Shown here: piece after piece, positions 1-64,000 of the stretch
Layout of the letters: every line of letters starts with the position of its first letter
How positions within the stretch are numbered: position 1 is the stretch's first letter
DNA from: Diacronema lutheri
Lineage: Eukaryota > Haptophyta > Pavlovophyceae > Pavlovales > Pavlovaceae
DNA length: 64,000 nucleotides
Assembly: GCA_019448385.1 (NCBI GenBank)
Contig: JAGTXO010000006.1
Coordinates: forward strand, 310,001 to 374,000
Reading direction: 5' to 3'
Notes under the pieces: model-generated
What the model was told of the DNA's origin: nothing
What the model saw: the letters and a program-made list of their open reading frames with translations, nothing else
Databases searched by the model: none
Translations under genes and position numbers: made by a program

Positions 1-2175
1 GAGCGCATCGTCAGAATGGCTGCGGCTCGTAGCAACAGCGCCGCTCAGCCCATCGCGCGCGTGTGCCGCATTGCCAACGCTGCGCACGCGCCCGTCTGCG
101 CTGCGCACGTGGCTGTGCGCCGCCGGCCAGACGCCCTCGCTCTCGCTTGAGGCGTTGCGCGCAGCGCGCCCGCCCTTGCCGCCGAGCGCGACGACGCTGT
201 CGATGTCCACCGCCGACATCGCCTCCACCATCGCTCGGCCGGGGCTCGCGTCGTCGCCCGTCGGCGCGCCGGCGGCGCGTGCGTCCGTCGCGGGCGCAAC
301 CGTAACCACCGCGGCGGTCGGCTGAGCGCGTCGCGCCGACGGCTCAGTGGGCGCGTGGCGCGGCGAGGTGAGGGAGGCGGACGCGCCCGTCGAGCGGGAC
401 GTCGGCATCGGCTGACGCCTCGCCGAGCTGCCGCGCGCCAACGAACGCGGCGAGTCAGCGAAGGCCGCGCCCGCATCAGCACCGGGCCCCGCGCGCGCTC
501 GCAGAAGGGCGTCGGCCGCGCCGCCGCTCAGGCTGTGCGGGTACCTGCCGGACGGCTTGGCGCGCGCGAGGCTCGCGTCCCCACCGCCGCCGCGCGCGCC
601 AGCTGGCGACGAGCCCGCGCTGGGCCCGCCCCACTGCGTGCGCGCGGGCGGCGCGGGCGCTGCGCCGGGAAGTGAAATCGACGGGTCGTGCGATGAGCGC
701 CACACCTGCCGCTCGTGCGTGCCGCGCAGCTCGGCGGGCTGACGGTCGGCAAAGCCACGCAGGTCAAAGCGCTTGTGCTGCAGCTCGCCGAATTCGGCGG
801 AACGTGCGCCCACGCCGCCGAGCGCACCGCCGAGCGTGCCGCCGAGTGCATCGCCGGCCGTCGCAGCCGCTGCCTCGATGCCGCACGCGGCCGGGTCGCG
901 CGAGAGCCGCGCGGACGAGGCGCGCCCCGCGCCGGACGCGCCAGCCGTTGGCGCGCGCCGCTTGCTCTGCAGCTGCAGCTCGTCGTGCGCGGGTTTGGCG
1001 GCCATGCTGCCGGCCGCACCGCTCGCGCCGGGCTCGCCGCCGCGCGCCTCGCCGCCCAGCAGCGCGCGCATCTGCGCGCTCGAGCGCTGCGCGCCGCGGC
1101 GCGGCGAGAGCGAGAGGCGCGCAGCGGCGGACGTGGCGGCGGTCTCGTCGTCCACCCACGCCGTTTCGCCCCCCTCCCACGGCGCGCGCCGCTCGGCCGC
1201 GCGCAGCTCAGCGAGTGCGCGACCGCCGCCCTCACCGCCGCCCTCACCGCCGCCCTCACCGCCGCCCCCACCGCCGCCCTCGCCGCCGCGGTGCTCGATC
1301 CACACGTCGCCCGCCGCGCGGAGCTCACGGCTGGCCGCCTCGCTTAGCGGCCGTGCGCGCGGTCGATTGGCCGCGCGCGCCGCCCTGCCCTTGCCGCCGC
1401 GCCATGCCGTCCGCTCGGCGCTCGCCCGCGCGTGAAAAGGCGCCACGCCGCCTGCCGCCTCAACTTCGCCGTGCCGCGCGGGCGGCCAAGGGCGCGCGCG
1501 CTGGCCGCGCGAGCCGTCGGCGCGCGGCAATTCGCCTATCACCTGTGCGTCTGCCTCGCCGCCGTCTGGCGGCGCGTCGGGCGGGCGCAGCGCGTGCACG
1601 CGCTCGTCGAGGAAGTTTCCGAGGGAGTGGACGAGCTCGAGGGCGCCCAGCCGTCTGCCCGAGCCAGCGCCTTTGCGCGTGCGCGGCTTCGGCGCCGACT
1701 CGGCGCGCGTGAGCCGCTTGTCGAAGGACGGCCGCGTGCTCGGCGGCGCACGCGCCGACGCCACCGCCGCGCCCGCGTCCGCGTCCGCGCCGGTGCGCGC
1801 GGCTGCGTCGCCATACGAATCGTACGGCACGCGCAGCATCGAGCGCGTGGGCGCGGGCGAGCGCGCGTCGGCGCGCGGCTCAACGGCATAAGGCGCGCCC
1901 AAGCTCGGCGTGCGAGCGCGCCGCCTGCTTGGCGCCGCGTCGTCCATCGCGATCCCCGCGTTCCTGAGCGCGCGCGGGCTGCCGGACCGTTCGCCAGCCG
2001 GCATCCGGTCGAGCGGCGACAGGGGCGGCGCGGGCTCGCGCCAATAGCCGTACAGGAGCACTGGCCCGGGTGGCGGCGAGGCGGAGGCCGACGGTGCGGG
2101 CTCAGGTCGCGGCGACGGTGGCGGGGTGAATGCGCGCGCGTACGTCGTCTGCCACGGCGTCCCGTCGCGCATCAT
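1..2175 (-). CDS. Hypothetical low-complexity protein, 3' end beyond the window
   Basis: Reading the minus strand from the ATG at 2175, I find one frame open for all 725 codons to the left edge, with no stop and strong G/C third positions; the carboxyl end is therefore missing. The protein is rich in Ala, Arg, Gly, Ser and Pro and looks mostly disordered. It contains a Gly-Gly-Gly-Glu type tandem repeat (bases about 1223-1287) and one more ordered helical stretch around residues 185-205 (LELVHSLGNFLDERVHAL). I recognise no family, membrane segment or signal peptide. The start was chosen as the first of two adjacent ATGs. It is divergent from the nucleoside-hydrolase fusion gene, with only 107 bp between start codons, which may be a shared promoter. 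GC-rich DNA can keep long false frames open, so confidence is moderate. Confidence 0.55.
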   Translation of the reverse strand, partial: MMRDGTPWQTTYARAFTPPPSPRPEPAPSASASPPPGPVLLYGYWREPAPPLSPLDRMPAGERSGSPRALRNAGIAMDDAAPSRRRARTPSLGAPYAVEPRADARSPAPTRSMLRVPYDSYGDAAARTGADADAGAAVASARAPPSTRPSFDKRLTRAESAPKPRTRKGAGSGRRLGALELVHSLGNFLDERVHALRPPDAPPDGGEADAQVIGELPRADGSRGQRARPWPPARHGEVEAAGGVAPFHARASAERTAWRGGKGRAARAANRPRARPLSEAASRELRAAGDVWIEHRGGEGGGGGGGEGGGEGGGEGGGRALAELRAAERRAPWEGGETAWVDDETAATSAAARLSLSPRRGAQRSSAQMRALLGGEARGGEPGASGAAGSMAAKPAHDELQLQSKRRAPTAGASGAGRASSARLSRDPAACGIEAAAATAGDALGGTLGGALGGVGARSAEFGELQHKRFDLRGFADRQPAELRGTHERQVWRSSHDPSISLPGAAPAPPARTQWGGPSAGSSPAGARGGGGDASLARAKPSGRYPHSLSGGAADALLRARAGPGADAGAAFADSPRSLARGSSARRQPMPTSRSTGASASLTSPRHAPTEPSARRAQPTAAVVTVAPATDARAAGAPTGDDASPGRAMVEAMSAVDIDSVVALGGKGGRAARNASSESEGVWPAAHSHVRSADGRVRSVGNAAHARDGLSGAVATSRSHSDDAL

Positions 2176-2282
2176 CGTTCCCCGAAAGTGGCGCACACGG
2201 GCGTAACGACCTGCACATTTTGTTAGCTGGTACTTATTGCAGCTGTTCGAGGAGCCCCTGGCCGAGGGTGCGTCCCCTCCAC

Positions 2283-5200
2283 ATGGCGAAGCTCTTCGCG
2301 GCCGTCGCGCCGGGCACGCCGCTGCGCAGTGGCGCGCTCGAGTCGCCGCCGTCGTCGTTGTGCTCGCGCTCCGAGCGCGACACACGCGGCAGCGCCGCGC
2401 GCGGCGCCCGCGACGGCGCCGCCGCTGCGCCCGAGGCGGAGCTGCACGGCGCGTCACGCTCGTCGCCGCTGCTCCACACGGAGCACGAGTTCCTGACGAT
2501 CGCGCAGAATCGGCGCGAGCTGGGCGCGTCGACACAGCACGGCATGCTGCGTACGTGCCGCTCGCGCCTGCGCCGCCGCCTGATCGGCGCCATGTCGCGC
2601 GGCGCCGCGCGCGCGGCGGCTGCGTCGGACGCCTTCTCGCACCTGCGGCCGCGCACCGTCGTGCTCATCACCGACCCGGGGCCCGATCCGGACGACACGA
2701 TCGCGCTGCTGCTCGCGACGAGCCTCCACCTGCAGGAGCGCATCGTCCTCGCCGCCGTCATTTGCAACGGCGGCGGCGTTCACCCGCTGACGGGCCTGAA
2801 AGAGTCGCGCAACCGCGCGGCGCTCGCGCGCTCCATCCTCGACTACTTCGACCTGCGCGACATCCCGGTGGGGATTGGGCACCAGACGGGGACAGATCAC
2901 CGCCCGCTGCAGCACGAGTACGCGTTCCCCGGCTACGCCAAAGTGGACGACGCGCGCCTCACCGACGCGCAGGCGCTGCTCGCGGAGACCCTCCGCTCCG
3001 TCGCGCCGCGCTCCCTCACCGTCGTCGTGCTCTCGGCGCTCTCGGACGTGGCGGCGCTCGTGCGCGCGCACGCGGAGCTGGTCGCGAGCAAGGTCGAGTG
3101 CATCTCCGTGATGGGCGGCGTCGAGCTCGAGCCCGACGGCGCCGTGCGCATGGCGGCCGCGCCCGTCTTCCTCCGGCCCGACCAGGCGGCCAACAACCTT
3201 TTCGACATGGAGGCCGCGGCGCACGTCTACTCGTGGTGCGTCGCGAACGGCGTGCCGCTTCGCGTGGTCTCGCGCGCCGCCGTGCCCAACATCCCGATGC
3301 GCATCGTGCGCGCCTTTGCGAGCAACAACCCGCACGACCCGGTGCTGCGCTACTTGAAGAACGCGTCCGAGCTTGGCCTCGTTGGCCTGTGGCGGCGCAT
3401 CTGCCGCGGCGAGGTGCCCAATCGCGACCGGCGTTGGTTCTTCCTCACCTTCTGCGGCGTCTCGCCCGCCGAGTACGAGTCGCTCCGCGCCGACGAGCTC
3501 GGCGAGAACTTCCCGATCGCGCGGCGGCTCGACGGCACGGTCAAGTCGTACGACGTCGTCGCGCTCCTCCTCGCGCTGCACGACCCGGCGGACGAAGGGC
3601 AGGAGCTCTTCGCGTTCGAGCAGGCGTGCGTGCGAATCGACGCGCAGCCCAAGCGCCCACCCGTCGATCATTATTTCTTTGTGCAGCCCACCCACCTCGC
3701 GCCGTCAAACATTGTGATCGAGCACTTGACGCTCGTGTACACGTTCGTCGTCTCGCTCGGCAAGTGGTCGGTGCAGGCGCGGCTGCAGCAGGCGCGGCAG
3801 GTGCTCGCGGAGAGCGGCGCGATGCTCAAGCACCTCATCCGGCAGGGCCACAACGGCTGGGTCATGTGCGGCACGCCGTGCATCGTGAACGCGCGCGAGT
3901 GCATCTGCTCGGGCTCATTTGATGGCACGGTCCGGCTATGGGACGTGTGGACGGGCGCATGCGTCAAGGTGCTCAACCAGGGCGCGCCGAGGCTGCCGGG
4001 CGCGCCCGCGTTGAGCGCGTCCGACGAGCCGAGCCCGCCCGTCGCCGGCTCGCCCGGCCCAGCCGCGGCCGCGCCGGCGGCCGGCGCGCGCCGCTCGACG
4101 CTCGGCGCGCTGCGCGCGTGCGTCGGCCTCGGCGCGGCGCCGCCGAGCGTCGCGGTGCCCGAGCCGACGCCGATCGCAAGCATCGCCAAGTCGCCCTCGC
4201 GAGCGGACACCGATGCATCGCTCTTCTTCTACGGGCTGAACAACGGCAGCGTGCAGGTGTGGAACGTGCACGACGATGGCGAGACCTCTGTCCTCGTGCT
4301 GCGCGACGAGCACCACGCACATCCGAGCCAGGTGACGGCGCTGCTGCTTGTCGATGCGGACCAGTCGCTGCTCTCGGCGGGAGGCTCGGACGACAACGAC
4401 CGCAGCGGCGGCCTCAACGAGGTGCTCCAGTGGAACCTCAAGTTCTCAATCGTCGTCGCCAGGTACCGCGCACACACCAAATGGATCCGCTCGCTCGTCG
4501 GCTCGGCGGACGGGCGCACCTTCTACTCGTGCTCCAACGACGGCACGGTCTGCCGGTGGCCCGTTCTGCCGACGAGCACGCGCGTCGCGCGCGCCGCCGC
4601 CGTGATCTCACCCGAGCTCGTCATCAGGCCGCGGCCCGTGCCGTACCTCGCAGTCCAGGACCCGTTGCGCAACGAGTGGATTCGTTCCATCGCGCTTACA
4701 GACTCGGGCCTTACGCTCTTCTCGGCGGGCAACGACCGGACGCTGCGCCGGTGGAACACGCAGACCGGCGAGCAGGAGAAGATTTACCTCGGCCACGAGA
4801 ACAAGCTTGCGTGCGTCGACGTGCCACGCGGGCCGCACCCTCTCTTCGTCTTCTCGGGCTCGAACGACGGTTTCATCTTCCAATGGTCGATCGCGCGCGC
4901 GCTCATTCTCACGAAGATCGAGTGCAGGACGGCGATCACGTTCATCAACCTCTCAACTGTGCGCGCGCGCGCGCGCGCGGCGCCGCCCGCCCCCGGGCAC
5001 GCGCGGCGCCGGCCTCAACGCTCACACGCGCGCGGCGTGCGCGAGCGTCGACGCGCCGATCCGGTGCGCGCAGGACAACCTGGTCTGCACGCACACGCGG
5101 CGCGAGGACGGCTCGATCGCGCAGGAGTTCCGCGTGCGGCTCTTCTCGGGCCATTACGACACGACGGTGCGCGCGCGCGCGCGCGCGCGCGGAGGCGTGC

Positions 5201-7516
5201 TCGGCGCTGGCTGACGGTTGGAGCTGCACGCGTGCGCGCGGCCGGCCGGCGCGTCAGGTGATGATGTGGGAGACGTCGGTCGTGGTCGACGAGCAGAACG
5301 AGCCCGGCTGCTCACAGCACGCGCACAGCGCGGGCGTACTCAACAGTGCGCGTATGTCGCTCTGCCCATCGCAGCATTCGCTCGGACGTTCATCGCCGCC
5401 CGCTGCGCGCGCCGCGCCGATGATGCCGGCGCTCGAGGGTGCGAGCAGCGCGGACCAGCTGCTGCCCTACACGAAGCGGCTCGCGCACGACGCGCCCAGA
5501 GGCGGCGCGGCCGCTCGCGCGGACGGCGATGGCGGCGACGTGCGGCCTTCATCGCGCAGATCGACCGCGCAGGTTGCGCCGCCGGGCGGCACGGACGCGC
5601 AGTGCAAGACGATGCCGCGCTCGTCGGCGGTCAAGTTCTCCAACATCCCGATCTCGAGCGTCCTCACTGCCACGCTCGACGGGCCGATGGTCACCTTCTC
5701 CGCTGTCCTCTACGCGCTCTCGCACGACACGTGGGACGCGACTGGCGTCGCCGCGATCCGGCGCGCGTCCGACGCGGTCATGTTTGGGATCGAGAACTTT
5801 GTGGGCGACTCGTCGGCCTTCTCGACGTTTCTGAGCATCTACTGGGTGATGGTCGGCTTCGCCGCCCTCTCGATCGTCCTGTTCGTCAGCCGCGCGCACG
5901 AGCGGTGCGTGTACGCGCTCCGTTCCGTCGAGACGGTGTACGACACGGACTACAAGAACAAGGGCGCAACCAAGGTGGTCTACTCGACGCGGTCGGGGCG
6001 CGCGCTCTACTACTTTGAGCGCTTCCTCGTCTACTTCATCATCATGCTCGGCGGCGCCGGCTTCTTCATGATCTCGCGCTACCTGCTCAAGGTGATCGAG
6101 TGTGTTGACGGCCAATGGGATCTGCAGCCGGCGCTGCCGTGCTACGCACCAGAGCACGTGCGCTACCTGATCATCTCGGGCGTGCTCTTCCCGTTTTACA
6201 TCGTCGTTGCCTGCCGCATGTCCGCCTCGTACAACGACGTGACCTACTTGTCGCAGGTGGAGGGCGCTCTGCCGCCGTCCTCGCGTAAGCTGCGCGAGCT
6301 CTTCACATTCTGGGGCTCGACGGTCGTCAAGCGCGCGGGCTGGTGGACGCGCCACCCGGTGCACGGGTGGAAGTTTGGGCTGACAGGTCGGCTGAGCATC
6401 CTCGTCAACTGGGTCGCCGACTTGCTCATCGAGCAGCAGGAGGAGATGCACGGCTCGTCGCGGTGGGTGTCTGTTGCTCTGTGGCTCTCGTCGGCGTTTC
6501 TGCTCTTGCGCTTGACGATCGCCTACCAGCCGATGGCCGAGCCCTTCTCGTGCAAGGTGCTCGTCGTCTTCCGCGGATTCATCGTCGTCGCGTACGTCGA
6601 GCTCGCCGTCATGAACGTGCTCAACATGGCGCTCGTTGCGGGCGGGCTGTACGGCGGTCGCGACGAATACCTCAACGCGTCGCGCAATATCTCGATGATC
6701 GTGTGGGCAGTCGCCACGCTCCTCTCCGTGCCGCTCCTGTGGCGCCTGGCGAGCCGGGTGCAGTGGGAGGCGGGCTCGCTCACCGCCAAGCAGCTCGCGT
6801 CGATGGACGAGCGGCGCACGCAGCTCAAGGCGACGGACGCGAACGGTGGCTCAGTCAGCCGACTGCTCCGCACCCGGATCGGCAGCGTGATCGGCGGCAC
6901 GCCGGGCCCCGGCGGCGACCGGCGGGTGAGCGACTTGCCAAACGCGTGCGGCGGCGGCGCGCTCGTCTCGCGCATCGCGCGCAAGGCCTCGCTCGGCGCA
7001 GCCATGAGCGCGTCGAGCGGCTCGAGCGCGCAGGTTGCGCCCCACCGCGCGCCGGCGCGTCCCGCGCGACAGAGCGACGCCGGGCGCGGCGCCGGGCGCG
7101 GCGCCTTTGACGCAGTGTCGCCGCAGCCATCCAGTGCGATCGCGCCCGCCTCGAGCTGCGCTGGTGGAATGCGCATCGTCGGCGCCGTGCCGCCCATCGC
7201 CAAGCTCGTCGCGCCCGAGGACGACGCCGGCACCGGCAAGCCGACGCCGACGCTCCCGTCGGCCGGCGCTCGCATAGGCCCGACCAGTGCGGAGCAGGGC
7301 AGCGTGGCGCAGCTGGGCGATGGCGGCGAGTTACAGGGCGAGGCAAACGCGGCGGACGCGACGGAGGCGCCGCCGCCGAACGCCGGGCCGCTGGACTCTG
7401 CTACCACCATCGCACAGCCGCCGCACACGCCATCAACACGGAGCGACGGCGAGGAGCGAGGCTCAGCCACGTCACCAAACGTCGCGAGGCGAGGCGAGCA
7501 CGCCGGTGCGGCGTAG
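2283..7516 (+). CDS. Nucleoside hydrolase-WD40-polytopic membrane fusion protein
   Basis: Three exons (2283-4958, 5074-5166, 5258-7516) give about 1675 residues. Both introns begin GTGCGCGCG, end CAG and restore frame exactly. Residues about 120-450 resemble inosine-uridine nucleoside hydrolases: the metal-binding DPG..DD motif appears as TDPGPDPDDTIALLLA, followed by VISVMGG-like and NNLFDMEAAAHV segments. Residues about 520-925 carry WD40 repeats ending in blades such as GSFDGTVRLWDV, SNDGTVCRWPV and GNDRTLRRWNT; a blade is completed across both introns (RLFSGHYDTT then VMMWETS). Residues about 1050-1430 hold about seven hydrophobic helices, and the last 240 are disordered. The ATG at 2283 was chosen because upstream codons look like promoter. 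Family knowledge: such hydrolases cleave ribonucleosides to base and ribose. Activity and location of this fusion are inferred, not shown. Confidence 0.85.
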
Positions 7517-7562
7517 CCTCAAGGAGAAGGCTGCGCGCATTCGTGCCGCAAGGCATTGACAC

Positions 7563-7652
7563 CCGCGCTGCGCTTCCGCCCGCGTCCGCTCGCATTGGCT
7601 TCACGTCCTTTCCGATCTGACGGACAAGTATACCGAGCTCTACAGGCTGTGA
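7563..7652 (+). pseudogene. Relic of last intron and last exon of M32 carboxypeptidase
   Basis: Bases 7615-7652 are identical, base for base, to the 38-nt last exon of the M32 carboxypeptidase gene whose working position is 26970-27007 on the opposite strand. The preceding bases from about 7563 also match the end of that gene's last intron, with several substitutions. The splice acceptor is CAG in the functional locus but CCG here, so the fragment could not be spliced. No other exon of the gene is nearby. It sits convergent to PiT copy 1, exactly as the real exon sits convergent to PiT copy 3, so it was carried along in a segmental duplication. Confidence 0.85.
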
Positions 7653-7819
7653 ACCTCTCCTCCCCTCCTTCGGCAGGGCATCATGCCCAGGACCGGTCAA
7701 GAGGAGTGGTGCGTGGCGGCGTGTAGTTCAGGGCGTGCGGCGGTGTGCGCGATGGGGACGGACGAGATGTGCGACTGCGACGGGTGTGTGCGTGTGCAGG
7801 CGGGCGCCGCGCGGCCCGC

Positions 7820-9858
7820 CTAGTTGCCCTGCCAGCCCTTGCCCAGCTGCTGCGAGTCGTCGTACTGGATGCCGGCGTAGCCCATCGAGAAGATGCACGC
7901 GGTGAGGAGGCCCGCGACGATCATCGTGAAGATCCAGCCGAGCGCAGCCCTGCCGACAATCGACCAGTTGGTCGACGCAATACGACCCTCGGTGAGCGAC
8001 ACGCCGATAGTCGCGCCGACCTGGCAGTGCGTGGTCGAGAGCGGGATGCCGAAGCGGCTGCCGAGCAGGATGATGAACATCGAGCCGAGCTCGATGGCGA
8101 AGCCGCGCGACGGCGTCACCTTGGCGAGCTTGAGGCCGATCGCAAACATGATCTTGTCTGCGCGCCGCGCGCCCGGACCGAAGCGCAGGCAAAGGCACAC
8201 GCAACACGCCCAAACGTAAGCGCGAGGAGGAGCGGGGCGCGCGCTGCCGCGCGCGGCGCCAAGAGGCGCAGAGGCGCACTGCGAGAGCGGCCGCAAGCGC
8301 GACTCACAGCCGTACAGGCCGAGGCCGACGACGATGCCGAGGCCGCCGATTGCGAGGATCCAGTACATGTCGGTGCCGACGTCGTTCTTCTTGCTGAACT
8401 TGCCGTTGTTCGAGTAGACGTACCAGCAGGCGGCAAACGGGCCGACCGCGTTGGCAACATCGTTGGCGCCGTGCGCAAACGAGTCAAAGCACGCGGTCAT
8501 GATCTGCATGTAGCGGAAGACGACCTGCGCGCGACGGGCCGGACAGAGGGCGGCATGGGCGGGTGGCGCGAGTCACGCGCTGTCGTGCGCACGGCGCGCG
8601 TTCGCCCGGCGCGCTCGGGCGCACCTCGGTCTTCTTGGGGAACTTCTCCGCGCTCGCGTGCATCTCGGAGACCTTGGCGCTCTCCGCGACGACCGCGTCC
8701 GTGTCCGTGTCGAGCAGCTTGGTGAGCCAGGCGAGCGCGCCCTTCTTTTCTGCCATGTCGTCGGGCATGTCGGTCGCAAGCTGCTCGGCCTTCACCGGCT
8801 CCTCGTCGCCATCCTCGGGCGTCGCGTCGATGGCCTTGCGGATGGTCGGGCGGAGCAGGAGCGAGAGAGCCGCGGCGACGATGCCCGCGCCGATCGAGAA
8901 GACGCAGAGCAGCCACAGGTCGTCGCCCTCGGCATCAAAGCCCCAGAGCGCGTTCACCTTCTTGGTGCCCTTGGCGATGATGTAGAAGCAGCACATCGCC
9001 ACCTGCGCACACGGATGCGGGCGCACGGCGTAGCGCACGCGCCTATCAGCCGGCGCGCCGCGCTGTGCTGTAGAACAACCGATCGGCTCGGCGCGCACAC
9101 GCGCACGCGCGCACAGTGAACGCGATGAGGATCGGGAAGAAGATGAACGCGCGCTCGGTCGAGTTGGCCGAGCGGAGCACGAACGTGCGGACGAAGAGGT
9201 AGACGCCGGCGGCGAAGATGCCGGAGAGCACGGGCGAGAAGACCCACGAGAGGACGATCGACGCGACGCCCTTGACGAACGGGAACTCAGACGACGGCGC
9301 GTTCCACACGACGCAGTCCGAGCCGACCGCAACGAGCGACATGCCGATGAGCGAGCCGATGACCGAATGCGTCGTCGAGACGGGGAGCTCGAGGTACGTG
9401 GCGATGAAGAGCCAGACGCCGGTGCAGAGGCACACCGAGCACATGCCCCACATGAGCACCGCCGGCATGTCGACGAAGCACTTGACGTCCGCAATGCTCG
9501 AGCGGATCGTGTCCGAGACGGACGCGCCGAGGAGGAGCGCGCCGGCAAACTCCATCACCGCCGCGATGCACATCGCGTTGCGGATGGTCAGCGCCTTGGA
9601 GCCGACCGACGTGGCGAACGCGTTGGCCACATCGTTCGCGCCGATGCCGAATGACGTGAAGAAGGAGAAGAGCGCGGCGAGCACGACGATCCACGTGTAC
9701 CTGCGCGCGCGGTGCGCGCGTGAGGCGCGCGTGCAGTTCGTGCGGCAAGTGCGGCACGTGAGGGGCCGAGCGCAGAGGCGCGTGCGTGCAGTGGCGTTGG
9801 TATGCGGCGGCGCGGCGTGGCCAGCCGCGTACTGCTGGTACACCGCGTCTGCGACCAT
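7820..9858 (-). CDS. PiT-family inorganic phosphate symporter, copy 1
   Basis: Five exons on the minus strand: 9833-9858, 9115-9700, 8625-9002, 8308-8524, 7820-8157, giving 514 residues. It belongs to the PHO4/PiT (Pho89/SLC20) family, which couples Na+ or H+ to phosphate uptake across a membrane. The two inverted-repeat signatures are present: GANDVANAFATSVGSKAL near residue 30 and GANDVANAVGPFAA near residue 345, each with a following PxSTTH motif (LPVSTTHSVIG, IPLSTTHCQVG). Helices flank a hydrophilic loop at about 250-330. Introns are 132, 112, 100 and 150 nt. The start MVADAVY is the only ATG conserved in all copies; an in-frame ATG at 9978 would add 40 residues. The coupling ion and membrane cannot be told from sequence. 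Confidence 0.93.
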
Positions 9859-10049
9859 GGTGACCTCGGCGGTGTTGACCTCGTCGGCGGTAACTCGGCG
9901 GAATGTGGTTTCCGGCCGCAATGCCCTTTCAGGACCTTTCCTGGAGTCGATTTCGTCGCCGACGAGATCTTTTGACAAATTTCGTTAGTTTTCGGCTCGT
10001 CGGCGCGATTTTGCAGGAGCATGTGATGAAGCGTTCCATGATTCGCAGA

Positions 10050-11270
10050 TTAATTACCAAGACGATCTCGGAGGTCCGCCATGTCGTGCACGTCGTAAAA
10101 GATGTTGCGCGCGGCGTTGTGGCCGCGGTGCACGGGCTGCTTGCCGCCGTTGCACACCGGGCAGACGACAAACGCGTGCACTTTGCGCCTGCCGCCCTTT
10201 GCCACGGGCAGGCGCGGGTCCTGGGCGAGCACTGCGCGTGCAGCCTGCCTGCCGCCCTTCTCGAGCCGCGGCATCGAGCAGTGCATCGACGTGTACGACT
10301 CGGGCACGAAGACGGCCGCGACGCCGCGCCGCCGCAGCTCGCGGAGCAGGCCGAACTGAAAGGCGGGCGGCGCGCCCTTGGGCTGCGCGCCCCGGTGGTC
10401 GTGCAGCCACTTGCCCACGCACACGAGCAGCCGGTCGCGCGCCACGCCGTCGACGCAGTGCGCCGCGATGAGCGCCTCGGTGACGCGCGCCGCGTTGGAC
10501 CGCCCGCCGCTGTTGCGCCGCCAGCGCTCCTTGCGGCGCGCCGGCGCGTCGTACACGTGCTCGGCGGCGCGCTCGCGCGCCCGCGCGCTCGCGCGGTGGA
10601 AGGCGAGGAGTTCGCCCTCGCCGAGCACCTTGGCGCTGTGCGCCTCGCCAAGCCGCGCCTCGTCCGCCTCCACACTGAACTTCTCGCCGCGCCCGTCGGT
10701 GTGCACGCGTCGCCGCGCCGCATTGGTCTCGGCCGTCTCGCGCGCAAAGCCCGCGGCGCGCGCGCGCGCGCGCTGCGTAAACTGCCGCCAGACGGCCGCC
10801 CGCCCGGCGTGCGCAGAGTAGGCGGTGACGTTGCCCATGTTCGACGTTCGGCCGCGACGACGACCTCCTCCTACTCGTCGATTGCCCGCCGCAGCTTGGA
10901 GCCGAGCGCGATGGCGATGCGCCCGTCCGGCCGGCGCCAGCGGTGCAGGACGCTCGAGCCGCCGGCGCGCCTGCATTTTCTGCACGATGTCGGTCCCGAC
11001 GGCGTGCACGGCGACGCCATTCGCCAGCACAGACGTGACGGCTGCCGGCCCTGGAGCGGCACGGGAGGGAAGCGCGTCGCAAAGACCGCGTACGTGACAC
11101 GCACGTCCGACATTGGCGGGACAAACGAGCCGCCTCGTGCGGTCCACTTGATCGGCTGGCCATTGTGGTCGCGCAGGTCCAGCGCCTAGAGCCGCGCGCG
11201 CAGCTCCTTGCGCTCGTCCATCCCGAGCGTCTCCCAGATGGCGTCCGCGGTGAGGCGCACGTTGCGCGGC
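10050..11270 (-). pseudogene. Decayed Fanzor/TnpB-like RNA-guided nuclease gene
   Basis: The carboxyl part (10050 to about 10830) is open and matches the end of TnpB/Fanzor proteins: LLVCVGKWLHDHRG, then the FVPESYTSMHC segment (the E.xTS motif that carries a catalytic Glu in Fanzors), then VVCPVC and HRGHNAARNIF. Three defects are visible. The RuvC-III Asp of the usual RDxNAA is Gly (codon GGC), the first zinc-ribbon CxxC has lost its second Cys (CSMP), and upstream coding potential jumps frame and meets two in-frame TAGs (about 11187 and 10870). Upstream pieces include VLANGVAVHAVGTD and EEVVVAA followed, in another frame, by GNVTAYSAH, resembling the region before and at RuvC-I. I infer an inactivated transposon-associated nuclease. 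The 5' limit is uncertain. Confidence 0.65.
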
Positions 11271-11586
11271 GGCGCGCGAGCGCGCGGGCGCGTGAGCAAC
11301 CTGGTCGCGGGGCGGCGCGCACGGCGGCGCGCGCGCGCTTGGGCGCACGGTAGCGGCAGCGGCAGCAGCGCGTCCGTCGGGATCGTCTTGGCGCCAAGAC
11401 GACTAAGGCCCTCGTGCTGCCAAAAAAAGCAACATCTGCAACTCGCTCGCGCTCCAAGCGACGGCCGTGCCTTCAAACTGTCGCCGCGGTGTCGCGCCGC
11501 TGCGCCCCTGCCCCGCGCGCCAGGCGGCCGCACTGCGCGCCGGCCGCGGCGTCGGATCGTGGGCCCGAATAGAGCCGGAGGCTGGA

Positions 11587-13917
11587 CTACGCTCCCCTTT
11601 GCGCCGTGCGCACCTCGTAGAAGAGCGGCGCGAGCTCGGTGAGCCAGTGTGGCTCGATCTTGCACACGTCAATCATCGCTTCGTCGCCGTTCGTGAGCTG
11701 CGACACCTCGTGGTAGACGAGCCACTCGGGCGGCGCGCGGAAAAGGACGGAGCGCGGGTGGATCAGCAGCCGCCGTCCACCGCGAACGGCGCGGTACTCG
11801 CCCCCGACCTGCCGCTGCGCTGCGTGCGGGAAGAAGCCGCGCACGACGCTTCGGCGCAGCCGGTCCGTCTCGCGCCCGCAGTTCTCGGCGGGCAGGCCGA
11901 AGCGCGAGAGGAAGCGCGCGAGCTGCGCGCGCACCAGCACCGCGCGCTGGAGCACGCGCGCGTCGAGGCCGCGCCGGCTCGCCCAGCGCGGCGCGTCGCG
12001 CGCGCGCGTAAACGCGCGCAGCACGTTGGCGAGCGTCAGGTGGTCGCCCTCATAGACGGCGAAGTGGGCGCGCGCGGCGTCCTGCGCCTTGTGGCTGCAG
12101 CCCACCCACACGGTTTGGACGGAGAGCATTGCGGCCACGCACAGCGCCTCGCGCGCACACCCCTCCTCGACGGCGCCAAGCAGCATGGCGGCGAGGAGCG
12201 GCGTGAGCGGCAGCTCGGCCATCCGCTCGCCGAGCGGCGACGTGAGCGCGCCACGGTCCGTCAGCGCGCCGAGCGCGTAGAGCTTCTCAAGCGCGCACGC
12301 AAGGTGCGCGGCGGGCGGTGGCGTGGGCATGTCGAACTGCGCCACGTTTCGAATCCCTACGCTCAGCAGCTGCAGCACCAAGTTGTCGAGCGAGCAGCGC
12401 TGCACCTCGGGGGCGGTCGCTGCACGCATCGCCGCATGCGTACGCTGCGTGTACAGATGGAGGCAGACGCCCGCACGCGTGCGCCCCGCACGGCCGGCGC
12501 GCTGCTTGGCCGCTGCTCGCGAGATGGGCGCGACGACAAGCGCCTCCGTCCCTGCCTGCGCGTCGAAGATCTGCGGCGCGCGGCCAGCGCCAAGGGCAGC
12601 AGCAAGGGGGGGGGGGGGGATTTGCAGCACGACACGGGATCCGCCGTTCGCCGCACGTGAGTGGCGCGAGCATGCCCTCCCCGCACGCGCTGCCCCATCC
12701 CTCCGCACGCGCGCGCTCGCCTGCTGCTTGACGAAGCCGCAGTCGACCACATACACGATGCCGTCGAGAGTGATCGACGTCTCCGCCATATTGGTCGCAA
12801 GCACGACCTTGCGCGCGCCGGGCGCGGGTGGCTCGAAGGCGGCGAGCTGCTCGTCGCGCGAGAGGCCGCCGTGCAGAGGGAGCACGAGCAGCTCGGTCGG
12901 GCGAGCCGCCGGCTCGTGCCGCGCGAGCGACGTGCGCCGGCGTTTGGCGTCCGCGCCGCCGTCGGCCATTGCGTCGGCCATTGCGTCGGCCATTGCGTCG
13001 GTGAGCAACGCACGGGCGGCGTCGATCTCGGCCTGGCCGGTGAGAAAGACGAGCACGTCTCCGGGCGGCTGCTGTACGTGGAGCTCGAGCACCGCGCGTA
13101 CGGCCTCCGCCACGTAGTCCGCGCACGGCCGCGCGAGGAAGCAGCGGTGTACGGGATGCGCGCGCGCAGCCACGAGCGTCAGCACGGCGACAGGGGGCTG
13201 CAGCCTCACGGCGCCGTCGGGCCCGCGCATGCGCATGGGCGCGGTGCCGCCAAAGAAGCGAGCGAGCGCCTCCGCCTCCAACGTCGCCGACGCAATCAGT
13301 AGCCGTAGGTCCTTCCGCCTGCGCTGCACCTTTTTGAGGAGCGCGAGGCACAGGTCTGTGCTCGCACCGCGCTCGTGCGCCTCGTCGACCATCACGACGG
13401 AGAAGCGCGAGAGCAGCGGGTCGGCAAGCATCTCGCGCATGAGCGTGCCATGCGTCAGGTAGAGGATCCGCGTGCGCTCAGCGTCTGCGCGCACATCGAA
13501 GCGGACCGCGTACCCGACGGCGCCGGCGCCGAGCTCGGCGCCCATCTCCTCGGCGACGCGCGCCGCGACCGAGATCGCGGCGACACGCCTCGGCTGCGTG
13601 CACGCGACGAGGCGGCCGCCGGCAGTCCAGCCCGCCTCGTGCAAATACTGCGGAATCTGCGTCGTCTTGCCGCAGCCCGTGTGCCCGACGATCACGACGG
13701 TGGGAAACGTCTCGACGAGGTACAGGATCCGCCGGCGGTCGGCGAATACGGGCAGGCGCACGCGCTGCTGCGTGAGGCTAAGGCCGGCATGCACGTTGCG
13801 CACGGCGCTCGCGCGCTCGTCATTTGCGCGCCCGCGGTCGAGCGCCGCCGAGGCCGGCGGCGGGTCGGCACCAGGTCTCCAGAAGAGGTGGCTCGACGCG
13901 GCGCGGTCCGCCGCCAT
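11587..13917 (-). CDS. DHX35: DEAH-box RNA helicase DHX35-like
   Basis: A 776-residue open frame. The amino end LFWRPGADPP and the stretch HAGLSLTQQRVRLPVF follow the DHX35 pattern rather than Prp2/16/22/43. Helicase motifs in order: Walker A GHTGCGKTTQ (about 76), TQPRRVAA, DEAH in VDEAHERG (about 176), SATLEAE, TNMAETSITLDG and QRAGRAGRTRAG; helicase-associated and OB-fold regions follow. DHX35 is a nuclear spliceosome-associated ATP-dependent helicase. A 12-nt tandem repeat adds an ADAM-type insert. The stretch 12571-12720 replaces nothing in relatives, contains a long C run before CAG and begins GC, so it may be a 150-nt GC-AG intron that happens to stay open; removing it gives FVKQQIFDAQ. 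The ATG at 13917 is 42 bp from the divergent neighbour. Confidence 0.92.
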   Translation of the reverse strand: MAADRAASSHLFWRPGADPPPASAALDRGRANDERASAVRNVHAGLSLTQQRVRLPVFADRRRILYLVETFPTVVIVGHTGCGKTTQIPQYLHEAGWTAGGRLVACTQPRRVAAISVAARVAEEMGAELGAGAVGYAVRFDVRADAERTRILYLTHGTLMREMLADPLLSRFSVVMVDEAHERGASTDLCLALLKKVQRRRKDLRLLIASATLEAEALARFFGGTAPMRMRGPDGAVRLQPPVAVLTLVAARAHPVHRCFLARPCADYVAEAVRAVLELHVQQPPGDVLVFLTGQAEIDAARALLTDAMADAMADAMADGGADAKRRRTSLARHEPAARPTELLVLPLHGGLSRDEQLAAFEPPAPGARKVVLATNMAETSITLDGIVYVVDCGFVKQQASARVRRDGAARAGRACSRHSRAANGGSRVVLQIPPPPLAAALGAGRAPQIFDAQAGTEALVVAPISRAAAKQRAGRAGRTRAGVCLHLYTQRTHAAMRAATAPEVQRCSLDNLVLQLLSVGIRNVAQFDMPTPPPAAHLACALEKLYALGALTDRGALTSPLGERMAELPLTPLLAAMLLGAVEEGCAREALCVAAMLSVQTVWVGCSHKAQDAARAHFAVYEGDHLTLANVLRAFTRARDAPRWASRRGLDARVLQRAVLVRAQLARFLSRFGLPAENCGRETDRLRRSVVRGFFPHAAQRQVGGEYRAVRGGRRLLIHPRSVLFRAPPEWLVYHEVSQLTNGDEAMIDVCKIEPHWLTELAPLFYEVRTAQRGA
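12961..13002. repeat. 12-nt tandem repeat inside DHX35
   Basis: A 12-base unit (gtcggccattgc) is repeated about 3.5 times and encodes an Ala-Asp-Ala-Met repeat on the minus strand. It lies between helicase motifs, in a loop where insertion should be tolerated. Confidence 0.85.
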
Positions 13918-13959
13918 GCTTGCCTCTGCGAGACTCCCAACCGCCGCCGGCCGGTTCCC

Positions 13960-14592
13960 ATGTCCATTGGGGTCGCGTTCGAGATCGCGCTCGGGTCGCT
14001 CGAGCGCAATGTCGCGCTCGAGGTGAAGCTGGCGGGCTGCGCGCTCTGCGAAAGCGCGGAGCGCATGCAGAAGCTCTGCGCGGCCATGCGCGCTAACGAC
14101 AAGGCGCAGGCGCTGGACCTTCGCGACGCTGGCCTCAGCGACGGAGCGCTGCAACAGCTCGTCGCCGCACTGGCGACAGGTGCGATGCCCGCGCTTTCGC
14201 GCCTCGACACGCGCGGCAATCCCGGCCTCGGTGCTGCAGCGGCCACCCTCTTGCACGGCCTGCGCCGGTTACGGCCCAAAGTGGGCGTCGTGCTCGCCGG
14301 CGCGGACAGCGAGGACGGCGGGCTCTCGGCGGACACGGACGTGTTTGCGTGCAGCCGCGAGCTGCTCGAGGGCCTCACGGCCTGGCCGACGTTCGAGCTG
14401 GTCGAGAAGCAGGGCGCGAACGACCTGCGCTGCCCCGTCTGCAACAGTGCGACGCTCAAGCCGGGCAAGATCACGTCGGGCGGCAACCAGCACCGGTGTG
14501 AATCGGAGAACGGCTGCGGCTCCTACTTTTTGCAGACGATTGGCATTGGCGACCTGACGCTCATCGGGCTCCGGCGCCGGCCGCCCGGCTAA
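13960..14592 (+). CDS. Leucine-rich-repeat-like protein with C-terminal zinc ribbon
   Basis: A 210-residue single-exon protein. Residues about 45-100 read like one or two ribonuclease-inhibitor-type leucine-rich repeats (ALDLRDAGLSDGALQQLV, then LSRLDTRGNPGLGAAAA). Near residues 155-190 is a likely zinc ribbon: CPVC, then a Cys in HRCESENGCG about 25 residues on. I do not recognise an orthologue. The ATG at 13960 was chosen because the open frame extends upstream only into the divergent DHX35 gene. It ends 10 bp from the convergent GNAT gene. Function is unknown; the combination suggests protein or nucleic-acid binding. Confidence 0.75.
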   Translation: MSIGVAFEIALGSLERNVALEVKLAGCALCESAERMQKLCAAMRANDKAQALDLRDAGLSDGALQQLVAALATGAMPALSRLDTRGNPGLGAAAATLLHGLRRLRPKVGVVLAGADSEDGGLSADTDVFACSRELLEGLTAWPTFELVEKQGANDLRCPVCNSATLKPGKITSGGNQHRCESENGCGSYFLQTIGIGDLTLIGLRRRPPG

Positions 14593-14601
14593 TGCGACAA
14601 C

Positions 14602-15492
14602 TCACCCCAGTTCGAGACTCGTGACGCCAAAGACGCGCGCACCGTCGTCCACGGGTGGCGGCGTGCCGTGCGCGAACATCCGCGTGCACGCAAAGGCCGG
14701 CCGCAGCTCGAGCGTGCGAGCCAGGAGCATCGCGTCCGCATTGGGCTCGGGAACGTCGATCATCACGTGCGAGCGCTGCGGCACGGCCGCGAGCAGTGCG
14801 GCGAGGAGCGCGCTCGCCGTCCGCAGGTCGGCTGCAAAGAGCGGCGCAACCTTGTACGCGCCGCTGCGCGTCGGGCGGATCACAGCGTAGCCCGAAACCG
14901 TGCCGCACGTGAAGGCGACGCGGGCGGCGTGGCCCGGGTTCGCGAGCCACGCGCGCAAAAAGGGCAGCCGCTCGGCTGGGAAGAGACGATGCGCCTGCTC
15001 GTAGCGGTGTAGCGCGTGCAGGTGGCCCGACTCGTACGGCAGCACAGGCACGTCCGCGCCCCAGCGTGCGAGGAGGACCAAATGCGCTGCCGCGGGCAGC
15101 GCGCCGCCCATGCGCACGTGGCGGTGCGTGGCGCGGAAGCCAGCGCGCTCGTATCGCGCGACCTGCTCCGCCACGCCGTCCAAACCCACGACGCGCGTCC
15201 CCGCCCTCGCCATGGCCGACGCCCATAACGCCGCGCCGTAGCCCCGCCGGCGGTGCTCAGGCGCCACGATGAAGCAGCCGAGGAAAGCAAAAACCTCGTC
15301 GTAAGATGCGATCGAGATGCAGCCGACCATCTCGCCGCCCACGAACGCGCCGAGGAAAGCGCCCGAGTCCATCGCGCAGAAGGGCGCCGCGTCCGCCAAA
15401 CCGGGATCCCAGCCCTCGGCTTCGGCCCACGCGAGCACCGTGCCGACCTCCTCCCGGCCGAGCGTCCGCACCCGCACTCCCACGCCCGACAT
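14602..15492 (-). CDS. GNAT acetyltransferase with C-terminal GNAT-like domain
   Basis: A 296-residue intronless protein. The amino half is a GNAT fold: the acetyl-CoA-binding motif appears as FIVAPEHRRRGYGAALWASA (about 75-95), preceded by GEMVGCISIA and followed by YERAGFRATHRHV. The second half (FTCGTVSGYAVIRPTRSGAYKVAP onward, split here from about residue 190) matches the extra domain seen behind many stand-alone GNAT N-acetyltransferases. The substrate is not predictable. The ATG is the first in frame. It is divergent from the FkbM methyltransferase with 60 bp between starts, and convergent with the LRR protein. Confidence 0.88.
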   Translation of the reverse strand: MSGVGVRVRTLGREEVGTVLAWAEAEGWDPGLADAAPFCAMDSGAFLGAFVGGEMVGCISIASYDEVFAFLGCFIVAPEHRRRGYGAALWASAMARAGTRVVGLDGVAEQVARYERAGFRATHRHVRMGGALPAAAHLVLLARWGADVPVLPYESGHLHALHRYEQAHRLFPAERLPFLRAWLANPGHAARVAFTCGTVSGYAVIRPTRSGAYKVAPLFAADLRTASALLAALLAAVPQRSHVMIDVPEPNADAMLLARTLELRPAFACTRMFAHGTPPPVDDGARVFGVTSLELG

Positions 15493-15520
15493 CCGCGACG
15501 TCTTCCGTCCGATTTTGATT

Positions 15521-15527
15521 TATAAAG
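15521..15527 (+). promoter_or_regulatory. TATA box of FkbM methyltransferase gene
   Basis: TATAAAG stands out in otherwise GC-rich DNA. Its end is 25 bases before the ATG at 15553, implying a very short 5' UTR. The M32 carboxypeptidase gene has the same spacing. No experimental start is known. Confidence 0.5.
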
Positions 15528-15552
15528 GGGAAAACGGGGCACACTTCCGGCC

Positions 15553-16578
15553 ATGCGCGCGTCGACGCGCGTCGCGGCCGTCGGGCTCTTGTGCCTGCCT
15601 GCGGCCACCGCACCGCGGACGTGCGCGAGTCGCAACGTGTATCTCGACCTGGGTGTAAATTGGTGCAATACGGCGCGTTCGTTTGTGTCCCTCATCCAGG
15701 TCGCGCGCACGCGGCCAAACCCAGGGCCGTGGGAGGTCTTTGGCTTCGAAGCATCTCCGCTGATCCAGCCTTATGCGGAGGCGTGTTACGCAAGCCTCTC
15801 GCAAGGCAATCCCGCGCCAAAGATGTGCCTGCCACGTTCGGGCTCTTCCGGCATTCTGCAGCGGCACGCCCGGGCGCTCGGCTGCGTGGGCGACGGCCAC
15901 TGGCGCTCATGCACGGCGCGCGTGCTCGCGCCCATGCTCGAGGTGCTGCAGCCGGATCCGGCACTCTCCACCCCCGGCGAGGTGGAACGTAGATTGGGCC
16001 GCCATTACGACCGCGCCACACGCCCGTGCACCAGTACCGCGCCCCCGCAATACACGCTGGTGCCCGCAGCCGTCGGAGGTGCCAATGGGACGCTTGAGCT
16101 CTACTCGCAACGTTGGCAGCTCGTGCGCGGTGGAGCACGCCCGCCGGTGCGCCGCGACCGGCTGCGCGAGCCGGAGCAACTTTTGCGCGTGCGCGTCGTC
16201 GACACGGCTGCGTGGCTCGCCCGCTCCTTCCGCGCTGACGACATGGTCGTGCTCAAGATTGACGTTGAGGGCGGCGAGTGGCCTTTCTTCGCGCGCCTCG
16301 CTCAACTCGGCGCGACGCACCTGATTGATGTGCTTGCGATGGAGTGCCACGCTAGCCCAGGCCGCGACTGCGCCGCACTCATCGCGCGCACGCAGGCTCT
16401 GGCGCCTGGCCTCGTGGTCTTGAATGAGGGCGGCCCGGGCGTTGGGAACTACTCCGACTTTGACGAGCCCGCGCAGCTCGAGCCGAAGCGCATCATGGCG
16501 TGGGGCAGGCACTGCCTCGCAAAGTACGGGCGGCCTGGGGCGCACGCGCCACGCTCAATGCACTACCCCGAGTACTGA
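15553..16578 (+). CDS. FkbM-type SAM-dependent methyltransferase, secreted or lumenal
   Basis: A 341-residue intronless protein. The first 20 residues form a signal peptide (STRVAAVGLLCLPAAT). The Rossmann-type motif I is YLDLGVNWCNT, followed by WEVFGFEASPL; the late FkbM hallmark is VVLKIDVEGGEWPFFARL at about 235-250, then the acidic MEC strand. FkbM enzymes usually O-methylate sugars or polyketides, but the substrate here is unknown. The stop codon lies inside the last codons of the convergent MnmH-like gene, so the two coding regions overlap by 16 bp on opposite strands. Confidence 0.85.
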   Translation: MRASTRVAAVGLLCLPAATAPRTCASRNVYLDLGVNWCNTARSFVSLIQVARTRPNPGPWEVFGFEASPLIQPYAEACYASLSQGNPAPKMCLPRSGSSGILQRHARALGCVGDGHWRSCTARVLAPMLEVLQPDPALSTPGEVERRLGRHYDRATRPCTSTAPPQYTLVPAAVGGANGTLELYSQRWQLVRGGARPPVRRDRLREPEQLLRVRVVDTAAWLARSFRADDMVVLKIDVEGGEWPFFARLAQLGATHLIDVLAMECHASPGRDCAALIARTQALAPGLVVLNEGGPGVGNYSDFDEPAQLEPKRIMAWGRHCLAKYGRPGAHAPRSMHYPEY

Positions 16579-17855
16579 TTGCGCGGGCCGTACCTTGCGA
16601 GCAGCTCGCGCGCCGCGCGTCGGTACGTCGCGTCATCGCAGTCGCCGAGCTCAAGCACGTCGCCGGCCGACGCCTTATCGCCCGCCTGGCCGTAAAAGGT
16701 CTCTTTCGACTTTGCATACGCCGGGTCGTAGTGCTGCTCGAGGAGCTGCTGCACAAACTCCGCCCACCGCCCTTCGTCGACGAGCCTGAGCCAGCCGCCG
16801 ACGGTCTCGCGGCCGCGCAGCCGCACGAGCTGGTCGAGCGCGGCGCGCAGCTCGGCGACGTGCGTCGTCTCAAAATGCGCGTAGCCCGCGCGGATCCAGC
16901 CGACACGCGCGCGCATGGGCAGCGCGAGCGATGTGCGCGGCGCGGTGCGCATGCGCGAGAAGAGCTCGGGCGGCACGTGCAGCTTGCCGACGAGGTTCGA
17001 TTCGGACTCGACAAAGACGACAGCGCGCGGGTCGAGCGTCGCGGCGCGCGCGGCGAGGAGCGACTCGAAGCGTTTCTGCGAGGGCTGCGGCGAGTGCGGA
17101 TTGTCACCGAGGATCGATCCCTTGTGGTTCGCCAGGCCCTCGAGGTCGATCGTCTGGCCGCCGCACTCGTCGATCATGTCGAGCATCTTCCCCTTCGCGC
17201 TGCCCGTCGGCCCGCTGATCAGGTGATACTCGAGCTTGCCCAGCCGGTGCAGCGCGGCGCGCACGTGCGCGCGGTACGAACGGTACCCGCCGTCAACGAC
17301 GCCCACCGTCCAGCCGACGCGCGAGAGCACGTAGGCGAGCGAGCGCGACCGCTCACCGCCGCGTGCGCAGTAGACGAGCACGCGCGCGTCGGGGCCGAGC
17401 TCGGAGAAGGGCGGCGCGGAGAGGATGGCGTGCAGGTTGCGCGCAACGAGCGCCGCGCCGCGCCGCCGCGCCTCGAACGCCGACGCCTGCTTGTGCAGCG
17501 TGCCGACGAGCTCGCGCTCGCCGTCGTCGAGCACCGGAAAATTGAGCGCGCCCGGCGCGTGGTCGTCGTCGTACTCGCACGGCGAGCGCGCGTCGCACAC
17601 GACGTCCCACGCGCGCAGGTTGACGCTTGCCATCTCCACGCGCCACAGCGGCTTGCCCGTCTGGCGCAGGATCTCGCCGTCGGGCACGCCGTCGCGCGCG
17701 CGCGGCTCGGCGGCCGTCATCAGCGCCGCCCGCGGCGCGGCAGGTCGGCCACATCGCGCGGGGGCGTGCGGAAGGAGCGGCGGCAGCGCCGTGAGGAAGC
17801 GCAGCAGCCGCTCCCGCTGCCCGCCGCCGCGCCGCGCGTACGCCAGGAGGCGCAT
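16563..17855 (-). CDS. mnmH: tRNA 2-selenouridine synthase-like protein (MnmH/SelU)
   Basis: A 430-residue protein with a rhodanese domain followed by a P-loop domain, the MnmH order. The rhodanese active-site loop is VYCARGGERSRS (Cys at about 162). The diagnostic second-domain motif is DLEGLANHKGSILG. The enzyme geranylates and then selenates 2-thiouridine at tRNA position 34 in bacteria. The Walker A is unusual: GPTGSAKGKM has Ala and Gly where GK[S/T] is expected, so nucleotide binding may be altered. The first 45 residues (MRLLAYARRGGG onward) are basic and hydrophobic, like an organelle transit peptide; a start at 17720 would remove it. MnmH is mostly bacterial, so transfer or organelle origin is possible. 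Confidence 0.88.
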   Translation of the reverse strand: MRLLAYARRGGGQRERLLRFLTALPPLLPHAPARCGRPAAPRAALMTAAEPRARDGVPDGEILRQTGKPLWRVEMASVNLRAWDVVCDARSPCEYDDDHAPGALNFPVLDDGERELVGTLHKQASAFEARRRGAALVARNLHAILSAPPFSELGPDARVLVYCARGGERSRSLAYVLSRVGWTVGVVDGGYRSYRAHVRAALHRLGKLEYHLISGPTGSAKGKMLDMIDECGGQTIDLEGLANHKGSILGDNPHSPQPSQKRFESLLAARAATLDPRAVVFVESESNLVGKLHVPPELFSRMRTAPRTSLALPMRARVGWIRAGYAHFETTHVAELRAALDQLVRLRGRETVGGWLRLVDEGRWAEFVQQLLEQHYDPAYAKSKETFYGQAGDKASAGDVLELGDCDDATYRRAARELLARYGPRNQYSG

Positions 17856-17918
17856 AGGCCAGTCCGTTGCGACGAGGCACCACGTCCCAACCACGCACCG
17901 CTGTTGCCCTTCCCTTCT

Positions 17919-18065
17919 ATGGCGGGCGGAGAGCCGGCCTTCTCGTGGGGCCGATGGTTCCTGGGCCTGGCCATCATGGCGGCGGGCGTGGTGGTGCCGC
18001 TGACGTACGTGGTGATGTCGAAGAACCGCAAGGCCTTCGCCAAGGCGGCGACCAAGTTCACGTGA
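17919..18065 (+). CDS. Small single-pass membrane protein (48 aa)
   Basis: A 48-residue frame: a short polar start, GRWFLGLAIMAAGVVVPLTY as one membrane helix, then a basic tail with KNRKAFAKAATKFT. The composition (helix followed by positive tail) is what real small membrane or organelle-complex subunits show and is hard to get by chance at this GC level. The stop overlaps a GTGAG that could also be a splice donor, so it might instead be a first exon joined to something downstream. It is divergent from the MnmH-like gene with 63 bp between starts and overlaps the upstream part of the oxygenase frame. No family recognised. Confidence 0.6.
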   Translation: MAGGEPAFSWGRWFLGLAIMAAGVVVPLTYVVMSKNRKAFAKAATKFT

Positions 18066-19303
18066 GCGCACCGCCGCCGGCGCCGCCCGCGCCGGCGCGG
18101 CCGTGCGCGCGCGGCCGCCGGTGCCACGCGCTCGACGATGTTCTGTCGGGCTCGGATGGCGCGCGCGGCTTCTGCGCGGAGCTGGCTGCGCGCGGGTACG
18201 CGCTCGTCGAGCTTCCGCCCCGCTTGCACGCCCTCGTCGACGATGCCCGCGCCGCGAGCGCCGACTTCTTCCGGCTTGGCGCGCTCGAGAAGCAGAGCGT
18301 CGGCGGCTTTGCGCGCATCGGCGCGGCCTACGCCGGCTACCGGCAGGACGCACGGACGGGCGGCGAGTTCCTCGAGCTGCGTATTGCACGCACCGGCGCG
18401 CTCGTGCCCGCCCCGCCCGCGGCTGTCGCGCACCTCGACGCGCCGGCGCGCGAGCTCTCGCGGACGCTCCTCGCTCTCGCGCACCGTTTGTTGGCGGCGA
18501 TGGCCGAGCAGCTCGGACTCCGGCCTGAGGTCTTCACCGAGCTGCTGGACGCACCGGACGGCGAGGCGGACGCGCCCGACGGCGTCGTACACAGCGTCCT
18601 GCGCGTGTGCTGCTACCCGGCCGCGACACCCCCTTCCCTTCCACCCTCGTCCGACGCAGCCATCGCTGACGAGTCGGCGCGCGCCGGGACATTCCTCGCG
18701 AGCTCCGCCGAGACGGCGCGCGTGCTTTTCGATGAGCACACGGACTCGTCGATGGTGACCCTCTCACTCCTCGACCCCGCCTCGCCCGGGCTGCAGCTTC
18801 GCGTGCACGCGCGAGACGGCACGCCACTCGGCGCGTGCGATGGAGGCTGGGACGCGGTCGAGGCATCGGTGCCGCATGCGCACTGCCTGCTCGTGCATGT
18901 CGGCGACTTTGTCGCGGCGCTCACGAAAGGGCATTACCCGGCCGCACGCCACCGCGTCGTGCGCGAGCCGTGCGACGCGCACGCGCCCGCGCGCGTGTCG
19001 CTGCCCTTCCTCGCGCGCCCGCGTCCCGAGCGCCAGCTCGACACGCGCGCGCACGAGCCAGGCGTGCGCGAGGCCGACGCAAAGCTGCTCGCGCTTTCCC
19101 AGGTCACGTGCAGCGAGCTGCGCCGGCTGTTCGACGCCTTCGGCCGGCGGCAGCACGTGCTTGCACTTGAGCAGCGCGAGCAGCAGCGACGCGACGGCGC
19201 AAGGAGGCAGCGCGCGGCTGCATTTCGGCTCGAGGTCCTCGCCCGTCGCCTTGGCGCGCCATGCGAGGGCCCTGCGCTGAGCGACTCAGAATTGTCTGGT
19301 TGA
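17954..19303 (+). CDS. 2-oxoglutarate/Fe(II) oxygenase, isopenicillin-N-synthase-like
   Basis: The conserved part starts at about 18120 and runs to the stop at 19303. It has the N-terminal DIOX_N-like segment (ARGYALVELPPRLHAL, ASADFFRLG) and the catalytic jelly-roll: HxD in DEHTDSSMVTL, the distal His in ARHRVV and the 2OG-binding Arg in RVSLPFLARP. Such enzymes hydroxylate or desaturate small molecules using O2. The start is uncertain: between the previous gene's stop and the domain no ATG exists in frame; in-frame ATGs at 17954 and 17867 would make the coding region overlap the 48-aa gene. A spliced or non-ATG start is possible. It ends 8 bp before the convergent gene. Confidence 0.8.
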   Translation: MVPGPGHHGGGRGGAADVRGDVEEPQGLRQGGDQVHVSAPPPAPPAPARPCARGRRCHALDDVLSGSDGARGFCAELAARGYALVELPPRLHALVDDARAASADFFRLGALEKQSVGGFARIGAAYAGYRQDARTGGEFLELRIARTGALVPAPPAAVAHLDAPARELSRTLLALAHRLLAAMAEQLGLRPEVFTELLDAPDGEADAPDGVVHSVLRVCCYPAATPPSLPPSSDAAIADESARAGTFLASSAETARVLFDEHTDSSMVTLSLLDPASPGLQLRVHARDGTPLGACDGGWDAVEASVPHAHCLLVHVGDFVAALTKGHYPAARHRVVREPCDAHAPARVSLPFLARPRPERQLDTRAHEPGVREADAKLLALSQVTCSELRRLFDAFGRRQHVLALEQREQQRRDGARRQRAAAFRLEVLARRLGAPCEGPALSDSELSG

Positions 19304-19311
19304 GGCACGCG

Positions 19312-20142
19312 CTAAAGGAAATGGAAGCCGGGGCCGCTGGCGCGCGCCTTTGGCGTCCATGAGACGCCTGCATCCTCCTTTGGCTCGGCGCCCGCGTCCG
19401 AATCGGCGATTGACCAGCGGTGCTCATCCTCCGCCTCCTCTTGCTCGCCGTCCATGTCGAAGAGCCGGCCGTCGGTGAACTCCACGTCAGTGTCGGCGAC
19501 GGGCGCGCGTCCCGCCGGCACCGCGCGCCGAGCACCCGCGGCCGCGCTGCCCAGCACGCTGAAAGCGAGCTGTGCGACGAGCGTCGACGGCGAGAGGTGG
19601 CGCGACTGCTCGGCGCGCACGCGCAGCCGCAGCTCGGCGGCCTCAGTGTCGAGTTGCGCGGCGAGGGCGGCGGCTGGCTCATTGCGTCTCTCGAGCGCGA
19701 ACAATTGGCGGCGCAGCGCGATGATCTCTTCCAGCTGCTGCGCGCACCGCTCGCGCATCGAGCCGTCGCGCGAGGGCGATGGCGACGGGCGCGCGCATCG
19801 GCGCCGTTTGCCATCTGTGTCGCCCGCAATGTGCTTGGCGGCGGTAAAAGAGGACTTGGCTGGCGATGTATCCGGCGTGTAGGCGCCCGCCGGCGGCGCG
19901 CCCTGTCGTGCGGGCTGCCCTGGCTTGGCGTGCGCCGGTGCCTTGGCCGCCCTGTGCGCGCCGGGCTTGCGCGCGTGCGGCACGTCCGCCTCGGCAAGCG
20001 CTTGCGGCGACGCGCGGAAGACAAAAGCAGCACCATGAGCCCACGGCAGGTTGTTCACGCTCTCCAATACACGGTGCTGCGGCTCGCGCTCACGTGCTCG
20101 AGCGTTGGCCGTCGACGCCATGAAGCGAGGCGTCGTCGACAT
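19312..20142 (-). CDS. Hypothetical protein with short coiled coil
   Basis: A 276-residue intronless frame. The first 120 residues are basic and disordered with a KRRRCARPS cluster that could be a nuclear signal. Residues about 130-185 form a heptad-rich helix (MRERCAQQLEEIIALRRQL, then ALERRNEPAAALAAQLDTEA). The end is acidic (DMDGEQEEAEDEHRWSI). No known domain is evident. The start is the first ATG in frame; a later Met at residue 8 is equally possible. It is convergent with the oxygenase and divergent from the transgelin-like gene. Confidence 0.65.
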   Translation of the reverse strand: MSTTPRFMASTANARAREREPQHRVLESVNNLPWAHGAAFVFRASPQALAEADVPHARKPGAHRAAKAPAHAKPGQPARQGAPPAGAYTPDTSPAKSSFTAAKHIAGDTDGKRRRCARPSPSPSRDGSMRERCAQQLEEIIALRRQLFALERRNEPAAALAAQLDTEAAELRLRVRAEQSRHLSPSTLVAQLAFSVLGSAAAGARRAVPAGRAPVADTDVEFTDGRLFDMDGEQEEAEDEHRWSIADSDAGAEPKEDAGVSWTPKARASGPGFHFL

Positions 20143-20309
20143 GATTGTAGCGCAGCCGTTTCAGACTTTTCGGAGGGGTGCCCACTGCCCAACCTACTGG
20201 TGGGAAATTTTGGAAACATCCGATAAGTTTTCTCGGCCTCGCCCGAGGCCGAGGAAGAAGTGCCGTGCCGGCCGGCGCCGTTCAATCCAACGGCAGCAAG
20301 ACAGGAAGT

Positions 20310-21002
20310 ATGGCCGACGCAGGCAACTATGATGAAGGGCGTGACCGCATGCGTGAGACCGACCTGCAGCTCAAGCGTGACGCGCGCATCGACGCGACGC
20401 TGGAAGCGGACGCGCGCGTGTGGATGGAAGCGGTCCTGGGGACAACCCTCGGTGAGGGCGCGTTCAACGACGTGCTAAAGGACGGCACATTCCTCTGCAG
20501 GTGCGCGTCCAAGCGCCACGGCATGCGCGCTTGCTACGCGCGCGAGCAACTCTCGCTCCCCGGCGCTCACGTCGCGCCTCAGCGCGCGCGCGCCAGGCTC
20601 ATAAACAAGATCAAGCCCGGAGCGATCAAGAAATTTTGTGCGCATCCAAACATGCCGTTCAAGCAAATGGAAAACATAAGCTTCTATTGCGCCGCGTGCA
20701 AGGAGATTGGCGTCCCCGACCACGATCTCTTCCGCACCGTCGACCTGTTTGAGGCCAAGGACATGGCGCAGGTTGCGATCAACCTCCTCGCACTTGGCCG
20801 CGCGTCGCAGAAGGTCGCCGGATTCGAAGGCCCGCACTTTGGCGTGCTTGAACTGGAGGCCAACCGGCGTGACTTCACAGAAGAGCAGCTGCGGCGCGGC
20901 AAGGCCGAGCAGACGCTCATGGGCAAGGGCTCGCACGGCGGAGCAACGCAGTCGGGGATGTTTGACCACAGCCGAGACATCATCAAGTGCGCGGCTCCCT
21001 GA
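20310..21002 (+). CDS. Transgelin/calponin-homology actin-binding protein
   Basis: Two exons (20310-20500, 20597-21002) give 198 residues. The intron (96 nt, GTGCGC to CAG) interrupts the CH domain; splicing restores LKDGTFLCRLINKIKPG, the classic CH-domain core. The CH domain covers about 30-140 (WMEAVLGTTLGEGAF, then QMENISFYCAACKEIGVPDHDLF). The carboxyl end has a calponin-like repeat, GATQSGMFDHSRDI, at about 180. Transgelins bundle actin filaments in the cytoplasm. Length and domain order fit the family. The ATG at 20310 was chosen as the nearest to the domain; an in-frame ATG at 20178 would add 44 unconserved residues. Confidence 0.9.
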   Translation: MADAGNYDEGRDRMRETDLQLKRDARIDATLEADARVWMEAVLGTTLGEGAFNDVLKDGTFLCRCASKRHGMRACYAREQLSLPGAHVAPQRARARLINKIKPGAIKKFCAHPNMPFKQMENISFYCAACKEIGVPDHDLFRTVDLFEAKDMAQVAINLLALGRASQKVAGFEGPHFGVLELEANRRDFTEEQLRRGKAEQTLMGKGSHGGATQSGMFDHSRDIIKCAAP

Positions 21003-21455
21003 CGCGCCGGTTGCAAACGGCGGCGAGGGAGAACTTGGTGGGCGACGTATCCGGCGGCATGTCGTGCAGGCCGCGAGCAAGCGGTGCAGGCAGCACGACG
21101 CCAGAGGCGAAGTCGTCCAGGAAAGGACGCCGGACTTTCGATTCTCCTTATTTTCTTGATTTCCCTTATTTTAATATTTTTTGGTATGCGTACCCATAAC
21201 CATATATTTCCCGTCCTTCCAAGTTTCGTCCATTATTGTACTAGCGGTGCGGCGAATGCATTATTGTCCATGAGTAGCGGAGCGTCATCGCGCCGCGATG
21301 TTCTGACATCGCCGCTGGCCAACCGCGTCGCGCGCTTGACGAAGTGGCGTCACACAATCCTGCCGATTGTGTGCGAGAGGTTCTGACGTGCATTGCGCCG
21401 GCAAACTACATTTCGCCGAGTTACCGCCGACGAGGTCAACACCGCCGGGGTCACC
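21003..21455. other. Intergenic region with AT-rich tract upstream of PiT copy 2
   Basis: No convincing gene. Bases about 21140-21235 are strikingly AT-rich (runs of T, taatatttttt, catatattt) against the GC-rich background and may be a terminator for the transgelin-like gene or a promoter or nucleosome-free region for PiT copy 2. From about 21388 the sequence matches the 5' flank of PiT copy 1. Confidence 0.6.
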
Positions 21456-23484
21456 ATGGTCGCAGACGCGGTGTACCAGCAGTACGCGGCTGGCCACGCC
21501 CGCGCCGCCGCATAAGCACCCCTATGCGCTCGGCCCCTCACGCGCCGCACCCGCCCCACGCACCGCGCGCGCGCCTCACGCGCGCACCGCGCGCGCAGGT
21601 ACACGTGGATCGTCGTGCTCGCCGCGCTCTTCTCCTTCTTCACGTCGTTCGGCATCGGCGCGAACGATGTGGCCAACGCGTTCGCCACGTCGGTCGGCTC
21701 CAAGGCGCTGACCATCCGCAACGCGATGTGCATCGCGGCGGTGATGGAGTTTGCCGGCGCGCTCCTCCTCGGCGCGTCCGTCTCGGACACGATCCGCTCG
21801 AGCATTGCGGACGTCAAGTGCTTCGTCGACATGCCGGCGGTGCTCATGTGGGGCATGTGCTCGGTATGCCTCTGCACCGGCGTCTGGCTCTTCATCGCCA
21901 CGTACCTCGAGCTCCCCGTCTCGACGACGCATTCGGTGATCGGCTCGCTCATCGGCATGTCGCTCGTTGCGGTCGGCTCGGACTGCGTCGTGTGGAACGC
22001 GCCGTCGTCCGAGTTCCCGTTCGTCAAGGGCGTCGCGTCGATCGTCCTCTCGTGGGTGTTCTCGCCCGTGCTCTCCGGCATCTTCGCCGCCGGCGTCTAC
22101 CTCTTCGTCCGCACGTTCGTGCTCCGCTCGGCCAACTCGACCGAGCGCGCGATCATCTTCTTCCCGATCCTCATCGCGTTCACGGTGCGCGCGTGCGCGA
22201 GCGCGCGCTGAGCCGAGCCGAACGGTTGTTCTACAGCACAGCGCGGCGCGCCGGCTGATAGCCGCGTGCGCTGCGCCGTGCGCCCGCATCCGTGTGCGCA
22301 GGTGGCGATGTGCTGCTTCTACATCATCGCCAAGGGCACCAAAAAGGTGAACGCGCTCTGGGGCTTTGATGCCGAGGGCGACGACCTGTGGCTGCTCTGC
22401 GTCTTCTCGATCGGCGCGGGCATCGTCGCCGCGGCTCTCTCGCTCCTGCTCCGCCCGACCATCCGCAAGGCCATCGACGCGACGCCCGAGGATGGCGACG
22501 AGGAGCCGGTGAAGGCCGAGCAGCTCGCGACCGACATGCCCGACGACAAGGCGGAGAAGAAGGGCGCGCTCGCCTGGCTCTCCAAGCTGCTCGACACGGA
22601 CACGGACGCGGTCGTCGCGGAGAACGCCAAAGTTTCCGAGATGCACGCGAGCGCGGAGAAGTTCCCCAAGAAGACCGAGGTGCGCCCGAGCGCGTCGGGC
22701 GAACGCGCGCCGTGCGCGCGACAGCGCGTGACTCGCGCCACCCGCCCATGCCGCCCTCCGTCCGGCCCGTCGCGCGCAGGTCGTCTTCCGCTACATGCAG
22801 ATCATGACCGCGTGCTTTGACTCGTTCGCGCACGGCGCCAACGATGTTGCCAACGCGGTCGGCCCGTTTGCCGCCTGCTGGTACGTCTACTCGAACAACG
22901 GCAAGTTCAGCAAGAAGAACGACATCGGCGCCGACATGTACTGGATCCTCGCAATCGGTGGCCTCGGCATCGTCGTCGGCCTCGGCCTGTACGGCTGTGA
23001 GTCGCGCTTGCGGCCGCCCTCGCAGTGCGCCTCTGCGCCTCTTGGCGCAGCGCGCGGCAGCGCGCGCCCCGCTCCTCCTCGCGCTTACGTTTGGGCGTGT
23101 TGCGTGTGCCTTTGCCTGCGCTTCGGTCCGGGCGCGCGGCGCGCAGACAAGATCATGTTTGCGATCGGCCTCAAGCTCGCCAAGGTGACGCCGTCGCGCG
23201 GCTTCGCCATCGAGCTCGGCTCGATGTTCATCATCCTGCTCGGCAGCCGCTTTGGCATCCCGCTCTCGACCACGCACTGCCAGGTCGGCGCGACCATCGG
23301 CGTGTCGCTCACCGAGGGCCGTATTGCGTCGACCAACTGGTCGATCGTCGGCAGGGCTGCGCTCGGCTGGATCTTCACGATGATCGTCGCGGGCCTCCTC
23401 ACCGCGTGCATCTTCTCGATGGGCTACGCCGGCATCCAGTACGACGACTCGCAGCAGCTGGGCAAGGGCTGGCAGGGCAACTAG
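21456..23484 (+). CDS. PiT-family inorganic phosphate symporter, copy 2
   Basis: Five exons: 21456-21481, 21599-22184, 22302-22679, 22780-22996, 23147-23484; 514 residues, the same exon lengths as copy 1. The protein differs from copy 1 at only a few positions in the hydrophilic loop (for example DDKAEKKGALAWLSKLL against DDMAEKKGALAWLTKLL). Introns 3 and 4 (100 and 150 nt) are almost identical to those of copy 1 and the 5' flank is shared for about 65 bases. The upstream frame hits a TGA with no other ATG before 21456, which fixes the start at MVADAVY. It lies head-to-tail with copy 3, 1.3 kb apart. Confidence 0.94.
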
Positions 23485-24788
23485 GCGGGCCGCGCGGCGC
23501 CCGCCTGCACACGCACACACCCGTCGCAGTCGCACACCTCGTCCGTCCCCATCGCGCACACCGCCGCACGCCCTGAACTACACGCCGCCACGCACCACCC
23601 CTCGTGACCGGTCCTGGGCATGACGCCCTGCCGAAGGAGGGGTGTGCGCCGATTGGTTGGAAAGTACCGACTTAATTCGAACGTGGAGATAGACATCTCT
23701 GACGTGCAGCGTCCAATTCTCGCGCTGACGCACGGTACGTCGAGGCTTTGGCGTCCCCCTTGGGCCTTGCAGGCAGGTAAGAAGTCTGGGAGAGGCAAAA
23801 GGATGTCCCTGCGCCTGCGCGGTATGCGCACCCGCGCAGTTGCACCGTACTTGCCGTGTCATGGCTGGAAGCCTGCAGTCGCATCTCCATTTAGATCTAT
23901 TTAAAGCGTCGTTAGTATTTAGATCTGCGCACGCCGCGTAATGATAGCGCCGCCGCGGCGACGGTCCATGTCATCGGCGCAGTGTTTTGCGCCAGGTCGT
24001 GCGCCGCGCCGGAAGAATTACGTCAGCGCGCATGCGCGTGCATGTGCGCACCACCATTTTGCGCAGCGTTCATGCACCGTTGCGTTGTGCACGCGCGCAA
24101 TGCTGTCGTCGTACGTCGCGCGCGAGCGTGCATGCCGCGCATACCAGAGCCGCGCCCGTGAGCTCGCCGTCGCGCGCGCCTCTTGACAAGCGTGCTTGCC
24201 ACCTTGCCCGGCCGTCTCCGCGCGCGAACGAAGGCCATCACGTATACACAGCCCGGCTCGCATTGCCGACGTGAGGCATGCCGCTGCGCGAGTGGCCACG
24301 GGCGTTGAAGGCGCGCTCCGCCGACCGAGGTCGCAAGCGTCGATTCATGTGTGCGAAGCAATCCGCAAGGTACGGCCATCTATGTTGCCGCAGCGCACGC
24401 TCAGCGCGCCAACGCGGGCCGGCGGGTCGGCGTCGGCGAGCAAGAGCGCATCTGGCCGCACATCTCCCTCCAAGTGAGCGATGCGGGCCATCGTCGCTCG
24501 CCTTCGTTGCGCGAATCCAGGGCTGTCGGTCAAGTTTCGTCTGCATTCTAAATTTCGCGTGTGAAGGTATTACTCATATGCAGCGCACCACAGGCGAAGT
24601 TGCAGCTTTAATAGACGGCAATCGGCGTCTCACCACGCCTCCACACTCCGTTTCGTCTGCTTTCTTGCAGAAGAAGTTGCAGCTGGGACGGCAAGTCGGC
24701 GTCTCACCACGCCTCCGTACGTTTGACGCGTGCGTCGGCCCACCACTTTTCGCCGAGTACCACCGACGAGGTCAGAACCGCGGTCGAC
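23485..24788. other. 1.3-kb spacer between PiT copies 2 and 3
   Basis: Bases 23485-23640 are the shared 3' flank also found after copies 1 and 3. The rest holds no frame I would call a gene; long open frames here look like GC artefacts. Bases 24596-24716 hold an imperfect direct repeat. The 60 bases before copy 3 retain a diverged version of the 5' flank of copies 1 and 2. Confidence 0.6.
24596..24716. repeat. Imperfect direct repeat upstream of PiT copy 3
   Basis: Two copies, 24596-24642 and 24673-24716, each containing gaagttgcagct followed by a gacggcaa..cggcg block and ctcaccacgcctcc. They differ by a small indel between the two blocks. A local duplication in the promoter region of PiT copy 3; possible regulatory role only by position. 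Confidence 0.75.
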
Positions 24789-26802
24789 ATGGTCGCCGAC
24801 GCGGTGTACTCGCAGTACGAGGCCGCGCGAGGCCCACTCGTTCCTGCGCGCAGCAGCAACCGCCTTCACGCCTCGCGTCTTTCCTCGCCGCACTGCGCCA
24901 CACTTCCGGCGCGCGCAGGTACACGTGGATCGTCGTGCTCGCCGGCCTTTTCTCCTTCTTCACGTCGTTCGGCATCGGCGCGAACGATGTGGCCAACGCG
25001 TTCGCCACGTCGGTCGGCTCCAAGGCGCTGACCATCCGCAAAGCGATGATCATCGCGGCGGTGATGGAGTTTTCCGGCGCGCTCCTCCTCGGCGCGTCCG
25101 TCTCGGACACGATCCGCTCGGCCATCGCGGACGTCACGTGCTTTGTTGACATGCCGGCGGTGCTCATGTGGGGCATGTGCTCGGTGTGCCTCTGCACCGG
25201 CGTCTGGCTCTTCATCGCCACGTACCTCGAGCTCCCCGTCTCGACGACGCATTCGGTCATCGGCTCGCTCATCGGCATGTCGCTCGTTGCGGTCGGCTCG
25301 GACTGCGTCGTGTGGAACGCGCCGTCGTCCGAGTTCCCGTACGTCAAGGGCGTCACGTCGATCGTCCTCTCGTGGGTCTTCTCGCCCGTTTTCTCGGGCA
25401 TCTTCTCCGCGTGCGTCTACCTTTTCGTCCGCACGTTCGTGCTCCGCTCGGCCAACTCGACCGAGCGCGCGATCATCTTCTTTCCGATCCTCATCGCGTT
25501 CACGGTGCGCGCACGCGTGTGCGCGCGCTCACTTGGCCAAGCTTTCGTTTCGCGGCGACATGGCCACGCCGCGCATTTCATCGCCGCGCTCGCGCGTCTC
25601 ACTGCCTTTGCCCGTGAACACCACAGATCGCGATGTGCTGCTTCTACATCATCGCCAAGGGCACCAAAAAGGTGAACGCGCTCTGGGGCTTTGATGCCGA
25701 GGGCGACGACCTGTGGCTGCTCTGCGTCTTCTCGATCGGCGCGGGCATCGTCGCCGCGGCTCTCTCGCTCCTGCTCCGCCCGACCATCCGCAAGGCAATC
25801 GAATCGACGCGCGAGGAGGGCGACGAGGAGCCGGTGAAGGCCGAGCAGCTCGCGACCGACATGCCCGACGACAAGGCGGAGAAGAAGGGCGCGCTCGCCT
25901 GGCTCTCCAAGCTGCTCGACACGGACACGGACGCGGTCGTCGCGGAGAGCGCCAAGGTCTCCGAGATGCACGCGAGCGCGGAGAAGTTCCCCAAGAAGAC
26001 CGAGGTGCACCCGAGCGTGTCGGGCGAACGCGCGCCGTGCGCGCGACAGCGCGTGACTCGCGCCACCCGCCCATGCCGCCCTCCGTCCGGCCCGTCGCGC
26101 GCAGGTCGTCTTCCGCTACATGCAGATCATGACCGCGTGCTTTGACTCGTTCGCGCACGGCGCCAACGATGTTGCCAACGCGGTCGGCCCGTTTGCCGCC
26201 TGCTGGTACGTCTACTCGAACAACGGCAAGTTCAGCAAGAAGAACGACATCGGCACCGACATGTACTGGATCCTCGCTGTCGGCGGCCTCGGCATCGTCG
26301 TCGGCCTCGGCCTGTACGGCTGTGAGTCGCGCTTGCGGCCGCTCTCGCAGTGCGCCTCTGCGCCTCTTGGCGCCGCGCGCGGCAGCGCGCGCCCCGCTCC
26401 TCCTCGCGCTTACGCCTGGGCGTGTGCCTTTGCCTGCGCTTCGGTCCGGGCGCGCGGCGCGCAGACAAGATCATGTTTGCGATCGGCCTCAAGCTCGCCA
26501 AGGTGACGCCGTCGCGCGGCTTCGCCATCGAGCTCGGCTCGATGTTCGTCGTCCTGCTCGGCAGCCGCTTTGGCATCCCGCTCTCGACCACGCACTGCCA
26601 GGTCGGCTCGACCATTGGCGTGTCGCTCACCGAGGGCCGCTCGTCGTCGACCAACTGGTCGCTTGTCGGCAGGGCTGCGCTCGGCTGGATCTTCACGATG
26701 ATCGTCGCGGGCCTCCTCACCGCGTGCATCTTCTCGATGGGCTACGCCGGCATCCAGTACGACGACTCGCAGCAGCTGGGCAAGGGCTGGCAGGGCAACT
26801 AG
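24789..26802 (+). CDS. PiT-family inorganic phosphate symporter, copy 3
   Basis: Five exons: 24789-24814, 24919-25504, 25627-26004, 26105-26321, 26465-26802; 514 residues. Signatures are the same as in copy 1. It differs most in the first half (LAGLFSFF, SAIADVTCF, PYVKGVTSIV, GIFSACVYLF) and its introns 1 and 2 (104 and 122 nt) are unlike those of copies 1 and 2; the exon 3 acceptor is CACAG, giving Ile-Ala-Met in place of Val-Ala-Met. Intron 3 is again 100 nt and nearly identical. The last exon has several changes (FVVLLGSRF, VGSTIGV, EGRSSSTNW). It is convergent with the M32 carboxypeptidase gene. Confidence 0.94.
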
Positions 26803-26969
26803 GCGGGCCGCGCGGCGCCCGCCTGCACACGCACACACCCGTCGCAGTCGCACATCTCGTCCGTCCCCATCGCGCACACCGCCGCACGCCCTGAACTACA
26901 CGCCGCCACGCACCACCCCTCGTGACCGGTCCTGGGCATGATGCCCTGCCGAAGGAGGGGAGGAGAGGT

Positions 26970-29139
26970 TCACAGCCTGTAGAGCTCGGTATACTTGTCC
27001 GTCAGATCTGAAAGGACGTGAAGCCAATGCGAGCAGACGCGTGTGGAGGCGCAGCGCGTGTGCGTGTGATGGATGGCGCGAGGCGTGCGCACGCATGCGA
27101 TGGCGCGCGGGATACGGCCGCACAGGCGATGAAGTATTTCGTCTTGAGCGGCTCGCCAAGCGCTCGCTCGAGGAGGTCATCCATCGAGCGCGGCACGGAA
27201 CCATGCCGGTGTACGCGCTCGTTGAGCCAGGCGCGGATCGGGCCAAACTCGCCCGCAGCAATTTTCGCGTCCAGGTCGGGCATGTCAGCGCGCATGTGAT
27301 GCGCGAGCTGCGCGGCCATGAGTGCGCCGAGCAAATATGTCGGAAAGTAGCCAATTGCAAGGCTTGACCAGTGAACATCCTGCAGGCAGCCGCGCCGGTC
27401 GTCAGGCACGTCCACCTGCAACAGCTCGCGCATCCGCGCGCGCCACGCGCCGGGGAGCGCGTCCACGTCCATCTCGCCGCGCAGCAGCGCGCGCTCAAGC
27501 TCGAAGCGCATGATCACATGCATCGCTGTGCGCGCGCGCGCGCGCGGTGCAGGAGGGCGGAGCAATGGCGGCGGAGTGCTTGGCGCGCAAGCGCGAATAG
27601 CTGAGCGCGCGCGCAGGCCGTGCGCTCGCCGGCGCCACGCGCCGCACGGTAGGTGAGCTCGTCGGCCTCGACCCGGATGAGAGATGGCGTTACGCGGTTT
27701 GTCGCGCTGTACAGCTCGTCGTCAGTGCCGCTCACGTGCAGGCATTCGCGCACCTTGCTGCCCACGTAGGTCCAAAAGGCGCGAGAGAGCCCGACGTGCC
27801 TCTCCCAGAACAGCGACTGCGACTCGTGCACGCCCATCGAAAGTGCCGCGTCGACGGGCAGCGCAGACGTGCCGAGAGCGCTCTCGTACATTCTACGCGC
27901 ATTGGGGAGGGAGGGCGGTGCGCGAGTGGGCAGGCGGGCAGGCGGCGAGGCGCTGCGCGGCGCGGCGCGGCGCTGCGCGGCGCGGTCGGCTTGGGCAACC
28001 GCATGGCCGTCCCGCCGCACGGCCGCGCGGCGGGCTCGCGTGCGCGTGCGCGCACGCATGGCCTGCCTCGTGCACCGAGCCGGCCAGGCCCTGGTACCAT
28101 TCACCCTCGCTGAAGCGCGAGGTGATGCGCACGTCGGCGGGCGAGAAGGAGGTGGTGAAGGGGTGGACGGACATATCGATCCTACCGTGCGCAAAGCCGA
28201 GGTCACGCACGATCTGCTCGTTGAGCGCGAGCTGCGCGCCCACGCCCACGCCCGCGCCTGGCGCGAGCGTGTTCGCGCTCGGCTGGTGCGGCGAGGCGAG
28301 CACGCGTGCGATGAGCGGCTTGAGCGCGCGCTGCACTTCGTCGAAGAGCTCCTCGCATCTGCGTGAGCGCGCGGCGAAGGGCGTGTGAAGGGCGGGTCGT
28401 GCGGCAGCCATCACGCGCGGCCCACCGCCGGGCGGGTGCACGCACCGCGTCGTACAGCTCATATTCTTTCAGCGCAACGTCGTACAGCTCCGCCTCGTCC
28501 TCACGCGTCGCCTCGGCCACCTCGGCCGCGACGGCGAAGCACTCGGCGAGGAGCGGCGCGAACGCTGCAAAATCGTCTTGCGCGCGCGCCTTGGCCCACG
28601 CCGCGTACGCCGAGGCGGCGAGCTTCGCCTTCTTCTCGGCGAGCGCGGCAGGGATCTTAATAAGGCGATCGTATCTGGCGCCGCGCGCGCGCGCGTGGCG
28701 GTAGCGCGCGCGTGAGGTGCCGGCGTGGATGCGCGAGACGCGGCGGCACGCGGCGCGCTCACGATTTGCGCGCCTCGCGCACGACGGCTTGGTCGCGCTC
28801 GCTCTCGAATATCTCGGCCTCGGCCCTGGCGATGAGTGCGCCGAGAGCCGCCTCCGTTGAACGCTAGTGGATCACCGTCGCAAGCGTCGCCAGCTGGTCG
28901 CCGCGCGCGGCGTGCGCTTCCTCGCGGTCGGGCATCATGACGAGCTGGTCCCAGTCCGCGAGCGCCGACACGCGGTTGAGGTGCGTGATGGCCCTCAGCT
29001 TGTGCGAGAGCTCCTCGAAGACAGAAGAAGGCTTTTTTACGCTCGCGCTCGAGGCCGCCAGGCCCGAGCACGACTGCACGAGCAGGGTGGCTCCGACCGC
29101 TCCAAAGGCGAGCGTACGGCGCGAGAGGAATGCCGCCAT
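26970..29139 (-). CDS. M32 metallocarboxypeptidase (Taq-type) with an in-frame TAG
   Basis: Six exons: 28763-29139, 28456-28674, 28056-28358, 27648-27892, 27124-27525, 26970-27007; all joints keep frame and total 528 codons, the usual family size. Motifs: VSALADWDQLVMMPDREE, the zinc site HEAGHA formed across an intron, GVHESQSLFWERHVG, and RVEADELTY joined to PMHVIMRFELE; the end is KYTELYRL. M32 enzymes remove C-terminal residues using a metal. A leader (AFLSRRTLAFGAVGATLLVQ) suggests secretion or plastid import. Codon 92 (28864-28866) is TAG where relatives have Glu in a HExxT context, so this allele may be null, unless the base is a sequencing error. TAG is used as a normal stop in other genes here. 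Confidence 0.88.
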
Positions 29140-29164
29140 CTCAGCTCTCCAAATCCACACGTCG

Positions 29165-29171
29165 TTTTATA
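29165..29171 (-). promoter_or_regulatory. TATA box of M32 carboxypeptidase gene
   Basis: TATAAAA on the minus strand, with 25 bases between its end and the ATG at 29139. The same spacing is seen before the FkbM gene. The surrounding 29160-29240 is AT-rich and lies between two divergent genes. Confidence 0.5.
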
Positions 29172-29239
29172 AAAAATGGTAATATTACAGAATCAGTAGA
29201 AACCATGGGTACCCCTATATGGGGTTTTTACTTATGAAT

Positions 29240-29268
29240 TACTGACGGCGCTTACGTCAGGACAGCGG
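29240..29268. repeat. 29-nt repeat, copy A (second copy at 62596-62624)
   Basis: These 29 bases recur exactly at 62596-62624 in the same orientation. They contain a short inverted repeat, ctgacg / cgtcag, around a 7-base centre that includes ttacgtca, a bZIP-type (CRE-like) sequence. Copy A ends 10 bases before the HAD gene's first ATG; copy B is 400 bp before PiT copy 4. Either a shared promoter element or a transposon end remnant. Confidence 0.8.
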
Positions 29269-29278
29269 AGTTAAATTC

Positions 29279-29944
29279 ATGTGGTGCGCGTGCATTGTTG
29301 GCTGGCAGATGATGAGCGCCACGAGCGCGCCCGCTGCATCGAGGCTGCTCGTGCTTTTCGACGTGATGGACACGCTCGTGGTCGACCCCTTCTTTCAGGG
29401 CATGCACAAGACAGTCTTTGGGTGCGAGTCGATGCAGCAGCTCTTCGCGCTCAAGGACCCGGCCACGTTTGTCGCGTTCGAGACGGGCGCGATCACCGAG
29501 GCCGAGTGCGCGGACCGCTACTTTCTTGACCGGCGGCCCGTCGACGCGGCACTCGTCCGCGCGCACCTGCGCGACAGCTACCGCTGGGTGGCCGGGATGC
29601 GCGAGCTGTGCGACGACCTGCACCGCCTCGGAGTGCCGATGGCGCTCTGCTCAAACTACCCAAAGCCGTGGGCGGCGCTCGTCGAGGAGACGATGCAGCT
29701 CTCGGCGTACGCGCGCTGGGCCGCCGTCTCGGGCGAGACGGGCCACCGCAAGCCCGCGCCGCAGGCGTACAAGGCCGCGCTTGCCACGCTAGGCCGGCGC
29801 GGAACGGACGTCGTCTTTGTCGACGATTCGAGGGCAAACTGCGATGGCGCGCGCGCCCTGGGCATCGAGGCGATCCAATTCGAGTCGGCCGCGGCGCTGC
29901 GTGCGGTGCTCCGGGCGCGCTTCTACCCCGAGCTGCCCGAGTAG
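29279..29944 (+). CDS. HAD-superfamily hydrolase
   Basis: A 221-residue intronless protein. Motif I is LFDVMDTLVVDPF, in which the second Asp of the usual DxD is displaced, a pattern known from a plant and cyanobacterial HAD subfamily. Motif II is ALCSNYPKPW, the motif III Lys is in GHRKPAPQAY, and motif IV is VVFVDDSRANCDGARALG. This is a small Rossmann-fold phosphatase or dehalogenase-like enzyme; the substrate is not predictable. ATGs at 29279, 29309 and 29312 are all possible; the latter two (MMSATSAP) sit closer to the domain. Its stop is 19 bp from the convergent RPAP1 stop. Confidence 0.9.
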   Translation: MWCACIVGWQMMSATSAPAASRLLVLFDVMDTLVVDPFFQGMHKTVFGCESMQQLFALKDPATFVAFETGAITEAECADRYFLDRRPVDAALVRAHLRDSYRWVAGMRELCDDLHRLGVPMALCSNYPKPWAALVEETMQLSAYARWAAVSGETGHRKPAPQAYKAALATLGRRGTDVVFVDDSRANCDGARALGIEAIQFESAAALRAVLRARFYPELPE

Positions 29945-29962
29945 CTGAGGGCAGCGCGCCCA

Positions 29963-32900
29963 TCACTGGCTCAGTCTCAAATAGGGGTCCAGCGTCGCGG
30001 CTACGGTCGCGCGTTCGCCGTCGGCCGCACGCGCCCACCACTCACTCACGTCGCGTCGCAGGCCGACGGAGCCGCCATCGGCGCACGCGCCCGTCTCGTC
30101 GAGGAGCAGAGCGATGGCCGCGCGCCGTGCGGCGGGCACGCGCGCGCCAGGCGCGAACGCGCGCTGCGCGCGCGATACGAGGGCACCGACAGCGTCGTCC
30201 GTGAAGTCCTCGGCCTCGTCCGCGTGCGCGCCCGGCAGAGCCGCGCCGTCGTCAGCGGGCTCGTAGCAGCAGACCGCGGCGAGGGCGAGCACAGGCGCGT
30301 CGAGCATGAGCGCACGCACGGACGAGCGCGCCTCCCACCTGCCTTGCAGCACACCCGCCATCAGCGAACCGCTCAGCGCATGCAGCGCGAGCGCGCACAT
30401 GAGCGGCGGCGCGCGCGCGCGAGCGGCCGCGTCGCCCGCGACGCGGCGCGCGTACGCGCGGAGCCAGCGGTCAATCGCACCGAGCAGCCTCGGCTCTCGC
30501 TCGACCGGCGCGAGCAGCTCAGCCAGGCCGCACGGCAGCGGCGAGGCGGCGTCGACGCGCGCGCAGACGGCGGGCGCGAGCTCATCCCATGCCGCGCAGC
30601 GCACGCCTGCCGGCTCGGCCGTCCGCAGTAGGAACGCGACCCAGCGCGCGGCGGCGGGCGACGGCGTGGGGTGCGCGGCGAACGCGCGGATCGCCGCCTC
30701 GGCGAGCGCTGCGCTCGACGAGGCGTCACACACCGCCGCGCGCGCGGCGCGCAGCACGGGCGTGGCGACGCGCAACGCCGCGTCGAGCGCCTCGCCCACG
30801 CGCGCGCCGAACGCGACCTGCGGCGCGAGCGTCAGAGCCTCGAGCGCCGCGAGAGCGAGCGCGTGCGCGTGCTCGACCACGCGCGCGGAGCCGCGTGCCG
30901 CTCCGCCCGCCGACGGCGCCGGCGCGTCGCGTGCGCGCGCGAGCGACGCGCCGAGAAGAAGCGCGCTCGCCACAAGCGACGCGTGCGCGATCCGCTCGGC
31001 CATCGCCGCGTCGACGTCCAGGCCGCCGCCGCCGCCGCCGGCGTGCGCGAGCGCACGCAGCGGATAGAGCAGCACGTGTGGAGGCGCGGGCAGTCCGGGC
31101 AGTCCGGGCGGCGGGCGCGCGCCCGGCGCGGCGGGCGGCGGCGGCGGCGACGGCGAGAAACGCAGCGCCGTGAGCGCGCCGGCGTGTCGCGCCGCGTGCG
31201 CCGCCGACTGCGCGAGCGCGGCCGTGGGCGCGCACACGCCGACGATCGGCTGCAGCAGCGTGCTCGGCTGCACGCCCGCCGCGAGCTCTGCCCAGCGAGG
31301 CGCCGAGCCGAGCGCGCCGCGCGGCGCGGCGGCGTCGGCAAGCGCCGCGCACGCGCGCAGGTGCGCGGGCGAGAGCAAGGCGACGTGCAGCAGCTGCGCG
31401 GCGAGCGCCTCGCTACCCGGCCGGAGCAACGAGAGCGCGCGACGCGCGCTGTCGCCCGCAAGGAGCAGCAGCTCGGCGCGAGACGCCTCGACCGCGCCGC
31501 GCGCGCTCTCGCTGGCGTCGACGGCCAGCGGCAGCGCCGCGCCGAGCTCCGCGAGCGTGAGCGAGAGCACGGCGCACAGCTCGCCGACGGAGCGGCGCAG
31601 CGCGGCGCTCAACGCGTCGGCTGCATCGCCACCACTCGCGAGCGGCGGCGGCGGCGGCGCGAGCATCGCAATGTCAGCATCAGTCAAAGCGCGCGCGAGC
31701 TCGCGCAGCGGCGCGACGAGCACCACGTCGGCCAGAGCCGCGTCGTCGCTGCCCCGAGCTGCGGGCGGTGGCGCAAGAAGGCGCTGCGCGACGCTCGCGC
31801 GGTTGAGCGCGTGCAGCGCACGCGTCCAGCGCAGCCAGCCCAAGATGGCGTCAGCGCGCACGAGCGCGGCGTGCTGTGCGCTCCGCGCGCCGCCACCGGG
31901 CGCAAAGCTGCCGCACCGCGCGAACAGCTCGATCAGCTCCCGCGACACGCGCGACACGGGCGCGCGCGCGCCGCGCAGGCATGGCTCGAGGTGCTGCTCG
32001 GCCTGCCGCTCGGCCCACTCGGCGAGCGCAACGGGCGGCGCACCCTCGGACGCGAGCGCCGCCGCGTCTGCGCCGCCGCGCGCGCGCAGCCAACCGCCGG
32101 CCGCTGCGATGCCCGCGCCGCCGTCCGCTCGCAAGCGCGCGGCGCGCAACGGCAGTGCTTCCGCCATCGCCGCTGCAAAGTGCAGCCTCGCCGCAAGCGC
32201 GCAGACGTGCGCCGCGTCGTCCGCGTCGTCACCTCCGCCCGTCGCCGACGTGCCGCCCGTCGCCGGCCCGGCGCCGCCGTCCTCTGTGGCCTCCGTGGCC
32301 GGCGCGCCCGCGCCCGCGCCCGCATCGGTGCCCGCCGCAGTGCGCGCCATCGCCGCGAGGCCGTCTGCCGCGACCTGTGCGTGCGGCGCGACAATGCGAG
32401 CCCACGCGTCAACGCCGGGTGCGTCGTGTGGCATATCACTTAGCCCGTCGTCGCCTTCGCCACTGCCGCCCGTCAACGCCGCGCCAACGCGCGCGACGAC
32501 AGGTGACGACGCGCCGTCGATGCAGAGCGTGGCGCAGAGCATCTCGAGCAGGTACGTCGTGGCTGCGCCCACGTCGGCGGCAGGCGGGCGCGCGCCGCGC
32601 AGTGCGGCGGAGAGCAGCGGGTACGCCGCGTCGAGCGACAGCCTGCCGATGGGCAGTAGCCGGTACGCAGCGAGGCAGCGCCAGAAGCCAAGCGCAGCGC
32701 AGCACTCGCGCCTCGTGCGCGCGGATGCGCCCGCGCCGGCTGCGAGCGCCGTCATTACAATCGGCGTGAGCGCCTCGGCGGCACCGCACATCACGACGGA
32801 CGTAGCGAGCGAGCGGCCGGCGCACGCCACCGCCTCGACCAGCGCGATTGCGTCGAGCCGCGCGTCCGCGTCCGTGCCGTCCGCCGCGTCCGTGCCGTCC

Positions 32901-35134
32901 GACGTGCGCGCCGCGGGCGGCACGCGCGCGCCGCTCAGCTCGGCGCAGACGGCGTGCGCCAAGCCGCGCGCCGACCACACCGCCGATGCGTGGTGCAACG
33001 AGCGCGCCGCGCACAAGGCGAGCAGCCGGAAGCACGTGCTGCGCTCGGCCGCGCCCAGCCGCGCGCGCACGAGGGCGGAGGCGAGGTGGCGTGATGCCCC
33101 GCTCTCGACAAGGGCGGCGAGTGGGTCGGTGGCGAGCAGCCCATCCACGCCCACCGGCTCGTCCGCCGCGTTGCGCGCGCCGCCTTCACCCTCGCCGCGC
33201 GCGCCCGCTGCGGCCGCCGGCCCTGCGCTCGCGACAAACTCGCCGTGCCAGCCATGCCACGCGCACGCGGACGGCGGCGGCGGCGGCGGGTGCGCGCACG
33301 TCGTCGTCGCGCTGGGCGACGGATGCGCGGCGGGCTCACCGGGCGGGCGCATCGGACGCTCGCGCCACGTGACAAGCGCCGGCGCGACAACGGCGAGAAG
33401 CGCGACGAGGAGCTCAAGTGCAGCGCTGAGCGCGCCCGCCGCCGTCTCGTCGAGCGCCGCCGAGACAGCAAGCAGCAGGTCCGGATGCGCATGTGTCCAC
33501 ACGGCGACGGAGAGCAGCGCGTCGCGCGCCTCTGTGTCGCCCGCGCCCTCGCCCTCGCCCTCGAGGCGGCGGTCGCCGCCGCCGCCGCCGCCGCCCGCCG
33601 CGTCCGCCGCGCGCGAGAGGGCGGCGGCGAGCGTGCGCGCGGCGATTGCGCGCTGCGCCGGCACCGACGAGCGGAGAAGGTGGAGAAGCTCGGCGATCGT
33701 GTAGCCTGCCTCGTCGTGCTGCTTGCCGTGATGGTGCAGGGCGGCGGTGCGCGGCCGCACCTCGCCGCGAGCCACGGGCCTGCCCGCAAAGTCGAAACGG
33801 AAGGCGCGGGGCGCTGCGCGCGCGAGCGCGGCGAGGGCGGCCGGGAGCGCTGCCGCGCGCGCCGAGCTGCCGAGCGGGACGGGCTCAGACGCCTGCGCGA
33901 ACAGCTGCGACGCAACCACATCGTCAAATTCCGCCTCATCCAGCGCCTCCACCGCCTCCTCCGCCTCCTTAACCTCCGCCTCGGCCTCGACTCGCGCGGC
34001 GACGAGCATCGCCTCATTGACTCCGGGTACGCAGGCTGAGTCCGGCGCGGATGCTGCCGGCCGCGTGGCCGCGCAGACGTTCGCGGCACGCTGCGCGATG
34101 GCCATGCCGCATGTCCCGCTCGCCTTCTCCGCGCTCGCCTCGCCGGCTCCTCCCGCACTGACCACGCTCGCCGCCGCGCCGGCCGAGCGCGCCGCGAGCG
34201 AAGCGTCGTGCGCGTTCGGCAGCGCCGTGCCGGCGCCCTGGTCGCCGCGCACGGCCGGAGGTGCGGCGGCCGAAGCCGCGCGGCGCTCGCGTGCCTCGCG
34301 CACCTTGCGCAGCGTCTCCGCGATCCCAGGGCCAAAACTGTCGAGCAGCTCGCGCTGCGCCTCGCGCACCTCGCCCGCGCTCATCCCGTCCACACGACGT
34401 GCGTTCTCGGCATCGATCTCGAGTCGCAGCTGGTGTAGCGCGCCCGCGCCGCTCGCGGCGGCGGCGTGTGGCGAGGGCCGCGACGCGCTTGCGACACCTA
34501 CCGCCCGGGTCGCCGCCGCCGCGCTTGCCGCCGCGCCGAGCGCGGCCGCCCCTTGACGCCTCGCGTCGCGGCCTTGACCAAACCGCCGCCCCTCAGCCGA
34601 GTCGCGGTGCTGCGCCTGCGGGAAGCCGTGCGCCGAGAATAGCGGCGCGCTCGGCGCGCCTGCACCACCGACGCATGACGAGCGGCTGCGCGTCCTTTCG
34701 ACGACCTCGCCGAGGACGGCCTGCTGGTGCTCTGGCGCGTGCGGCTCGGCCTTTCCGCCCGTGCCGTGCAGCGCATCGCTCGCTGCCGAGCCTGGCGCCG
34801 CCGGCGGCCGCTGTGGCGCGCGCGCAGGCACGTTGCTCGCCGCAGGAGTAGCGTCCAACACAGTCGGCGTGCGCGGTGGCCCCGAGATCCGCAGCTTGGA
34901 TGGAGCGCCTGACGACCTCTCGCCTGGCAAGCTTGCGCTCGCCGCGCTGGTGCTCGCACCGATCGGTTCGCCGCCAGCCTCGACGCGGGCCGGACGGCCG
35001 ACCAACTTAGCGGCGGGAGCTCCACCGCGTGCAAAGAAGGCCGCTTGCGCGCGCTGCAGCTCGAGGTCGTCGTCGTCTTCGCCGTCGTCATCGCGTCGAA
35101 GGCCCGGATGCCCACCCGTCCTGGCGTCCGCCAT
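29963..35134 (-). CDS. RPAP1: RNA polymerase II-associated protein 1 (RPAP1/IYO-like)
   Basis: A single open frame of 1723 residues, long but normal for RPAP1. The RPAP1_N motif is at about 240-270 (ENARRVDGMSAGEVREAQ, then ELLDSFGPGI). The RPAP1_C motif is at about 445-490 (FRFDFAGRPVARGE, LHHHGKQHDEAGYTIAEL, LLRSSVPAQRAIAARTL). The remainder is an alanine-rich helical-repeat region. RPAP1 links RNA polymerase II with Mediator and nuclear import. The start MADARTGG was chosen because it is the first ATG after the upstream PiT pseudogene region and precedes an acidic DDDGEDDDD tract. No intron is needed, notable for 5.2 kb. Confidence 0.93.
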   Translation of the reverse strand: MADARTGGHPGLRRDDDGEDDDDLELQRAQAAFFARGGAPAAKLVGRPARVEAGGEPIGASTSAASASLPGERSSGAPSKLRISGPPRTPTVLDATPAASNVPARAPQRPPAAPGSAASDALHGTGGKAEPHAPEHQQAVLGEVVERTRSRSSCVGGAGAPSAPLFSAHGFPQAQHRDSAEGRRFGQGRDARRQGAAALGAAASAAAATRAVGVASASRPSPHAAAASGAGALHQLRLEIDAENARRVDGMSAGEVREAQRELLDSFGPGIAETLRKVREARERRAASAAAPPAVRGDQGAGTALPNAHDASLAARSAGAAASVVSAGGAGEASAEKASGTCGMAIAQRAANVCAATRPAASAPDSACVPGVNEAMLVAARVEAEAEVKEAEEAVEALDEAEFDDVVASQLFAQASEPVPLGSSARAAALPAALAALARAAPRAFRFDFAGRPVARGEVRPRTAALHHHGKQHDEAGYTIAELLHLLRSSVPAQRAIAARTLAAALSRAADAAGGGGGGGDRRLEGEGEGAGDTEARDALLSVAVWTHAHPDLLLAVSAALDETAAGALSAALELLVALLAVVAPALVTWRERPMRPPGEPAAHPSPSATTTCAHPPPPPPSACAWHGWHGEFVASAGPAAAAGARGEGEGGARNAADEPVGVDGLLATDPLAALVESGASRHLASALVRARLGAAERSTCFRLLALCAARSLHHASAVWSARGLAHAVCAELSGARVPPAARTSDGTDAADGTDADARLDAIALVEAVACAGRSLATSVVMCGAAEALTPIVMTALAAGAGASARTRRECCAALGFWRCLAAYRLLPIGRLSLDAAYPLLSAALRGARPPAADVGAATTYLLEMLCATLCIDGASSPVVARVGAALTGGSGEGDDGLSDMPHDAPGVDAWARIVAPHAQVAADGLAAMARTAAGTDAGAGAGAPATEATEDGGAGPATGGTSATGGGDDADDAAHVCALAARLHFAAAMAEALPLRAARLRADGGAGIAAAGGWLRARGGADAAALASEGAPPVALAEWAERQAEQHLEPCLRGARAPVSRVSRELIELFARCGSFAPGGGARSAQHAALVRADAILGWLRWTRALHALNRASVAQRLLAPPPAARGSDDAALADVVLVAPLRELARALTDADIAMLAPPPPPLASGGDAADALSAALRRSVGELCAVLSLTLAELGAALPLAVDASESARGAVEASRAELLLLAGDSARRALSLLRPGSEALAAQLLHVALLSPAHLRACAALADAAAPRGALGSAPRWAELAAGVQPSTLLQPIVGVCAPTAALAQSAAHAARHAGALTALRFSPSPPPPPAAPGARPPPGLPGLPAPPHVLLYPLRALAHAGGGGGGLDVDAAMAERIAHASLVASALLLGASLARARDAPAPSAGGAARGSARVVEHAHALALAALEALTLAPQVAFGARVGEALDAALRVATPVLRAARAAVCDASSSAALAEAAIRAFAAHPTPSPAAARWVAFLLRTAEPAGVRCAAWDELAPAVCARVDAASPLPCGLAELLAPVEREPRLLGAIDRWLRAYARRVAGDAAARARAPPLMCALALHALSGSLMAGVLQGRWEARSSVRALMLDAPVLALAAVCCYEPADDGAALPGAHADEAEDFTDDAVGALVSRAQRAFAPGARVPAARRAAIALLLDETGACADGGSVGLRRDVSEWWARAADGERATVAATLDPYLRLSQ

Positions 35135-35312
35135 TAATTTTGTCTGTCTCCGTGTCTGCGGTGGTGTCACCGTCACGCGAAGACCGTCAGTGTTCGGCCT
35201 GCGCTACCAAAAGTTTGTGAGTGCCAGCGCAGGGTTCATATGCGCGCGCTTCGCGACCCGGCGCGCCGCGCGATGCCACGAGGCGAACATCCGGCCTAGC
35301 GCGCGAGCGCAT

Positions 35313-35821
35313 GCGAACGTGCGGACGAAAGGGTAGACGCACGCGGAGAAGATGCCCGAGAAGACGGGCGAGAAGACCCACGAGAGGACGATCGACGTGA
35401 CGCCCTCGACGTACGCGAACTCAGACGACGGCGCGTTCCATACGACGCAGTCCGAGACGACCGCGACGAGCGATAGGCCGATGAAGCGAGCCGATCACCG
35501 AATGCGTCGTCGAGACGGGGAGCTCGGGGTACGTGGCGATGAAGAGCCAGACACTGCCTGTGCAGAGGCACACCGTGCACATGCCCCACATGAGCACCGC
35601 CAGCATGTCGACAAAGCAAGTGACGTCCGCAACGCTCGAGCGGATCGTGTCCGAGACGGACGCGCCGAGGAGGAGCGCGCCGGCAAACTCAATCACCGCC
35701 GCGATGCACATCGCCTGGCGAATGGTCAGCGCCTTGGAGTCGACCGACGTGGCGGAACGCGCTGGCCACATCGTTTGCGCCGATGCCGAACGACGTGAAG
35801 AAGGAGAAGAGGCCGGCGAGT
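35313..35821 (-). pseudogene. PiT transporter pseudogene (exon 2 fragment)
   Basis: The minus strand matches exon 2 of the PiT genes from LAGLFSFFTS to VRTF but lacks the first residues of the exon and all other exons. It has frameshifts (an extra C after the GANDVA region, an extra base near GSL, a 3-base insertion before VWLFIA) and missense changes in conserved residues. It resembles copy 3 most (GLFSFF, YV.GVTSIV, a Cys before VY). A truncated, dead copy. Confidence 0.92.
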
Positions 35822-35931
35822 TGTGGCGCACGGGAAATGACAGGCGAGCGCGGATGCATGGTCATCACTGATGAGCGGAGCACCCAATCAGATTGCCCGC
35901 TCTCACTTTTCGCACACGTCCCCTCGACGGC

Positions 35932-37171
35932 ATGCGTCAGGCCGTCGCCTCGCTGCTCCTTCTCCCCGTGATCGCCGTGGCGTTGCCGATCGCGCGCAAG
36001 CTCCAGGACGACGACCCACCTACCTGCCCGCCGCCCAATTTCGACTCGGTCGCCGGCTTCAATCTTGCGCGCTACATCTCTGCGCCGTGGTGCGCGCCGC
36101 GCGCCCGAAGCACGCGAGCCCGCCGCGCACCTTGCTCGAGCCGTGCGCTTCCACTGTGCGCCGCGTCGCGCAGGTTCAGCATCCAGCAGGTGCCCCTCAT
36201 CTACCAGCCCAGCGACGAGCTCTTCTGCGTCCGCGCGACGTACGTGCCCATCAACCCATCCGACCTGTCCGAGGGCATTCACGTCTTCAACGAGGCGCGC
36301 GCGGGCTCGACGTCGGGGGAGCGCATTGGCGTCTCGCCGAGCAGCAGCATGCCCAGCCAGCTCCTTGCGTTCCCCGACGACCTGCCTGAGGCCCAGGCCA
36401 ACGCGAGCACCGCCCAGTCCAAGCTGCGTGTCGGGGTGCGCGAGCTTGGCTTCTTGTACCGGACGCCGGTCGAGCCGAGCGAGGTGTCGCTGCCCGTCAT
36501 CCCGGGGCTGCCGGAAATCGCCGACATCATCCCATCGTTCCTCCAGCCGCTCATCCCGCCCGAAGTGAACAACTTCCTTGCCAACATCCTCGAAGTCGTG
36601 CCGACAATCATCTCCCTCATCCCCTCGTTGATCATCGGCGCGGTCTCGCGCGGCGGCGGTCAGCAGCCAATGATGACGCCTGGCAACGCCACCTCCTCGC
36701 TCGACACGCTTTTTGGCGTCCTCGTGGGCCTCATCCCCGACGAGGTGATCGACTTTCTTCAGCGCGCCTTCTTCGGACCGGTGCGCGAACGCCCGGGTGT
36801 TTTGAGGAGCACGCGCGCACGCGCGCACGGCCGCGCGCCGCTCCCGCCAAGCCCGACGCGTCCGTCGCACTCACGCGTGCGCGCGCCACCTCGCGCGACC
36901 GGCGCAGTATTGGGTGGTCGCGATCAGCGACGATTATCAGTGGGCCATCATTTCGGGCGGTCCGCCCAACGTCGAGAGCGGCGGGCTGTGCACCACGGGC
37001 ACGCTCGGCATCAACAACGTGGGCTTCTGGCTGTTCCATCGCAACCCCACCCCTCCCGCCGAGGTCGTGCAGCAGATGCGCAACCGGGCCACGGAGCTCG
37101 GCTACGACGTGAGCGTTCTGCAGCCCGTCGAGCAGGCTGGGTGCGAGTATACGCAGAGCACGCCAGCGTGA
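35932..37171 (+). CDS. Secreted lipocalin-like protein
   Basis: Three exons (35932-36089, 36174-36780, 36908-37171) give 342 residues; introns are 84 and 127 nt, GTGCGC to CAG. A clear signal peptide (QAVASLLLLPVIAVALP) is followed by a lipocalin amino motif, FNLARYISAPW, completed across intron 1 into FSIQQVPLIYQ. The last exon gives the matching end strands YWVVAISDDYQWAIISGG. Between them is a long insert with hydrophobic helices (FLANILEVVPTIISLIPSL) not normal for lipocalins, which usually have about 180 residues. Lipocalins bind small hydrophobic ligands. Similar proteins occur in chromist algae as photoprotective or stress proteins, but the role here is unknown. Confidence 0.8.
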
Positions 37172-37304
37172 GCGTCGCGAGCCGCGCTCACGCCAGGGCC
37201 TGAGGCCGACAGCGCGCGAAGGCGGGTGGGCAGCGCTGCGCCGCCGAGATTTCCATGTTTTCCATGAGCACGCCCGTGGCAGCGGCCTCCGAGAGGCACG
37301 CTCC

Positions 37305-39086
37305 TCAACCCGCGGCCCAAGTGCGCGCGCTGGCCGTGGCGCAGGGCGACGGCTCCAGAAGCACCACGGTCCGGCCGTGCGCCATCGCGACAACGCCGCT
37401 CGCGCCCGGCGCAGGCGCGAGCGTCGATGGCTCGCAGCCCACAAAGTCGCGGCCGATCGCCCTCCCGAACTCGGCTACGCCTGGAACCGCGCAGTAGACG
37501 CTGAGCGCGCCAGCGCCCTCGCCCGTGGCAACGATGCGCGCACAGCCGCCAAAGACGGGCTGGTGGATGCGCGCCTGCCGCCGGATGTGCGCGCCGACGT
37601 GGCCCTCCAGACGTGCGACGGGCGCGTCGAGCCGCCGCGCGTCCCACAGCTGGATGGACGGGTCAAAGGACGCAGTGAGCAGGAGCGGGCCCCAGCCGCC
37701 TTCGCCCGCCAGCCCGTCCTCGGCCATCGCGCCGGCGTCGCGCGGCTGCCAGCGGACGGTGTGCACGTCGTGCGGGTGCGTGCGCTCGAGCCGCGCCGCC
37801 GCGCGCTCCGTCGGCTCGCGCGCATCGAAGAGCGCGACGGCGCCGGCGCGCCCGCCCGCGGCAAAGGTCTCAGGGCCGAGCCCATGGGCCGCGTCAGCGC
37901 CGCTCCACGCCACCGATTTGACCACGCCACCTCCGCACGCGCTCGCCCACACGCGCGCCGCGCGCAGCCGCCCATCGGGCGCGAGCACCGTGAGGCCGAC
38001 GCTCCCTGCCTTGCTCGCAGTGAGCACGCGCGCGTCACGCTCGTGCATCGCGAAGATGCCCTTGGACGAGTGTGACTCCGCCTGCTCGGCGACGAGCCGT
38101 GGCATGCCGACGGACGCGCCCTCGCGCGCGGTGCTGCGCAGGTCCCACAGCCGCAGCGCGCCATCGTTGGCAGCGGAGAGCAGCCAACCGCCCAGCAGCG
38201 CCGCGCCACCGGCGCCGCTCTCGCTCGCGCGCGCCGGCAGGAGTTGGACGCCACCGACCCACCCGGCATGCGCCCGGAAGGAGAGCAGCGCGCGCGCGTG
38301 CTCTGCCTCGCCGTCTGCCGCCGCATCGCCCTCGCTCGTGGACTGATCGCTGGCCCCGTCCGCGTGCGAGGACGGCAGCGCGCCGTAGACCTCGACCAGC
38401 CCCTTCTCACCAGCTGCCGCCACGAGCCAGCCACGCTCGCACGCATGGGCCGGTGCGAGATCGAGCGCGTATATTTTGCTCATGATGAGCGACACGCACT
38501 CGGGCAGGTGCGCGCAGCGCCGGTAGCCGCGCACCTCCGCGTCAGGCATGGCGCCATTGGCGTCGCCTTCGCGCGCGCGCTGCCGCAGCACGTGGCACAA
38601 CACAGCCGAGTCCTCAAACACAACGCCCGCCTGCGCGCCCGTATCGGGCCGCGCGTGCGCATGAGCTTCATCGAGTGGTCGGGCCTCGCACGCCGGCCCG
38701 TGCGCGCGTGCGCGCGTGTCGGCGCCGTCGCGCGCGCCATCGTGCGCGCGCGCGCGCGTGAGACGCCGAACGAGAGGGCTCGAAGGCGCGCGCTTGATGG
38801 CCTTGGGCGCCGCAGCTGTCCGGCCGGCGGCGGGAGGGTTGGGCACGGGTGGTGCGAGCAGTCCGAGGCTCGCGAGCAGCACATTGTTCCTCGCAATGTT
38901 TTCGAGTCGCGCGAGCTCGTACTCGCTCAGCTCGGGACCGAGCGGCGAAGCTGATGAGCGTGGGTAGCGCGTAGCGCTCGGAGCCCGCGTCGTGCTTGCA
39001 TCGCCGACGCCACCGTGCACGGCCATTGCGTGGGTCGGCGGCTGCGCGCGCGTCGCGACGTCGGGCGATACGTTCGAGCGGGCCAT
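37305..39086 (-). CDS. WDR76: WD40 protein of the WDR76/CMR1 type
   Basis: A 593-residue frame. The hallmark preceding the propeller in WDR76/CMR1 proteins is seen at about 45-65: LSEYELARLENIARNNVLLA. WD40 blades follow from about residue 205 (IYALDLAP, HAGWVGGVQLL, SAANDGALRLWDLR, VVKSVAWSGAD, HDVHTVRWQPRD, TASFDPSIQLWDARR). Family members bind DNA-damage or chromatin factors in the nucleus. The arginine-rich stretch at about 100-130 lies over CG-repeat DNA and might be an intron. The frame continues upstream to 39500 without clear homology; ATG 39086 was chosen as closest to the conserved part, and 39264 is an alternative. Confidence 0.8.
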   Translation of the reverse strand: MARSNVSPDVATRAQPPTHAMAVHGGVGDASTTRAPSATRYPRSSASPLGPELSEYELARLENIARNNVLLASLGLLAPPVPNPPAAGRTAAAPKAIKRAPSSPLVRRLTRARAHDGARDGADTRARAHGPACEARPLDEAHAHARPDTGAQAGVVFEDSAVLCHVLRQRAREGDANGAMPDAEVRGYRRCAHLPECVSLIMSKIYALDLAPAHACERGWLVAAAGEKGLVEVYGALPSSHADGASDQSTSEGDAAADGEAEHARALLSFRAHAGWVGGVQLLPARASESGAGGAALLGGWLLSAANDGALRLWDLRSTAREGASVGMPRLVAEQAESHSSKGIFAMHERDARVLTASKAGSVGLTVLAPDGRLRAARVWASACGGGVVKSVAWSGADAAHGLGPETFAAGGRAGAVALFDAREPTERAAARLERTHPHDVHTVRWQPRDAGAMAEDGLAGEGGWGPLLLTASFDPSIQLWDARRLDAPVARLEGHVGAHIRRQARIHQPVFGGCARIVATGEGAGALSVYCAVPGVAEFGRAIGRDFVGCEPSTLAPAPGASGVVAMAHGRTVVLLEPSPCATASARTWAAG

Positions 39087-39581
39087 GGCGAGCGCTGTGC
39101 TGCACGCGGCGGAGGCACGGTCGCAGCTTTCTTCTAGCGCGCGCGCGTCGCACGCAGCCTGTTTCGCGGGCGATGCGCACCTCGCCCCATGCGCGGCCGG
39201 GCCATCCGGCTGCGCGGCGCCCGACTTTTGACCAAGCCAGCCCACGAGCAACTGCTGCTTCATGCGGATTTTTCGCGCGCGGGGACGCAAATGCCAAACA
39301 GACTGCTTGTCCAACTTCAAAGCCCATGTGCGGAGCGCCGAGCGCCGTGCGCCGAGCACTTGGGTGACAACGATGTGCGAGCTGATTTGCTCGACTTCCG
39401 CGAGATCGATTACGACGCACCCGTGCAGGCGTTGCGCTGCCAGCCGACGAGAGTCACGCCACCAGCGGCAGAGTTGAGGGGGGTCCCGCATCCCGGTCAC
39501 GCCAATGTTCTGAGTCGGTCATAGTTTTTACTCATAAGGAAAGCAAAGCGGCAGCTGCTTCTGGCACAAGCGAGGCTGGAC

Positions 39582-40076
39582 ATGGCGGCTGTTGATGTCC
39601 TTCGCGCGAGGGGCGACGACGCGTCAACCGCACACATCGCGTGCCTGCTTGGCGACATGCGCATCGGCCTCCCGATGGAGCCTCTGGCACGAACACGCCT
39701 CGCATTCGTCGCCACGCCGGCGCACCCGCAGCTCGGCCCGCACGGCGGGCACTTCTCGCAGTCGCCCGCTCCAAGCGCGCCCGCTCCGAGCGCGCCCCCG
39801 ACCGCTCGTGCGCAGGCCCCGGCCTCAACGCCGTTCCGTGAGCCCTCGCACTCGGCCTGGCCCGGCCAGCGTGGCGCTCGCGCGCTGGCGCACCCGCCGC
39901 TGCTCGGCGCTCCGACCGCGCAGCCTCCAGTCCGGCCACCGTCGCCAGACTCGCGCTACTTGACAACCAACTGGGCCGCGCACGACGAGGTGGAGGAGGA
40001 ACTCGCCTTTATGATGTCGGAGCAGGCCGCCATTCGCGACGAAGCACCGAGGCATGAACTTTCATACATCTCATGA
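39582..40076 (+). CDS. Hypothetical protein (164 aa)
   Basis: A 164-residue intronless frame with a proline/alanine-rich disordered middle (SPAPSAPAPSAPPTARAQ) and a more ordered acidic helical end (AAHDEVEEELAFMMSEQAA). A stop lies 17 codons upstream of the ATG with no other ATG between, so this start is the first possible. No domain is recognised. It fills the gap between the divergent WDR76-like gene and the convergent UBA2 gene, which supports it being real, but evidence is limited to frame and codon bias. Confidence 0.5.
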   Translation: MAAVDVLRARGDDASTAHIACLLGDMRIGLPMEPLARTRLAFVATPAHPQLGPHGGHFSQSPAPSAPAPSAPPTARAQAPASTPFREPSHSAWPGQRGARALAHPPLLGAPTAQPPVRPPSPDSRYLTTNWAAHDEVEEELAFMMSEQAAIRDEAPRHELSYIS

Positions 40077-40216
40077 CCGCCAGGATTCGTGCGGGCTGCT
40101 CGTGCGCTGCGCACGCCAGCATCAGCGCCGGCGCCTCGAAGTCGCCACCTGCTGGCCTCGCTCTGCACCCGTCACGGCGCGCCTGCGCCACTCCGCATGC
40201 GGCTTTAATCGTCATC

Positions 40217-42260
40217 TCAGTTAGAAGCGGTGCGCGGCGCCCGCGCCGACGGGCTTCTTCTGCTGCGCGCCTGCTTGCGTGCCGTGGGCGTGGAGTCGCT
40301 TGCGGGCACCGGCGCCGAGTCCAACATCTCAATGTCCGAGTCGTCGCCGGCGTTTGCCCCGGATGGCCCCGCCGAGCCAGCGCCACCCGCGTCTCGGCGC
40401 ACGCCGATGCTGTCGGCGCCGTGCACAATAAAGCCGAGCGGGTGGGCCTCCACGTCGATCTCGGCGTGCACGACGATCAGCTCGCAGTCGAGCGACTGCG
40501 ACTGGTCGCTCACATTGAGCATCGCGCCCGTCCGCAGCGAGAACGGCGGCTCCGTCAGCAGCTTGCCGAGCTTGGCCTCTTCGATGGCCACCTCGTCCTC
40601 GTCGAGGTCACCACTCTCGTAGAGCCCGCGGTCGCCTGCGCGCGGGGCACGCGCGCGCATGCGTGTATCCGGCACGCGCGCGCGCTCAGCGCGCGCGCGG
40701 GTGAGACGGCCACGCGCGGCGCGCCGCAGCTGACCCTTGGTGAGGTTGGGCTGGTGAAAGGCGAGCTTCTTGATCAGCACCTCCTGCACGAGCAGCGCGC
40801 CCGTCGCCGTGCGCAGATCGAGCTGGACGGTGACGCTCGCGCTGCCGCACACAAAGCAGTGCGCCGCTGGCGGGTTGAGACGCGTCGAGACAATCATGCG
40901 GTCCTTGCGCTTGCCCGAGAGGGCGCGGCAGAGGAAGGCGGACGCGCACTGCGCCGTCGAGCCGCCCGCCCTGAGCACCTTGAGCGCCTCGATCGCGATG
41001 TACCCGGCAATCACGGCGTTGGTCGTCGCGATCGCCGGGATGATGTTGCCCGCAATCTCTTTCACCTTGAAGCGGCTCTGCGCCGGAATGCCAAAGACGG
41101 CGCTGCGCAGGTTAGACGCGGCCGTCACAAAGTCGAGGCACTCCACGTCGTCCTTGTCGAAGGCGAGCTGCCCGACCCGCACGCCGCGCAGCTCGAAGGC
41201 GCGGACGAGCGCGCCGACGAACACCGCGGCCGACTCGGCGACAGACCACGCCGCCTGGTCCTCGTCGGGCGAGTCAACGGGCAGCGCATCGAGCGCGGGC
41301 ACGAGCGCGGCGAGCTCGAGCGGCGCGGGCGGCGCGCGCTCCTTCCACAGGCTGCTCATCGCGAGGAGGCGGCGGACGTCGGCGGCGAAGACCGCCTCGA
41401 ACACGCGCGCGGCAAAGTGCCGCGCGCTCTCTCCCGGCTGCAACTCGAGCTTGGGCGCGGGCGGCGCGGCCGCGGCGGGCTGCTCGGGCGCGCCGTCGGC
41501 CGCGGGCGCCGCCTCCGAGTTGTCGACGAGGTCCGTTTCCTCGCCGCCAAAGACCTTTTTGAACAGGAGCTCCTTCGCCCACGCGATGCAGTGCACCGGC
41601 TTGTCCGGATGGTTGCGCACGGTGCAGATTGGGTACGTCTTCTTGTTGTCCGACTTGGGCTGGCACTCGTAACACTCGGACTCGCCCTTCTTGATCACCG
41701 TCACTTGCCCGAGGTACCCCTCGGTGCCCGACTCGACGAGCGGCACGCCGGCGGCGAGGCACACGCGGTTCACGTGTCGGCGCGCGTCAATGTTGTCGAG
41801 CGCGTTGAGCACGATCGTGAACTGCTTGAAATAGTCGAGGTCGAATTGCGCGGCCTTCACGTTGCCGTGGTGCGCGACGATGCGCGTGCCGGCGTCGTGC
41901 GGGAACGAGAGCACCGTCTCGCGCGCGACCTCCACCTTGGGCCGGTTGACGTGCGCGGCGCGGAAGAGGAACTGGCGGTTGAGGTTGGAGTAGTCGATCG
42001 TGTCCAAGTCGATCTGCGGGGGCGCGCGCGTGCGCGTGCGCGCGCGCGCGCGCGCGCTGAGGGCGGCGCGTGAGCGGGGGCAGCGCGCGCGGCGCGCGCG
42101 TCAACCGCGCCCGCACCGCCTCGATGTCGCGGAAGCCGCACAGCACAAGGTTCTTGATGAGCTCGCAGCCGATGCCGCCGGCGCCCACCATGAGCACTTT
42201 TGCGCTCGCCACGTCGCTCCCGGCGACGGCCTTTGCGTGCTCCGCGCGCGTCGCGGACAT
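40217..42260 (-). CDS. UBA2: SUMO-activating enzyme subunit 2 (UBA2)
   Basis: Three exons: 42117-42260, about 40735-42013, and 40217 to about 40636; the second intron is about 100 nt. The adenylation nucleotide loop is [16 protein letters not shown], and splicing of intron 1 gives [20 protein letters not shown], exact for UBA2. The catalytic-cysteine segment is [20 protein letters not shown]. The CxxC zinc ligands are CYEC and CFVC. The ubiquitin-fold domain has [12 protein letters not shown] then [13 protein letters not shown]; the end is basic, like a nuclear signal ([10 protein letters not shown]). With SAE1 it activates SUMO by an ATP-dependent thioester. Length (about 610 aa) fits the family. 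Confidence 0.93.
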
Positions 42261-42474
42261 GGTCGCGCCGAGCGCGGGAGTCCGAAAAAGAGATCTGACC
42301 CTACCGAGTCTGTCACAGGCTCACAGTGTGTCTCCGCGCGCGATTCCCGACACTCCCTCGCGGGCATTTTCGCGGGTCTCTGCACCCAGCTTGGCACACA
42401 CGTGCATGACGATCAACACTCACGCCCACCCCGCAGCCCCGCTGCCGCGCTCAGTGCGCACGCCGTCACGCGAC

Positions 42475-44491
42475 TCACTGTGGCCTGAGCGTCATGCCTG
42501 CGAGCAGCTTGAGCACCACGCCGCCCAGCTGCGCCGCGCGAGGGGCCGGAAAGGGCACGGCGGCACAGCGGTGCGTCGCGCGCACCCGTGAGCGCGCACG
42601 CGCGCGCTCACACGCATGCTCTCGCTCGCTCGCGCGCTCGCGCGCGCTCGCGCGCGCTCGCGCGCGCAACTCGCGCGCGCACCTGCTGGGCGGCAGCGAG
42701 CAGCGCACCGAGCGCGGAGCTCAGCTTGGCAGCGGCCGCCGTCATCGCCACCATCGCGCTGCTCGCCAGCGCGATGAGCAGCTGCGCGAGCCGCGCAAGT
42801 GCGACGACGGCTCCATCCGCACTCAACTGGATCGTGGCGCCAAGTGCGTCAACTAGGCTCGAGAGCACGGGCGCGGCGGCGGCGGCGAGCTTGGCCGCGC
42901 CGCTTGCCATAGCGCCTGCGAGGACTGCCGCGCCGGACGCCATCGTGGACGAGGCCTCCGCCGTGCGAGCCGCCGCTGCGCCCACGGCAACCCCAGCCTT
43001 GGCGGCGAGGACGGGCGCGCTCGCCTGCGCGAGCTCGCTCGCAGCTCGCACGGCATCGATGGCGGCAAGTGCGCCCGCTTTGGCTGCGCTGCCGCTCGCA
43101 ATGGCACCCGCCATGCCCACGCGCGAGAGCATCACGACCGCCGCCGAGAGCGACGCGGCGGCCGCGTGCAGCACGGGCAGGAGCTGCGCGCCCACCCACC
43201 CGAGCGCCACGCCGCACGCCTTGGCGGCCGACGCGGCCGCGAGGCACGCGGAGAGCAGCGCGGCGAAGGTCGCATCGCGCACCGCCAGCCCAACCACCGC
43301 CGCGTCCGCGGCGCCCTTGAGCAGCGCGCCGCCTCCGAACTGCGCGCCTGCGCCGAGAAGAGCACACGTGGATGCGATGGCGCTCCACGCCGCGCCCCAC
43401 GCAGCCATGAGCGCCGTGGCGATCGCGTCGAAGATGGGCGCGTAGAGCGCGACGCCGAGCTCGGCCAAGCCCTTGCATACCGAGATCAGCGTGACGAGCA
43501 GCAGCGCCCATGCGCTCACCAGCCGCTCCGTAGCCGACGCGACGAACCAAATGGCCGGCGCGGCGAGCGCGGCGCCCGCGCCCGCCGTCGCGGACGCGGC
43601 CGAGGCGAGCGCCGAGGCGAGGCGGCCGAGCTGGGCGATGAGGAGGGCGACTGCGTGGGCGAGCGTGCGCGAATAGACGCCGAGCAGCGCCGTGCCCACC
43701 GGCGTCGCGATGACGAGCACGACGAGCGCGCCGACGGCTGCGCCGGCCTGCAGCTCACGGCGTGTCGGCACCGGGAAGACGACCCTCAGCTTGCCGCGCT
43801 CCTTGCGGCCGAAGCGCGCCGTCTCGCGGCTGGGCGGCGGTGAGGGCAGCGTCGTGGCGCTCGCGCGCGCCACCGGCGCCGTCGTTGCTGCTGCCGCCGC
43901 CGCCGCTGACGCGTTGATCCGCTGCGCGGCCGCCGTGGCGGGAGCGGGCGCGCGACCCGCCCAGCCGCGCGGCTCCGCCGCGTCCGCCGGCGCAGGCTCC
44001 GGCTGCGCGCCGAGAAGCTGGCGGACAAAGCGAAGGACGGACGGCGCGGAGACCAGACCGATGGCGTACGTGAGTATCGACGAGAGAACGATCAGCCCGA
44101 CGGGCAGCTTGCCGCCGCTCGCGTTGCCGGCCGCCTGAGCCGCCTGCGACGACGCCGCGGCGCCGACCGCTGATGTGACGGCGGGAAGCGGCGGCGCGGT
44201 GTTGCGTGACGGCACTTCAAGCGCAAGGCGCTTGTGTTTAAGCGCCTCCATCACCTCTTGGTCGCCCACCTCGCCGAGCAGCCCGCCCAGGTAGAAGGAA
44301 GTGCCGACGAGCAGGGCGCCCTGCCCGACGCCGCGCCGGCTCGGGTCGATATTGCCGGCGTCACCTTCCGTCGGCGGCAGCGGCGGGCCGTCAGCGAGGC
44401 TGACGCGTTGGCGGAGCGCGTGCGGCGCGCGCGGGCCCACCCCGAGCGGCGGCGCGCGCGAGCCGAGCACGAGCAGCGCGGCGAGCAACAT
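42475..44491 (-). CDS. Alanine-rich polytopic membrane protein, possibly plastid
   Basis: Two exons (42683-44491, 42475-42528) give 620 residues; the intron is 154 nt, GTGCGC to GGCGCAG, and the last exon encodes LGGVVLKLLAGMTLRPQ. The protein starts MLLAALLVLGSRAPP, a signal peptide, followed by a Ser/Arg/Pro stretch, which together look like the two-part presequence used for complex plastids. Helices: LIVLSSILTYAIGLVS (about 145), AAVGALVVLVIATPVGTALL (about 245), then WALLLVTLISVC and many long Ala-rich amphipathic helices. No family recognised. An ATG at 44557 would add 22 residues. Antisense ORFs here are shadows. Confidence 0.7.
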
Positions 44492-44621
44492 GCCCACCCA
44501 CCCTTGCCCGACCCTCGGATCTCTTTTGAAAAGTTCCCGCCCAACTGACGTTGGCATCCACAGTGCTCCGAGTGTCGGCGAGTCCCAGCTGTGGGCGCGG
44601 GCGGACTGCAGAGACACACGG

Positions 44622-45282
44622 TCAACCGGACGTCATCATGTCCACCTGGGCGCGAGGGCAAGCGCGCGCCGAACGCGCCGCGCGCGCGTTGGCCGTGAGT
44701 CGAGCTTCGACCAGCGGACCCGGCGCCGCGCTGCGCCCACCGTTGGGCTTGGCCGGCGAGCGCGCACGCCGCGGCGTGAGCGCCACCGGTGCGCGCCGGG
44801 CCGCGCGCGCGCACGAATTCGGCGTAGTTAATCAGACCGCTCTCGTCCGGCTCGATCTGCGAGAGCAGGTCCCGTGCGTCCGCCAGGCTCAGCTTGTCCG
44901 CGCCATAAGTCGTGAGCGCATGCTCGAGGACCTCCATGGTGACAAAGCCCGCGGGCGCCGTCTTCTCGAAGATTTTGAACGCGGCCTTCACCTGCTCGGG
45001 CGTGTAGGTGGTCTGCACTTTGCGACTCATCACGATCACAAACTCTTCAAAGTCGATCTCGCCGCTCCCATCCGCGTCGATCTCGTCGACCATCGCGTTG
45101 AGCTCCTGCTGCGACGGCCGCAGGCCGAGCGTGTTCATCAGCTGCTTGAGCTCCGCCTTGGAGATCGTGCCGCCCTTATCCTGGTCGACGAGGTTGAAGA
45201 TCTCCCGGAACTCGGCCAGCTCATCATCGCTGAGAGCTGCCTTCCCCCCGCTCGCGGTGCCCCTCGCCAAGTTGGCCGCCAT
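44622..45282 (-). CDS. Centrin/calmodulin-like EF-hand protein
   Basis: Two exons (44815-45282, 44622-44645) give 163 residues. The second exon encodes only VDMMTSG and a stop; it follows a good acceptor (GCGCCCAG) and completes EF-hand 4 as YAEFVDMM. Loops 1 and 2 are canonical (DQDKGGTISKAE, DADGSGEIDFEE). Loop 3 has lost its ligands (KTAPAGFVTME) and loop 4 starts with Glu (EPDESGLINYAE). The protein is therefore probably a two-site calcium sensor. The N-terminal 20 residues are centrin-like rather than calmodulin-like. The ATG is 14 bp from the ATG of the divergent kinase-like gene. Confidence 0.92.
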
Positions 45283-45296
45283 CTGAAACGTCCACG

Positions 45297-46781
45297 ATGG
45301 CCGCGCCCGCGACGACGCGCGCGGCCGCATGGCTCGCGTGCGTCTCTTTCGCGTCCGGCCTCGTGCCGCGCATCAGCCCGTCGAACGTGCTCATCCGCAG
45401 CTACATTGGGTCGATGGGCTTCACGACGCAGACCGACTGGGTCTACGCCGAGCGCGACACGGGCGAGCTCGTGCGGCCGAGCCCGCTCGACGCGCTCAAC
45501 CCGACGCGCACAGTTGAGGATTCGGGCGCGACGGTGCGCTTCTTCGCCGCCGAATCGCGCGAAGGCGCGCGGCTACTGCTCAAGGAGTATTCGTCATCGG
45601 CCGCGTCGCTCGCCGCCGCCGAGCGCTCCGCCTTCGAGCGGCTCCTCACGATCGCGCGCGCGCGCGCCGACGTCGGCGCTGACACGCGCAGCCCGCGCGT
45701 GCCGCCGCCCTTCTCGCAGCTGGTGGGCTGGATGGAGAGCGGCAGCGCGTTCGCCGCGGCGAGCTTCCGCGACGAGTGGCGCACGAATATATGCTGCGAG
45801 CCGCCCGCATCCGGCGGGCTGTGGCTCATCTTCGAGTGGGAGGGCCTGCGCACCGCCGCTGGCTGGCCCGCCGCTGTGCGTAGGGCGCGCGAGGCCGTGC
45901 CGCCGCCGGGGCCGCTCGCGCGCCTCGCCGCGCTGCTCGACGGTGGCGCCGAGCGCGGCGTGGAGCGCGCGGCGCGCGACGCTGCGGCGCGGCGCGCAGC
46001 GTACGCGCTCGAGCTCGCGCGCCGAATGCTCGCAGCCGTCGCCGCGTCGCACGCGGCGGGCGTCGCGCACCGCGGGATCGGGCCGGCGTGCTTTGGGGTC
46101 AGCGGCTTTGACGAGGAGACGGCGCCGGGCGCGCTGCGCGTGCGCCTCGACAATTTTGGCTTCAGCTTGAGCGTCTCGCAGGCGGCGCAGGACGCGGCGC
46201 TCGCGCGCCGCGTGGCGCTCGCGCGCGCCGAGCCGGGCGGCGGCACGTCGCGCGCGCTACCACGCGACCCGACTGCACCGCCGAGTAGCGCGGAGCTGTG
46301 CGCGCTGCTCGAGCGCGACGACCTGCGTGCGCTCGGCTACGCGCTGCTCGAGGTGCTGCTCGCCGTCGCCGAGAGCGCAGCGCCGCCTCCGCCGCCACCA
46401 GCGCGCAGCCCGCAGGCGGCCGCGGCAGCGCCGCCCGGCGACGGCGCGCCGGCCGCGCTGCAATCGACCGTGTCGGCCGGCATGGACCAGGCCACGCTGC
46501 GTCGGCTGGTCGAGGACGTGTTCGACGGTGACATGACGCGCGTCCGCGATTACTGCGCGGCAGATCCTCGCTGGAGGGAGGGGGTCGCCATCCTCGATGG
46601 CGCCGACGGCGCTCCGATGGCGAGCGCGGGCGCAGACGCCGGGCTCGGGGCGGGCTGGCGCCTGCTGGGCGACCTTGTGGGCGACGGGAGCGACGCGCGC
46701 GCGATCGCGGCCGCGGCCGAGTACGGCGAGCTGCGCCTCGCGGCACGCCTGCTCGAATGCGAGTGGTTCCGCTCTCTGTAG
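45297..46781 (+). CDS. Kinase-fold protein, probable pseudokinase, plastid-targeted
   Basis: A 494-residue intronless protein. The start (AAPATTRAAAWLACVSFASG) looks like a presequence. The middle has a degenerate kinase core: LLLKEYSS as a possible VAIK strand, GLWLIFEWEG as the hinge, SHAAGVAHRGIGPACFGVS in place of HRDxKPxN (Asp to Gly, about 257), and RLDNFGFSLSV in place of DFG (about 284). Loss of the catalytic Asp suggests no phosphotransfer. A Pro/Ala linker at about 360-385 precedes a helical end. It recalls plastid kinase-like proteins of algae, but I cannot name an orthologue. It shares a 14-bp divergent start region with the EF-hand gene. Confidence 0.75.
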   Translation: MAAPATTRAAAWLACVSFASGLVPRISPSNVLIRSYIGSMGFTTQTDWVYAERDTGELVRPSPLDALNPTRTVEDSGATVRFFAAESREGARLLLKEYSSSAASLAAAERSAFERLLTIARARADVGADTRSPRVPPPFSQLVGWMESGSAFAAASFRDEWRTNICCEPPASGGLWLIFEWEGLRTAAGWPAAVRRAREAVPPPGPLARLAALLDGGAERGVERAARDAAARRAAYALELARRMLAAVAASHAAGVAHRGIGPACFGVSGFDEETAPGALRVRLDNFGFSLSVSQAAQDAALARRVALARAEPGGGTSRALPRDPTAPPSSAELCALLERDDLRALGYALLEVLLAVAESAAPPPPPPARSPQAAAAAPPGDGAPAALQSTVSAGMDQATLRRLVEDVFDGDMTRVRDYCAADPRWREGVAILDGADGAPMASAGADAGLGAGWRLLGDLVGDGSDARAIAAAAEYGELRLAARLLECEWFRSL

Positions 46782-46915
46782 GCGGGTGCCTCAGGAGGTG
46801 TGCTGTCGTGTGCACCCCGGCCACGGCGCCTGTCTCCGGCTGAGTGCTGGACTGCTGGTCAGTCACAAACAGGCTCACAAATACCCATAGGCGCGTACGC
46901 GCTTCCGATCTGCAA

Positions 46916-47794
46916 ATGCCTTTGGCTCCGCTGCTCATGCTCTCCTGCGCGTGGGGAGGGCCGTCACGCGCGAATGTCGCGCTTCGCCCGCGCCCGCCGG
47001 CTCGACAAGCCGTGGGTGCGCTGCTCGTGTGCGGCGTGGAGGTGCCGAACGCGAGGGAGTCGCCTGCCTCGCGCGCCCTTGCGGCCAAGGCGTGGCCCGC
47101 AGAGTTCCCGTACTCGGCCTCCGACCTGACGCCGCTCGATGCTGGCAAGGACGAGCTCTTTTACCTGCTTCCGCGCTTCGTGCAGCACGCGGCGGTTGAG
47201 GCCCGCGACGAGCTCGGCCGCTTTTATAGCTGCGCGCTACCGCCGCCTGGCGAGGGTGACGTGCTCGACCTCTGCTCCTCGTGGACTTCCCACTACCCGG
47301 CGGGCTATGAGGCGCGCAGATGCGTCGTGCTCGGGCTCAACCCGTTCGAGCTGCTCGCCAACGCCTGCCGGACCGAGATGCGCGTGCAGAACTTGAACGC
47401 CGACCCAAAGCTGCCGTACGCGGACGGCTCGTTCGACTGCGTCACGCTCAGCCTGAGCGTCGACTACATGACGCGCCCGCTCGAGCTCTTCGGCGAGATC
47501 CACCGCGTGCTACGGCCGGGTGGCCTCGCATGCATGGCCTTCACCAACCGCTGCTTCCAGAGCAAGGTTGTGCGCCGCTGGCTTGCGCCATTTGACAACG
47601 TGGCGCACGTCGAGCTCGTCGGCGCCTACTTTGCCTTCTCGGCGCCGTGGGCAGCGTGCGAGGTGGCGGACGTGTCGCCCGACGGCTGGGCAGGGCAACA
47701 GAACCCAATGCTCGTCGTGTGCGGCCGAAAGGGAACAGTACAAGCAACGCTGCCTGAAACGGAGTGGGCGGGGGACGGGCGCAACGCCGTATGA
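46916..47794 (+). CDS. Class I SAM-dependent methyltransferase
   Basis: A 292-residue intronless protein. Motif I is VLDLCSSWTSHYP (about 115), followed by VLGLNPFELLAN, the LPYADGSFDCVTLSLSVDY segment and HRVLRPGGLACMAFTNR, the Methyltransf_11 pattern. The SAM-binding Gly-rich loop is partly degenerate (LCSSWTS instead of GxGxG), as seen in a group of plastid and cyanobacterial relatives. Substrate unknown. A hydrophobic start (LAPLLMLSCAWGG) suggests import or secretion. The ATG at 46916 was chosen over 46844, whose extension overlaps the previous gene's 3' region. Its stop abuts the convergent gene's stop with no base between. Confidence 0.87.
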   Translation: MPLAPLLMLSCAWGGPSRANVALRPRPPARQAVGALLVCGVEVPNARESPASRALAAKAWPAEFPYSASDLTPLDAGKDELFYLLPRFVQHAAVEARDELGRFYSCALPPPGEGDVLDLCSSWTSHYPAGYEARRCVVLGLNPFELLANACRTEMRVQNLNADPKLPYADGSFDCVTLSLSVDYMTRPLELFGEIHRVLRPGGLACMAFTNRCFQSKVVRRWLAPFDNVAHVELVGAYFAFSAPWAACEVADVSPDGWAGQQNPMLVVCGRKGTVQATLPETEWAGDGRNAV

Positions 47795-49369
47795 CTATAC
47801 AATGTCGGTTGCACGACCCTGCGCAGCCAACGCGCAGACGAGCGCGGATCGGGCCTGCAGGGCGAGCGCCGCGCGGACAGGCGCCGCGGGCTTGCTCGCG
47901 TCGGCGAGCTCGAAATCGACGTGTGCATCCGAAGCTGCGCCGGCCACGCGCTGCCGGCTGTCGGCTGCTGCCATTGGCTGTTCGGGCGCGGCCGCGTGCA
48001 CGCCAAGCGACACGCGCGACGAGTGGACGGACGCGTGCCGCGTCGGAGCCTCCGAGTGCCGCCTCGCATCGAGCGCGCCCTCCGCGCCGCCGCGCGCGAT
48101 CCTGGTCGCGGCGCACACCTGCCGCGCGACCGCCTCTGCCAGGCGTGCATCGCCCGCTGCGACAAGCGCGGCGGCGAGGCCGAGCTGTGCGCGCAGCGTA
48201 AGCTCGTGGCGCTCGCCGAGCGCGAGGCAGCAGACGGCCACTTCGCGCGCGCACGCCGCCGATGCGGCACGCGCGTCGCCGCACGCATCGCCCGACCTCG
48301 CGAGTAGCCGTGCCATCGCAGCCGTTGGTTCCGCCAGCTGGCGTGCGTAGGTGCGACTGGAGCGCGCGGCGACGGCACACTCGTCCGGGCGGGAGTGCGA
48401 GTCCGGCCAGGCGTTGACGAGCTCCGCACGCAGTTGCGCGAGCTCGGGCGCGATGTCGAGCCGCGCGCGATGCAGCAGCCCCTCGCAGCAGCAGAGCGTC
48501 GCATCGACCAGGGCGTGCGCGGCGCGCGGCGCGCCACAAGCAATCAGCAGCTGAGCGAGCGCGGCGCACAACGGGAGGTCAGGCCAGTAGCTGCCGGCGA
48601 GGGTCGCACCGCCGACCCGTGCGAGCCACTCGCACACGTACTCCACGGCCATCTCCACGCGCTCGTCGCGGCTTGGCCCGCGTGGCGTGCCGGCGTCGGC
48701 GAGGGCGCGCAGCCACGACCGCAGCTCGGAGAGCACATCTGCGCAGAGGAAGCCAGCGTCCTCCACGCCCGCCGCGTCGGCGTCGCGCGCGCCGCCATCC
48801 ACGCGCGCGACGCTCAGCTCAAGCGCACTTGCGGCCGCGGCGGCGAGCAGCCGCGCACACGCGCGCATGCCGGGCCCGCTCGTCGGGCGCGCGAGATCGA
48901 GGACAAGCATCGCGCGCGAGGGGCCGCGCGCATCCAACCCACAGTCCGGCGCGCCGTTGGCTGACGCGCCGGGCGCGGGCGTCGAGAGCGCGCGCAGCCA
49001 AAAGAAGCACGGCCGGCGTGCGTCGCACGGGCCAAGGCATCCGGCGCGCGCGGCGCGTACGACGAGCTCAAACGGCATGCCATCGTCCACGATGAGCAGC
49101 ACGTCGGCGGGGCCGACATGCTGCTGGTCCGCCACGTCGACGTACGCGCACGGCCGCGCGCGCGTGACGGGCAGCACGATCTCGTGCTCGACGTCCTCGA
49201 CCGAGAGCGGCTCGCCCGCCGGGCGCTCGGCGTCGCGCGTGCGCCCCGAGCGTTTGGGGCCGCGCGTTTCGCGCCGTCGGCGCTCCTCGCCGAGCAGCTG
49301 CTCGAGGCCGGCGATGTCGAGCCCGACGGCCACGCTCGGCCCAAGACACCGCGTCGCGCCAACGCCCAT
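47795..49369 (-). CDS. Hypothetical helical-repeat protein (524 aa)
   Basis: A 524-residue intronless frame. From about residue 270 it consists of paired helices with small residues (ALAQLLIACGAPRAAHALV, AVCCLALGERHELTLRAQLG, LAAALVAAGDARLAEAVARQ) that resemble TPR units. The amino third has beta-like stretches (HEIVLPVTRARPCAYVDV, GPADVLLIVDDGMPFELVV). No named family. The ATG is directly preceded, on the coding strand, by 12 A residues. The stop codon abuts that of the convergent methyltransferase. Confidence 0.65.
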   Translation of the reverse strand: MGVGATRCLGPSVAVGLDIAGLEQLLGEERRRRETRGPKRSGRTRDAERPAGEPLSVEDVEHEIVLPVTRARPCAYVDVADQQHVGPADVLLIVDDGMPFELVVRAARAGCLGPCDARRPCFFWLRALSTPAPGASANGAPDCGLDARGPSRAMLVLDLARPTSGPGMRACARLLAAAAASALELSVARVDGGARDADAAGVEDAGFLCADVLSELRSWLRALADAGTPRGPSRDERVEMAVEYVCEWLARVGGATLAGSYWPDLPLCAALAQLLIACGAPRAAHALVDATLCCCEGLLHRARLDIAPELAQLRAELVNAWPDSHSRPDECAVAARSSRTYARQLAEPTAAMARLLARSGDACGDARAASAACAREVAVCCLALGERHELTLRAQLGLAAALVAAGDARLAEAVARQVCAATRIARGGAEGALDARRHSEAPTRHASVHSSRVSLGVHAAAPEQPMAAADSRQRVAGAASDAHVDFELADASKPAAPVRAALALQARSALVCALAAQGRATDIV

Positions 49370-49446
49370 TTTTTTTTTTTGGCTCTCTTGCTTCCTAGGT
49401 CGCGCGCAGCCAGCAGACTGACTGACTGGGTCAGGATTCGCCTTGG

Positions 49447-52400
49447 CTACGCCCACGTGGCGCGCGTCCAGCGGTTGAGCGCGAGCGCCGTGGCGAGCTG
49501 CGCGCGCAGCGTGAGCAGCGTGTGCATGCGCGCGCCGAACGCCATCGAGTGCGCGTCGCCAAGCTCGGCCTGCTGCGTCGAGAGCAGCCGCGTCGCCGAC
49601 TTGAGCTTGCCCGCGAGCGTCGCGCCGGCGGCGTCGACCGCGCCGAGCTCGACGGCGCGGCGCCACGCGAGCAGCGCACCAAGCAGCTCCTGCGCTCTGC
49701 GCCTGCTCAGCGCGTGCTGCAGCTTGCACGTCGCGCCCAGCCGTGCCGCGTCCGTAACCTCGGCTTCGCTCGCGCGCAGCGCGTCGCGCAGCCGGTCGGA
49801 GCGCGCGAGCACGCGCTCGAGCTCGCGCGCCGCGTCCGTGTGCGCCGCCGCGTCGCCGCCTGCATGCGCGCCCTCCGTCGAGCGCAGCTGCGCGCGCAAC
49901 GCGCCCACCTCGTCCGCTCGCGCGCGCTCCGCCGCCTCCATGCGCGCCGCCGCGCGCGCATGCGCGAGCTCGAGCTGCTCGTCGAGCGCCTCGGCCGTCG
50001 CGAGCGCGGCGCGCTCGCGCGCGCCGGCGCCAAGCGCGCGCGCCGCCGCCTGCCACTTGCGCAGGCAGCCGTGCGCCGCGCCGCTCGCGAGCAGCCGGAC
50101 GCGCGCGTGCATGCGCAGGGCGCCGGCCATGTACGAGAGCTCACGCAACTCGCGCTGCTGGAGCACGACGACGTCGGCGGAGGCGGCGGCGCTCTCGCGC
50201 GCGGCCGACGCCTCGTCCTCCGCCTTCGCCACCTCCGCCTCGAGCTCGGCCACGCGCGCGCGCGCCGCGTCCGCGTCCGCGCGCGCGTGCGCGTCGCCGT
50301 TGGCCGACATGAGCGCCGTGCCGCCGACGCGCGCCGCGCCGCTCGCGCGCGCCCACGCGCGGAGCGCGCGGCCGAGCGCGGCGGGCTCGCCCGCGCCGAG
50401 CGCGACGGCGAGCTGCCGCGCCGCCGCGCGTGCGTGCGCCGCGTGCAGCTCGCGCTGCTGATCGGCGAGCGTGCGCTGCGCGAGCGCGAGCTTGCGCTCG
50501 GCGCGCGCGCGCGCCGCGTCGGCGCCGGCGTCGGCGGCCGGCGCAGCGTCGGTTCGCGCGCCGCCGCCGCCGCCGGGGTGCGCGCCGGCCCACGCGGCGC
50601 GCCACGTGAGCAGCGCGCCGAGCAGCGCCAACGCCCGCCGCTGTGCCAGCGCCGAGTGCAGTTGTAAAGTTGCGCCCAGCCGGTGCGCGTCGGCAAGGTC
50701 CGCCTCGGACGAGCGGAGCGCGCCGCGCAGCTTGGCCGCGCGCTGCTCGCTCGCCACGACGGCCGAGTCGGCGTCGCCGTTGCGCGCCGGCGCGCTGCTC
50801 GCCGCCGCCGACGCTGCAGCGGCAGCCGCCTCCTCCGCCGCGCGCGCGCGCGCCTGTGCGCGCTCGAGCTCGGCCCGCGCACTCGCAAGCCGCGCCTCCG
50901 CCTCGTCGGCGCGCGCTCTCGCGCGCGCCGCGTCCACCTCCGCGTCGGCGCGCGCCGCGCCGGCAGCCTGCGCAGCCGCCGCGCTCGCCGCGGCAGCGGC
51001 CTGCGCGCTCGCGGCCGCCTCGCGCGCCTCTGCCTCGGCCGCGACCGCCGCGTGCGCTTGCGCGCGCGCAGCTTGCGCCTCGGCTGTGCGCGCGTCCGCG
51101 CCCGCGAGCAGCGCGTTGAGCTCGGCGCGCGCCGAGGCGGTCCGCGCGTCCGCCGCGCGCACGCGCGCAGCAGCCTCGGCCGTCTCGGCGCGCGCCGCGT
51201 CCGCGCCCACGCGCGCTTCCGCGCCCGAGCGCTTCGCCTCGTCCGCGTCAGCTCTCGCGCCGTCAAGCGCGTTCGCCGCTGCCGCCACCTCGGCGCGCGC
51301 AGCGGCGAGCTGCACGGCGAGCTGCTGCGCCCTGTCCGCGCCCTCGCGCTCGGCGCGCTCGGCGCGCTCCGAGGCGGCCGCCGCTTCGGCGCGCGCGGCG
51401 GTCGCCTCATCGCGCGCGGCGGCAAGCTCGGCGGCGAGCTCGGCGGCGAGCTCGGCGGCGAGCTCGCGCGCACCGCCCGCTGCGCGCTGCTCGGCGCGCG
51501 CTGCGCGCTCGGCGGCTGCCGCCGCCTCAGCCCGCGCGGCAGCGAGCTCGGCGGCGCTGGCAAGCTGCGCGGCCGCCGCGGTCTCGGACGCGGCGGCGAG
51601 CGTGTCCTGCGCGCGCTCGGCCATCTCCGCAGCCTCGACCGCCTCGGCGCGCGCCGCGGCAAGCGCGCGCTCCGCCGTGTCGGCGCGCGCGCGCGCGGTC
51701 GCCTCGGCGGCGCGCATGGTCTCGAGCGATCTCTCGGCCCTTGCGCGCGACGCCTCGGCATCCGCCGCCGCCGCGCGCGCGCGCGCCAGCTCGGCGCGCG
51801 CGCTCGCATCGACCGCGTCGACGGGGTCGGACGAGAGGCGCGCCGCTCGGCCCGCCGCCATCGCCACCTCAGCGCGCGCGCGCTCGAGGTCGGCCTCGAG
51901 CGCGCGCGCCGCGGCCTCGGCGGCGCGCACGCGCTCGTCAGCCGCCGCGGCCTGCTCGCGCCTCAGCTTGTCCAGCCGCCGCGCCTCGTCCGCCTCCGCC
52001 TCCGCCTGCGCCCACGCCTCGTCCGCGTGGCGCTTGAGCCGCTCACGCTCTCGCGCGCCGAGCTTTGCGTCGTGCTCACGCGCCTCGGAGGCGGCGGCGG
52101 CATCGTCGCGCGCCGACTGCAGCGCGCGCGCGTGCTCTCGCGCCGCCGCGTGCGCGTTGCGCTCCGCCTCCGCAAGGGCCTCCTCGGCGGCGCGCGCGCG
52201 CGCGCGCGCGTCCGCAACGTCGGCGGCGGCGATGGACTCGGCGGTGCGTTCGATCGTGGCGCCGTCGGCGGCGCCGCCCGGCGAGCGGGGCGCGGTGCGT
52301 GCGTGAGCGAGCAAAGCCTCAAGCTCGCGCACGCGCGCGCTCATCTGCTCGCGCTCCGCGCGCAGCGCGTTGGCGGCCTCGTCCGCCGCATCCGCGCGCC

Positions 52401-53517
52401 CCTCCGCGTCGCGCGCCCGCCGTTCGGTGTCGCGCAGCTCGCGCGCACTCGCGCCGGCGGTGGCCGCACCGTGCGGCTCGTCCGCGGTGATGGAGGCGCG
52501 CCACGCGCTCGCCGAGCTCGCGCGCCGCTCTGCCGCCTCCGCCGCCTCGTTGGCCTCGCGCAGCTGCGCGCGGAGCGTCGAGATCTCCTGCTGCAGCGCG
52601 GACTTCTCGACCACGGCCTCCTCGACGATCTGCTCAAAGGTCGAGACGGCGCCCTCCATCCTGTTCTTGAAATCGAGCGCGTCCGCCTCGAGCGCCGCCT
52701 TCTCCGATGCCAGCGCGCTCAGCTCCGCGTCGAGCGCGCGCGCGCGCCGCTGCGCGTCGCGGCGTTCGTCCTGTGCACGCTGCAGCTCCCAGCGCAGCTC
52801 CTGCACGCCCGCGGCGGGGCGGCGCGCATCGTCGAGCTGGCGGTGGGCGTGCGCGAGCTGCGACTCGAGCGATGCGTTGCGCACCTCGAGCTGCGCGAGC
52901 GCCGGCTCAAGCTCGCGCTCCCACGACGGCGAGTGCGCGCGCCGCTGAGCCCAGCGGCCTCCATCGTCGGCCGCGCCGCCGTGCGCAGCCACGTCGTCGC
53001 GGCGTGCGGTGCGACGTGCCGCGGCGGCGTCGGCGGCGGCATCGAGGAGCGCACCGGGCGGCGAGCGCGCGCGCTCCGCCCGCGATGCTGACGGCGTGCG
53101 CAGCTGCGCACGCCGCATGGCCGATTCGCTCCGGCCTTGGAGCGACGCGCGCGCCTGCGCGAGCTCAGCGCGCTTGGCCTCGAGCGCGTCGCGCAGCGTG
53201 CTCGGCGCGCGCGGGGCAGGCGACGGGACAGTGCTCGAGAACGCGTCCTCCTGATGCCGCCGCCGCACCCGCTCCGCCCACGCCGCGCCCGGACTCTCCG
53301 GCTCGGCCGCCGCCGCCGAGCCGTACGACGCGCGCGACGCTGACGCGGCCGCTGCGCTCGTCGACCACGCCGGCCGGCGCGGCACCGGGCTCCACGCGGC
53401 CGAGTAAGTGTTCGACGCGCGCGGGCGCGCCGACGACGACGCCTCGACCTGCCGCTTCACGCGCGACGCGAGCAGCTTCTCGACGTAGTCGTCGACCGGC
53501 GCGGCTCTGTGCGCCAT
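49447..53517 (-). CDS. Giant alanine-rich coiled-coil protein with Trp repeats
   Basis: A single open frame of 1356 residues. After a disordered start, residues about 110-1000 form almost unbroken heptad coiled coil (Ala, Glu, Arg; for example ARADEAEARLASARAELERA). The carboxyl third carries at least five Trp motifs set 70-130 residues apart: LLGALLTWRAAW, LGRALRAWARAS, GCLRKWQAAAR, LLGALLAWRRAV and LALNRWTRATW, each preceded by a L..QL.A..R-like helix. These recall the Trp-containing repeats of Sfi1-type centrin-binding or centrosomal proteins; that link is inference. The frame is real because the Trp motifs recur only in it. The ATG at 53517 is the first true ATG. Confidence 0.82.
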   Translation of the reverse strand: MAHRAAPVDDYVEKLLASRVKRQVEASSSARPRASNTYSAAWSPVPRRPAWSTSAAAASASRASYGSAAAAEPESPGAAWAERVRRRHQEDAFSSTVPSPAPRAPSTLRDALEAKRAELAQARASLQGRSESAMRRAQLRTPSASRAERARSPPGALLDAAADAAAARRTARRDDVAAHGGAADDGGRWAQRRAHSPSWERELEPALAQLEVRNASLESQLAHAHRQLDDARRPAAGVQELRWELQRAQDERRDAQRRARALDAELSALASEKAALEADALDFKNRMEGAVSTFEQIVEEAVVEKSALQQEISTLRAQLREANEAAEAAERRASSASAWRASITADEPHGAATAGASARELRDTERRARDAEGRADAADEAANALRAEREQMSARVRELEALLAHARTAPRSPGGAADGATIERTAESIAAADVADARARARAAEEALAEAERNAHAAAREHARALQSARDDAAAASEAREHDAKLGARERERLKRHADEAWAQAEAEADEARRLDKLRREQAAAADERVRAAEAAARALEADLERARAEVAMAAGRAARLSSDPVDAVDASARAELARARAAAADAEASRARAERSLETMRAAEATARARADTAERALAAARAEAVEAAEMAERAQDTLAAASETAAAAQLASAAELAAARAEAAAAAERAARAEQRAAGGARELAAELAAELAAELAAARDEATAARAEAAAASERAERAEREGADRAQQLAVQLAAARAEVAAAANALDGARADADEAKRSGAEARVGADAARAETAEAAARVRAADARTASARAELNALLAGADARTAEAQAARAQAHAAVAAEAEAREAAASAQAAAAASAAAAQAAGAARADAEVDAARARARADEAEARLASARAELERAQARARAAEEAAAAAASAAASSAPARNGDADSAVVASEQRAAKLRGALRSSEADLADAHRLGATLQLHSALAQRRALALLGALLTWRAAWAGAHPGGGGGARTDAAPAADAGADAARARAERKLALAQRTLADQQRELHAAHARAAARQLAVALGAGEPAALGRALRAWARASGAARVGGTALMSANGDAHARADADAARARVAELEAEVAKAEDEASAARESAAASADVVVLQQRELRELSYMAGALRMHARVRLLASGAAHGCLRKWQAAARALGAGARERAALATAEALDEQLELAHARAAARMEAAERARADEVGALRAQLRSTEGAHAGGDAAAHTDAARELERVLARSDRLRDALRASEAEVTDAARLGATCKLQHALSRRRAQELLGALLAWRRAVELGAVDAAGATLAGKLKSATRLLSTQQAELGDAHSMAFGARMHTLLTLRAQLATALALNRWTRATWA

Positions 53518-53687
53518 GCGGTTCAAAAAGGCTGAAAAAGTTCAGCTCCGTATTTCTACGTCTATTCTTCCCCCATACGAAAGCAGTTCATCCTTGAAGA
53601 CTCGCAGCTGTGAAGAGGCTGGCCGGCCGCCTGCGCGCGTGAGAGAGGGGGTGCCTCGTGAGCGAGCGAGTGTGAGCGGCGTCTCCA

Positions 53688-54259
53688 ATGTCCATCTTGA
53701 AGGGCTCCGCGAGCGCTGACGTTCGCGCGGCCCGCAAGTCGTCGGGTATCGCCTGGGACGAGAGCAACCTCGGCGAGAACGACGCGTACCTCGCATCGAC
53801 CACGCGCGAGAGGATCGACGAGCCAAAGACGCCGTACAGCGGGCCGATCGGTGCGGCCGTCGGCGCCGCGACGTGCCGCGCGCGCGCAGGAACTGCATCA
53901 ACCATACGCGCCCGCCCACGCGCTGCCGGCGCGCACGCGCAGACCTGTCGACCATCGATGACGCGACTGTTGACGACTCATCCATGCCGAGCCAGCGCAC
54001 GACCCGGGACTCGGACCGCAGGCAATCGCATGAGCAGAACAACCGGCTCCTGCGCGGCAGCGCCGACCTCAACGCGCTCACCGACGAGGCGCTTCGACGG
54101 AGGGAGGGGCCCCCAGCCGCTCTGGCGAGCTCTGCCGACGAGCACGGCGACGAGTTTGCCGCAAAGCGCAAAGCACATTACAACGAGTTCCTCAAGGTGA
54201 AGGAGTTGCGCGAGAAAGGTGTTTTAGCGGACGCCGAGGAGGACGACGACAAGGCCTAA
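53688..54259 (+). CDS. PPP1R2: Protein phosphatase 1 inhibitor 2
   Basis: Two exons (53688-53850, 53943-54259) give 159 residues; the intron is 92 nt, GTGCGG to GCGCAG. All three PP1-contact motifs are present: the N-terminal SILKG, then IAWDESNL with RIDEPKTPYS (containing the conserved TPY phosphosite), and the late RKAHYNEFLKVKELREK. Inhibitor-2 binds and holds the PP1 catalytic subunit inactive until the TPY Thr is phosphorylated. Length is slightly below animal versions (about 200). An acidic end (DAEEDDDKA) is typical. Start as the first ATG, directly before the SILK motif. Confidence 0.95.
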
Positions 54260-54460
54260 GTTGGCGAGGAGTGCTTGCACTGCGCTGTGGAAGGGCGATG
54301 CGAGCTTGCGCAAATCCGTCTCCGGACTGACTCCACCAGAGTCAATCCCCCCGCCCCGGGTGCCCCCCGGTCTCCTCCCTCGGCCTCGCCAGCCGTTTTG
54401 CTGATCGGCCGCACTGATGAGCGTGCCGGTAGAGCTGAAAGCGTTCACCCGTTCAAGCAC

Positions 54461-55655
54461 TCACACGATCCTCTCGAGCTCCTTGGCGTACGAGAGCGTC
54501 TCGTGGATCAGCCGCATGGACGGCAGCTCGAGCACCTTGTCGCTCGACTGCTTGAAGGTGATGAGCCCGTTGCTCATTGTCCAACCCCTCTGCGCGACGA
54601 GTGCGATCACAGCGGGGCCGCGAGCAGCACCCACCGCGTGTCGTCGCGGCGCGTGCGTCAGCCCGCGCCGGCGCGGGAACTCGCAGCAGACCTCCGTCCG
54701 CAAATGCGGGTAGGCGCGGGTAGGCACACGGCGGCGCAGCTGGGCGGCGCAGGCGCGCGCACCTGCTCAACGTAGGCGCTGAGCTCGGGCAGCGTGGGCA
54801 GCATGAGCATGTTGCACGCATGCTCCGCCGACATGCTCTTGTACGCCTTCTCCGAGCACGTCGCAATCTCCTCGCGAACCGTCTCGGTGAGCATGCTCAT
54901 GAAGTACTCGCCCTCGCGCGAGTAGAGGCCGTCGGCGCGCGCGTTGAGCACCTTGTTGAAAGAACCTTCCATGATGTACTGCTCCAGCTGCGTCGGGTAC
55001 TTGATGTATATGTTGGCGTCGTGCAGCGCGGGAGGGATGAGCTCGAGCTCTGTGTGGAACTCGGCCGTGCGGTTCTGCGCGAGCAGGCGGAGGAGATTGA
55101 GGCCGAGGACAGGGTACTGCCGCTGCGACATGGGAAGGGCCGTGCTACGAACCGCGAGCGTCGAGTGGGTCGCGCCCAGCGGCGGCGGCGCGCGAGGGGG
55201 GGGGCGCACGTTCAGCGGGGGCCGAGACGCGCAAGGCAGACGCTCGACCGTGGCGCGCGGCCGCGCCGCGGCCGTGCGAGGGCGAGAAGGCGCGCGACGG
55301 ACGCAAAGTCATTGTAGTAGACTTTGAGCTGCGCCACGTATCGCTCGAACGCTGGGATGTCGCGCATCCGGATCGAGAGCAATGCGGCGTGCTCGAGGAT
55401 CTCGCGCGCGAGCATCAGCTCTTGCTGCATCGTCGGTGACGCCGGCCCGCTGAAGGGCGGGAGCGAGGTAAATTCAGTCATGCGCAGCTTGAGCGTGTTG
55501 AGCATCGCCGTGCATTTGTCCACGTCGCACGTGGGCGAGTCATACTCCTTCTTGAAGGCCTCAAAGAGAGTGACCGCGGTGCGAAGCTTGGCCTCCATCG
55601 TGCGCGGCACCGAAGAGCGCGCTACGGTCTGCGGCTCTTGGCCTTCATCACTCAT
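54461..55655 (-). CDS. PSMD8: 26S proteasome non-ATPase subunit RPN12 (PSMD8)
   Basis: Three exons (55303-55655, 54763-55144, 54461-54589) give 287 residues. Introns are 158 and 173 nt; splicing gives YYNDFATALPMSQ and AYVEQRGWTM, both as in the family. Conserved segments: AREILEHAALLSIRMRDI, FERYVAQLKVYY, LGLNLLRLLAQNRTAEFH, YPTQLEQYIMEGSFNKV, TVREEIATCSEKAYKSM, and the end SYAKELERIV. RPN12 is a lid subunit of the 19S regulatory particle with a CSN8/PSMD8/EIF3K-type PCI domain. The start MSDEGQEPQ was preferred over an ATG 10 codons upstream. Confidence 0.95.
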
Positions 55656-55711
55656 GCTGAGTGACGTGACTGGGACGACGCTCACAGCGGCCCAGGCGGA
55701 GTGTCACGGAC

Positions 55712-57148
55712 TCACGTCGCGCGACCATCCACGATCTCGAGAACGGTCGATGCCGCGTCGCGCAGCTGCGCCGCGCACAGCCGCACAGCCGCCACGTCCG
55801 CCAGATCAACCGCGAGACGGACGCCCTGGGCGTGCACGTTGGTGGCGATGGGCGGATGGCTCGACACCTCTTCGACGGCGGGCGCGCGCTCGCCGCCGGC
55901 GGCGACGACAAGCGCGTCGAGCGCATCGGCCGCGCGCGCGCACAGTGCCGCGTGCAAGTGGCTGCGCGCACCGACGAGCGCCTCGGTCGCTCGGACGAGC
56001 GCGACAGAGTGGAGCGCGTGCTCACGCAGCAGGCCAAGCCGTTCGGACGGCGAGCGGACCGGGCCTCGCGCGAGCAGCACGGCGCTCGTCGCTTGCAGCC
56101 GCCAGTGTACTTCGATTGCGAGCCAGTGTGAGTCGCACAGCGCGTGCCCGCCGTCGTCGACGAGCGCGCGCAGCATGTCATGCTCGGCCGCCGCATCCCG
56201 CGCAGAGCCGCCCGCGCCGGCGAGCGCGGCCGCGCGCACGCGCGCATGGCATGCCAGCAGCGCTTGGTCGAGCGCGCCCTCGTCGGCCTCCGCGCCGCAG
56301 CGCGTGCACGGCGTATATCCCCCACACCGCTCCCCCGCGGGATTTTCGTGCTCGTCGAGCGGCACGTGCACCCCGGGCGGGAGGTCGTTGTCCGCCACGA
56401 CCTCCACTCGCGCCTCTGTGGTCACGCCGGGCGTGCGCTCGCACCGGGCGCAGCGCATCGCCTCAAGCGTGCGCTCGGCGCGGCGCACAGCCGCCGGCTG
56501 CGCCGGCCGGTGGCAGCGCCGGCATGCGCAGCGGAAGGCATACTGCCGCCCAAGGAGCAGCCGGCGCTGGTCGGTTGGCAGGTGCCAGCGCGACTCTGGC
56601 AGGTAGCTGATCGTGAGCTCCTCGCCCGCGCTGACAGGCTCGGCCGCGACGATCACAAGTTCAGCGGGCGTGCCACGGCGCGTGAAGAAGAGGCAGTTGG
56701 GCCGGCACGAGTGGTTGAATCGCGAGGCTTCGGGAAAGACGCCGTCGGCGAAGCCATTGCGCGAGAGCTTGATCGCGAGAGTGCGCAGGTCGTGAGCGGT
56801 CGCCAAGCCGCGCTCTGCGAGCGTTCGCCTCGCCGCGTCGGTCGGCAACTCGCGCAAAATTGCCTCAAAGCCCTCGGCACTGCTGTACGCTGAGCCATCG
56901 GGCCGTGCCCCCACCTCGCCAGCGACCTCGGGACACAGCGTCCAGCAGACGCGCAGCAGACGCTCGGCCCGAGCGTCCGTTCCAAGCTGCGCGCGCACGA
57001 TCGCGCGCAGCGTGTCCTCCAGCGTCGACGCACCCGTTACGAAAGCCTGCGCAACGCAGACCACGTCAGGGAACGTGAGCGCGCGCGTCGCGACGACGCC
57101 CAGGCCACGGCCCGGGACGGGTTCGATTCGGGCATTGCGCAACGCCAT
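55712..57148 (-). CDS. SET-domain methyltransferase, SMYD-like
   Basis: A 478-residue intronless protein. SET motifs: GRGLGVVATRAL at the start, FNHSCRPNCLF (NHSCxPN, SAM and substrate pocket) at about 145, and GEELTISYLPE. A cysteine-rich post-SET follows (CACRRC), then further zinc-type cysteines (MRCARCERT, TPCTRCGAE). The helical C-terminal half resembles the TPR-like part of SMYD proteins. These methylate lysines in histones or other proteins. A TATAC sequence lies 18 bases before the ATG. It is divergent from the MazG-like gene, 94 bp between starts. Confidence 0.9.
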   Translation of the reverse strand: MALRNARIEPVPGRGLGVVATRALTFPDVVCVAQAFVTGASTLEDTLRAIVRAQLGTDARAERLLRVCWTLCPEVAGEVGARPDGSAYSSAEGFEAILRELPTDAARRTLAERGLATAHDLRTLAIKLSRNGFADGVFPEASRFNHSCRPNCLFFTRRGTPAELVIVAAEPVSAGEELTISYLPESRWHLPTDQRRLLLGRQYAFRCACRRCHRPAQPAAVRRAERTLEAMRCARCERTPGVTTEARVEVVADNDLPPGVHVPLDEHENPAGERCGGYTPCTRCGAEADEGALDQALLACHARVRAAALAGAGGSARDAAAEHDMLRALVDDGGHALCDSHWLAIEVHWRLQATSAVLLARGPVRSPSERLGLLREHALHSVALVRATEALVGARSHLHAALCARAADALDALVVAAGGERAPAVEEVSSHPPIATNVHAQGVRLAVDLADVAAVRLCAAQLRDAASTVLEIVDGRAT

Positions 57149-57242
57149 CGTGGACGTCCCTACGAGTATAACAAGTCTTCCTTCCTACGCGAGAGCGCGC
57201 GAAAGCAGGCCACCGTTGTCTTGCGCGGTCGAGCAGTCCCGC

Positions 57243-57755
57243 ATGAAAGCCAAATTCGCGGAGAGCATGGCCCTCGGCTCGGTGGCCATCTTTCACCGCC
57301 TCTTCCGCGTGCCAGTGCTCGACACGCCGCAAATTCCGGCCAAGGTGCGCGCACGCCTGCGCGTCGACCTGCTGCAGGAGGAGCTCGACGAGCTGAAGGC
57401 CGCGATTGATCAGGGCGACCTCGTCGAGGTCGCGGATGCGCTTGCCGACCTTCAGTACGTGCTTGCGGGCACTGTCCACGAATTTGGCATGGGCAAGAAC
57501 TTTGCAACGATCTTCGAGGAGGTCCACCGCAGCAACATGTCCAAGGCGTGCAAGTCGCGCGAGGAGGCCGAGGCGACCGTCGCGCACTACGCAGCCGAGA
57601 AGCACGTCGAGGCACGCATCGAGCAAAGAGACGCGGACTGGCTCGTGTACAGGCTGGCCGACAACAAGGTGCTGAAGAGCATCCGCTTCTCGCCGCCAGA
57701 CATCGAAGGCGCCCTGTACAAGGGCGCAAATGACGAGGACGCGCCCCCGCAGTGA
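57243..57755 (+). CDS. MazG/PRA-PH-like nucleotide pyrophosphohydrolase
   Basis: A 170-residue intronless protein with the all-alpha NTP pyrophosphohydrolase pattern: LLQEELDELKAAIDQ followed by EVADALADLQYVLAGTVHEF gives the ExxE and DxxD metal ligands. NFATIFEEVHRSNMSK follows, as in the phosphoribosyl-ATP pyrophosphohydrolase-like group. It likely hydrolyses a (d)NTP to the monophosphate; the nucleotide is unknown. The ATG at 57243 was chosen as the nearest to the conserved region; the frame is open further upstream into the SET gene without homology. Confidence 0.88.
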   Translation: MKAKFAESMALGSVAIFHRLFRVPVLDTPQIPAKVRARLRVDLLQEELDELKAAIDQGDLVEVADALADLQYVLAGTVHEFGMGKNFATIFEEVHRSNMSKACKSREEAEATVAHYAAEKHVEARIEQRDADWLVYRLADNKVLKSIRFSPPDIEGALYKGANDEDAPPQ

Positions 57756-58005
57756 GAATTGAAGGGCCAGGGGAGAAGAGGACGGGGAACCCAAGTCCCC
57801 CTCCTGGGTCTGAGACTCTGCCCTGACATTGGCGCTGCCGTGCCCAGCGCCCGCGTGTGACACGACACGACCCAAGCGTTGATCGCCTCTCCACGTCCCC
57901 GACCTCCCGCCCGCACGGGCAGGGCCCCGCATCGTCGCCGCACGATGTGCGGCGCATCGCACCCGCCGCTCCGCCGTCGCCGGCCCCCAGTTGCGGCGGC
58001 GGCGC

Positions 58006-60034
58006 TCACGCCCCTCCGCCACGCCCCTCGCCGCCGCCGGTCCTGCCCCGACCTCTCCGCCCATAGGATGTGCCGCCGCCCCTGCGCGCCGCGCACCGCG
58101 CGGCCAGGCGGCGCGCGCGCGGCGCGTGAGCGGCGGCGCGCATCGGTGGGTGGCGTACGCCGCGCGGCGTTCGGCGCGCAGCAGGCGCGGCGGCACACCT
58201 GCCCGCGCCTCCGCCCCCGCGCGCCGGCTGCGGCTGCTGCGCGCGCTTGGGCTCGACGCTCACGCGCGCGTCGCACACGAGAATACCCTGCGCGGCAGGC
58301 GATGCGCGCAGAGGCGAAGGCGGCGGCACGCGTGCTCGGCGCGCAGCGCGTGAGCGACGCGCGCGCCAGGCTGCGCCGCCGCCGCCGCCGCCGCCGCTGC
58401 GCGCGCAGCACACACCCGTTCCGAGCCACCCGCGGCGACGGCGGCGTGTGCGTCGCGCGGCGTGTGGAACTCGACGAAGGCAAAGCCCTTGTCCTTGCGC
58501 ACGTGCACCTGCCGCACGCTGCCGTGCTGCGCAAACGCCGCGTGCACGTCCTCGTCCCTGGCCGACGGCGGCACTGATGAGACGAAGACGGTCAACGCCA
58601 GATTGTTCGCCGCGCCCGCGCCCGGGCCCTGCCCGCGGCCGCCGGCGGTCGCGGCGGCGGCTGCCGGCGTGTCGGGCGCGCGCGCGTCGGCGCGAGCCTC
58701 GCCCTGCGTGGCGATGGCGCGACGGTGCGGGGCGGCGCGGTGAGCAGCGCGGCGGGCGGGTCGAAGAGCGACATGGCCTGCGACGCGGCGCCGCGGCGCA
58801 CGCGCGCGCCAGCGGCCGGCCGCGCGGGCTGCGAGGCGCGAGGGGCGTTGCAAGGAGTGGTCGGTACCGCACGCACCTGCAGGAGGGCATCCACGCCATG
58901 CGCGCGCGCTGCAGACTGCGGATGCGTGCCGCCGCCCAACATGGGCTCGGCGAGCTGCAGAACTGCGCTGCTTACGGGCAGGCCGGCTGCGGCGGAGTGT
59001 ATTGGCTGCGTGCCGCTGCCCGCGCTTGACGCGCCCATCGGCTCGTCGGCCTCGGCCTCGCCGCCGTTGCCATCACCCTGCCTGTGCGGCACTGGCCCGC
59101 CCGCCTTGCTCGCCACCGCAGCCCACGAGGATGGCTTGCCGCTTTCAGCTGCACGCCGCTCGCCGCCCGAGTCCAGCGGGGCGTGCTGCGCGGGCGTCGG
59201 CGCGGGCGGTTGCCTGGGCGCATGACCGGTGCTGCCGCAGCCGCCGGCTGGCGCGGGCGGCGCGCCGCCAGCCGGCGCCGCATGCTTCCCGCCGCTGTGC
59301 GCAACGCCGGCCGGCGGGCCGCCGGCTGGCGTCGCCGCGCCTGCGGGCGCCGAGCGCGTGCGTACAGCGGCGGGCAGGTGGGCGTGCTGCCCGGCGGCGA
59401 TCGCGAGCACGGCTGGATCATGCGCCGCGCCGCCGTTCGGCGCGCCGTGCGGCACGAGCTGCGGCGCGTGCTGCAAGGGCACGCCGCACGCGGCGAGCGT
59501 GCGGTGCGCGATCGGCGGCGGAGCGGCCGGGGCGGTGTCGAGCAGGCGGTGCACGTCGTTGGAGATGTAGTACGAGTTGGAGCGGTTGACAAGCATGAAG
59601 ACCTGCACGAAGCGCCGCGCCATCGGCTCGCCCTTGAGCGCCATCGTGCCCGCGACGACGACGAGGATGCCCGAGGCCGTGTCCTGGTGGTCGACCGACG
59701 TGATGATCGTCTGCGCGTGCGCGAGCCCGCAATTGAGAATTTTGTGGTTGATGGCGATGATGCCCGTCACTGGCGGCGTGACGCCCAGATCGCTCGGGTC
59801 CGACCGCGAGACTACGCTCTCCTCGTAGTAGAAGCGGTAGGTGGAACCTGGCGTGTCCGCGAGGATGCGATAGTACTCGCGCTGGAAGAGGTCGGCGAGC
59901 GTGGCGCGCCCGGCATCGGGCGATTCAACCGGCGGCGGCGGCTGAGCGTGCGACGGCGTCGCGGCCGGCGGCTGCCCGGGCGCGCCACTGCGGGCCGCCG
60001 CGGGCTGTTTCTTGACGTGCATCCAGTTTTCCAT
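58006..60034 (-). CDS. G3BP-like protein: NTF2 domain, RRM, RGG tail
   Basis: Three exons (58877-60034, 58416-58703, 58006-58287) give 575 residues; introns are 173 and 128 nt. The NTF2-like domain spans about 45-165 (LFQREYYRILADTPGS, RFYYEES, NCGLAHAQTIITSVDHQD, RRFVQVFMLVNRSNSYYISND). A long Pro/Ala/Gly linker follows. The RRM (about 410-490) has RNP2 LTVFVSSVP and RNP1 KGFAFVEF, and its last strand (ILVCDARVSVEP) comes from exon 3. The tail is RG-rich (YGRRGRGRTGGG). This is the G3BP/Rasputin layout, linked to stress granules and mRNA binding. The bases around the ATG belong to a local duplication. Confidence 0.92.
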
Positions 60035-60160
60035 GGGGTCGGGCGCGGCGATGCCGGTCGGGGCAACGAGCTGGTTGGACTTGCGATGAATTTTTTTTTA
60101 ATTTTTTTCGAACAATCATGGGGTCGGGCGCGGCGTGAAGCCGGTCGGGGCAACGGGCCG
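60032..60160. repeat. Duplicated 5'-UTR segment of the G3BP-like gene
   Basis: About 42 bases at 60032-60073 recur at 60118-60160 with a few changes (catggggtcgggcgcggcg shared, then cggtcggggcaacg). They flank an AT-rich tract with T runs. The first copy contains the G3BP-like start codon and the second retains the same catgggg, so a second ATG lies 86 bases upstream of the used one. Confidence 0.8.
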
Positions 60161-60707
60161 GACGTGATGACCGCAAGCCATCCGGAAGACGGAGGAGCGT
60201 CGCCGTCGTCCTCGCATGAGCCTGAGAGCCGGTCTTCCCCGCCCGGACACGCCGAATGAGCGCGGGGGCCCGCGCCGCGAGCGCCCCCCTCGAGCCGTCG
60301 AGCGAGCGCATGGTCACGGAGGAGACGTCGCGCACGTGCGACGTCGCGCACGGAGACGTCGCGCACGGAGGAGACGATTCGCGCCGCGAATCGACGAGCT
60401 AGAGGCGCGCGCAGCGTCGTTGTGAAGCGGGATGTCCGGCCCAAGGACGCAATCCACAGTTTCTTGGCCTGCGCGGCCGGCGACGATGAGGATTGAGGCG
60501 CCTCCCGCCGACAGAAGGCGCCCGACACGCAGAGTTGCACAAGTCGGCGCGCGAGCGCAGACCGACGCCGCCGTGGCGCAGCGAGCCGGCGCTGCCATGT
60601 CCGAGCGGAATATCTCCCGCGCGGGCGGGCGCAGCCCGTCGTTCGGCTGCAGGCTTTCCTGGCTGCGCGTCGTCCGGCCCGAGCTTGGAGTGGACTTTTG
60701 GACGTCC

Positions 60708-60740
<33 letters not shown>

Positions 60741-60893
60741 TTACGCCAGAGCTCTTGGCGGACGAACGCGCATTTGCCGCTCGGGACGCCAGGGTGTACG
60801 ACGCCTACGAGTCGAGGGGCGGTCGCCTTCGCGCCGGGCGCCACGTCGGGCACCTCGCCGCGCGGGATGGCCCTTTCGATCGTGCGCATCTCC
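60161..60893. other. Intergenic region, no confident gene
   Basis: Between two minus-strand genes. A minus frame at 60314-60889 is open for 191 codons but is interrupted by the 29-base homopolymer as a poly-Gly run, has no known domain, and starts 5 bp from the J-protein stop; I do not call it. Bases 60325-60370 contain short repeats (cgcacg, gagacgtcgcgcacg). Confidence 0.5.
60709..60737. repeat. Poly-C run of 29
   Basis: Twenty-nine consecutive C bases on the plus strand (poly-G on minus), flanked by ccg and tcctt. Such runs form G-quadruplex or i-motif structures and are prone to length error in sequencing, so its true length is uncertain. Confidence 0.9.
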
Positions 60894-61967
60894 TCAGCTC
60901 CGCCAGTCGCGCCAGTCGATCGATCCGCCCCGATCTTCTCGGGCGAAACGCGCGCGCGCGCGGCGCCACGCTGCCCAGCGCGCGCGCTTCGGCCTCCAGC
61001 GCAGCCCAGGACGGCCGTCCGAGCGCCTGCTCAGCATGCCGTACAGCAGGCGCGCAGCCGAAACCGCGACGGTCCGTGCGGACTCGATGTACGCCACGAC
61101 ACCGAGCGCCTGGAGCAGGCGCGCGAACGCCCTGCTCCTCCCCGCACGTATTGCGCGCGCGAGCACGACCGTCGGCCACGGCGCGACGCGCACGCGCACG
61201 ATCAGGTCGCCGCGCGAGCCATCGGCTGCCCACATGCCCGCGCCCGGCCAGTCGAGGCGCTCGCCGTCGCGCCAGCTGCCGCCGCGCAGCGGGCGGAAGC
61301 TGCGCGCGAGCCCGTCGATCGAGCGCACGCGCACCGGCACACCGCGCACGGCGGCGGCGCGTGTGACGAATCGCTCGCAGAAGAGGTGGCAGCCGCGGCG
61401 CGCGAGGTCCGCATGCGGCCGCACGCGGATGACGACGCGCACGAAGCGGCCGTCGGGGCTGAGCACCTCAAACGAGTGGCGGTCCGCCCACTCCGGCCGG
61501 AGAATCACGTTGAGGTTGATCAGCCCGGGCACTCTACGCAGCTTGCACGCGCCGTCGAAGAGCTCGCGCAGCGTGCACCGCACGACGATGGTTGCCGCGA
61601 CGGACGGCGCGGGCGCGGCGTCAGAGGGCTCGTCCTCCTCGCGCGCGCGCTGGCCCAACCAGCCACTCGGCAAGCTCGCGTCGTACTCGGCACGCCTCTG
61701 CGCGCAACGCAGCGTCTCGTACGCCGCCGCCGCCGCCTTGAAGCGCGCCTCGGCCGCGGCGCGCTCGGCCGCCGTCGCGTGCACGCAGCGGTCGGGGTGG
61801 TAGCGCAGCGCAGCGATGCGGTACTGCCGACGGACTTCGCTTACCGTCGCGGACCGATCCAAGCCGAGAGTCGTGTAATGGTCGCCGTTTACCCGCGCCC
61901 ACAGGCTCAACACGATGCAGCAGCGCGCGCCGCGCCCTGCGCACGACGTCGCGCGCCGCGCGGCCAT
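60894..61967 (-). CDS. J-domain (DnaJ) co-chaperone, ER-type
   Basis: A 357-residue intronless protein. A signal peptide (CAGRGARCCIVLSLWARVNG) leads directly into a J domain at about 29-95: DHYTTLGLDRSATVSEVRRQ, the HPD in LRYHPDR, FKAAAAAYETL. Then come CTD-like strands (VVRCTLRELFDGACKLRRV, GLINLNVILRPEW) that resemble the substrate-binding domain of type II J proteins, without a zinc finger. It would stimulate an Hsp70/BiP. The C-terminal 60 residues are Arg-rich. The start at 61967 was chosen as the ATG that begins the signal peptide; the frame also opens upstream to 62177. Confidence 0.85.
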   Translation of the reverse strand: MAARRATSCAGRGARCCIVLSLWARVNGDHYTTLGLDRSATVSEVRRQYRIAALRYHPDRCVHATAAERAAAEARFKAAAAAYETLRCAQRRAEYDASLPSGWLGQRAREEDEPSDAAPAPSVAATIVVRCTLRELFDGACKLRRVPGLINLNVILRPEWADRHSFEVLSPDGRFVRVVIRVRPHADLARRGCHLFCERFVTRAAAVRGVPVRVRSIDGLARSFRPLRGGSWRDGERLDWPGAGMWAADGSRGDLIVRVRVAPWPTVVLARAIRAGRSRAFARLLQALGVVAYIESARTVAVSAARLLYGMLSRRSDGRPGLRWRPKRARWAAWRRARARFAREDRGGSIDWRDWRS

Positions 61968-62011
61968 TTTTGCGTCGTTTGAACCGGCGCCGCCAAAAAC
62001 GGCCTGTGAGC

Positions 62012-62490
62012 ATGGCGGCATCCGGCAAGGTGCGAACGACCTGGCCCCGAGCCGTGGCTGGTCGGCCGAGCTGCGGGCCGTCCTTGCGCGCGACCCGACC
62101 GCCGGCGTGGGTGAAATTGGGCTCGACAAGACGCGCCGCAGCCGAGCGCCGCTCGCGGCGCAGGAACTCGTGTGCACGGACGCACCCGCTCACCCGCGGA
62201 CCCCGCGCGCCGGCACCCTGCGCATGCAGGCGTACAACATGTTCAACGTGCAAGAAGCGGAGTTCTGGAAGCAACGCGTTGAGCGCGAGAACTTGCACGC
62301 GTCGCTCCGCTCGATGCCCGCGCTGTCCGACGTCGGCTCGGCGCTTGGCTCGAAGGTCAGCGGCGCGTCCTCATCCACGCGCTCCAAAATCGAGCACCTG
62401 GAGACGATGCTCCACGAGGAGCGCTCAAAACGCAAAGCGCTCGAGCGCAAGCTTGACGCCCTGGAGCGGATTGTCGCCAACCCCCTCTGA
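62012..62490 (+). CDS. Small coiled-coil protein (about 114 aa)
   Basis: Best model: exon 62012-62029 (MAASGK), intron 62030-62163 (GTGCGA to GCGCAG), exon 62164-62490. The protein ends in a heptad coiled coil (SKIEHLETMLHEERSKRKAL, then ERKLDALERIV); the middle reads MQAYNMFNVQEAEFWKQRV. No family is recognised. An alternative uses the frame open from 61915, which overlaps the start of the J-protein gene and contains a TatD-nuclease-like phrase (see findings). The start is 44 bp from the divergent J-protein ATG. The coding part from 62224 is firm; the first exon is inference. Confidence 0.65.
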
Positions 62491-63023
62491 AAGGCTCCAT
62501 GGCCCGGCGGGTCCGACCGCCCTCTTCCTCCCAGGTCACCCCCTCTCCCCCCCACCCCCCCCGCGGGCGGGCGCCCGTCCAACTTGTGAGTGAAGTACTG
62601 ACGGCGCTTACGTCAGGACAGCGGGGTCAGCACCAGCTGCGGGGGAATCAAGTAGCCACCAATGTGTGAGTGAAGTCACGAGTGCGACGGCGCCCGTCCA
62701 ACCCAAGCGTGACCCACGCTCACCCGCGTTCCCAGACTGCGGCCGACAGCGTGAGCGCCAACTCGCCGTCGCAGGCACCTCGATCTTTTGAAGCCTGGGC
62801 CGAAGACGTGACAAAACGGCAAAGTGCTCTGGCCCTCGTGCCGGGGGTCACTTCGCCCGGATAATCGCGGTGTCTCGAGTCGTGCATTTCCCCGGTCGTC
62901 GGCGAGAAATTTCCGCAATTCGAACGGTTTCGGCGAAATTTGAGCCACTCTGCAGCGCAGGACTTTCTGACGCGCTCAATTTCGCCGCGCACCAAAAGGG
63001 CAAGACTTTGTGACACGGTCAAA
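62491..63023. other. Spacer upstream of PiT copy 4 with local repeats
   Basis: No gene seen. A C-rich tract (62540-62565) follows the coiled-coil gene. Two short blocks recur: tgtgagtgaagt at about 62585 and 62669, and gcgcccgtccaac at about 62570 and 62689. The 29-nt repeat copy B lies at 62596-62624. This patchwork suggests a promoter with duplicated elements or a transposon scar. Confidence 0.6.
62596..62624. repeat. 29-nt repeat, copy B
   Basis: Identical over 29 bases to 29240-29268. It includes the ctgacg/cgtcag inverted arms and ttacgtca. It lies 400 bp before the PiT copy 4 start codon, next to the duplicated tgtgagtgaagt block. Confidence 0.8.
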
Positions 63024-64000
63024 ATGGTCGCCGATGCCGTCTACGTGCAGTGCGTCGCGCCGTCCGCACGCGCGCCTCTGCCGCGACGCGCGCGCCGCGT
63101 TAACGCGCTCCGCCCTTCGCACGCCACACGCGTGACCCCGCCTGACCACCCGCCCCCGCCCTCGCCGCGCTTCGCGGGTGCAGGTACACCTGGATCGTCG
63201 TGCTCGCCGGCCTCTTCTCGTTCTTCACGTCGTTCGGCATCGGCGCGAACGATGTGGCCAACGCGTTCGCCACGTCGGTCGGCTCCAAGGCGCTGACCAT
63301 TCGCCAGGCGATGGTCATTGCGGCCATCTTCGAGTTTGCCGGCGCGCTCCTCCTCGGCGCGTCCGTCTCGGACACGATCCGCTCGAGCATTGCGGACGTC
63401 AAGTGCTTCGTCGACATGCCGGCGGTGCTCATGTGGGGCATGTGCTCGGTGTGCCTCTGCACCGGCATCTGGCTCTTCACCGCCACCTACTTTGAGCTCC
63501 CCGTCTCGACGACGCATTCGGTGATCGGCGCGCTCATCGGCATGTCGCTCGTCGCGGTCGGCTCGGACTGCGTTGTGTGGAACGCGCCGTCGTCCGAGTT
63601 CCCGTTCGTCAAGGGCGTCGCGTCGATCGTCCTCTCGTGGGTCTTCTCGCCCGTGCTCTCCGGCATCTTCGCCGCACTCGTGTACGTCGGCGTCCGCACG
63701 TTCGTGCTCCGCTCGCCCAACTCGACTGAGCGTGCATTCATCTTCTTCCCGCTCCTCGTTGCGTTCACGGTACGCGCGCCCGCTAGGCCACAGGTTCGTC
63801 TCGCCGCGGCGCGTCGGCTGAGCGCACGCGCACCCCACGCCCGCATCCGTGTGCGCAGGTGGCGATGTGCGTCTTCTACATCATCGCCAAGGGCACCAAG
63901 AAGGTGAACGCGCTCTGGGGCTTTGATGCCGAGGGCGAGGACCTGTGGCTGCTCTGCGTCTTCTCGATCGGCGCGGGCATCGTCGCCGCGGCTCTCTCGC
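63024..64000 (+). CDS. PiT-family inorganic phosphate symporter, copy 4 (cut by window edge)
   Basis: Exons 63024-63049, 63184-63769 and 63859 to beyond 64000; introns are 134 and 89 nt. The visible part encodes the first 250 or so residues with GANDVANAFATSVGSKAL and LPVSTTHSVIGALIG. It is diverged from copies 1-3 in places (VIAAIFEFAG, IWLFTATYFE, FAALVYVGVRTF, and VAMCVFY in place of VAMCCFY). Exon lengths and splice phases match the other copies. The in-frame ATG at 62940 would add 28 residues, but MVADAVY is the shared start. The right end, including the second signature, is outside the window. Confidence 0.93.

Follow-up and report, generated by a model that had tools for sequence, protein, structure and literature searches.

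Work on the HopQ1-like proteins (HLPs) has dealt for the most part with effectors that bacteria inject, and the natural ligand of their fold is debated. Published passages characterise them by a DXXXDXDD calcium motif and already report them from haptophytes, including Emiliania huxleyi. Two of them, XopQ of Xanthomonas and HopQ1 of Pseudomonas syringae, are reported to be inactive on ordinary nucleosides, and ADP-ribose has been found bound at the nucleoside hydrolase (NH) site of XopQ. In vitro hydrolysis of the cytokinin precursor iPRMP has been reported for HopQ1, and XopQ is cited as hydrolysing 2',3'-cAMP, so that the fold can be catalytic.

The window, a 64,000-nucleotide stretch of a Diacronema lutheri contig, contains a spliced plus-strand gene (2283-7516) encoding a protein of 1,675 residues in which an NH fold is followed by a WD40 propeller of seven blades and then by a membrane domain:

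2283..4958, + strand: exon 1, with a disordered N-terminus, the HLP-type NH domain, the first six WD40 blades and the beginning of the seventh (open frame, splice test, Pfam, codon-position GC)
2634..3752, + strand: NH-fold (HopQ1-like) domain, residues 118-490 (PF01156, XopQ structure match)
2673..2696, + strand: metal-site motif DPGPDPDD of the DXXXDXDD type, residues 131-138 (alignment)
3825..5284, + strand: seven-bladed WD40 propeller, residues about 515-932, across both introns (Pfam, blade motifs)
4959..5073, + strand: intron 1, 115 nt, GT-AG (splice test; junction length as in P0001 and P0002)
5074..5166, + strand: exon 2, part of WD blade 7 (splice test, codon-position GC)
5167..5257, + strand: intron 2, 91 nt, GT-AG (splice test; extra residues of P0001 at this position)
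5258..7516, + strand: exon 3, with the end of blade 7, a linker, the membrane domain, a disordered tail and the stop (frame, codon-position GC)
5600..6763, + strand: membrane domain, residues 1038-1425, with seven or eight hydrophobic segments, six of them strong (hydropathy; no Pfam or PDB match)
6764..7513, + strand: C-terminal tail, low-complexity and poorly conserved (18-28% identity to the C6 copy, P0001 and P0002)

The N-terminal domain shares with XopQ and HopQ1 the NH fold and the DXXXDXDD motif. Whereas those proteins are injected by bacteria, it is native to the alga and fused to WD40 and membrane domains, and in several relatives the site has been lost. The profile PF01156 matches residues 128-336 (E 7.3e-14, 52.6 bits against a cut-off of 34.2). 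Residues 118-440 match XopQ structures (E 5.6e-27, ~310 residues aligned), whereas the best classical NH structure gives E 0.034; on these values and the HLP-type site, we rejected assignment to the classical IU nucleoside hydrolases. These enzymes have the fold and the Pfam match in common with the window domain, but their DXDXXXDD site is absent from it: the stretch reads ITDPGPDPDD, where, by eye, Ile stands in place of the leading Asp of DXD and there are two extra residues. The initial annotation had named an IU nucleoside hydrolase-like domain with its metal site. A metal site is indeed present, in the HLP form; motif and profile matches place the domain with HopQ1 and XopQ, and the annotated name is correct at the level of the fold only.

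The propeller was correctly recognised in that annotation: it has a PF00400 match (E 8.7e-19; four stretches marked by Pfam, all in exon 1) and seven blade motifs, at residues 544, 651, 709, 750, 815, 859 and 918. The seven motifs are shared with WDR5-type propellers; unlike these, the window propeller carries a long low-complexity insert after blade 1 and is flanked by an NH fold on one side and a membrane domain on the other. The annotated count of about seven membrane helices is fair but unsettled, as one scale gives seven hydrophobic segments and another eight, six of them strong. Neither Pfam (E up to 10) nor PDB (E up to 5) gives a match for the membrane domain, and the Pfam result leaves the idea of GPCR-like helices unsupported. 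The long tail described at the C-terminus is present and of low complexity. In the window protein, a simple hydropathy scan detected no signal-like segment at the N-terminus, and a weak Ala/Gly-rich stretch at residues 31-49 of P0001 passed the hydropathy cut for such a segment.

A frame scan places the NH domain and six WD blades within one stop-free frame (2130-5261, 1,043 codons), while blade 7 is built from all three exons. Both introns are GT-AG and keep the frame, and joining the exons completes blade 7, with ...SGHYDTT running into VMMWE... at the junction, as initially proposed. With the favoured splice, 38 residues extend from TFI to SGHYDTT, a length equal to that in P0001 and P0002. 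The GC fractions at the first, second and third codon positions are 0.68/0.51/0.92 in exon 1, 0.61/0.45/0.97 in exon 2 and 0.64/0.54/0.89 in exon 3; the 153 bases that precede 2283 give 0.53/0.71/0.67. The listed protein P0002 spans the whole region; the listed P0001 also crosses the junction, with 67 extra residues exactly at the position of intron 2, which we read as a retained intron. That two adjacent genes have been wrongly joined, or that the assembly is in error, is extremely improbable. The junction does contain two GC-rich introns, and splice combinations other than the favoured one also remain open, out of 12 in all within the ranges tried; against a wrong join stand the two listed proteins and a second genomic locus with the same order. 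The single gene of three modules, not two genes read together, holds: there is one frame plan, the NH domain and six blades share an exon, and the order recurs in relatives.

The second locus (the C6 copy) repeats the NH, WD40 and membrane combination in the same genome. Elsewhere the combination recurs in Pavlovales sp. CCMP2436, with the NH and WD40 part seen, and in four further proteins. The same order is found in P0001, P0002 and P0003, the last of which stops inside the membrane part, and NH with WD40 in the shortened P0009 and P0010. Identity of the window protein to the C6 copy, P0001 and P0002 is 58-74% in the NH domain, 46-63% in the WD40 part and 55-65% in the membrane domain, and 13-28% in the linker and tail. 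All six WD40-bearing NH domains that were tested group together as a single clade (support 99/96) in a tree that omitted P0009 (partial) and L024b and L027 (short or near-copies). The clade was recovered again (98) when the tree was repeated with two divergent rows, L011 and L025, removed as well; P0003 is a long branch whose placement is unsure. The rows of this repeated tree that have no WD40 are 35-49% identical to the window protein across the aligned NH domain, and membrane helices come next in those that were read.

Within the WD40-bearing clade the metal site varies. All four site aspartates are present in the window copy and in P0001, and at least one is missing in four of the six readable members, with none of the four left in P0003 and one in the C6 copy. 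Despite the loss of their Asp cluster, both of these retain an NN..D stretch and a C-terminal Asp, which we take to be NH pocket positions. The family offers, in one architecture, a natural comparison set of a calcium site intact, changed at one Asp, and gone.

From these features we favour, at a level evenly poised between right and wrong, a cytosol-facing membrane protein in which the HLP domain binds a ribosyl nucleotide, WD40 scaffolds and the membrane domain anchors or relays. The single gene would give rise to a membrane protein with a cytosolic face, an orientation taken from the hydropathy scan. Its N-terminal HopQ1-like domain would bind a ribose-containing nucleotide, likeliest one related to ADP-ribose or a 2',3'-cyclic nucleotide, the seven-bladed propeller would act as scaffold, and the membrane domain, which has no recognised relatives, would be an anchor or a signal relay. 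The relay is a guess, because AlphaFold2 gave no confident fold for this domain (mean pLDDT 44.8 from a four-row alignment, too weak to use). The conserved role of the WD40 clade would be binding and not catalysis. The nucleoside-sensing receptor suggested in the initial annotation is compatible with such a sensor, except that the ligand is more likely to be a ribosyl nucleotide than a nucleoside and GPCR-like helices find no support.

It is possible, if somewhat unlikely, that the protein is instead an active membrane-bound hydrolase working in the cytosol, where it would break down a nucleotide signal (2',3'-cAMP/cGMP, a derivative of ADP-ribose or a nucleotide resembling a cytokinin), with the degenerate copies as regulatory relatives. 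With their DXXXDXDD sites intact, the window copy and P0001 may still be enzymes, and the activities on 2',3'-cAMP and iPRMP quoted in the published passages on XopQ and HopQ1 are consistent with this; however, activity has been shown in bacterial relatives only, and the loss of at least one aspartate in four of six members argues against it. The most eroded copies, P0003 and C6, would also fit an NH fold that is a vestigial structural module of a ligand-free WD40 membrane scaffold. We consider this doubtful, indeed decidedly unlikely, as the NH domain is conserved about as well as the other modules and the remaining pocket positions persist in these same two copies. As for the membrane-anchored nucleoside scavenger of the initial annotation, an ectoenzyme would agree with the overall PF01156 match, but the site is of HLP and not classical type, HopQ1 and XopQ reportedly do not act on nucleosides, and an outside scavenger is very improbable because the site has decayed within the clade and hydropathy shows nothing signal-like in the window protein. 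A sensor or scaffold on the cytosolic side is more likely.

The D. lutheri genome holds 60 matches to the HLP motif pattern and 41 to PF01156, of which the loci of the stronger half were taken (20 stretches), with the C6 copy added later; the two strongest PF01156 matches (L009 and L010) lie outside the further analysis, and L023 (two near-copies of L022) outside the tables. In eight further HLP loci, each followed through to its end, different helices come after the NH domain, and then a C-terminus with a weak likeness to TIR. Such NH, multi-helix and TIR-like proteins, in this genome and in Pavlovales sp. CCMP2436 (L012, L021, P0006), have an HLP domain related to that of the window. They differ from it in that no WD40 was seen, their helices are not detectably related to those of the window protein (hhalign E 0.34), and their TIR-like C-terminal domain is absent from the window gene. 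The TIR_2 profile gives E 0.13 in P0007, and P0004, P0005 and P0008 have no TIR match; none of seven genomic TIR_2 matches falls at a known HLP locus. Against PDB profiles, three of four matches of the paralog C-terminus are SIGIRR or TLR chains (E about 1.4), and the best is BPSL2520 (E 0.4), whose name is not TIR. An AlphaFold2 model of P0006 (5 rows) has a mean pLDDT of only 44.5, with the TIR-like part below 60 and the NH part alone usable (ten-residue blocks up to 88); XopQ is its first structural match (E 3.5e-15 versus 7.1e-8 for classical NH). Assignment of this C-terminus as a TIR domain is weak.

A broader scenario, speculative and rather unlikely, is that pavlophyte algae possess native membrane-bound signalling on ribosyl-nucleotide messengers. 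A polypeptide with HLP domain, helices and TIR-like part would join a possible messenger maker with its reader or eraser, as in those eight loci. The WD40 form would have branched off separately, either losing the TIR-like part or never possessing it; the hydrolase site would have disappeared from several of its members, and the form would have turned into a dedicated reader or scaffold. If true, the action of bacterial XopQ and HopQ1 against plant TIR immunity mirrors a domain partnership native to algae. A native algal HLP on a membrane scaffold, together with TIR-like paralogs, provides a non-pathogen setting for testing the ligand of the fold.

We found no literature report of an NH, WD40 and membrane fusion, and the published passages found on haptophyte nucleoside hydrolase describe none. 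With the membrane region of P0002 as query, a database search scored 7,989 candidates and recovered P0001 and the query protein alone; it was not exhaustive, as it missed P0003, which carries part of this domain. In a scan of viral contigs, none of 26 pattern stretches was confirmed. An alignment-based database search with six query rows returned seven proteins and missed four of those six rows (P0003, P0005, P0006 and P0008). Three of the seven (P0011-P0013) are, by the look of their listed domains, bacterial WD40 proteins.

The window gene encodes a predicted protein of 1,675 residues in which a nucleoside-hydrolase fold (NH) is followed by a seven-bladed WD40 propeller and a membrane domain. 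The preferred exons are:

2283-4958, forward strand, exon 1, with the NH-fold domain and six WD blades
5074-5166, forward strand, exon 2
5258-7516, forward strand, exon 3

Frame 2130-5261 holds 1,043 stop-free codons, and GC by codon position marks exons 1-3 as coding in the chosen frame; by the same measure, the 153 bases that precede 2283 are non-coding. Enumeration within chosen ranges gave twelve GT-AG splice combinations without a stop. Under the preferred one, the seventh WD blade is completed over two introns and TFI to SGHYDTT spans 38 residues, exactly as in the related proteins P0001 and P0002, upholding the claim of the initial annotation that the introns keep frame and complete a blade. 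The listed P0001 protein has 67 additional residues precisely at the position of intron 2, which we read as a retained intron. That the gene model is an artefact is scarcely credible. Exon 1 matches the Pfam profiles PF01156 (E 7.3e-14) and WD40 (E 8.7e-19); exon 3 had no Pfam match. With the hydrophobic segments and the open frame, the three modules proposed for one spliced gene are confirmed, and the estimate of about seven membrane helices agrees with one hydropathy scale; another gives eight, and six segments are strong. Adjoining reading frames at 7820-9990 on the minus strand have a multi-exon appearance and resemble what we take to be a PiT-type phosphate permease.

The fusion is real and recurrent and forms one clade; its function is putative. 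Searching 5.8 billion proteins with residues 118-440 (7,987 candidates scored) returned eight proteins at E <= 1e-3; P0001, P0002 and P0003 have the same NH, WD40, membrane order, P0003 stopping inside the membrane part, and no WD40 domain is listed for the remaining five. A second, alignment-based search added P0009 and P0010, each a shortened NH-WD40 protein, but missed four of the six rows that made up its query; counts of such relatives are therefore lower bounds. P0010, from Pavlovales sp. CCMP2436, extends NH-WD40 to another alga, as the initial annotation had proposed looking for. A genome search with the membrane domain gave one further match at E <= 1 (two candidates scored), at C6:495951-497138 with 55% identity, adjoining another NH match; here a single open frame covers NH and WD40, and the membrane part follows downstream. 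This C6 copy (L031, G000:C6:494900-501700, minus strand) also carries sixteen AHSDR repeats in a low-complexity insert after WD blade 1. Compared with the C6 copy, P0001 and P0002, the window protein is 58-74% identical over NH, 46-63% over WD40 and 55-65% over the membrane domain, versus 13-28% over linker and tail; against P0003 the figures for the three domains are 45%, 39% and 35%. A tree built from 27 NH domains sets the six WD40-bearing rows apart from all others at a single branch (support 99/96; 98 in a repeat tree of 25 rows, where P0003 was flagged as a long branch of unsure placement). Because the window protein pairs with P0001 (92/88) and the C6 copy with P0010 (83/89), the tree suggests that the duplication took place before D. 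lutheri and CCMP2436 diverged. The NH-WD40-membrane architecture was not found in the openly licensed PMC papers searched.

The NH domain had been called an IU nucleoside hydrolase with a DPG..DD site. The PF01156 match bears out the fold, but not the classical type: the metal site, D-PGP-D-P-DD, follows the DXXXDXDD pattern described for HopQ1-like proteins (HLPs), whereas classical enzymes have DXDXXXDD (PMC11685791, PMC6019455, PMC3608555). Likewise, among solved structures XopQ is matched at E 5.6e-27, whereas no classical NH does better than 0.034. HLPs are themselves already known in algae, Emiliania huxleyi among those reported (PMC6019455). HopQ1 is described as neither binding nor acting on standard nucleosides (PMC3608555), and XopQ as binding ADP-ribose in the NH pocket without turning over common nucleosides (review PMC8910321). 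Hydrolysis in vitro of the cytokinin precursor iPRMP by HopQ1 (PMC6019455) and of 2',3'-cAMP/cGMP by XopQ (PMC11685791, PMC9963460) is also cited, and the window protein could be an active enzyme destroying a messenger, a possible but unlikely reading.

The metal motif is readable in six of the seven WD40-bearing proteins (P0009 begins after it). It is intact in the window protein and P0001, has a single Asp replaced in P0002 and P0010, and retains one aspartate in the C6 copy and none in P0003. By comparison, 15 of 18 non-WD40 rows of the same genome are intact and two are degenerate (L011, L025), the motif of L017 being cut by an exon edge; P0004-P0008 are all intact (5/5). The divergent L011 and L025 pair in the tree (98/95). 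The C6 copy and P0003 still keep the NN..D stretch and C-terminal Asp, presumably pocket positions of NH enzymes. Since these persist while the site decays, the pattern favours binding as the conserved role of the domain in the WD40 clade and catalysis as an optional one; that the NH is a vestigial fold appears doubtful. At roughly even confidence, we favour a membrane sensor or scaffold that faces the cytosol, whose HLP domain would bind a ribosyl nucleotide and whose propeller would recruit partners. Both ligand and relay role are putative, and the cytosolic orientation is predicted from hydropathy; an ectoenzyme scavenger is very improbable.

The surveyed assembly comprises 43,492,796 bases in 103 contigs; the published D. 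lutheri NIVA-4/92 genome is given as 73% GC (PMC8379373). The surveyed assembly contains 41 PF01156 matches. A DNA pattern that encodes exactly DxGPDxDD occurs at 60 places (none with a reversed control), a large expansion of HopQ1-like motif sites, not all of them confirmed as genes. DIGPDPDD copies cluster on contig C34 (C34:277036-565239); the single copy of this type read, L032, has the layout NH, hydrophobic helices, TIR-like part. All eight loci whose C-terminus was read in open frame (L012, L016, L017, L021, L024, L025, L026, L032) show NH, then hydrophobic helices, then a C-terminal domain. By hhalign (E 0.34), these helices have no detectable relation to the membrane helices of the window protein. 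The paralog C-terminal domain, with [FYV]VHS..D, WLD and L..L.GP..LWCV.E in varied form, may weakly resemble TIR. Pfam TIR_2 matched P0007 at E 0.13, with no TIR match in three other proteins; of four PDB profile matches, the best (E 0.4) was not named TIR and the other three were SIGIRR or TLR chains (E about 1.4). None of seven genomic TIR_2 matches fell at known HLP loci, and the structure model is poor in this part. The Glu of the WC..E motif, catalytic in plant TIRs, is retained in some paralog copies and replaced in others. In P0007 as listed, the TIR-like part precedes the NH domain; gene prediction may have merged two tandem paralogs here.
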